Part shown: piece by piece, positions 1-33,291 of the stretch
Layout: each line of letters begins with the position of its first letter
How positions within the stretch are numbered: position 1 is the first letter of the stretch
DNA from: a virus
Strand: one strand, 5' to 3'
DNA: 33,291 nucleotides
Virus record (IMG/VR): IMGVR_UViG_3300027839_000041
Coordinates: 1 to 33,291 of that record
Notes under the pieces: model-generated
What the model was told of the DNA's origin: nothing
The model's input: the letters and a program-made list of their open reading frames with translations, nothing else
Database searches by the model: none
Translations under genes and position numbers: made by a program

Positions 1-28
1 GCCAACGTAAATTTCTTAGTCAATCAGA

Positions 29-670
29 TTAGCTGGTGCAGGTAGAACGAATTGAAGCAATCCAACTCGCAGAAGGTGTACCTGAAGCCGATTTTAGTCG
101 AAGCAGCGTAATTTGAAGGTCGCCAGAGTTAAAGATTTGTGTCTCTCCAGCAAGCAATGTGAATGTGACATTAGTATCAGCATTCAATTCACCAGTGATG
201 GTGATAGAACCGTCAAGGTTCTGAACTTGCAAGAAGCTCGCAGGGCCACCGTGTGTTGTAACAAAGTCAATTACTGTGCCGGTGAAGGCAGTCGTAAGAG
301 TCTCGGTAGCACCAGCAGCATACGTGTTTTCTCCGGGAACGTCACTGTAAATCGAGCCATCATCTGTTACAGTTTCGATGAAAGCAAACTCTGCGGCAAC
401 TTGTGGGAAAGCAAATCGCTTCCAGTAATTGCAATCAGTGAAAGTTTCACCGTCTTTTAGAAGACGATAACTTGCGTTTGGTCCAGCGGCGAACATTTGA
501 CGCTGCAACGAAGCAGCACCAGAAGCGGCATGATCTACTCCAAACGCATCGCCCAGATGACCGTAAGTAGCTGGCGATGAACCAGAACCAGCGGCTAGAG
601 GGTGAGTCGTTGGATCAAGATCCAATTGCCCTTGTGTCAGATGTTGAAGTCTTACCTTAAATACAGACAT
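29..670 (-). CDS. Putative virion protein, tandem paralogue A
   Basis: Encodes 213 aa with no family I recognise. It is a clear paralogue of the next gene (773-1417). Both begin MSVFKVRLQH and share FAAGP, the segment DGETFTDCNYWK, FAFPQVA and a closing SWIA-I-S-C segment. The protein is soluble-looking, without signal peptide or membrane segments, and rich in Thr, Gly and Ala, as many phage structural or decoration proteins are; the structural role is inferred from composition and from the neighbouring tail and fibre genes. The start is supported by GGAG eight or nine bases upstream of the ATG. The leader is almost identical to that of its twin and contains a late-promoter-like box at 717-724. 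It could equally be a small fibre or head decoration protein. Confidence 0.7.
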   Translation of the reverse strand: MSVFKVRLQHLTQGQLDLDPTTHPLAAGSGSSPATYGHLGDAFGVDHAASGAASLQRQMFAAGPNASYRLLKDGETFTDCNYWKRFAFPQVAAEFAFIETVTDDGSIYSDVPGENTYAAGATETLTTAFTGTVIDFVTTHGGPASFLQVQNLDGSITITGELNADTNVTFTLLAGETQIFNSGDLQITLLRLKSASGTPSASWIASIRSTCTS

Positions 671-716
671 TTTTGCTCCAAATGTGTCTTAAGTGTTTTT
701 GTTCCGTCCGTTTAAT

Positions 717-724
717 TATCTATG
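717..724 (-). promoter_or_regulatory. Late-promoter-like box, unit A
   Basis: On the minus strand this reads CATAGATA, one mismatch from CATAAATA at the same place in unit B and close to the T4 late consensus TATAAATA. It lies about 47-54 bases before the ATG. Conservation between the two leaders is the main support; no phage sigma factor is visible in the window. Confidence 0.3.
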
Positions 725-751
725 CTTGGCTTCTTACTTTAAGAAGCCAAG
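725..751 (-). terminator. Perfect hairpin between duplicated genes
   Basis: An 11-bp perfect stem (725-735 with 741-751) closes a 5-base loop, extendable by one A-T pair. It sits between the stop of 773-1417 and the promoter-like box of 29-670. No U-run follows on the minus strand, so it is not a textbook intrinsic terminator; it could be a weak terminator or an RNA-processing or stabilising structure. A 12-base palindrome (751-762) abuts it. Confidence 0.4.
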
Positions 752-772
752 TTTGTACAAACATGTACCGTC

Positions 773-1417
773 TTAACTACCGCAAACTGAATCAATTCCT
801 GCTATCCAAGAAATCTGAGGACTTCCAGCAGCAGCTTTGAGTCGGAATGAAGAAACAACCAATGATCCTCTTTGGAAAGCTTGAGTTTTTCCAAATGGAA
901 TTACAAGCTCAACTGCGGCATCTCCATTTATTTCCATTGTTGCGTCGTTAGTTGCGTCTAAATTGTCTAGTTGCAGGAATCTTGCAGCCCCACCATAAGT
1001 TGTCACAAGATCAACTGCTACAGTTGCGTAACTTGTGTTCAAAGTGGTTTCAGTGTTTCCAGCAGCAAAAGAGTTTTCTCCACTAATTGCGCTGTAAGTA
1101 GAACCATCATCGGTCACTACTTCAATGAACGCAAATTCTTTAGCAACTTGTGGAAAAGCAAATTGCTTCCAGTAATTGCAATCAGTAAACGTCTCGCCAT
1201 CAGTAAGAAGGCGATATTTTTTACTTGGCCCAGCGGCGAAAATTGAACGCTGTGGCGAAACAGCACCAGAGTTTGGGAAATCTGCACCGAACGGTTCTCC
1301 AACTTGCCCGTAAGTAGCAGCTTGTGTGCCAGTACCGGTAGCAAGCGGGTGCGTCGATGGATCGAAATCCAAAAGTCCCTGATTTATATGTTGAAGTCTT
1401 ACCTTAAATACAGACAT
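773..1417 (-). CDS. Putative virion protein, tandem paralogue B
   Basis: Encodes 214 aa, the second copy of the tandem pair with 29-670. Similarity runs the whole length: same MSVFKVRLQH start, NYWK-FAFPQVA core, GEN-AAG-TET segment and SWIAGI near the end. The middle and C-terminal thirds have diverged more than the first half, as expected of an old duplication with divergent roles rather than a recent one. The ribosome site (GGAG) and leader match those of the twin. A perfect hairpin at 725-751 lies between this stop codon and the twin's promoter-like box and may separate the two transcripts. Function unknown; a virion surface or fibre component is the best guess. Confidence 0.7.
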   Translation of the reverse strand: MSVFKVRLQHINQGLLDFDPSTHPLATGTGTQAATYGQVGEPFGADFPNSGAVSPQRSIFAAGPSKKYRLLTDGETFTDCNYWKQFAFPQVAKEFAFIEVVTDDGSTYSAISGENSFAAGNTETTLNTSYATVAVDLVTTYGGAARFLQLDNLDATNDATMEINGDAAVELVIPFGKTQAFQRGSLVVSSFRLKAAAGSPQISWIAGIDSVCGS

Positions 1418-1461
1418 TTTTGCTCCAAATGTGTCTTAAGTGTTTATTCCCATCCGTTCTT

Positions 1462-1469
1462 TATTTATG
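1462..1469 (-). promoter_or_regulatory. Late-promoter-like box, unit B
   Basis: Reads CATAAATA on the minus strand, 45-52 bases before the ATG of 773-1417, one mismatch from the T4 late consensus TATAAATA. It aligns with CATAGATA in unit A. Confidence 0.35.
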
Positions 1470-1572
1470 CAGGTAGATCAATACTTTCAATATCATGTGA
1501 GCCGCAGTTCATACAAACATGTACCACTCCTTTGCCATGCTTGCCGCTTCTAAGTTGTAGGAGTGTTATGCT
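1465..1572 (-). pseudogene. Possible remnant of a small zinc-ribbon protein
   Basis: The gap between the glycosyltransferase-like gene (ends 1579) and the virion gene (starts 1417) holds an open frame of 35 codons on the minus strand. It contains VHVCMNCGSHDIESIDLPA, which looks like half a zinc ribbon (CxxC). There is no ATG or good ribosome site at the right place, and the frame starts just after a TGA. It may be the 3' remnant of a gene, or chance. Its CxxC region matches 14 bases of unit A at 756-769. Confidence 0.2.
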
Positions 1573-1578
1573 TCACAT

Positions 1579-2187
1579 TTATAAAACAAAAACATCAGCT
1601 TTGGGAAACATGTGCTTATAGAGTCTTGTACCGACGCCAGTTGGAACCAATGTTGTGCGTATTCCTTGAGCAGCCGCTTCGAAGAGTTGCACACTCTCAA
1701 CTCCAACTACCCACCCTGCATTTTTGATATCTTTTCTAACCTCTGTTCTATATCCTTGGCTTTCGATTCGTGCTTTTAAGTTATTTAAGTTGTTTCTCTC
1801 AATTGGCATAGTTGGATGAGATCCATCTTTGATGATCACACAAAGGTCTGTCGCTTGAGGCAACACCGTGTCTCTTATTACAAAATTTGTAATGCCAGAT
1901 TCTACAAGCAAATTTTCAACTGGATGAGTTTCCGATAACTTTAGTTCTCTGATATGTGCGAAGTTGTGTCTTTTTACTTTGATTTCAGAAATTTTAAGTA
2001 TCGGACTGCATCCTTCTAAAAGATGAGTTTTGTCATCCTTGCAGCCAAAATAAAGATTGAGACCGGGAAATCTTGCTTCTATGATTGGTTTTAGAAGACG
2101 CAGTTGAACAAGATATTCGTCCGAATGTCCGAAATAACAAAGACAATAATTGTTTTTAACTTTGGCGTATTGAGATAGTTTGATCAT
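1579..2187 (-). CDS. Glycosyltransferase-like protein (GT-B type, tentative)
   Basis: Encodes 202 aa. The C-terminal 45 residues contain VVGVESVQLFEAAAQGIRT followed by a TGVG-x-LY segment. This is the arrangement of a GT-B C-terminal half, where a conserved Glu follows a Val-Gly stretch and binds the nucleotide sugar; I infer the fold from that and from the alternating strand/helix pattern. The N-terminal half (NNYCLCYFGHSDEYL) would be the acceptor side. It is shorter than most GT-B enzymes, so may be a single-domain or degenerate form. The ATG at 2187 overlaps the stop of the upstream zinc-ribbon gene as ATGA, arguing for translational coupling and against the longer reading frame back to 2286. 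Probable substrate unknown. Confidence 0.6.
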   Translation of the reverse strand: MIKLSQYAKVKNNYCLCYFGHSDEYLVQLRLLKPIIEARFPGLNLYFGCKDDKTHLLEGCSPILKISEIKVKRHNFAHIRELKLSETHPVENLLVESGITNFVIRDTVLPQATDLCVIIKDGSHPTMPIERNNLNNLKARIESQGYRTEVRKDIKNAGWVVGVESVQLFEAAAQGIRTTLVPTGVGTRLYKHMFPKADVFVL

Positions 2188-2531
2188 GTTAGATGACCGC
2201 CATTGAGATGTCGATGGCATTGCTCTAACTCTTTGTATCTCTTCCGTGATCCAAGATGGGTTCTGGCGGTTTGTTTGATTGTGCAAATCTCACATTTTCT
2301 CGAAACATTTATTACAGGATGTTGCCCGCATTTTTGACAGAGACCGGACTCTCTTAATCTCAAGATTCTACTATGCTTCCGTTCTGTTTGCCTCTTGTGG
2401 CATTTCTGACACATTGTCTTGTTTTCAAGGGGCATCTTGCCGCAGCTTTGACATAGATTCGCCGCTTTTAATCTGGCAATTCTCTTGTTTTGTTGATCAA
2501 GTCTCTGTGATCGCTCTTTGTGTGTTTCCAT
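2184..2531 (-). CDS. Double zinc-ribbon protein
   Basis: Encodes 115 aa from the ATG at 2531 (an ATG at 2552 would add seven residues; neither has a strong ribosome site, the nearest being GAGG about 15 bases before 2531). It contains two tandem zinc-binding units: LCQSCG ... MCQKC and LCQKCG ... KCEIC, each preceded by a basic R-L/I-R-L helix. Four CxxC pairs should bind two zinc ions. Units of this kind occur in phage and mobile-element proteins and in endonuclease accessory regions, usually taken as nucleic-acid binding; that role is inferred. Its last codons overlap the glycosyltransferase-like gene (ATGA), so the two are probably made together. Confidence 0.65.
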   Translation of the reverse strand: METHKERSQRLDQQNKRIARLKAANLCQSCGKMPLENKTMCQKCHKRQTERKHSRILRLRESGLCQKCGQHPVINVSRKCEICTIKQTARTHLGSRKRYKELEQCHRHLNGGHLT

Positions 2532-2568
2532 GAAATAAAATAGTAACCTCATCTAACTATCTTATATT

Positions 2569-2808
2569 ATGACCACAGAAAAAGAAAAAGCAGACTTCGG
2601 TGCTGGAACATTCAATTTGTTTTGCAATCAATTTGGAGAAGATGTGTATTCTCACATCATGCTAGAAGTTTTGCTTGAAGGAGTAATCAATGCAGAGGCT
2701 TTATTTGTACTTGGCGAGCAGGAGCAAGGAAGGGATCAAACTGATAACAGTTCTTCAGGGGAACGGCCAGCCGACGAACTCGGATCTGACGGACCTGATG
2801 GAACTTGA
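2569..2808 (+). CDS. Small hypothetical protein overlapping 2690-3055
   Basis: Potential 79-aa protein. The first 50 residues look like a real soluble protein (helical, with DVYSHIMLEVLLEG), while the last 30 are low-complexity, rich in Gly, Asp, Glu and Ser. It overlaps the better supported gene at 2690 by 119 bases in another frame. There is no ribosome site before its ATG, and a TATATT box at 2563-2568 would, if used, place the transcript start inside the codon. It may be a genuine overlapping gene, the 5' piece of a frameshifted gene, or not expressed. Confidence 0.35.
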   Translation: MTTEKEKADFGAGTFNLFCNQFGEDVYSHIMLEVLLEGVINAEALFVLGEQEQGRDQTDNSSSGERPADELGSDGPDGT

Positions 2809-3055
2809 ACTTCCTCCAATTTGGCTTCATCACATACAACAAATTTGTCACGACAATAGAATGCTTTATCATCCAAGGATAGAGTCTTCTACCAATTACG
2901 AAGCTTTAAGAACTAGCTTGAAAGCCAGAGGATATAAGAACATTCCAATGGGCGCATCTCCTTTGTTGCATCTTTCTGGTTATGTTAAAGCTCCTGTTGC
3001 AAACACAAGTTCTTGTAAAGTTCAAAGAACAATGATGAGAAAGAGAAAAGACTAA
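2690..3055 (+). CDS. Conserved-looking phage hypothetical protein
   Basis: Encodes 121 aa of unknown function. AAGGAG lies six bases before the ATG, a perfect ribosome site that decides this start despite the 119-base overlap with the frame at 2569. The C-terminal half contains ARGYKNIPMGASPLLHLSGY and ends in a very basic tail (TMMRKRKD), which suggests nucleic-acid or anionic-glycan contact. The stop codon overlaps the next start as TAATG, so it is coupled to the glycosyltransferase at 3055. Confidence 0.6.
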   Translation: MQRLYLYLASRSKEGIKLITVLQGNGQPTNSDLTDLMELELPPIWLHHIQQICHDNRMLYHPRIESSTNYEALRTSLKARGYKNIPMGASPLLHLSGYVKAPVANTSSCKVQRTMMRKRKD

Positions 3056-3903
3056 TGGAAGATAGAACACAACACCCCAAGATGGAATACTATCGACATG
3101 TTTTTGAAAACAGCAGTCGATGGGCAGGCGAAGATATCAATGGCAAGAAAGTCATTGTTTATGGCGAACAAGGATTTGGAGACATCATTCAATTTGCTCG
3201 GTACATTCCGCTTTTGAAACAAGGCGGATGCGAGATAATGTTCTATTGTCCTAAAGACCTTCATCGTATATTTGGATGCTTAGAAGTACAACTTTTAGAC
3301 AAAGACAATCCTGAACTTCCAGAGCATGATTACCATGTTCTGTCAATGGATTTACCTTTTGTGTTGGGAACTATTGACGCTCCTGATCCTTATATCAGAA
3401 TTTCAGAAACACAAGACCTTGAAGAAGGTTTTCTGAATGTGGGAATTGCTTGGGAAGGAAGTCCTGCAAACAAGGTTGGTGGAGATCGTAATTGCCCATT
3501 AAAGCATTTCAAGTTGTTGGAAAAAGAAGGCACTCGTTTGTATTCATTGCAAAAAGTGATTCACACTCCTGAGTTGATTAAAGGGTGTGATGAGATGGAT
3601 CTTTACAGTGTTGATTTAGAAGATTTTTATGAAACCGCTAAATTGGTGGAGTCATTAGATATTGTTGTCACTATTGATACATCTGTAGCTCACCTTGCTG
3701 GAGCTATGGGAAAAACTACATATCTTATTTTAAGTACCGAACGAGATGAGAGATGGGATTCTCATCATTGGTATAAAACTATGGTTTGTATTAGAATGAA
3801 AGACCGTAATGACTGGGAAAAATGTATGGAAACTGTAGTTTCATTAACTTCTGGTCTCGGCAAAGATTGCGATACAGATTTTTCAGAAGACATATTGAAT
3901 TAA
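3055..3903 (+). CDS. Glycosyltransferase, GT9/GT41-like (heptosyltransferase fold)
   Basis: Encodes 282 aa. Residues about 38-55 read GEQGFGDIIQFARYIPLL, the N-terminal signature of bacterial proteins that resemble the GT41/O-GlcNAc-transferase catalytic domain and of GT9 heptosyltransferases. The expected later motifs follow: IAWEGSP with a nearby R-x-CPL (about 143-161), and a GT-B donor-site segment, IDTSVAHLAGAMGKTTYLIL (about 206-225). The TPR repeats usually fused upstream in bacterial relatives are missing, leaving a bare catalytic domain. By family it should transfer a sugar from a nucleotide donor to a lipid, glycan or protein acceptor; the substrate cannot be read from sequence. It is coupled to the upstream gene by TAATG, and the aldehyde dehydrogenase follows after 41 bases. 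Confidence 0.8.
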   Translation: MEDRTQHPKMEYYRHVFENSSRWAGEDINGKKVIVYGEQGFGDIIQFARYIPLLKQGGCEIMFYCPKDLHRIFGCLEVQLLDKDNPELPEHDYHVLSMDLPFVLGTIDAPDPYIRISETQDLEEGFLNVGIAWEGSPANKVGGDRNCPLKHFKLLEKEGTRLYSLQKVIHTPELIKGCDEMDLYSVDLEDFYETAKLVESLDIVVTIDTSVAHLAGAMGKTTYLILSTERDERWDSHHWYKTMVCIRMKDRNDWEKCMETVVSLTSGLGKDCDTDFSEDILN

Positions 3904-3944
3904 ATCTTAAATCAAAGTACAATTTAACAAGAAATGGAGGTCTT

Positions 3945-5411
3945 ATGTACCAAGGCAAAAATTATATCAACGGAGAATGGCGGGATGTAACTGAATCGTT
4001 TGAAACAGTTAACCCCGCCACAGAAGAAGTTTATGGAACTTTTCCTAACAGAGTCGAAGAAGCAGGACTGGCAGTAAAAGCCGCTCGTAAATCTTTTGAT
4101 TCATGGAGAAAAGAAAGTCGAGTTAGAAGAGCAGAGTATTTTGATGTTCTTGCACAACTCATTAAGCGTGATCACGATAAGCTTAAAGATGCTATATCGA
4201 TAGAGACAGGAAAGAATCTTAATGAGTCACATGCAGAAGTCATTGAAGCTCTCCATATGTGCCAGTTCGCCGCTGCTTCTGGACGAGAGGCATTCGGAAC
4301 ATGTGTGGCGTCCGAACTTCCTACGAAGGACGCATATGTCATTAGGAAGCCTAGAGGGGTTGTTGCTGTTATCTCTCCTTGGAACTTTCCTCTTGCTATC
4401 GGCTCTTTTTGGAGTTCTGCTCCTGCTCTCGTTGAGGGCAACACCGTTGTACACAAGCCATCTGAGCTTACTCCAATGGTCAACCAAATAGTCACTGAAC
4501 TTTATCATGAAGCTGGTTTCCCAGCAGGTGTTTTCAATCTTATACATGGTGAAGGTGCTGTTGGTGCTGCTCTAGTCAGAAGTGAAGTAGATGTTATTCT
4601 TTTCACGGGATCGTCAGAAGTCGGTCAGGATATTAGAACACACTGTGCGTCTACTGATTCCAAAAGAACGTGTATTGAATGCGGTTCAAAGTCAGCAACT
4701 ATTGTCTTTGATGATGGCGATATGGAATTGGCTCTTGACGCCGCTGTAGCATCTGCTTTCAAACTCTCTGGACAAAGATGTGTTTCGTCAGGACGCTTGA
4801 TTGTCCAACGTAGCATCTTTGACAAGTTTGCAGAAGAATACACCAATAGAGTGTCTGCGCTTGTTACAGGCGATCCTTTCAAAGCTCCAGCCGCTTTCTA
4901 TGGGCCGCTCATCAGCCACGAGCAAATGGACAAGGTAGAAGCTTTTAATCAACTTGTTCGTGAAGATAGCGATGCAGAAGTTCTTTTGAATGGTGGAAGA
5001 CTTGATCCTGATCCCGGATACTTCCTCACGCCGTTCGTCTATAAGTGCGAATGGGCCAGAGACAAGCCTTTCTTGTCTCAAGAGGTCTTCGGGCCTCATG
5101 TTGCGTTGATTCCTTTCGATGATCTGGACGATGCCATTAGAATTTACAATGATACAGATTATGGTCTTGCTTTAGGAATCGTCACAGATGACTTCCGTAA
5201 GCACAGAAAAATCGCTCAAGAATGTATCACTGGTATGCTTTATGTCAACGGTGGTTCAATTGCAGCAGAATCTCATATTCCATTTTCTTCATGGAAGAAG
5301 AGTGGGTATGGTGCCAGTGCTGCGGGAACTTACAAAGCTGTTACTCACAGCATGTCCATAACGGTGAACTACGAAGAAGGAAAAGTGAGTTGGGCACAAG
5401 GAATGGAGTAA
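3945..5411 (+). CDS. NAD(P)-dependent aldehyde dehydrogenase
   Basis: Encodes 488 aa, the normal length of the ALDH superfamily. The ATG at 3945 follows TGGAGG; upstream in-frame codons lack a ribosome site. Every key element is present: PWNFP (145-149), HKPSE with the cofactor Lys (171), GSSEVG (222-227), general base Glu245, nucleophile Cys279 in SGQRC, and EVFGPH near residue 385. The usual ELGGK around the base is changed to ECGSK, a small departure. The enzyme oxidises an aldehyde to the acid with NAD(P); overall it resembles the succinate-semialdehyde/ketoglutarate-semialdehyde group more than betaine aldehyde enzymes, but the substrate is uncertain. It is an intact metabolic gene in a phage, between a glycosyltransferase and a UDP-sugar dehydrogenase, suggesting a role in sugar or surface chemistry, or in rerouting host metabolism. 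Confidence 0.93.
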   Translation: MYQGKNYINGEWRDVTESFETVNPATEEVYGTFPNRVEEAGLAVKAARKSFDSWRKESRVRRAEYFDVLAQLIKRDHDKLKDAISIETGKNLNESHAEVIEALHMCQFAAASGREAFGTCVASELPTKDAYVIRKPRGVVAVISPWNFPLAIGSFWSSAPALVEGNTVVHKPSELTPMVNQIVTELYHEAGFPAGVFNLIHGEGAVGAALVRSEVDVILFTGSSEVGQDIRTHCASTDSKRTCIECGSKSATIVFDDGDMELALDAAVASAFKLSGQRCVSSGRLIVQRSIFDKFAEEYTNRVSALVTGDPFKAPAAFYGPLISHEQMDKVEAFNQLVREDSDAEVLLNGGRLDPDPGYFLTPFVYKCEWARDKPFLSQEVFGPHVALIPFDDLDDAIRIYNDTDYGLALGIVTDDFRKHRKIAQECITGMLYVNGGSIAAESHIPFSSWKKSGYGASAAGTYKAVTHSMSITVNYEEGKVSWAQGME

Positions 5412-5611
5412 GCATACATACTCGTATGCCTGATACTCCATTTGGAATGCCGATATTCAATCCACATGATTTTCGTATCTGCGGTTGGGTGGAATCAGAA
5501 GATGTGATTCTTATTCACCGTGGAGACGAATATCATTATACGGATTTTTTAGGCGTAATTTTTCTTGATAAGCCGCCAAAAGATTTTGATTGGAGAAAGG
5601 AAGGATTCTAG
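5390..5611 (+). CDS. Small protein with W-x-K-E-G-F C-terminus (first of three)
   Basis: Encodes 73 aa from a TTG at 5390, preceded by GAAGGA at a good distance and overlapping the aldehyde dehydrogenase stop by 22 bases. An ATG at 5426 would give 61 aa but has no ribosome site. TTG starts are used by the next two genes too. The protein is small and aromatic-rich (FNPHDFRICGW) and ends DWRKEGF. I do not recognise the body. The C-terminal heptapeptide recurs, with variation, in the next two genes and in 16344-16805. AGGAGG just after the stop serves the next gene. Confidence 0.6.
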   Translation: MGTRNGVSIHTRMPDTPFGMPIFNPHDFRICGWVESEDVILIHRGDEYHYTDFLGVIFLDKPPKDFDWRKEGF

Positions 5612-5619
5612 GAGGATAA

Positions 5620-6087
5620 TTGGAAATACATTTTACAGAACATGAAGATTTGATGAGAAGGCAAACTGTTATATCAGCATACACTCAAGTTGGTAACAGG
5701 CGTGTCCAATCTCGAATGTATGTTTCGTTAGATAACTACCGTCAAAATTACATAGACTCAGCATACCAATTGCTTAAAGATGAAGTGAGGCAAAGAGCTT
5801 TGACAGAAATGAGGTCTCAACAGCATTACTCAAATAGAGATGCTGTGAGGGATTCAGACGATGCAAATGATGCACGTGAAGCTGCTATGACAGCATTGTT
5901 TGGATTACCGGCTCGTAGAGTTGATGCCATGCCAGTTCCATTATATGATCTTCAAAATGGTCGTCCTGTGTTTCCGTTAGACCTAAACAGAGGGGCTTGG
6001 ATAGAGAATTACAGATATTCAGAAAACAGTGGTGGCCGGGCGAAAATGACCAAGGATAAAGTGAACTGGTTGAAGGAGGGATTTTGA
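5620..6087 (+). CDS. Small hypothetical protein with W-L-K-E-G-F C-terminus (second of three)
   Basis: Encodes 155 aa from a TTG at 5620, just after AGGAGG (5610-5615). The first two thirds are helical and charged (for example YIDSAYQLLKDEVRQRALTE), with a DAND-AREAA stretch; the last third is Pro/Arg-rich. I do not recognise the family. It ends VNWLKEGF, related to the ends of the genes on both sides. The codons for KEGF (AAGGAGGGATTT) also form the ribosome site of the next gene, whose TTG start overlaps this stop (TTGA). The tight packing suggests the three small genes are translated in concert. Confidence 0.65.
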   Translation: MEIHFTEHEDLMRRQTVISAYTQVGNRRVQSRMYVSLDNYRQNYIDSAYQLLKDEVRQRALTEMRSQQHYSNRDAVRDSDDANDAREAAMTALFGLPARRVDAMPVPLYDLQNGRPVFPLDLNRGAWIENYRYSENSGGRAKMTKDKVNWLKEGF

Positions 6088-6272
6088 CAGATCGTATATT
6101 GAAAGCAACATGGTCTCTTGAAGCCCAACAAGATTTAGAAGCGTGGCACGGTATTGCAATTGAAGAACTAACCCGTAATATAATAATAGACATGGATCGG
6201 GACTTCATACGATGGGCTAACATGGCGACTGTTGTTGAATCAACAGTCAATTGGAAGAAAGAAGGATTTTAA
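6084..6272 (+). CDS. Small protein resembling a T4 gp23 capsid segment; W-K-K-E-G-F C-terminus
   Basis: Encodes 62 aa from a TTG at 6084 within the upstream stop (TTGA), served by AAGGAGG. Residues 3-50 (DRILKATWSLEAQQDLEAWH, then an acidic helix and MDRDFIRWANMA) align by eye with the segment of T4 major capsid protein gp23 that reads SRQLKAAYSIELAQDLRAVH and continues to EINREVVDWIN, apart from a short gap. This is recalled, not searched. The true capsid protein is about 500 aa, so this is either a capsid fragment turned into its own gene or a small head-related protein. It ends VNWKKEGF, and GAAGGA inside those codons is the ribosome site for the UDP-glucose dehydrogenase start at 6274. 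Confidence 0.6.
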   Translation: MTDRILKATWSLEAQQDLEAWHGIAIEELTRNIIIDMDRDFIRWANMATVVESTVNWKKEGF

Positions 6273-6273
6273 G

Positions 6274-7152
6274 ATGGATACAATCGGAATCATAGGACAA
6301 GGTTTTGTTGGGACAGCTATTTTCGAGGGAATGAAACACGCTTTCGAAATTTGGGCTTATGACATCAAAACAGGAGTCACAGGATGGATGGGCGGCAAGG
6401 GATTTGAGACAAGCACAGGATCAAGTGTTGAAAGTGGATTTAAGCAAATTCTTGCTAAATGCGACATCATTTTTGTTTGCCTTCCAACGCCCATGAACCC
6501 AGATGGAACGTGTAATACAAAAATTGTGGAAGATGCTGTCAACATGCTTGATGAACTCAATCCCGGCGATCACAAAGTTATCGTGATCAAATCTACTGTG
6601 CCACCGGGAACTACAGAAGGTCTTAATAAAACTTCTGGAGATTGGGTTTGCTTCAACCCTGAGTTCCTTACAGAGCGTACTTCTGTTGAGGATTTCAAGA
6701 ACCAAGACAGAATCATCATAGGTGGACCACGAGAAGGTACTAACGTACTTAAAGCAATGTATGAAAAAGCATACCCAAACGTACCTGTCACTAAGACATC
6801 ATCAACCATTGCAGAACTCGTAAAGTACACGACTAATTGTTTTCTTGCTACAAAAGTTGCATTTGCTAACGAGGTTGCTCAAGTCTGTGATTCTTTAGAT
6901 GAAGATTATGACAAGGTTGTGGAATACGCCACTAAGGACAATCGACTGGGCAACTCACATTGGTCTGTTCCGGGGCCTGATGGCAAGAAAGGGTTTGGCG
7001 GCAGTTGTTTTCCAAAAGACCTTAACGCATTCATACAGATGGCAGGAGACCTTGATGTGTATTGTCATACTTTGCAAGGGGCATGGCAAACTAATTGTAA
7101 GGTTCGTCCAGAAAAAGATTGGGAACAACTTAAAGGCAGAGCGGTTACTTAA
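6274..7152 (+). CDS. UDP-glucose/GDP-mannose dehydrogenase family, short form
   Basis: Encodes 292 aa from the ATG at 6274, nine bases after GAAGGA. Residues 4-13 form the NAD-binding Rossmann turn (IGIIGQGFVG). Later family motifs are all present: CLPTPMNPDG (69-78), KSTVPPGTT (106-114), NPEFL with catalytic Glu130, Lys184 and Asn188, and FGGSCFPKDL with the thioester-forming Cys245. By family it oxidises a nucleotide hexose such as UDP-glucose to the uronic acid in two NAD-dependent steps. Cellular enzymes are about 390-450 aa and end in a UDP-binding domain; this one stops about 45 residues after the catalytic Cys, so most of that domain is missing. It may act in a compact dimer, use a different donor, or be a decayed copy. 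The sequence is intact and tightly packed in the operon, arguing for function. Confidence 0.88.
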   Translation: MDTIGIIGQGFVGTAIFEGMKHAFEIWAYDIKTGVTGWMGGKGFETSTGSSVESGFKQILAKCDIIFVCLPTPMNPDGTCNTKIVEDAVNMLDELNPGDHKVIVIKSTVPPGTTEGLNKTSGDWVCFNPEFLTERTSVEDFKNQDRIIIGGPREGTNVLKAMYEKAYPNVPVTKTSSTIAELVKYTTNCFLATKVAFANEVAQVCDSLDEDYDKVVEYATKDNRLGNSHWSVPGPDGKKGFGGSCFPKDLNAFIQMAGDLDVYCHTLQGAWQTNCKVRPEKDWEQLKGRAVT

Positions 7153-7893
7153 ATGGAACTTATATTAGTCACAACAACAACTGAAGACTGGAATAGTTTT
7201 GAAAGTGCAAAATCTTTTCAAGACTATGCTACATCCATAGGTTGGTGTCGTTCTACTAATCAAAGTTATGATATGTTTTTTGAAAGATTGCAGCAATGGG
7301 AAGACAACCTGTCTCCTTCTTTCTTTGAAATTCGACATCGAATGAAAGAGATAGCTGAAAAAAATTGGGCAAGATTAGACTGCGAAATCTATCGTTCTGA
7401 TAGAGGCAGTTATTTTAACAAAGACACCATCATAATTATTTCAGACGACGATGATTGGTACAATCCAGCAGTTGTAGAAGATGTCAAAGAGGCATTTAGA
7501 GAAAGAGATGACATCGATCTTATTTATTGGGATTGTTGGCAATACTCTACTTTCTCGGTTGAGAAATTCATCAAAAACAATTCTCTTATTGGAAGCAACT
7601 GCTTTGCTTTAAGAGGTGGATTTCATTGGAATTGTTATTCAGCAGGTGCTCACACCAGAGTATATGATAATTTCGATAAAGAAAAGATCATGCACCTTCC
7701 AAACAAGGAGCTAAGCTTATGGAACGTACACTTGGCTTCTTTTAGCATGTTGCGTTCCATAGCAAAAGAAGACGGGATTGGCAAATTTGGCATTATATCT
7801 GATCAAAGAGCAGTCAGGCCCTCAAAGTTTGATTGGGCCGAAAAAGAAATTGAAGAACTTTACTGTTTGATGAGAAGTGTTAACTTTTCTTGA
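7153..7893 (+). CDS. Glycosyltransferase-like protein (GT-A type, tentative)
   Basis: Encodes 246 aa; the ATG immediately follows the dehydrogenase TAA. Residues about 93-107 read IIIISDDDDWYNPAV: a hydrophobic strand followed by an Asp cluster, as in the DxD metal/nucleotide-sugar site of GT-A enzymes. The N-terminus (MELILVTTTTEDWNSFESAK) is a plausible first Rossmann-like strand, and the C-terminal HLASFSML and SDQRAVRP segments could close the acceptor site. This is a fold-level call by pattern; the donor could be the uronic acid made by the enzyme upstream. It overlaps the convergent minus-strand gene (ends 7880) by 14 bases. Confidence 0.6.
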   Translation: MELILVTTTTEDWNSFESAKSFQDYATSIGWCRSTNQSYDMFFERLQQWEDNLSPSFFEIRHRMKEIAEKNWARLDCEIYRSDRGSYFNKDTIIIISDDDDWYNPAVVEDVKEAFRERDDIDLIYWDCWQYSTFSVEKFIKNNSLIGSNCFALRGGFHWNCYSAGAHTRVYDNFDKEKIMHLPNKELSLWNVHLASFSMLRSIAKEDGIGKFGIISDQRAVRPSKFDWAEKEIEELYCLMRSVNFS

Positions 7894-8212
7894 TTTTAAC
7901 GCAGAATCGTGGAATGATGAATTCTCCTGAATCAACTTCAACATGAACTTTTTTGCCTTCTACGGACAAAACAGTTCCACCGTTTAGCTTAAATTCAGCA
8001 ACTAATTGCTCCGCATCATCATCACATTCTATTTTTTCAATAAGCTTGCCTTCGCTTACTTTTGATTTGACTCTATTGCCAATATATTTTTCATTAGGGT
8101 CTGCCTGAAAATTAAAGAAATCAGACATTCCATTCTGGTCTGAAAACCAGTCTTTGAAATCAGATATTGATCTGTATTTAGGTTGTTGTTGTTGTTGTTG
8201 TTGTTGTTCCAT
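7880..8212 (-). CDS. Small protein with poly-Gln N-terminus
   Basis: Encodes 110 aa from the ATG at 8212, which has AAAGGAG eight bases upstream; this decides against the ATG at 8248. The protein starts M-E-Q8, encoded by a pure CAA run. A Phe/Asp-rich stretch follows (FKDWFSDQN, SDFFNFQ), and then a beta-rich C-terminal half with short strands (KVHVEVDSGEFIIPRF) resembling a small barrel. No family recognised. Its start overlaps the end of 8178-9095 by 35 bases, and the same repeat encodes that protein's poly-Thr tail in another frame. The 3' end overlaps the convergent glycosyltransferase-like gene by 14 bases. Confidence 0.7.
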   Translation of the reverse strand: MEQQQQQQQQPKYRSISDFKDWFSDQNGMSDFFNFQADPNEKYIGNRVKSKVSEGKLIEKIECDDDAEQLVAEFKLNGGTVLSVEGKKVHVEVDSGEFIIPRFCVKIKKS

Positions 8213-9095
8213 TTGTGACTCCTTTCTCCTCCGATAGTTCGTCTTCAAAGAAGCGTCTTGCTTCTTCCTTACATTTTATATAGGAAGCATTAACGTATTT
8301 CGACCCATTCGAATAGTCTGCCACTTCTACTATGGCGTCTTCTTGATTTTTAATCCAATACAAATTGGCATCTATTATTTCTTGGCTTCTTAAATGTTGT
8401 GGGTAACTCCAGAGTCCGTTGTCTAACTGAACTGCGAAATCCCTTTCTTTTTCAAAGGAATCGTCACAGCACATGAGCATCAGCTTTTTTACTTTGAATT
8501 GATATGCAAGACCTATGGCCGCACATATAGGGTTTCTATAATCATCTATGTAATATCCAGATTTCCTGCTTGTTCCAAAACTATCTTCCGGTGATGGCTC
8601 GTAAACATATACGTCTCCTTTGTATTTGTTTAAGAATTCGTGATTTGTTCTTGATGAAGCCAAGCAAGTAGGATAATATTGAATATCTTTTTTTGGCAGA
8701 TATCTTAAACATTCTTTATAAGGGTTGTTTGCAATGTATCCATTGATGCTTCTTCTGTTTTCTGCATCAATTTTAGGAGACATCAATTCCCAAAATCTTA
8801 AAGCTCCATTTGTGGTCAGTATTGCAACATCTTTTGGGAAGTCTTGCATGTCATGATGTATTTTGCTAAAATTAAACCCATCAGACACGATCACTATCTT
8901 GTCAAATATGAGCAATTCATCTGAAACTTGAGGATACTTCACATTTCTTGAAGTATTGGAAAACACTTCTTGATAGTCTTCCTTTGTAAACATGTAGTTC
9001 AAAGAAAGAGGTTTAACATTCTTATCAAAATTGCGCACCCACAAGTCCCCAGCACGGATATATTCGTTATTCGTCGAGTGGGGTTTTATGTGCAT
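8178..9095 (-). CDS. Hypothetical protein, possibly DUF115/MptE-like or sugar-related
   Basis: Encodes 305 aa. A Rossmann-like start (DKIVIVSDGFNFSKIHHDMQ, about residues 65-84) is followed by AILTTNGAL, and a second strand-helix unit comes later (ICAAIGLAYQFKVKKLMLMC, about 193-212). The layout resembles the DUF115/MptE-like group, some members of which act in flagellin or surface glycosylation; this is a tentative pattern match. The context (four sugar genes within 7 kb) fits. The last nine residues are Thr, encoded by the microsatellite that also encodes the next gene's poly-Gln. Start ATG at 9095 has AGGT nearby, a weak site. Confidence 0.6.
   Translation of the reverse strand: MHIKPHSTNNEYIRAGDLWVRNFDKNVKPLSLNYMFTKEDYQEVFSNTSRNVKYPQVSDELLIFDKIVIVSDGFNFSKIHHDMQDFPKDVAILTTNGALRFWELMSPKIDAENRRSINGYIANNPYKECLRYLPKKDIQYYPTCLASSRTNHEFLNKYKGDVYVYEPSPEDSFGTSRKSGYYIDDYRNPICAAIGLAYQFKVKKLMLMCCDDSFEKERDFAVQLDNGLWSYPQHLRSQEIIDANLYWIKNQEDAIVEVADYSNGSKYVNASYIKCKEEARRFFEDELSEEKGVTNGTTTTTTTTT
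8183..8208 (-). repeat. (CAA)8 microsatellite in a two-gene overlap
   Basis: Eight pure CAA repeats (TTG on the plus strand). Read as CAA they give Gln8 at the start of 7880-8212; read as ACA they give most of Thr9 at the end of 8178-9095. Slippage would add or remove whole residues from both proteins without breaking either frame. Confidence 0.9.
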
Positions 9096-9139
9096 TTGTG
9101 TAACCTGTGTTGTTTAGTATGATAAAAATAATTTTGCCA

Positions 9140-11008
9140 TCAATTAGAAATACATGGAGTTATCATAACGCAATTTCTGCCATCAGCATCTTTGTTTAGA
9201 ACCTCGTCCATGGTTATTTTAACTTCTATTGGACTACCTTTCCATACCATTTCCACTTCTGGATTTTCTGGCATGATAAGTGGAATTCCAATGTTCTCTG
9301 GTATGATAAGAGGGATTCCTTCAGGTGCTTCTAATACTATCCTGTCAGGAATTCCACTTGCGTCAATAATGATCTTTTCAGGAATAGGCTCTGGCATTTC
9401 TACCAAGATTCTTGTAGGAATTTCTTTTTCCATTTCAAGCTTGATTGACACACCTTCTGTATCAACCTTGATGCCTTTGCCTTTGTAGACCAAACCAATG
9501 TCTTCTGGCAAATCATCTCCATTAAGTCTAATAGAGTTTGGTATCGGAGTTTCTGGGCCATGAATAACGATGTCTGTCGGAATTTTGGCTTCTGTACAAT
9601 CTAATTTGATGGTGCGAGGCATGTCCGAAGAGTCCACTCTAACATTTGGCATTTTAGGAGGAATGATTCTTATCTCTTCTGGAATTCCCACTGATTCATA
9701 TTCGACTTTCATTGTTTGAGAGGCTTCAAATAAATCTGCAAACTCTTCTCCGAAGTCTCTTACAATTGCAGGATCGGCTGCAAACATCTCTGGAGTCTTA
9801 GCCACTTTAGCCAATGTTAAAGCAACTTCCATTTCTGGAGGAGCACCCCAATCAACTTCCAGTCTTGGAAGGTCTGCCGCATCTAATGTAAGAGCGATGT
9901 TAGATTGGGTGATAACCACAATTGTAGGAGGAATTGGTGGATCAATGATAATTGTAGGAGGCACTGGCGGATCGAACACAACAATTGAAGGAATGATGAT
10001 AGGGCCACCTTCAATTGTTACAATGCTTTGCAAAATTTGTATTGGATTGTTCGAAGTTATAGTCACATTGCTGACCATGTTAATGTCTGGGCCAACAATT
10101 ACAGATGGTAATGGGCCAATTTGTCCTTCTAATGAGATACAAGGAAATATCAATGGCGGCAAGTTGATGTCCACTTCTGGTACATCACAAGGCACAAAAG
10201 TAAAATCTGGAAATTCAGGAATTTCTGGAATTGGTATATCAAAAGACGCCAACACAAGTGCTGGTGGTTCAAGTGGGTTTATACGATTAACTGGAGTTTG
10301 AATTATTTCACAATTGTCATTTATCACTGTGATTACTGGATCAATTTGTGCATTTACAGCATAACGATGAGTTCCCTCCAGAATAGCAGTGGTTGCTCCA
10401 TCCCCGAAACTAAGTGTGATAATTGAAATCAATCCTGTTGGTGCTCCACCAGTTCCTTGTATTTCAATAAGGTATTCTGCAAGCTTGCCTGTCACTGGAT
10501 CGTCTTCAATGATATTGAAAGTAAAAACTATATCAGGGCAAGTGAAGTCATCAAAGATAATTTTTAGTCCTTCAAGGTTTCTAATTCTCCAGTCTAAGGT
10601 GGCCTGTCTTGGATCAAAATTAAAGCCAATGAAATTTTCCGTATTCAAAATCCCATCTACAAGTTGGTTGTGATGCTCGGCAACTACAAAACTTCTAATC
10701 CAAGTTCCTTTTTTGTTTAATTTTGTATCTTCGCCACCTAAATTTCTTGCGCACTTTTTTAGTTTGTTTACTTTTCCGTTGACATCTTTTTCAACTGTTT
10801 CGTAATAGAGAAGTTCTCCTTCAATGTTGGCGAATCCATTATCAGCCCATATTTCAATTGAAGTTGAAGATACAGGAACAATTTCTATTTCTTGTGACCA
10901 AGGCACATTGTCTACACAAATTCTTGCTTCTGTTGTATTGTGAACCAAATACAACTCATGATCTGTATCAATGGCTTTTGGGAAAACTGGAACTGGAGGA
11001 AATGTCAT
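9140..11008 (-). CDS. PKD-type virion fibre/adhesin with repetitive C-terminus
   Basis: Encodes 622 aa. The N-terminal part (about 15-145) matches the two paralogues at 11655 and 13950: an LVHN opening, a GELLYYE strand, then SFVVAEHHNQLVDGILNTEN, which I take as a common virion-attachment domain. A PKD-like unit follows (LSFGDGATTAILEGTHRY, about 200-217). From about 240 the chain becomes a Pro/Ile/Val-rich series: DPPVPPTIIIDPPIPPTIVV, then many short units such as IPEKIIIDASGIPDRIVLEA. These look like a beta solenoid or extended spike stalk. Only a few cysteines, two of them near the C-terminus. ATG overlaps the HNH endonuclease stop (ATGA), and AGGTAGG within that gene is its ribosome site. 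Confidence 0.75.
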   Translation of the reverse strand: MTFPPVPVFPKAIDTDHELYLVHNTTEARICVDNVPWSQEIEIVPVSSTSIEIWADNGFANIEGELLYYETVEKDVNGKVNKLKKCARNLGGEDTKLNKKGTWIRSFVVAEHHNQLVDGILNTENFIGFNFDPRQATLDWRIRNLEGLKIIFDDFTCPDIVFTFNIIEDDPVTGKLAEYLIEIQGTGGAPTGLISIITLSFGDGATTAILEGTHRYAVNAQIDPVITVINDNCEIIQTPVNRINPLEPPALVLASFDIPIPEIPEFPDFTFVPCDVPEVDINLPPLIFPCISLEGQIGPLPSVIVGPDINMVSNVTITSNNPIQILQSIVTIEGGPIIIPSIVVFDPPVPPTIIIDPPIPPTIVVITQSNIALTLDAADLPRLEVDWGAPPEMEVALTLAKVAKTPEMFAADPAIVRDFGEEFADLFEASQTMKVEYESVGIPEEIRIIPPKMPNVRVDSSDMPRTIKLDCTEAKIPTDIVIHGPETPIPNSIRLNGDDLPEDIGLVYKGKGIKVDTEGVSIKLEMEKEIPTRILVEMPEPIPEKIIIDASGIPDRIVLEAPEGIPLIIPENIGIPLIMPENPEVEMVWKGSPIEVKITMDEVLNKDADGRNCVMITPCISN

Positions 11009-11622
11009 TTGGTCCTACCTTTTGCACACCAATTTGATGTTTGTGTGTGACAGTTAGGACACACAAACATCAAATTGTTTGATTTGTTGTTTAAGCAGTC
11101 TCCATCAATATGATGTACTTGCAAAGTGATTGGAGATCCCAACCAACTTTCCGAAACTAAACAGTCCTCTGCTTCACATATGTATTTTCTGCCGATTTCT
11201 ATTAAGCATCTTCTTAGTATATATGGTGTAGTTCTAGTAGAACCTTCTGGTTTAACCACTAAAACTTCTTTGGGAGTTTTGCATTTGGTTCTTGGGAAAA
11301 TATGTTTTTTGAAATGAGAACAGTCTATTCCAAATTCTTTTATTTTCTGCTTAACAAAAAACTGTGACCCGCCTCCGGGTTTAATCCTTAAATGCTTAGA
11401 AACTTCTGACATTGAATTGCTTTTATTAACCACAGGTTCGAGAATTTCCTTAGTGTATTTTGGTATCTTGTAATGTGATGTGTCAATTCCAAACTCTTCA
11501 ACGAGATTCTTTCCTTTTCTCCAACTGTTTCCATCTGTTTTCCCATATACTTCTCGAATGAAGCTATTAAAAGAACTTGTCTCTTTGGCGATTTTGTCCA
11601 ATTCTTGTTTTGTGTATTTCAT
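11005..11622 (-). CDS. HNH homing endonuclease, free-standing
   Basis: Encodes 205 aa from the ATG at 11622; a GTG at 11676 would lengthen it into the upstream gene. The N-terminal 110 residues hold two similar units ending EEFGIDTSHY and KEFGIDCSHF, small DNA-binding modules typical of phage HNH enzymes. The C-terminus (about 147-193) has the zinc-stabilised HNH core: a C-x4-C pair, LQVHHIDGDCLNN and FVCPNCHTQT. The expected activity is a sequence-specific nick or double-strand cut in a related phage genome, spreading the gene by repair. It lies between two paralogous fibre genes and overlaps the second by ATGA, supplying its ribosome site, so it is neatly inserted without breaking a reading frame. 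No intron is seen. Confidence 0.88.
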   Translation of the reverse strand: MKYTKQELDKIAKETSSFNSFIREVYGKTDGNSWRKGKNLVEEFGIDTSHYKIPKYTKEILEPVVNKSNSMSEVSKHLRIKPGGGSQFFVKQKIKEFGIDCSHFKKHIFPRTKCKTPKEVLVVKPEGSTRTTPYILRRCLIEIGRKYICEAEDCLVSESWLGSPITLQVHHIDGDCLNNKSNNLMFVCPNCHTQTSNWCAKGRTK

Positions 11623-11654
11623 ACAATAAGAGAGTAATAGATGGCAAGAAATCG

Positions 11655-13940
11655 TCAGTAAATTCCTGCTATCCACTGCTCACCGGAAGGTCTACTTCCC
11701 ATTGATGCAAAGGTTAAGTCTGTTTCGTTAAATTTCAGTAAAGCATTTGGACTATAATCAAAACTTAAATATGCACGTTTATCACTGTCTGATACCAATA
11801 ACATTGTATTGTCTGGATTATCAAATCCACTAACAGACGTGTCTTGAAGACCACGATAAAGTAATGAGTTAGCTCCGGGGCCACCAGAACTCCATGTTAA
11901 ATCTACATCGTTAAACTTAGACACAGATCCCGAGTTGTTTAAGAAGAATATTCCTTCACTCATGTCAACAAGCTCTCCCTCTAGTTTTGTTGGACCTTGT
12001 ATGTCTTGCATCTTTCTGATATTTTCAAATGGAGAACCTACACTTCCTTCTGTACGATAGAAGCTCTTAATTCTAAAGAATGGTCCGACGCCATCGTTTC
12101 TGGCAATGTATCCTGATAAATCTTTCCAAGCTGTACGATACACGCTAAAGTGTCCGTTGGTTGGATCACCATCCACATCATAAATAGCCGTGTTTTGCTC
12201 AAGCTCATTAGCTCCATTGAGATAATTGTCTGCTGACAGAAGAGCACTTGAAACAGTTAACCCAGTTAGCTCCAAGTCATCTTTTTGTACGTTTGTAAAA
12301 GATGTGTTAGGAGAATGTGAAGAAATAGCTCCAAAAACGAATGCAGATGTGCTTCCTGTGTTTATATTGGCCCAGTTCCACTGTCTTGTTATAGAAGGTC
12401 TTGTGATGTACGTGTTGTTAAATCCAACATATTCCACAACTCTAATTAACTCTGAACTAGCTGGATCAGCAGCCCCTCTTCCACTTGCCCAATAAAGAAG
12501 AGATGCACCACCGCCTCCAGAGGTTAGAGTTCCTCTTTTGGCAAATCCTGTGTTCTTTTTGAACTCTCTTTTTTGTCTTACTTCGTCTGGCATACCTGTA
12601 AGAAAAGAATCATTTCTGGATACTGCAAGGCTGCTTGATGGAGTCAACTTAAATGTTTCGCTAATCAGTCCAAATTCATATGATCTTGCACTTGTTCCTG
12701 CATCATCGAATAACCACATCCACATGTTTGTGTTTTCAATGATGTCAATTGAATCTTCGTAGGTTGTAATTCGGTAAGCACCAAACTCTGTGTCTACTCT
12801 TAGTCTAAGATCAAATATTCCACCAATGGAATATGCAGCTTTAGTATGTGCTGTGTTAGGATGCTGTAAGTCATCTCCAAGATTCCATGTATAAGTTTCT
12901 ACAGGATCAATTGGATTTCCCATTCCATCTAATTGTTCTCCAGAGAAGCTTGTTCCCGGAGTAGAAGGGTTTTCTCCAGATTCTATTTCAATTTGAATCA
13001 ATGCGTTAATTGGAGAACGAATTTTTGGAACTGTTGAAAATGGACCGTTGGGAGGAACTCCGGGAGTTGCGTCTTGTGTTGATGTATTCTCGATAAAACG
13101 AACAATGGCATCGTCTGGAGCTTGAACTCTAGCATTGATGAAGTCGGGAAGTATAATGGTGTCTGAACCAAAATCATTTTCTACAGTTAAAGACACATCA
13201 TAAACTCCCGGTTGATGATAAGTCTTCTTTACTTTTCCGCCATCTTCATCAAGCACCAGCACTTCAACTTGATCAGTAGGCACGAAATCACTTACACTAA
13301 TTGTGCTGAAGTTGGAAATTATAGATGTAGTTTGATCTCCAAAATCCCATGTGAGTTTTGTAGTTCCTGAGTTCCCATCTGTTCCGAGACGAAAGCTCAT
13401 GTCTCTAAATTCAACTTCTAAAGGAATGTTTCCAATTCTTCTATCAGAAGTAAACCATGCTTTGGGAACAAGAACCAGATTTCTCAAGAAGTTGATTCTT
13501 CCTTCTAATGTTGGGCCGAAGGGCACCACATCAGTAGTTCCTTTGATCCCAACGAATTTCTCTATAGCAATCAAAGAGTCTTTAATGTGATTGTGGTGGC
13601 GTGCTGTGACATTTATTGTCACGTTGGTTATTCTCTTCAGTTTTTGTGTGTCTTCAAATCCTTCTATGATATCCAAATCTGAAAAAACCAATGTTGTGAT
13701 GTCAAATGATCCATAATGAAAGGACAAAGCACGTTTATCAACATCGCTGCATTGTTCTGTTAAGGTGATGATTCCTGATGCTGGCATTAAACCAGCCACA
13801 AGAACTTCTCCATCCGCTTCTATTGTTTTATCTCCGGGGTTGTAGTCTTTGGATAATCTTAATCTAAGCGCATCATGAACCAAAAATAGATTTTCATCAT
13901 CATCAAATACGTCAGGGTAATTGGACGCTGTAGGAATCAT
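11655..13940 (-). CDS. Large PKD-domain virion fibre/adhesin
   Basis: Encodes 761 aa. The N-terminal domain (about 1-155) is shared with the proteins at 9140 and 13950 (LFLVHD opening, then TARHHNHIKDSLIAIEKFVG). Two PKD domains follow: one near 165-270 with LTWDFGDQTTS and YHQPGVYDVSLTVEN, the other near 280-400 with YTWNLGDDLQHP and GGIFDLRLRVDTEFGAYR. The remaining 350 residues are beta-rich, with repeating elements such as FNDVDLTW and FNETDLTF that could form a propeller or receptor-binding head. PKD domains are Ig-like and often bind polysaccharide or act as spacers, so a host-recognition fibre is the likely role. AAGGAG six bases before the ATG supports the start. Confidence 0.75.
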   Translation of the reverse strand: MIPTASNYPDVFDDDENLFLVHDALRLRLSKDYNPGDKTIEADGEVLVAGLMPASGIITLTEQCSDVDKRALSFHYGSFDITTLVFSDLDIIEGFEDTQKLKRITNVTINVTARHHNHIKDSLIAIEKFVGIKGTTDVVPFGPTLEGRINFLRNLVLVPKAWFTSDRRIGNIPLEVEFRDMSFRLGTDGNSGTTKLTWDFGDQTTSIISNFSTISVSDFVPTDQVEVLVLDEDGGKVKKTYHQPGVYDVSLTVENDFGSDTIILPDFINARVQAPDDAIVRFIENTSTQDATPGVPPNGPFSTVPKIRSPINALIQIEIESGENPSTPGTSFSGEQLDGMGNPIDPVETYTWNLGDDLQHPNTAHTKAAYSIGGIFDLRLRVDTEFGAYRITTYEDSIDIIENTNMWMWLFDDAGTSARSYEFGLISETFKLTPSSSLAVSRNDSFLTGMPDEVRQKREFKKNTGFAKRGTLTSGGGGASLLYWASGRGAADPASSELIRVVEYVGFNNTYITRPSITRQWNWANINTGSTSAFVFGAISSHSPNTSFTNVQKDDLELTGLTVSSALLSADNYLNGANELEQNTAIYDVDGDPTNGHFSVYRTAWKDLSGYIARNDGVGPFFRIKSFYRTEGSVGSPFENIRKMQDIQGPTKLEGELVDMSEGIFFLNNSGSVSKFNDVDLTWSSGGPGANSLLYRGLQDTSVSGFDNPDNTMLLVSDSDKRAYLSFDYSPNALLKFNETDLTFASMGSRPSGEQWIAGIY

Positions 13941-13949
13941 TCTTTCTCC

Positions 13950-14975
13950 TTATAAAACAACCAAAGGGTCTTTGAGTTGTATTCTTTTCAATCTTCCGTT
14001 TGCGAACTGAATCAATTCAGTTACAAAATATTCTCCGGGCTTGCTATAGATGTGTGTTACATCATGAAAGTCCGAATCCTCTACTGTTGTTGATTGACCA
14101 TCTCCAAACACCCAGTTTCTTTGAACAACATCTCCATCAGACTGATCAACAAACACAAACTCTTTAGGATCAGTGGCCATCTCTGTAGCGGTTTCAACAG
14201 AGTATGGATTGCTTATTGAGTCTACATAAAAGAACGGAACTGATTCATCATTGTCGATGATGATGTATCCTTTCTTTGTTACCACTCCTTGTGCCCCTGT
14301 TGAAGTTACAACATTCAACTTTACTGTGTATTCCCCTTCTACAAGATATGTGTGAGTAGGACTTTTTTCTAAAGATGAGCCGCCATCTCCAAAGTCCCAT
14401 AAGTATCTTACAACGTGACCTGTAGAAAAGTTTTGAAACCTGACTTTCATGGGAGCATCCCCTCTAATTGGGAATGCTCTAAACAAAGGCTTGGGAGCGA
14501 GAAACCTATTTTCTTGCTGTTTCAAAATTCCATTCAAAGAAGTTGCAAGAGGTCCAACTTTTATTCCAAGGTCCGCTTCTATTTTAATGATCGCATCTTT
14601 GATTGCGTTGTGGTGTTCAGCAACTACTGAATTTGTAACAAAGTTATTTCCTTTTGAGAATTTGGTTTGTCTCGATCCAGCAAAGCCTCTAATCAAATCT
14701 TGGAATGTGTTACTTGTTTTCATCCCGTAATAAATCAACTCATGATTTCCAGCGACTCCAATATCTGGTCCGATTCTTATAATGCCTTCATTTGGGAATC
14801 CTTCTGTGCTGTCTATTATGACTTGACTGGCAGAATAAGTGATTGAATGTTTAAGAGGCATCTTGGAATTATTAGTGGCCTCATAAAGAATTTCTTTATC
14901 ATCAACCACATCTGGGAACAAGCTTAACATGCCTGTTGTGTATCCAGCATCTAAGCTCGAAATTTTATCTGCCAT
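13950..14975 (-). CDS. PKD-domain virion protein, short paralogue
   Basis: Encodes 341 aa, the shortest of three paralogues. Residues about 20-150 carry the shared N-terminal domain with SVVAEHHNAIKDAIIKIEAD. Two PKD domains fill the rest: the first with RYLWDFGDGGSSLEKSPTHT and GEYTVKLNVV, the second with RNWVFGDGQSTT and PGEYFVTEL. It lacks the long receptor-like C-terminus of 11655-13940, so may be an adaptor that links fibres to the baseplate. AAGGAT precedes the ATG. Confidence 0.75.
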   Translation of the reverse strand: MADKISSLDAGYTTGMLSLFPDVVDDKEILYEATNNSKMPLKHSITYSASQVIIDSTEGFPNEGIIRIGPDIGVAGNHELIYYGMKTSNTFQDLIRGFAGSRQTKFSKGNNFVTNSVVAEHHNAIKDAIIKIEADLGIKVGPLATSLNGILKQQENRFLAPKPLFRAFPIRGDAPMKVRFQNFSTGHVVRYLWDFGDGGSSLEKSPTHTYLVEGEYTVKLNVVTSTGAQGVVTKKGYIIIDNDESVPFFYVDSISNPYSVETATEMATDPKEFVFVDQSDGDVVQRNWVFGDGQSTTVEDSDFHDVTHIYSKPGEYFVTELIQFANGRLKRIQLKDPLVVL

Positions 14976-14978
14976 GTT

Positions 14979-15686
14979 TTATCCTTGCGTGTGTGCCTTT
15001 ATTTCTGCCGTGGGTCTTTTGTCAACAGGTGGTGCTTGTCTTTGTGCAATCATCTGTTGTTGTACATTTTCCAATGCTGCTGTGACATGTTTTTTTACAG
15101 CAGCATCATCATGAAGTGACATTACAGTTTTAACAAAATCGGGATCGAGAGGACGTTTAAGAATAATTCTAAGATTGAATTCTTCTAACAATCTTTCATT
15201 CCAATATTCTTTCTGTGCAGACTCGTCATCTAAAGATTTTACTTCTCCTACAATCTCCACAATTTTCTCGTATCCAGCAGCAAGAAAACCCATTTCTTCC
15301 AAAACGCATTTAAGTTTGTTGTTAACTTTTCTCGATGATTTCACAAGAGCTTCTTTCTCTCTTTGTAGCTTTCTTATATTTATCTCATTTTCCTGAATAT
15401 TTAAGTCTAATGAGGAATCATCTGCAAAATCCCGTATTTCTCTATTAAGTCTTTCAACCCTAATATCGAATAGTTCAAGATTGTCTTCAGCATCAGCAAG
15501 GTCTCTCTTATAGGAATCTACTGTTTCACTTCGGGCTTGCAATTCACGGGTAATCTGCCATAATTGACCTTGCGCTGTGGGTTCTTTGCCTACAATGAAT
15601 TTTTCGATCTGAAAGAAAGTATGACGATCTGGCATCTCTGCATTCTTTAAGATTTTGTTTGTTTGCTCAATAATTTCTGTTGACAT
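14979..15686 (-). CDS. Coiled-coil protein of unknown function
   Basis: Encodes 235 aa. A central long coiled coil (about 45-130) is visible from heptads of Leu/Ile and charged residues (for example LNREIRDFADDSSLDLNIQE and IRKLQREKEALVKSSRKV). N- and C-terminal helical segments flank it, and the tail is Gln/Pro-rich. Trimeric coiled coils are common in phage fibre stalks and whiskers, and in fibre chaperones; position next to the PKD fibre genes supports one of these roles but does not choose between them. GGAGGA lies just before the ATG. It is divergent from 15738-16355 across a 51-base gap. Confidence 0.6.
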   Translation of the reverse strand: MSTEIIEQTNKILKNAEMPDRHTFFQIEKFIVGKEPTAQGQLWQITRELQARSETVDSYKRDLADAEDNLELFDIRVERLNREIRDFADDSSLDLNIQENEINIRKLQREKEALVKSSRKVNNKLKCVLEEMGFLAAGYEKIVEIVGEVKSLDDESAQKEYWNERLLEEFNLRIILKRPLDPDFVKTVMSLHDDAAVKKHVTAALENVQQQMIAQRQAPPVDKRPTAEIKAHTQG

Positions 15687-15737
15687 TATTCCTCCGATTT
15701 GGGATTATGTTGTGTCTTGCATAAAGGAGTGAAAATT

Positions 15738-16355
15738 ATGGGACTTTTAGATGGTGCTTGGGGTTATTTGTCAGGTCCAATGGAATATGTTGCTGATCAT
15801 GGTGTTGAATGGCGTCGAAAATTCACACGTTTGGTGTATGAAGCTGAACTTGATGTTGCTTTAATTGATCCGACAGACAAGCCGGGCGGCAAAGACATCA
15901 AGATGGGCGAAGACAAAGAAACGCAAGTTGCTTTGCAAGCCAATGGTAAGTTTAAGGAATTACAACAATATGTAGGAAAATACAGAAGATTTGACCTACG
16001 ATTTGTTGATCAATCTGATTTTTCAGTTGCAGTGATAGACCCCACTGTCCCACAGTGGGGAACTGGCAATGAAGTCTACATGGGGGAAGATCAACATAAA
16101 CCTGCATTCTTCATCTGTGAAGGTGGTTTGTACAATCTTCCTCGCTGGTTATTTGACGTTATTGAAAAGATCACCGAGGATGACCCTAATAAGGCTCTCA
16201 GTGAAACCAACGTCTATGAGTCGGTGGAAGATGTCATTGCAGAATTGGTGCTCTTAGACAGCGGACAGAAGCCTCTCAGCGATGAATGGGTTCTAGTCAG
16301 GCGTGAGATTGAGCGTAGGGCCGAAGAGAACAAGAAAAAATACTCAAAACCCTAA
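15738..16355 (+). CDS. Unknown protein with internal repeat; lone plus-strand gene
   Basis: Encodes 205 aa from the ATG at 15738, nine bases after AAAGGAG; this decides against the longer frame from 15699. The protein holds two related units: VALIDPTDKPGGKDIKMGED and VAVIDPTVPQWGTGNEVYMG, about 65 residues apart, so the first two thirds probably arose by duplication. The C-terminal part is helical and charged. No family recognised. It is the only plus-strand gene within the structural cluster and its end overlaps 16344-16805 by 12 bases, so it may be separately regulated. A very stable hairpin (16040-16060) sits inside the second repeat. Confidence 0.6.
   Translation: MGLLDGAWGYLSGPMEYVADHGVEWRRKFTRLVYEAELDVALIDPTDKPGGKDIKMGEDKETQVALQANGKFKELQQYVGKYRRFDLRFVDQSDFSVAVIDPTVPQWGTGNEVYMGEDQHKPAFFICEGGLYNLPRWLFDVIEKITEDDPNKALSETNVYESVEDVIAELVLLDSGQKPLSDEWVLVRREIERRAEENKKKYSKP
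16040..16060 (+). repeat. Strong intragenic hairpin
   Basis: A perfect 9-bp stem (16040-16048 with 16052-16060), mostly G-C, closes a 3-base CCC loop within the gene at 15738. It is the most stable short palindrome I found here. It has no U-tract; it could slow the ribosome or polymerase, or act on either strand where two transcripts converge. Confidence 0.85.
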
Positions 16356-16805
16356 TTGCTTCCAATCTAATTTTTGCATTGGAGGCAATTGTCTGGGATG
16401 ACGGGTAACAGTTATCCTTGGCACAGAAGCATCTCTAAATCTCCAAGTGGCTTCAAGTCTGACAGGCTCGTCTTCATGTGCAGAGTAAGACATGCTTACA
16501 AGTGTTGTATCGTGATATTCCACCGAGTGGCCTGTGCCTAGACCTACTTTAATTGTAGGTCTGGGATTTATTGGCACAGCAACATTTGGACTAACATGAT
16601 GTATTGCTGTTTCTATTAGCTCATTCACTTCTGGAAATGTAAAATGCAAATCTCCAAATCTCATTTGTTGAACCGCCAGCGGCGGCTCCATTCCTGATAT
16701 TTCTGCTTCCCATTCTAATTCAAATGATTCAACTGGAAGTCTTTCTGTGATAGCAGTTTCTTCCTGAAACATTTGAAAGGTTAAATCAAAACCTGCCAAA
16801 GTCAT
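16344..16805 (-). CDS. Structural-looking protein ending D-W-K-Q-L-G-F
   Basis: Encodes 153 aa, beta-rich, without membrane segments. Features such as FELEWEAEISG and RITVTRHPRQLPPMQKLDWK suggest a small virion component; possibly a tail-tube-like or baseplate adaptor, but I recognise no family. Its last seven residues, DWKQLGF, match the C-terminal motif of the three small genes at 5390-6272, although this gene has no co-directional neighbour needing a ribosome site there. The ATG overlaps the stop of 16802-17335 (ATGA). The 3' end overlaps the opposing gene by 12 bases. Confidence 0.6.
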   Translation of the reverse strand: MTLAGFDLTFQMFQEETAITERLPVESFELEWEAEISGMEPPLAVQQMRFGDLHFTFPEVNELIETAIHHVSPNVAVPINPRPTIKVGLGTGHSVEYHDTTLVSMSYSAHEDEPVRLEATWRFRDASVPRITVTRHPRQLPPMQKLDWKQLGF

Positions 16806-17335
16806 ATCACCCTCATTCCTACTATTCCCTTAAATTTAGCATCATGTTCTAAAGCAGCAGCAGTCCACAAGAACTTTGCCATTTCAAAATCATTCATTCC
16901 TTGCTTTTCCAACGCACCTTCTGTGAAGTTTCCAACCTTCTTAAAGAAGTCCCTGTTTATTAGAACTCCATTGAATGATCCAGATATGAAATCATAGCGT
17001 TTTTCTACAACTGGAAACAAGATGTCTTTTTCACTTGTTGCAAATGTTGCAAACTTTCTTTCTAAGAAAGCAGGAATTCTACTTCCTGCGAACATGATAA
17101 ATCCCCATTCATGTTTAACACGCTTCATGCCAACATTGACAAGACTGGTGATTGTGTCTTTGCCCTTCCAGATAGGACAATGCTCTTTCATTTCCTTGAC
17201 TTCTTTAGGAGTTGTGTCTCCCGGTACGACAGCGATGCACTCTCTGTCATATGAGTGATGACGTACACCTCCTACGCTATTCCTTAAACCCCCAGAATTT
17301 CTGTCGGGGCAAAGGATGATAAATCCTACATCCAT
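16802..17335 (-). CDS. Small glycosyltransferase-like protein in the tail cluster (tentative)
   Basis: Encodes 177 aa. The start (MDVGFIILCPDRNSGGLRNS) and the following CIAVVPGDTTPKEVKEMKEH look like the first two Rossmann-type units of a GT-A enzyme. The segment FNGVLINRDFFKKVGNFTEG, then NDFEMAKFLWTAAA, resembles the acceptor-side portion of family 2 enzymes, where an acidic residue precedes an amphipathic helix. The usual DxD is not evident (AGSRIP occupies that place), so it may be inactive or metal-independent. It is compact and co-transcribed with structural genes, unlike the sugar genes further left. Confidence 0.5.
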   Translation of the reverse strand: MDVGFIILCPDRNSGGLRNSVGGVRHHSYDRECIAVVPGDTTPKEVKEMKEHCPIWKGKDTITSLVNVGMKRVKHEWGFIMFAGSRIPAFLERKFATFATSEKDILFPVVEKRYDFISGSFNGVLINRDFFKKVGNFTEGALEKQGMNDFEMAKFLWTAAALEHDAKFKGIVGMRVI

Positions 17336-17349
17336 GATTAACTTTCTTC

Positions 17350-18129
17350 TTAGACAAGCGAGATGTCATAATCGACTTTTATGATATCATCATCTGTGAT
17401 AGCCGTTGACAATTCGAATGCGCCGTTGGTGGAATCAGATGTGAAAGCAATCAATGTCCATGGATCATCAACAAGCGGACCCGGAATATAAACGCTATCA
17501 TCTTCAAAGATTCTGACTCCATTGATTACAATTCTTAAAGACTCATCAATGTATGCAGAGGCAACAGAGTTGACTTTGTAATTGATGTAGTCTGGAGTCA
17601 CCAGATTGACGTGTACCGGGGTTTTTCCATAGTTATGCTGGTGAGCAGCACTGGCCGGGAACGTCATATGAAATTTAAGGATATCTGGTGCTTCGATAGA
17701 GGGAGTAATTGTACTCGACGGTTCAATTTTAACCGTGCCACTATCGAATGTAAGTAGACTACTACCATCTGAGTTTATGCGCAAGGTCAAATCTGTTGCT
17801 TCATCAGCAACCAAGTCTACTTTGGCCGATTGTGCTGTTGACATTCTTACAAATGCTGATCCATCTGTGTGATCTTCAATGTTGTGTAATGCCGTATCAA
17901 TAGCAGTTGCTTTAAGACTTCCATCTTGCTCTATTGATTGATTAAGACGATTTGCTACAGAACCGGCTGTGCCAATAGCGTCTCGCATTTCTTCAAGAAC
18001 ATCGTCTAAGGCCAAGTTAATGAGATTTTGGCGAGTGATAATGTTCTTTAACGGTAGATTGTCTATCTCCCAATGATACGGATCATTGGGTTGATAGAAC
18101 ACTTCTGGGATTAGTTCAATACGTGGCAA
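17350..18129 (-). CDS. Virion fibre/baseplate-attached structural protein
   Basis: Encodes 259 aa. The N-terminus has YHWEIDNLPLKNIITRQNLI, a pattern seen at the N-termini of phage fibre or baseplate proteins that mount on the baseplate; the remainder is beta-rich with HQHNYGKTPVHVN and a C-terminal run of short strands. It starts with TTG at 18129, six bases after AAGGAG; that ribosome site lies inside the LAGLIDADG endonuclease coding region, with which it overlaps by 19 bases. A tail role fits its place between baseplate and fibre genes. Confidence 0.65.
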   Translation of the reverse strand: MPRIELIPEVFYQPNDPYHWEIDNLPLKNIITRQNLINLALDDVLEEMRDAIGTAGSVANRLNQSIEQDGSLKATAIDTALHNIEDHTDGSAFVRMSTAQSAKVDLVADEATDLTLRINSDGSSLLTFDSGTVKIEPSSTITPSIEAPDILKFHMTFPASAAHQHNYGKTPVHVNLVTPDYINYKVNSVASAYIDESLRIVINGVRIFEDDSVYIPGPLVDDPWTLIAFTSDSTNGAFELSTAITDDDIIKVDYDISLV

Positions 18130-19202
18130 TGGTTCTCCTTCAGAACACGAGATACTGTGCTCTGATTGATATTTAGTCTTTCAGCAATAGCTTTTTGGAA
18201 AACCCCATCTTCCTTTAACAGAACAATTTGGGACTTAGTTTCCTTTGTGAGACGAGGCTTACGTTCCACATTTATCTTCTTTCCAAGATGAGACCAACGA
18301 TCACCAGAAAGTATTACAGAAATATTGGCTTGTGATATGTCAAATTTCTTAGCAATCTTCTTCTGTAGCCACCCTTTGTCTCGCAGCTTGAAAATTTGTT
18401 TGATATTCGCTTCTGTAAGCTTGGACAAAGAATGTGTTTCTCCTTGGTGGGGTTTCTTGTCGTAAGTCTCTGTGTCAACCTTGTACTTAAAGCAGTCCCA
18501 CTCAATGTGTGGTTTGATCATTTCCATAAAGTCAAAGTAATGATCTCTGCCAATGTAAATTTTGTATTGGTCTTTCTTGCGTGCTTTTTTCTTGTGGCTT
18601 TTGATTCCGAGGTCTTTGTCGAGTCTTTCTATAAGGAAATCAATTTCTTCAACTGTAAACCCTTGTGTGTTCAACTCAATATTGGCATCTTTTGGATTTG
18701 CTGATCCATCATCCATGTGCCACACACAAAGTGTGAGCGGAGTTAATTTTACATCTCGTGGGACTATTTTGGTTCTCTTCACTGTCCTTTCAATAAGTTC
18801 CATCTTATACCATCGTTCATCCACTTCATTCCAAATTTCTTCCATATGAGTTGTGAAAGTGTAGCGATGATAAGTCTTTCCTCCTACACCCTTAAATGAC
18901 ATCGGTTTAACACTTGACGAAAAATCTCCGAACATCTTCATGTGCCAATCCATGTATGTTTGTTTGTCGTCACCTCTGTGATCTAATTTTGATTGTGCTT
19001 TTTGAAACTTTTTGTTTGAAGTTTTAAGACTATTTTCAAACATTTCTTTAACACCAACATCTTTAAGCACTGTCGTTGTTCCTTCATTGATTATCCTTGT
19101 GGCTATTCGATGCAAGAAATCATTATGCTTGTTCTTGGTCCAAATTGTTGCATCTCCAAGAAGAGACCCATCAATCACTTGTTTCTGTTCGTTTGTAAAC
19201 AT
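18111..19202 (-). CDS. LAGLIDADG homing endonuclease with two C-terminal HTH units
   Basis: Encodes 363 aa. The two active-site helices are visible: QVIDGSLLGDAT (8-19) and TLCVWHMDDGS (157-167), the latter with the metal-binding acidic residues. The region to about 245 is the double-domain LAGLIDADG fold. Two helix-turn-helix units follow, at about 258-305 (KIAKKFDISQANISVILSGD) and 317-356 (AIAERLNINQSTVSRVLK), likely to fix target specificity or repress its own gene. It stands free between two structural genes. It has its own ribosome site (AAGGAG) and a plausible promoter (19227-19256). Its 3' end supplies the ribosome site of 17350-18129 and overlaps it by 19 bases. Confidence 0.88.
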   Translation of the reverse strand: MFTNEQKQVIDGSLLGDATIWTKNKHNDFLHRIATRIINEGTTTVLKDVGVKEMFENSLKTSNKKFQKAQSKLDHRGDDKQTYMDWHMKMFGDFSSSVKPMSFKGVGGKTYHRYTFTTHMEEIWNEVDERWYKMELIERTVKRTKIVPRDVKLTPLTLCVWHMDDGSANPKDANIELNTQGFTVEEIDFLIERLDKDLGIKSHKKKARKKDQYKIYIGRDHYFDFMEMIKPHIEWDCFKYKVDTETYDKKPHQGETHSLSKLTEANIKQIFKLRDKGWLQKKIAKKFDISQANISVILSGDRWSHLGKKINVERKPRLTKETKSQIVLLKEDGVFQKAIAERLNINQSTVSRVLKENHCHVLN

Positions 19203-19226
19203 TACATCTCCTTTTTAAGATACTTT

Positions 19227-19256
19227 ATTATAGTAAAAAGAATATGTAAATTACAA
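19227..19256 (-). promoter_or_regulatory. Candidate promoter of the LAGLIDADG gene
   Basis: Minus strand: TTGTAA (19251-19256), 18-base spacer, TATAAT (19227-19232), about 25 bases upstream of the ATG at 19202. A perfect -10 in an AT-rich 85-base gap supports an independent host-type promoter. Not demonstrated. Confidence 0.4.
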
Positions 19257-19287
19257 TTAGTTTTGTATTTTTGGATAAATTTGTGAA

Positions 19288-19761
19288 TTACACAAAGTTT
19301 AACCTCCAGTTGAAACTGATCTGCATGTCTGCCGTCTTATTCAGGTCTGGAAAAGTTGTCATACTGAATAAATCGCCATTTGCCATTTGCAGGGCCATCT
19401 CATTCAATGTCAGCCCAACACCTTCACTAAACAGAATAACGGACGTGAAGATGACCTGTGCAGCCACAGAGGTATCTGAATTAGCCAACGCTGGCTTAGA
19501 TACTTGAGTGACACCAAAAAGACCATTTCTTCCAGCATTTACTACTTTCTTGACCCCGCCAGTTGTTCCTGCATCTCCAAAAATCATTCTGGTGACATAG
19601 AAGTCAAAGCTGCTGCCAATCTGGTTGGCGAGACCATTGGCAAGTGCAAGACGACCAGTTGTTAACACTGTGTTGTGAACTGTTATCACTTCCCCATCGC
19701 CATCTTTGTATTCAATGCAGATATCTACTTCCCCTTGGGGTTTTACTGATTCTTTAATCAT
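19288..19761 (-). CDS. Putative baseplate or fibre-associated structural protein
   Basis: Encodes 157 aa. It is beta-rich, with TTGRLALANGLANQIG, VTRMIFGDAGTTGG and LFSEGVGLTLNEMALQMANG. This resembles small virion proteins that sit between baseplate wedge and fibre genes, and the last stretch (FNWRLNFV) is a strand. The ATG overlaps the stop of the wedge gene (ATGA) with GAAGGTG upstream, so it is translated with the baseplate operon. No specific family assigned. Confidence 0.6.
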   Translation of the reverse strand: MIKESVKPQGEVDICIEYKDGDGEVITVHNTVLTTGRLALANGLANQIGSSFDFYVTRMIFGDAGTTGGVKKVVNAGRNGLFGVTQVSKPALANSDTSVAAQVIFTSVILFSEGVGLTLNEMALQMANGDLFSMTTFPDLNKTADMQISFNWRLNFV

Positions 19762-22700
19762 ATTTCACCTTCTTGAGTCTCTCCATCTAATGTTTCTATC
19801 ACGAATGAGATGCTTTCTTCAGCAGAAACATTCTCTTCCATTCCACTTCCCGGATTTGTTGACAAAGCAACAATTGCAGTGTTTTGGTCTATTTGATCGA
19901 ACACTTCTCTAATAATCACGTCTTTACCATCACGATCTAAATGATCAAAAACTGTAAATCCAACATTCATTGAATCTTTGGTAAACTGAACCAGCGAATA
20001 AGCCACCGCAGTACCTCCTGCAATCAATGTTGTCCAAGTTTGTTCTTTACCAGCTAAAACTACATTTATTCCATCCCATTCTTCAATTCTATAAAAATCA
20101 TTACCTATCTTAAACATGAAGCTTTCTTTGAATCTGTCTTCATCTGTAAGAGGGGCTACTGGATTAGTTCCGTTAATGATATTGAATTCTTGTTCGTGGT
20201 CGCTGAATGTAGTTAAATGCAACCCTTTGTAACCAAATAGTCCAGTTGCTTTATCCACTAATTTTCTTCTTGTATCTATGCTAGTTCCAACAACATCGCC
20301 ATTCGTCCATTCAGCGATCCATAATTTGTCTGGATCTTGGAATTTTAGTATTTCATAGTCCAATCCATCATTGTCATAATGTAGGAAGTCGCCAGCTAAA
20401 ATGAATTTATCTCTATCCACTGCAAGATCAGGTGCTTTAAGGTTTACAAACCCACGTCGTGTCACATCTAAATCTCCAGTTGTTCCTGAATCTATTGTTG
20501 CATCAAGATCATTGAGAAGAATATAAGTGATTCCGGTTGTGTCTGTAGTGGGGAAAGTGCTTCTGCTTTCCAAAACAAGAACTCCATCTTGCACGTCTTC
20601 TATCTCATAAGCTGTGGAGTCGAATCCCGGAATTAGCACCTTCCACGCTCCACCAGTATAATCTGGAGTATGAGTGGAATCCCACTGAGACTTTACTCCT
20701 AAAGATGAAAAGTCAACACTACTGTCTGAGAACTCAATCAAGTCATCTTGAATGATATCTGCAATGCTTTGCTTGAATAGTATGTTCCATAAATTGAATG
20801 TAAAAGGAGATTCGTTTAATGGTTCAATGGCACCGCCGCTTAGTCTTGCAACGTGTGGATTACCATCTAGCCTATTGTTTGTTTCTCCCAAGGTGTACGT
20901 GCCAGCGTTTGGAGAAGGTGCAAGAACTTCTAAAATGTGATTGAACACAGCAATACCCAATCCATCAAGTTCTATGTCTGGGGAAATGAAAGCAACGTGA
21001 TCGTTATACCCAGTTCCTAACTTCCCAGAAAGCACTGTGGTCTTGGTTGCCAAATCTTCTCTATCAATTACAAATGATTGGCCGGGCAATCCACGATCCA
21101 TTATTCTGTTAAAGAAAGGATTGGATTGGCCGGATAAAATGTATTGTGTAAAGTCTATGTTGACCAACACTTCGATATCTTCTGTGGGAGATTGAACAAA
21201 TTCATTAACCTCACCAGAGAAGTTGATTGAGTGAAGTTGAGCATGAAATGGCATGTATTCATCAAGAATATCTTGTGCTTCTATCAATCTGTCATTATTT
21301 AACTCTTCAATTCCAACATCAACCATGTAGCTGCTACTTATACAAGCACCACATGGATCAAGGAAATCACGATTTATTTGACACGCATCAAATGATGGGC
21401 GAGTGCTTCCATTGTATTCTTCCATATTGTAGATGTTTTCTGAATATGGGAATTCAGTTCTAATGAACCCAAATACAATGGGATCAGCAAAAGGATGTCT
21501 TACAGGTATAAGAACATCAAACAATGGATCTTCCTCCTCGATCAATCTTACATTCCAATTTTTAGGAGGATACTTTTGACTTCCTTCATCTCTTTGATCT
21601 TGAAGAGGCAATGAAAGAATATAATCTTGAAGAGTTTGTTCTGAGGTATCGGGAACTTCTTTGTATTCGTATTTAACTCTAAGAACATCTCCTTTGATTA
21701 TGGTAAGAGGGCTTGATAGTTGCTCTCCAATCCATGTCATTTTTACAATACAGTCTTCTACTGAAAAACTGACATAATCTTTGTTCAAAACAGTGTATGT
21801 GCTAGAGCCTTCTTCCCTTAAGTATAATGCAAAATTTGCATCGTCAATTGGAAGAACTATATCGTCTTTCTCTAGTTGGAATACTGTGTCTGCTGTACTG
21901 TCAACATCAAAAGATTCTTCCCATGTATAAGGAGATGTTAATTGCCAGAATTGAGTGTATTTATTTAACTCCATTCCGCACATTGCGTAAGCGTCTTCCA
22001 GTCCTTCAAGAGTTCCCTTTTTCTTAAACACAGGTATGGCTTCTTTGATTTGACGACGCCAAAGCGTAGGATCGGAAGACCTTAACCTAACATCAAACAA
22101 ATTAGACAAATATGCGAGCATCGATTCATGTAAAGCATTTGAATCAAACAAGTCAATGATTTGATTTGTTAGGTCTTCAAGGAAAGTAAATCCCTTGGCA
22201 ACAGCTTGATTCAGTTTATCAGTAGAGTCTGGAGTTAGGTCTCCTTCACATATGACGTTTTTATACATCTCTGGAAGGTATCTCTCCAGTAGTATCTCGT
22301 ATTTGTCTGTTGCTGTAACATGTGTTGGAATTGATGTCACTGCACGTGGATCACCATCAATTTTGAATGGCAAATGAGCCGACAAGCTGCTTCCTGCTGG
22401 AAGCGGAGTCCAAGTCCAGCAGATGAAGTAGTCTCCTTCACGGACCTTTCCCATTGGATGCCACTCATATGTAAAGTGACCAAATTGTGGATTGCCATCA
22501 GCGTCTTCTGGAACTAAATCCAAGTACGCATTAGTTGTATCTGTAGAAAGCCAAGCTGGAAACTCATATGTCCCTACAATTTCTACAGGTGTTCTTTCTT
22601 TGTAAAAGAACTTGCTGACTTGTGTTGTGGCAGCTAGATTTGCTTGAGCTTGATCCAAGAGTTTTTTGTTAGCGACTGTAGGGTCTCCACAAAACGCTTC

Positions 22701-22922
22701 TTGCGCAACTTGAACAGCGACTACAAGGTTTTCATCTTGAGCCGAACTATCATATTCCCCAAAATTTGTTCCCAGAAAATCTCGTTCTATAAAGTAGATG
22801 GTTACATTGTCTACTTTATACGGATCAGCGGTAAAACAATTTGAGCTATCAGGTGTCTCCAATTCAAATAGGATAACATCTGTAGTTTTAGGATTTTCTG
22901 TTATTTTTTTTGCTGTTGTCAT
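19758..22922 (-). CDS. Baseplate wedge protein with Tail_P2_I-like domain
   Basis: Encodes 1054 aa. Around residues 205-325 lies a segment typical of the P2 gpI/tail-protein-I family: ERYLPEMYKN, then FTFLEDLTNQIIDLFDSN, MLAYLSNLFDVRL, WRRQIKEAIPVFKKKGT and LEGLEDAYA. This places it as the wedge component next to baseplate J (equivalent in position to T4 gp7 or P2 gpI). The long N-terminal region is beta-rich, and the C-terminal 600 residues include DILDEYMPFHAQLHSINFSG and many beta strands, perhaps a fibre-docking extension. The start overlaps the preceding stop as TAATG, and the next gene overlaps its end as ATGA. It is much longer than the P2 protein (about 180 aa). Confidence 0.8.
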   Translation of the reverse strand: MTTAKKITENPKTTDVILFELETPDSSNCFTADPYKVDNVTIYFIERDFLGTNFGEYDSSAQDENLVVAVQVAQEAFCGDPTVANKKLLDQAQANLAATTQVSKFFYKERTPVEIVGTYEFPAWLSTDTTNAYLDLVPEDADGNPQFGHFTYEWHPMGKVREGDYFICWTWTPLPAGSSLSAHLPFKIDGDPRAVTSIPTHVTATDKYEILLERYLPEMYKNVICEGDLTPDSTDKLNQAVAKGFTFLEDLTNQIIDLFDSNALHESMLAYLSNLFDVRLRSSDPTLWRRQIKEAIPVFKKKGTLEGLEDAYAMCGMELNKYTQFWQLTSPYTWEESFDVDSTADTVFQLEKDDIVLPIDDANFALYLREEGSSTYTVLNKDYVSFSVEDCIVKMTWIGEQLSSPLTIIKGDVLRVKYEYKEVPDTSEQTLQDYILSLPLQDQRDEGSQKYPPKNWNVRLIEEEDPLFDVLIPVRHPFADPIVFGFIRTEFPYSENIYNMEEYNGSTRPSFDACQINRDFLDPCGACISSSYMVDVGIEELNNDRLIEAQDILDEYMPFHAQLHSINFSGEVNEFVQSPTEDIEVLVNIDFTQYILSGQSNPFFNRIMDRGLPGQSFVIDREDLATKTTVLSGKLGTGYNDHVAFISPDIELDGLGIAVFNHILEVLAPSPNAGTYTLGETNNRLDGNPHVARLSGGAIEPLNESPFTFNLWNILFKQSIADIIQDDLIEFSDSSVDFSSLGVKSQWDSTHTPDYTGGAWKVLIPGFDSTAYEIEDVQDGVLVLESRSTFPTTDTTGITYILLNDLDATIDSGTTGDLDVTRRGFVNLKAPDLAVDRDKFILAGDFLHYDNDGLDYEILKFQDPDKLWIAEWTNGDVVGTSIDTRRKLVDKATGLFGYKGLHLTTFSDHEQEFNIINGTNPVAPLTDEDRFKESFMFKIGNDFYRIEEWDGINVVLAGKEQTWTTLIAGGTAVAYSLVQFTKDSMNVGFTVFDHLDRDGKDVIIREVFDQIDQNTAIVALSTNPGSGMEENVSAEESISFVIETLDGETQEGEI

Positions 22923-24478
22923 TATTCAAATTCAAAATTTATTTCAATTGATACAGGTCTAATTATTTCAAAGAACTTTGTAGTCACAGTCTCTCCAGAG
23001 TTGGTTGCAACATCTGTTTGGAAATTGAAATCAATACTAGCAATTTCTTTAATATCAGAAAGTTCTTTAAGCAAATCTACTGATCTGAGTGTTTTTTCAT
23101 AATCCCAATTAGGTAGTAAGAAAAATCCGACAGTTTTTCTGTCTACTCTTTCTCTGTATTCATCTTCAAATTTTCTGTAGAATTTATCCATAGTGACATC
23201 GATAGTCACATCTACTTCTACAACAACTCCATCTCGAATACAAACTTTGTCTGTAATCATTTTTTTGGCATCTATTGATTCTTGTAGTTCAATTTTTAAT
23301 TCGTTGTTTGTTTCTGCTAAACCATCATCTCCGTCTGCCCCAAGAATGTATAAATCTACAACATTGGCGGCACATCCATAGTTTCTTAGTATTGCTTTTG
23401 ACTTACCAATTTTTCCATTGAACTCTGTAGAGAATTGATCAGTAAATGCTTCATAATCATCTCCTGCCACAACACGATTTTGAGTTCTTAACCAAGCGGG
23501 AAGATTCCTTTTGATATCTTCAATAGAGTCTCCTTCATATCCAAATTCTCCTCGTGTGAAGTTCACAAATGAAACAGGAACATTGAAATCAAAACCTGTT
23601 GCAGAAAAGTTTCTTTGTAATGCAACTGCATTAGTTACAATGTTTCCAGATACTCCTCCACCAGTTCTGTATGTGATTCTTATTTGAGACGAATCTGATG
23701 GTATTTGACCCGCTCTATTGTTTCCAAAGAGTACAAATGCGTTGTACAAGGAATCGTATTCAACACGAAATTCTTTACGAGGTTGTGAGTCTGTAAAGAA
23801 ATTAACTTGCTTCCATTCATTGCCATCTATGTTAACTCTAATTGAGTTCCAAATTACAGGGCCATCTGTAAGATTTACGAATTGATTGACACTGCCGTCT
23901 CCAGTTTCACTCTGAACTACTGTTAATCCTTCAAGTCCAATAACACTTGTGTTCAAAAAATTACCGGCTGTAATCAATATGTCTTCGCCAAAAATTGCAT
24001 TGTTGTTTTGATCAGCAGGAAATAGTTCAATTGTTTTAGGACCATCTTCTGTACTGATATCAATTAGTTGTGGTGCAGGTATTACTAAATCTGTTGCCAA
24101 GACGTTGTTTATGGATACAGACCAAAGTGATCTCGCACCAATTGGAGGTTGAGGCTTAAATCCAACTAGAATAGATAATCTAAATGCGTTGTCTATTTCA
24201 CTAACTGTGTCAATGAATATTTCATTTGCAATTTGATCCATCTTAAAGGATAAAGTGTCTGCAATAAACGCCCAATTTTCAATTAACATAATTGCTAAAT
24301 CAGACTCTACGAAGTCACCAAAATCATTTTCAAATTTTTCTTGAATGAAATCAAGCAAACGAGATTTCATTGACCAAAAATCTTGATTAGTGTAATTAAG
24401 ATTGTTCAAGTTTGGAGTCTTAATTAAATTTGATTTATCAAATGGTGTAATGTCAAAAGGACAATTCTGAAATGCCAT
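22922..24478 (-). CDS. Baseplate wedge protein, baseplate J/gp6 type
   Basis: Encodes 518 aa. The helical N-terminus (FGDFVESDLAIMLIENWAFI and ALSFKM-like helix), the beta central part (GARSLWSVSINNV, FVLFGNNRAGQIP) and the C-terminal RVVAGDDYEAF followed by IKEIASIDF match the layout of gp6/gpJ proteins, which form the inner ring of the baseplate. FGNNRxGxIP followed by ITYRTGGGVSGNI is the strongest marker of the family. It sits next to gp25 as in most contractile phages. Confidence 0.85.
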   Translation of the reverse strand: MAFQNCPFDITPFDKSNLIKTPNLNNLNYTNQDFWSMKSRLLDFIQEKFENDFGDFVESDLAIMLIENWAFIADTLSFKMDQIANEIFIDTVSEIDNAFRLSILVGFKPQPPIGARSLWSVSINNVLATDLVIPAPQLIDISTEDGPKTIELFPADQNNNAIFGEDILITAGNFLNTSVIGLEGLTVVQSETGDGSVNQFVNLTDGPVIWNSIRVNIDGNEWKQVNFFTDSQPRKEFRVEYDSLYNAFVLFGNNRAGQIPSDSSQIRITYRTGGGVSGNIVTNAVALQRNFSATGFDFNVPVSFVNFTRGEFGYEGDSIEDIKRNLPAWLRTQNRVVAGDDYEAFTDQFSTEFNGKIGKSKAILRNYGCAANVVDLYILGADGDDGLAETNNELKIELQESIDAKKMITDKVCIRDGVVVEVDVTIDVTMDKFYRKFEDEYRERVDRKTVGFFLLPNWDYEKTLRSVDLLKELSDIKEIASIDFNFQTDVATNSGETVTTKFFEIIRPVSIEINFEFE

Positions 24479-24486
24479 CTAATCTC

Positions 24487-24906
24487 CTATGCAATTGGAA
24501 GTTGTAATGTTAAAGCTTCTAATTCGGTTATATTCTCTGGATCGAAAAATTCTATCTTAATTGACAATATATGTTCTAAATCATCTTTTGGATCATCAGG
24601 ATGTAAATCCTCTGTATCTATGCTGTTTGACACTTGTATGTTTTCTAATACTATTCTTGGTTCCCAATCTGATATAGCTTTTGATATCATATTTCTGGCT
24701 TTGTTTTTTAAGTCAAAGTCGTTTGGGTCAAAGAACAACTCTCTTAAAGGAGTCCCAAATGTTGGTAACATCACCCTCTCTCCGGGATTTGTAAGCAAAA
24801 GTTGTAATAAATCAGCTTTTATCTGATCTACTCCCTTCTTTTGAGCAAGTAATCCCCGATTTGTTTTAACTAATGGGTACTGTAATCCTAAAAATTTGTT
24901 TTCCAT
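24487..24906 (-). CDS. Baseplate wedge protein gp25-like
   Basis: Encodes 139 aa, the usual length of T4 gp25/P2 gpW. It shows the family signature: NPGERVMLPTFGTPLRELFF (about 41-60), preceded by an IKADLLQLLLT helix and followed by an acidic C-terminal strand region. The protein clamps the sheath-initiating end of the wedge with gp6. Its position between the spike and gp6 genes is canonical. Confidence 0.9.
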   Translation of the reverse strand: MENKFLGLQYPLVKTNRGLLAQKKGVDQIKADLLQLLLTNPGERVMLPTFGTPLRELFFDPNDFDLKNKARNMISKAISDWEPRIVLENIQVSNSIDTEDLHPDDPKDDLEHILSIKIEFFDPENITELEALTLQLPIA

Positions 24907-24914
24907 GATTCTCC

Positions 24915-27356
24915 TTAAATTTGAGGAACTCCTCCACCGGGTGGATCAATTTCGCCAATTGTTCCTCCAGTGTTTGGATCAACATTGTTTCCTTCAGGCT
25001 GTTCCATAGCGTGTCCCGGAGGTGCTTGAGCTTCTGGTGGTAGTGTTGTTGATCCTCCTTCGTCTTCTACACAACCTTTGCCCTCACATTTTGCCATAGC
25101 CGCAGAGTAAGCAGCACAATCGCCGCCACAAGGAACTTGACATGGATGATAGGCTGAAGCAAACACACGTTCGCTCATAGCTTTTTCAGTCCAGTGTAAT
25201 ATCCCAGTTAATGGACAAAATACAGGACAACGAGCCACGATGACGTTGTAAAGACAAGGCCCACAACACTTCTTCCCCGGAGGTGGAGGACAATCACGTC
25301 CAGCCATAAGGAGAATTTGTTTTTCTGCGAAAAATATATGTAGTTCTCCACTGTAGCGAAAATGAATATCTTCCGTAGCTGTAATGAATTTCTTAGATAC
25401 ATAAGTGAATTTATCTGAAGGATTACATTCTAGGTCTCCAACAATAACAATATCCATATCATGTGTTTGTCTAATTGAGTGGCCACCAGCACGTAGGAAC
25501 ACGATTCCCGGCTCTCCTTTAGGTCTTCCTTGGAATCTTAGGATGTGAGGCCCTCTACAAGCCTTGCAGTCATCACAAGCATTACACTTCTCATCTGTTT
25601 GAGGATCAACGCACTGAGGATGCAAAATTTGTATCCACTGACTTTGAGTTTCTTCTTGTGAGAAATCATCGTTGAATCTCATCTCTAATCCATATCCAGA
25701 TCGGATTTGAACGTAAGCCTTTGCTGCTTTGGCTTGCGGTATTCCACCTTCGCAACGACAAGGGCCACATTGAAGATTCAATTCATCAACCATATTGATT
25801 TGATGGTTGCTTGTACTTTGCATCCATATGCCACGCTTTTCTCCAGCACAATCTGGAGGGCATCTTTGGCAACCATCATCACTGGAATGAGTTCTGACAG
25901 TGTGATCGTTCATCTCAATCTTGTTGCCATTACCAGTTTTGAGCTTAATGAAGTTTTGGATTCCTCTAACTTTTGAAGGCTCTTCAACATCTGTCATTGC
26001 AAATGAATGACCTGTTGCTGACTTTTGCCAAAACATTCCAAGGTACTTGTCGTTACAGCCAAAATCAAATGGTTTAGTTGATCTTTGCCATTCTGGTTTT
26101 CCTCGTGGCTCTTCTACTGAGTCATCCATGACCATTGTGTGGCCACTGATGGACAGAAATTGAATTCCCGTTTGTGGCAAAGTGCATTTATTGTTCTGAG
26201 GAGTTCCGGGACCGGTGTATGCTCTGCATTCATTCCAGTGTTTATAGCTTTTGTTTTTGCCACCTTGTGACCCTGTGTATTTTGTTCCATCTGGAATAAC
26301 TCCTGCAAACTCTGCTCCACATCCTTCTTTTCCGGGAGTTCTTGAATGTCCCCCAAGAATCTTAGAACATTGAGTAGGGTCGTCGCCTTCACAATTTGGC
26401 TCACATTGAGAAGCACCTTCTTTTGGCTTACCATGAATATCTGTAAAATATGGTTTGTCTCCATCATGATCAGAACAGGGATTTATACTACTAGAACTTG
26501 ATCCACCAGTTTCTCCTGCTGGACAAAGAGGATTGGTCCATTGACCACCATAATGAAGATGGTCGTCCTTGAAGATCATCCAGTTGCCGCAACCTGATTG
26601 AAGCTCCAATCTTTTCCAGCGACGGTTGCATTTGGCATTGCCGTCCACCATTTTAAGCATATGCTTTTCTGGTGTTTTGAAACCATAGATGTGAGGATAA
26701 GTTATGTTTCTTTGTTCTTCGGTGTCTTCAATGAATTGCTTACTATCATCTATATCCAGACCGTTATAATTTTCTGTATTCCAAGGTGGAAGGACTTGAT
26801 GACCGTCATTCGGGTTACTGCCCGGTCCATGAAAATATCCATTTCTATCTCCCGCAGATACATCTTGAAATTCTTTTGTTGGACCTATAAGATCCTCGCC
26901 GCCCGGACCTCTATCCCTGTGCCATGTTGTTCCAAGATAAAAAGGAGCTTCTCTATTTCCCCCCTCGAACATTATCAACAAAGTAGATCCAGCAGGAGGC
27001 ACCCAGTTTAATCCACAATCGTCAAATCCTCCCATAGAAGAACAAGGTCGAGCAAAAGGAAGTCCGAGCAAAGGAGTTTTTGGATCATGTAAATATGGAG
27101 AATAATATCTAACACGATTTTCTTTCCAAGGGTCAATTGTGGCGACACAAATTGCTCTTGTAAGATGATTCAATGTTGATGCTTGTTTGTGCTTTTTCCA
27201 TTTTCTTCTACTAGAAATTCTTGTTGCTGCACCAATGTTTCCTACAGATTTTTCTAAAGACCCAATTCGATCATAAAGTTGCTTGATGATTTCTACATAA
27301 TCAAGGTCTTCTCCATATCCAGAAAATTGTCCTGTTCCTTGTGTTTGTTTAGCCAT
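24915..27356 (-). CDS. Central baseplate spike, gp5/VgrG-like, cysteine-rich
   Basis: Encodes 813 aa. An N-terminal helix is followed by an OB-fold region (about 55-150: NHLTRAICVATIDPWKENRV, VPPAGSTLLIMFEGGNREAP), as in gp5, gpV and VgrG spikes. Downstream come repeated strand units with G-H/N-x-(I/F/M)-x-M-x-D (SISGHTMVMDDS, SATGHSFAMTD, GNGNKIEMND, STSNHQINMVDE), probably the spike stalk. The chain has 37 cysteines, concentrated after residue 240 and in CNACDDCKACRG and DCPPPPGKKCCGPC; that is rare for a spike. The C-terminus is Pro/Gly-rich. No lysozyme domain is recognisable. The hub gene follows next on the 5' side. Confidence 0.8.
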   Translation of the reverse strand: MAKQTQGTGQFSGYGEDLDYVEIIKQLYDRIGSLEKSVGNIGAATRISSRRKWKKHKQASTLNHLTRAICVATIDPWKENRVRYYSPYLHDPKTPLLGLPFARPCSSMGGFDDCGLNWVPPAGSTLLIMFEGGNREAPFYLGTTWHRDRGPGGEDLIGPTKEFQDVSAGDRNGYFHGPGSNPNDGHQVLPPWNTENYNGLDIDDSKQFIEDTEEQRNITYPHIYGFKTPEKHMLKMVDGNAKCNRRWKRLELQSGCGNWMIFKDDHLHYGGQWTNPLCPAGETGGSSSSSINPCSDHDGDKPYFTDIHGKPKEGASQCEPNCEGDDPTQCSKILGGHSRTPGKEGCGAEFAGVIPDGTKYTGSQGGKNKSYKHWNECRAYTGPGTPQNNKCTLPQTGIQFLSISGHTMVMDDSVEEPRGKPEWQRSTKPFDFGCNDKYLGMFWQKSATGHSFAMTDVEEPSKVRGIQNFIKLKTGNGNKIEMNDHTVRTHSSDDGCQRCPPDCAGEKRGIWMQSTSNHQINMVDELNLQCGPCRCEGGIPQAKAAKAYVQIRSGYGLEMRFNDDFSQEETQSQWIQILHPQCVDPQTDEKCNACDDCKACRGPHILRFQGRPKGEPGIVFLRAGGHSIRQTHDMDIVIVGDLECNPSDKFTYVSKKFITATEDIHFRYSGELHIFFAEKQILLMAGRDCPPPPGKKCCGPCLYNVIVARCPVFCPLTGILHWTEKAMSERVFASAYHPCQVPCGGDCAAYSAAMAKCEGKGCVEDEGGSTTLPPEAQAPPGHAMEQPEGNNVDPNTGGTIGEIDPPGGGVPQI

Positions 27357-27369
27357 TTTTTATCCTTAA

Positions 27370-29058
27370 TTATGAACAATTAGCAGGAGTCCATCCATTT
27401 GACCATGTTCCACCTATTGGTGCCCATAAACCTGCATGTTGATCAGTGTCTCCATTCATTGATCCCGGTGCTGCCAAAGTAAGAGAAAAATGAGTTGTGT
27501 ATTTTCCTAATTCAATTTTGTGAGTTACATGTTTTACCATCCATCCCGGATTTGATAAAATGTTGTTACATGAATTTCCAGCAGTTATATTCCAATCCTT
27601 GTTTCCACTTTTTTCTGTATTTATATGAAACGGATTTATGACTGTGATTGCCAAAAATCTACTTTGAGTTTGTATTGGATTTAAGGTTGGGTCTCCAACA
27701 ACTACCAACTCTGCGGCAATTGCTCCAAAGTTTAATCTATAAGCGTTGATTGCTTTGTTGACTCCTTTTTGTCCTTGGTTTACGCTGTCAGCGGCGAATT
27801 GATTTAGAAGAACTTCATTGTCTGTAATGTTCATTGGATGACCTGTTCCTTTTTGAACTGGTCTTAACAATTTAACACAAGGTCTTCTTCCGGGCGACTT
27901 TCCCCCTTCTTCAACTCCCTTAAATGAGTTAGTTTGCTGGTTTCCCATTGATCCACCAGAAGATTGCAATAAAGCAAAATTCCATTTTATCTTAGGGCTA
28001 AATTCCAACACAGGACTGGCATCTCCACCATTAACAATATAGTGGCCTATGTTCTTAGACAAAAAGAAATTTGTATCTTTATCAACACATTCTGGATTTG
28101 TGTCTTCTAAAAATATTACTTCTCCTCCCTCTACATTTGGGTTATACCATGGACGCCAACCCAAATCCTTGTCTGTTGGCCAACTTTTTAACCAACTCAT
28201 TACTGCTGTCATTTTATCTTTACTATTTGGAGGGAATTTGTCTTTTGGTCCTCTGCCCACATCATCCTTGCCTTCATCTCCACATCTTTGTTTGAATCCA
28301 CAATCTTGTAATCTTGATCCATTCTTAGCCCCAACCACTCTGGCAAATCTAACTTTTGCAACATTTGGTTTAACATCTTTTGTTAGAAGCTTTTCAATTG
28401 CATCCATTAAACATAGTGGTTGATCGTCAGTTCCCTGTACTGCTTCTACATAACCTTCAGTCATAAATGTAGCCAAGCCTGCAAATTCAAGTTGTGCGAT
28501 AAACTTTCCTTCGGCATAATTTGTATCTATTCCTAAAATGTATCCATGATAACATTCAGATGCGGCTGTGGGATATGAATTTGGACATCCTGATTTAACC
28601 CAACCAAACTGAATTTTTACTTTTGGATTGGTTGAAGCGCCATTAAGACATTGAAAGTCAGTGATTAAGTTTTCTGCAAACCTTACAAAGTTTCCACCTT
28701 CTATATCATGTATGGTAATGTTTCCTTTCATTCCATCTGTCCAACCTATTTCAAAGGTTTGAATTACGGCTGTGTTTGGAGGAAGAGTTCCCGGAGATGA
28801 CTGATTGGATACTGATATCTTATTTCCAATTCTACCTTTTCTGCTAAATTCAATTAAAACCCATGGAGCGAGAGTGTTTCCAGATTCTACCCCTTTTGTA
28901 GTAAAGCCCATGTTCTCTGGAACTCTAGGACATCCTACTAACGGTTTCTGATATTTTTGTGATGTTGATCCGCCACATGGAGCTTCTTTGCTTTGGAAAA
29001 ACAATCCTGTTTGGGACGGATGCGTAGGAGGAGTAGAAGGAGGCGTAGGTGTTGCCAT
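27370..29058 (-). CDS. Baseplate hub protein (gp27/gpD-like, tentative)
   Basis: Encodes 562 aa between the gp53-like protein and the spike, the usual position of the hub. It has a Pro-rich start (TPTPPSTPPTHPSQT), a beta-rich middle (GWTDGMKGNITIHDIEGGNF, KVKIQFGWV) and ELGKYTTHFSLTLAA near the end. These fit a gpD/gp27-type torus on which the spike sits, though similarity is at the level of arrangement. It has several cysteines, like the spike, and the two may be jointly adapted. The ATG overlaps the upstream stop (TAATG). Confidence 0.65.
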   Translation of the reverse strand: MATPTPPSTPPTHPSQTGLFFQSKEAPCGGSTSQKYQKPLVGCPRVPENMGFTTKGVESGNTLAPWVLIEFSRKGRIGNKISVSNQSSPGTLPPNTAVIQTFEIGWTDGMKGNITIHDIEGGNFVRFAENLITDFQCLNGASTNPKVKIQFGWVKSGCPNSYPTAASECYHGYILGIDTNYAEGKFIAQLEFAGLATFMTEGYVEAVQGTDDQPLCLMDAIEKLLTKDVKPNVAKVRFARVVGAKNGSRLQDCGFKQRCGDEGKDDVGRGPKDKFPPNSKDKMTAVMSWLKSWPTDKDLGWRPWYNPNVEGGEVIFLEDTNPECVDKDTNFFLSKNIGHYIVNGGDASPVLEFSPKIKWNFALLQSSGGSMGNQQTNSFKGVEEGGKSPGRRPCVKLLRPVQKGTGHPMNITDNEVLLNQFAADSVNQGQKGVNKAINAYRLNFGAIAAELVVVGDPTLNPIQTQSRFLAITVINPFHINTEKSGNKDWNITAGNSCNNILSNPGWMVKHVTHKIELGKYTTHFSLTLAAPGSMNGDTDQHAGLWAPIGGTWSNGWTPANCS

Positions 29059-29390
29059 TATAACCTCGCTTCGATGTCTGGAAGAATAATTGTTTTACCT
29101 GTTTTGAATTGAAATACATCTTTCATTTTGTTTGCTTCAAGTATTCTCCACCAACTATCAGGAAAACCATAAAAATCAAAAGATACTAAGTCTGGTCTGT
29201 ATTCAACTCCTTTTGTTATTACCATGATTTGTTCGTTACCTGTTCTTTCATATGGAATTCTAATGTAAAGATCATATGTGATAAATCTTTGCTCTCCATA
29301 GTAAATTACATTTTGGTTTCTGAGATATCTGCTATTTGCAACAGCTACAGAATTTGTTGGGATTCCACTAGGTTCTATTTTTTGAGTCAT
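29058..29390 (-). CDS. Baseplate wedge gp53/LysM-like protein
   Basis: Encodes 110 aa. It contains RPDLVSFDFYGFPDSWWRIL, then NKMKDVFQFKTGKTIILPD: the WWxI-x-x-x-N and GxxIxxP pattern of T4 gp53 and of the P2 gpX/LysM-like tail proteins that sit next to the hub. Function: wedge closure and hub attachment. The next gene overlaps by TAATG. Confidence 0.75.
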   Translation of the reverse strand: MTQKIEPSGIPTNSVAVANSRYLRNQNVIYYGEQRFITYDLYIRIPYERTGNEQIMVITKGVEYRPDLVSFDFYGFPDSWWRILEANKMKDVFQFKTGKTIILPDIEARL

Positions 29391-29392
29391 GA

Positions 29393-29983
29393 TTACCTTC
29401 CTGTTCTGTATATTCTATTTGCCCAAGGTAAATCTTCAGATGAATACACAGTAAGCCATGATGTTTCTAAATCGAATCTGTAAGGAGTAATTGTCTCTGC
29501 ATCAAATGCTACTTCTGTTGGAAATTTAACACTGTAAGATTGCAATATCACACAAAGTTCTTCTGCGTCACCTTGTTTTGCTGGATTTCCTGTAAGTAAG
29601 TTACCGCATTTGATTCTGCATACAGTTGGCGGTCTATAAGGTGCCCCTGATATTCCTTCTCTTGGATATACAGCACTCTGAACGGCTCTTAAATCTGCAA
29701 TGTTTCTATTTACATTTGCTCTTTCTACAGCAAAAAAGTGCAATTGAATATTTATTTGTCTGTCTCCAGAGTGTGAATATGTGTATAACGGAAATGCCCT
29801 TCCAATTATTGCTTCGCTGTTATAAACAGCAGACTTTGTATCTGACACATCTGGCAAGTTATCTAAGCAAATTCTATGAGTTCCTGCCGGTGCTCCTACG
29901 CAGCCAGAATTTGCTCCATTTAACGGGATGTCAATATAACAATTTGGTATTACGTTTAATGTTCCATTATTTGTAGCTTTCAT
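29393..29983 (-). CDS. Tail/baseplate protein, possibly tube-cap or initiator
   Basis: Encodes 196 aa directly after the tape measure. It is beta-rich with short cysteine-containing loops (NSGCVGAPAGTHRICLDNLP) and SEAIIGRAFPLYTYSHSGDR. The position matches tail-tube initiator or cap proteins such as T4 gp48/gp54 in related phages; sequence evidence is not enough to name it. TCTCC/GGAG-type spacing (AAGGAGAAAT) precedes the ATG. Confidence 0.55.
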   Translation of the reverse strand: MKATNNGTLNVIPNCYIDIPLNGANSGCVGAPAGTHRICLDNLPDVSDTKSAVYNSEAIIGRAFPLYTYSHSGDRQINIQLHFFAVERANVNRNIADLRAVQSAVYPREGISGAPYRPPTVCRIKCGNLLTGNPAKQGDAEELCVILQSYSVKFPTEVAFDAETITPYRFDLETSWLTVYSSEDLPWANRIYRTGR

Positions 29984-29991
29984 ATTTCTCC

Positions 29992-32900
29992 TTAACCGTA
30001 AATTCCAGTTCCTTCTGTCGTGACTGTTCCAAATTGATCATCAAAGAATGATAATCCCCAACTTGGGTCCATTTTGGACATATCGTTTATATCAAGACCA
30101 CCATGTTGAAGATGTTTTTGTTTTTTACCATTTGATTCAATTACTTCCGGTCCACTTCTTGGTCCAACTCCTCCTCCGACTTTCGAGTCAATTGAAGCGA
30201 GCAATGCAACCATCTTCTTCATATTTTCTGATTGCTCTCCTAAGAGATAAGCCCCAACTTCATCCATCCCCGGAATAATAGAGCTACCTTGTCCCAAATC
30301 CCCATATTTTCTTGCTTCAAGACCTCTTTCTAGTTGGGCTCTGTTTGTCATTAAGGTGTTGACAATTCCTTTTGTATCTTCTGTATAATCCATTCCAGTC
30401 ACATGAGCATCTCCAGTAGCATGTTCATTTCCAGTGACATTCCCTGCTGACTCTAACCAATCCATGGTTCTTGCCAAAGAGGTTTCAATTGATGATCTGC
30501 TTTGATCATCTGAAGATGAATCATGAAGCTTGCTTAGCTCATTGACAGAGTTTTGAGATGATCCTGCTGAATGAGATGATCCTGTGACTCTTGCAATGTA
30601 TTCAGCAACAGATTCTCTTTTGGCATCATGTATGTTTTCTCTATCAAAAGCACCTGTGTTCAAAGCGTTGGTTACATCTGTGGAAGAACTGCTTTTACTT
30701 TTTTCTTCAACAGAAGATTTAAGACCTTCTCCAATACCAAGTGCAGTTCCTTCTCCAGTGCTCTTATAGGTGTCAGAAAGAACTTGTGTGCCTTTCTCCC
30801 AAATTGATTTAACGAATCCTATGATTCCTTCACTTGTGGCTTCTTTACTTTGGTCTTTAGCAAATGCACCTGTATTGGTGAGGGTTGTGTTGCCTGTTGT
30901 TTTTTCCGATTTTTCTTTACTTATCATTGACTCTTTGAGTCTTTGCATTTCGGAAGCTACTGAATCATTTGTTGTTCCTGTTTTTAAGAGATGTTCTTTT
31001 TGATAAGACACGAGTGCTTTTAGCTTCTCAAGTTTCTCAAGCATTTGTGGAGATGGCTTGCCGCCGTCTTTTACAACTGAAGATGATCTTATAGACATCA
31101 TCATGGTTTTGACAGATTTATCCATTTCGGAAATCATTGCTTCTTTGCTTTGACCTTTGGCAAAAGCTCCAGTGCCAACCATTGTTACAGAACTGCTTAC
31201 AAGTCTCATGTCTTTGGCAATGGACAAAACTAAATCCATAATTCCAGAAACAAGAGATATCATTCCGCCTGCACCACCAGTGCCGCCTGCTCCTCCAACT
31301 CCAACTCCAACTCCAACTCCACCTGCGGCGGCGGCGGATGCTGAGCCTCCTATTCCCGTTCCTGCTGTGCCTCCTATACTTTCTGCAATTGCTTTAGATG
31401 TTCTTGCTACACCGAATAATACATTGGAAACTCCTGATCTAATATTTTCCATAATAGATGATCCACCGGCTACTCCTGCTACTCCTGCTCCTCCTGCTCC
31501 ACCTGCTCCTCCTGACATGTTGCGACCAGATAATGTTCTAATGTTGTCTGGATTACTGACAGCAGCCAAAGAACCTGCTCCTGTAGCACTGGCTATTGCA
31601 ACTTCTTTAGAAAGTTGATCTACAACAGAAGTTACAGCTTCTTTACCTTGCTTTTTGTCGAACGCTCCAACTCCAACTAATGTTACAGAACTTCTTATTG
31701 CTCTAATATCTTTGGCTATAGACAATACTAGGTCCATCATTACAGCCATGACTGAAATCATGTTTGAGCTTTTTGATGGTTTTCCATCATCAACTCTACG
31801 AGCCATATTTCTAGGATCATCTGATGATCCAGTTGTCATTGCTATTGGCTTGCTTCCAAAGTTATAAAAACTTTCCTTCAATCTATTAAATGAACTTTCA
31901 AGTATAGAACCTAATCCTTTGGTCCCTTCTTCTCCTGTTCCCCATTTTGTTAAGTCAGCCATAAGACTTCCGCTTTTGTTAGTTCCTTCTCCCTCTTCTG
32001 CAATGCTATTGGCAGCGGCGATAGAAGCTTTAGAAGGAGTGTGACTTCCTCCTAATGCTTCAAGTATCTTAATGAGAATTGCTTCACAGTGAGCATCATG
32101 AGTGTAAATGCTTCCCGGAGTGACCATGGCTTTGTTTGCTTGGTCTGCTGCTACCTTTGCTGGCCCATGCTCTTTCATGCTTTTTGACAAAGCTTCTGAT
32201 CCAGCTTCTTTGCCTTGTTTATTGTCGAACGCACCAACTTGTCCCAGAGTTGCATCTACAGGGCCTTTTTCTTTTTCTTTATCTGTGGAAGCGGATGATA
32301 CGGCATCTAATATTGATGTTCCGGTGTCTTTGTTTTCTACGGCAGAAGAAAGTGCTTCGGATGCTCCAAGTTCTGCTTTTTCTGCTACAGCTTTAGCGAG
32401 TGTTTTTTCTGCTACAGCTTTCTCTAATAAAGCTTTTTCTCTTTCTTTCTGGAGTCTTGCCATGTCCCCTTCCATTGTGGATAGTCGGCGTTTTCCAGAT
32501 TCAATAGATTTATTCAATGCACGAGCATGTGGGTTTACACCAAGCCAGTTGGTGGTGTTTGCTCGTTCGTTGGCGTCACTTCTAAGGTTGCTCTTAGCAC
32601 CTTTAAGTGTGATTTTCTTCCCAGCAATAAGACGGTCTATTTCTTTAAGACGTTCTGTTGGATCAGGGACACCTTTGGTGAATTTGTCAATGATTCCCGA
32701 AGTTTGTTTGCTGTAATGACTGTCGAAGCTTTTCAACCTCTCATCCATTTGATCAACTTCACGATTCGCAGCGTGAAGCACCTTGGTAACTTCCGCTCCG
32801 GCTCCAACTACCGCTCCAGCCGCCGCTCCGACAGGACCAGCCGCCGCTCCAATCAATGCACCACGAGCCGCTGCTCCCAAAGCACCAACCTGTTCATCGG

Positions 32901-33291
32901 CATTGCTTCCTTGCTCAATACCCATGGCTCTACTTGCATAGCCGCTAAAGAACTTATCTTCTGTTCCTGTGCCCGCACCACCTGTGAGCGTTCCATATGT
33001 CGCCCCGGCTGTTTTGCTCATGCCTTGTCGCTCTGCATCCAAGGCACCAAATACACCACCAAGAGCCAAGTCAATGAGAGGAACACGTTTGGCAAAGCCT
33101 CCTACCACACGCAATCCACTAGCAAATTTACTACTTCCTGAAAGGAATGATGTTACTTTGGAAGCTCCCGGAAGCTTCATAGCCAAATTACCTGCACCTG
33201 TTTTCAAACCTGTCTTCAAAGCAGCAAACTTACCACCGGTCTTTGTTACATCTGTAGCTGTCTTTGCCATAGGAGACTGTGCTGCTTTGAA
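29992..33291 (-). CDS. Tape-measure-like tail protein, 5' partial
   Basis: At least 1092 aa. An ATG lies at 33270, but no ribosome site precedes it and the frame stays open to the window edge, so the true start is probably outside. The N-terminal part has Gly/Ala-rich hydrophobic stretches (GALIGAAAGPVGAAAGAVVG) and a coiled region at about 240-310. Five copies of a GAF-x-x-x-Q-x-KEA motif follow, with hydrophobic helices (MDLVLSIAKDI, MDLVLSIAKDM) and two Gly-rich linkers. Length, composition and position before the baseplate genes fit a tape measure, which sets tail length and enters the host membrane. The last 100 residues are different and probably bind the hub. Confidence 0.75.
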   Translation of the reverse strand, partial: FKAAQSPMAKTATDVTKTGGKFAALKTGLKTGAGNLAMKLPGASKVTSFLSGSSKFASGLRVVGGFAKRVPLIDLALGGVFGALDAERQGMSKTAGATYGTLTGGAGTGTEDKFFSGYASRAMGIEQGSNADEQVGALGAAARGALIGAAAGPVGAAAGAVVGAGAEVTKVLHAANREVDQMDERLKSFDSHYSKQTSGIIDKFTKGVPDPTERLKEIDRLIAGKKITLKGAKSNLRSDANERANTTNWLGVNPHARALNKSIESGKRRLSTMEGDMARLQKEREKALLEKAVAEKTLAKAVAEKAELGASEALSSAVENKDTGTSILDAVSSASTDKEKEKGPVDATLGQVGAFDNKQGKEAGSEALSKSMKEHGPAKVAADQANKAMVTPGSIYTHDAHCEAILIKILEALGGSHTPSKASIAAANSIAEEGEGTNKSGSLMADLTKWGTGEEGTKGLGSILESSFNRLKESFYNFGSKPIAMTTGSSDDPRNMARRVDDGKPSKSSNMISVMAVMMDLVLSIAKDIRAIRSSVTLVGVGAFDKKQGKEAVTSVVDQLSKEVAIASATGAGSLAAVSNPDNIRTLSGRNMSGGAGGAGGAGVAGVAGGSSIMENIRSGVSNVLFGVARTSKAIAESIGGTAGTGIGGSASAAAAGGVGVGVGVGGAGGTGGAGGMISLVSGIMDLVLSIAKDMRLVSSSVTMVGTGAFAKGQSKEAMISEMDKSVKTMMMSIRSSSVVKDGGKPSPQMLEKLEKLKALVSYQKEHLLKTGTTNDSVASEMQRLKESMISKEKSEKTTGNTTLTNTGAFAKDQSKEATSEGIIGFVKSIWEKGTQVLSDTYKSTGEGTALGIGEGLKSSVEEKSKSSSSTDVTNALNTGAFDRENIHDAKRESVAEYIARVTGSSHSAGSSQNSVNELSKLHDSSSDDQSRSSIETSLARTMDWLESAGNVTGNEHATGDAHVTGMDYTEDTKGIVNTLMTNRAQLERGLEARKYGDLGQGSSIIPGMDEVGAYLLGEQSENMKKMVALLASIDSKVGGGVGPRSGPEVIESNGKKQKHLQHGGLDINDMSKMDPSWGLSFFDDQFGTVTTEGTGIYG
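30615..32262 (-). repeat. Five GAF-x-K-x-Q-x-KEA repeats in the tape measure
   Basis: The repeats lie near 32202-32262, 31627-31692, 31138-31194, 30838-30895 and 30615-30679: VGAFDNKQGKEA, VGAFDKKQGKEA, TGAFAKGQSKEA, TGAFAKDQSKEA and the degenerate TGAFDRENIHDA. Copies two and three include a longer shared helix (MDLVLSIAKD). Confidence 0.8.
31294..31320 (-). repeat. Hexanucleotide repeat encoding Val-Gly
   Basis: Four copies of GTTGGA (minus strand) plus part of a fifth encode VGVGVGVGG within a Gly-rich linker of the tape measure. In-frame length variation would be tolerated. Confidence 0.75.

Follow-up and report, generated by a model that had tools for sequence, protein, structure and literature searches.

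Why should four proteins of a single phage, whose bodies differ, end in almost the same seven residues? The question arises in a 33,291-nt IMG/VR fragment (IMGVR_UViG_3300027839_000041; "the window" is this whole stretch), which belongs to a T4-like jumbo phage. Its minus strand encodes baseplate wedge, hub and tape-measure-like proteins, and relatives are known from contigs of up to 459 and 595 kb. A sequence-only reading of the window had pointed out four C-terminal copies of the motif, and we found all four (Table 1). Among the window's open frames only these four end in W-x3-GF-stop, and by chance about 33 genes would yield four ends of this kind with P ~2e-13, given the residue frequencies found in sister phages that lack the tag. 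The first protein, which had been taken to start at 5390, probably starts at ATG 5426, since its orthologue in the near relative G017 has a stop shortly upstream of that ATG.

Table 1. Tagged genes, tags and adjoining genes of the window, and stretches of the gp23 major capsid protein (MCP) found in tagged bodies
Feature	Position	Strand	Detail
Tagged protein 1	5426..5611	+	61 aa, probable ATG start 5426, ends FDWRKEGF
Tag DWRKEGF + stop	5588..5611	+	AAGGAAGG; doubles as ribosome site for TTG 5620
Tagged protein 2	5620..6087	+	155 aa, TTG start, ends VNWLKEGF
Tag NWLKEGF + stop	6064..6087	+	AAGGAGGG; ribosome site of TTG 6084
Tagged protein 3	6084..6272	+	62 aa; gp23 MCP fragment (~residues 262-304) plus tag VNWKKEGF
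Tag NWKKEGF + stop	6249..6272	+	AAGAAAGAAGG; likely ribosome site of UDP-glucose dehydrogenase, ATG 6274
UDP-glucose dehydrogenase	6274..7152	+	tagged genes directly upstream in all close homologues (at least 69% identity)
Convergent gene	15735..16355	+	overlaps stop region of tagged 16344-16805 gene by 12 nt
Tagged protein 4	16344..16805	-	153 aa, ends LDWKQLGF; predicted tail-tube/Hcp fold
Tag DWKQLGF + stop	16344..16367	-	no gene start behind
Tagged body with MCP piece	MCP residues 2-69		L096
Tagged bodies with MCP piece	MCP residues 53-108		G007, G022
Tagged body with MCP piece	MCP residues ~164-238		G002
Tagged bodies with MCP piece	MCP residues 245-313		window 6084-6272, G007, G016, G017, G022, L110, L111, L169
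Tagged bodies with MCP piece	MCP residues 417-475		G022, L165

Purifying selection acts on all four tagged genes (dN/dS 0.03-0.36), and within the tags the window and G017 differ at synonymous positions only. Protein 1, identical to its G017 orthologue at 58/59 residues (dN/dS ~0.03), had no match in family searches. Protein 2 (dN/dS ~0.33 against G017) has a tail part, VPLYDL...YRYSENSGGRA, that by eye only resembles the MCP stretch ISIPL...FRYSSNKGA, and gave no significant match to the lineage MCP profile. Protein 3 matched PF07068 above the cut-off (E 1.6e-6, 28.2 bits against 24.4), phrog_138 (E 2.5e-7) and the lineage MCP profile, and as it covers ~58 of the 376 positions of the PF07068 profile it is a fragment, not a full-length HK97-type capsid protein. 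The four bodies had been described as different and unrelated, a description to be amended in that the third of them is a piece of gp23. Elsewhere in the window, a LAGLIDADG homing endonuclease with a helix-turn-helix (PF03161; 18111-19202, minus strand) lies between the baseplate-region genes 17350-18129 and 19288-19761, an HNH endonuclease-like ORF (11005-11676, minus strand) lies between two large genes, one of them with PKD domains, and the minus-strand ORFs 29-670 and 773-1417 encode paralogous MSVFKVRLQH... proteins, of which 29-670 had no Pfam match.

The sequence-only reading had proposed searching relatives for the C-terminal motif, and had named confinement to the four carriers, or free variation away from ribosome sites, as outcomes that would speak against it; neither was found. 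We scanned the complete records from which related loci came for TGG-N9-GGN-TTY-TRR and then checked the open frames, which gave about 55 distinct tagged ORFs in relatives and a catalogue of 59 entries, part of which came from a search pattern containing KE. Some of the pattern matches were chance, being very short frames without a start. In an unbiased count over called genes, W(-6) G(-2) F(-1) stood out as one of the most over-represented C-terminal triplets: 6 of 713 genes of the 459-kb phage G002 carry it (0.057 expected, P 4e-11), as do 4 of 231 in G022 (0.022 expected) and a single gene in G001, while the same count gave zero in the sister phages G004 and G005. G002 (L292-L314) has a second over-represented ending, D-T-N, in 8 genes against 0.27 expected, five of the eight having E at -6. 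Possible degenerate tags were seen at L090:15400-15672 (KTCWEEGF, its Trp shifted by one residue towards the end), which precedes a sulfotransferase-like gene, and at L108:4411-4743 (KYDLKEGF, which lacks the Trp). Cellular use of the tag was rejected: WKKEGF stood at ORF ends in 4 of 80 cellular loci sampled and the [DN]W form in none of them, and recurring spirochaete matches were, where readable, a repeated element and not C-termini. Genes present in G001, G002 and G022 and absent from G004 and G005 offered no convincing candidate partner by phylogenetic profile. Literature searches found no description of such a C-terminal tag, and the motif class is real and, as far as those searches reach, apparently undescribed.

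Since the KEG codons resemble a ribosome site, the motif had been suspected to be in part a translation signal, with Trp and the final Phe left unexplained. We divided 54 tags into those with an ORF start codon at the stop (coupled, 29) and those with none (uncoupled, 25). Glu at -3 was present in 28 of the 29 coupled tags and in 8 of the 25 uncoupled ones (P 3e-7), and Lys at -4 in 22/29 and 8/25, respectively; in the subset found by a KE-free pattern, the Glu contrast was 7/8 against 1/12 (P 8e-4). This dependence on the following start codon identifies K-E as a Shine-Dalgarno sequence, and stop/start overlaps of the form TGATG or TAATG are frequent behind the tags. In contrast, D/N at -7 (25/29 coupled, 21/25 uncoupled) and a hydrophobic residue (PHI) at -8 (23/29 and 22/25) did not differ between the classes, so that ribosome binding or translational coupling fails as the only explanation: W, G, F, D/N and PHI are independent of a downstream start codon. 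The suspicion was borne out on both counts, and W, G and F are kept without a following gene in other phages too, as had been remarked of the fourth gene of the window. The tags draw on all four codons for Gly and on both for Phe, and EGF endings without Trp are rare at tag loci (six). Because PHI-[DN]-W-x3-G-F is kept equally with or without a following gene, and W, G and F are invariant in orthologues, this core is selected as protein; the motif consists of two layers, a K-E ribosome site and a separate protein-level core, PHI-[DN]-W-x3-G-F-COOH. T4 gp23 carries a W-x3-GF-like stretch; an origin of the tag within the MCP was rejected, as the MCPs of this lineage have no such stretch.

Tag-stripped proteins were compared with ~2,100 genes from five jumbo genomes, and the match that kept recurring was the gp23 major capsid protein. 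The lineage MCP profile finds 15 of the 59 catalogue entries, ~13 without near-duplicates, and these fragments of ~25-75 residues come from several parts of the protein (Table 1), the full-length MCP genes being separate and untagged. The head had been suggested as a possible partner of the tag, a suggestion that gains some support from the many tagged proteins with MCP pieces. In G022, three adjacent tagged ORFs carry N-terminal, central and C-terminal MCP pieces, present besides a complete MCP. Short untagged MCP pieces occur in W01, G003, L020 and L165, so fragmentation of gp23 is a wider habit of the clade for which the tag is not required. Separate small ORFs with gp23 pieces, tagged or not, were noted in L142 (G022) at 18930-19881, L134, L125:38012-38314, L128 and L020:15153-15818; the G022 ORF 19525-19881 holds two MCP segments in permuted order, and a tagged, MCP-piece-like ORF of L417 ending at 4148 has the tandem repeat NSRCNSRCNSRCNSRC directly before NWKEEGF. 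Among the other tagged bodies are the repeat protein of L106, families associated with sulfotransferase or WbqC genes, and four proteins with N-terminal membrane helices. PHROGs, NCBIfam and PADLOC gave nothing informative on tagged proteins besides the MCP match.

The 16344-16805 gene has syntenic orthologues in many relatives, directly behind a glycosyltransferase-like gene, and is missing from that place in G005 and G004, both tagless genomes; because most sampled contigs are incomplete, its co-occurrence with the tag rests on few genomes. The orthologues evolve fast: their bodies differ in length and mostly share 16-31% identity, and aligning 11 or 12 of them leaves the W, G and F of the tag as the only invariant columns. 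One orthologue (L022) seemed tagless, and LDWRRCGF* lies in the neighbouring frame after a poly-A run; this frameshift (L022 18099-18589) is a sequencing error or marks a pseudogene. In relatives the overlap with the convergent gene ranges from 4 to 40 nt or is lacking, and it cannot account for the motif; antisense constraint from 15735-16355 was rejected. The convergent gene itself is conserved and by eye deoxyribosyltransferase-like (YLSGPMEYVADHG), its long form occurring mostly with the tagged gene and its short form mostly without it. AlphaFold models of two different 16344-16805 orthologues (pLDDT 71.5 and 77.4) were compared with the PDB by Foldseek, and the top matches of both were almost all tail-tube/Hcp proteins (TM ~0.5), among them T4 gp19, the phage 812 tube, Hcp1 and lambda gpV; a tail-tube/Hcp fold is therefore predicted for this protein. 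Profile comparison with hhalign detected no homology to the lineage's own gp19-type tube proteins (probability 5%), which are encoded apart from this gene, in G002 beside a sheath-like gene; the predicted tail-tube likeness is thus a statement about fold only, and the protein was not detected as a gp19 homologue.

Tagged genes are found preferentially in operons that encode UDP-glucose dehydrogenase, sulfotransferase and glycosyltransferase enzymes. At every near-clade UDP-glucose dehydrogenase locus the gene is immediately preceded by tagged ORFs, which fall between it and the aldehyde dehydrogenase gene wherever both can be seen, whereas distant UDP-glucose dehydrogenases have none upstream; other tagged genes adjoin sulfotransferase, WbqC, GT9 and glycosyltransferase-like genes. 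One 28.9-kb contig, with genes for TerL, portal and a PF05065 capsid, comes from an HK97-type siphophage, and on this single contig two small tagged ORFs flank the gene for the terminase small subunit. As the tag is common to unrelated phages, its partner should be available to both and is perhaps a host protein.

Among known systems the closest likeness is found in T4, where gp43, gp55 and gp33 have near-identical, interchangeable clamp-binding C-termini and the gp55 linker is divergent (PMC2988020). Like the tag, these tails are short C-terminal hydrophobic motifs on different phage proteins, interchangeable and directed to one partner, and it is by this analogy that docking is proposed here. 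However, the T4 motif is hydrophobic and acidic and lacks W-x3-GF, and the carriers here are small accessory proteins rather than replication or transcription proteins, none of the tagged ORFs being a polymerase. Family-B polymerase (PF00136) had no match in G001, G002, G022 and G023, and the gp45 clamp (PF02916) had none over the cut-off in six genomes, a result that leaves room for a divergent or host clamp. A clamp-binding tail was rejected, neither protein having been found in the tagged genomes tested, and together with carriage by a siphophage this disfavours a replisome partner. In the bacterial SSB tail, which is acidic, a C-terminal Phe and its carboxylate anchor many partners; there one tagged protein serves many partners, whereas here many proteins share a tag that is not acidic. 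The T4 capsid targeting sequence is N-terminal and cleaved by the prohead protease, unlike the tag at the very C-terminus. In mycobacteriophages, according to Freeman 2023 as cited in PMC12619734, the C-termini of capsid and tail-tube proteins are glycosylated in virions; the likeness lies in capsid-like and tube-like proteins accompanied by sugar-nucleotide and glycosyltransferase genes, and the link in the present phages is one of gene neighbourhood alone.

The same motif is kept under selection on non-homologous bodies, as expected of a docking short linear motif. We consider that the tag is probably an interchangeable docking motif, comparable with the T4 tails, by which accessory adaptors bind one common partner; this is the best-supported reading, and an unproven one. 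The tag PHI-[Asp/Asn]-Trp-x-x-x-Gly-Phe with its free C-terminus is a protein-level short linear motif of small accessory proteins, carried in the gp23-type jumbo myovirus clade and on at least one HK97-type siphophage contig, and where the next gene follows at once the x-x-x codons also serve as its ribosome site, giving K-E. Trp, Phe and the carboxylate may anchor a C-terminal plug that docks different adaptors on one partner, and the membrane anchors, together with the pieces of gp23 and the tube-like fold, could act as addresses that direct this partner to the membrane or to virions under assembly. As different phage lineages carry the tag, its partner may be host-encoded.

A special case of docking, in which the partner is itself a virion protein, is a tag for assembly or packaging that, alone or with the gp23 pieces and the tube-like fold, places proteins in the head or tail. 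It is possible but improbable: the 15 catalogue entries with gp23 pieces, the predicted tail-tube/Hcp fold of a conserved member encoded in the tail operon and the two tags beside the siphophage's terminase small-subunit gene all suit it, yet phages can dispense with the tail-locus gene, which G005 and G004 lack, the siphophage does not share gp23, several tagged genes lie in metabolic operons far from virion genes, and membrane-anchored members fit poorly. We regard it as unlikely that the tag is a C-terminal degron or protease-adaptor tail handing the protein, with whatever its body binds (for example a competing phage's capsid or tail proteins or a capsid-sensing defence protein), to a host AAA+ protease. 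Such a tail would fit a free C-terminal hydrophobic motif on small mimics of structural proteins, and bacterial systems that sense tail-tube protein (DSR2; PMC11087589) as well as prophage proteins that block virion assembly (PMC10884400) exist; however, the tested bodies are under purifying selection and PADLOC had no match among tagged proteins.

Slightly less likely again is a recombined end cassette, a piece of W-x-K-E-G-F-stop DNA with its ribosome site copied between genes and having little or no protein function, as the sequence-only reading had also suggested. Two or three tagged ORFs in a row with near-identical ends (in the window and in G022) and the frequency of TGATG or TAATG overlaps speak for copying, but no gene begins behind 25 of the 54 tags, W, G and F stay constant where x-x-x, the codons and the stop codon change, and orthologues keep W/G/F through near-complete turnover of the body. 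Synonymous divergence and conservation in uncoupled genes show that the protein sequence is what selection keeps; the cassette is largely refuted as the sole explanation, while recombination of this kind may have carried the tag from gene to gene. A pure ribosome-site artefact is very improbable: it would account for the strong tie of K-E to a start codon behind the tag, but not for Trp, Gly-Phe, D/N and the hydrophobic -8 residue being equally conserved without a following gene, nor for the rarity of Trp-less EGF endings, and for W, G and F the coupled/uncoupled comparison rejects it.

If the tag is a docking motif, the outcome of docking may, we infer, be virion targeting, modification or degradation. 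It is a rather doubtful further idea that capsid or tail-tube pieces or look-alikes, joined to a universal plug, steer the partner (a protease, a modifying enzyme or a host factor) onto capsid or tail proteins, modifying the phage's own virions or sabotaging competing phages or capsid- and tail-sensing immune proteins. The motif PHI-[DN]-W-x3-G-F at the C-terminus is a sequence handle on a functional class of small phage proteins beyond the reach of grouping by homology, and a shared tag points to a common partner that can be tested for directly. In this clade of jumbo phages, fragments of the major capsid gene are kept as separate, tagged genes.
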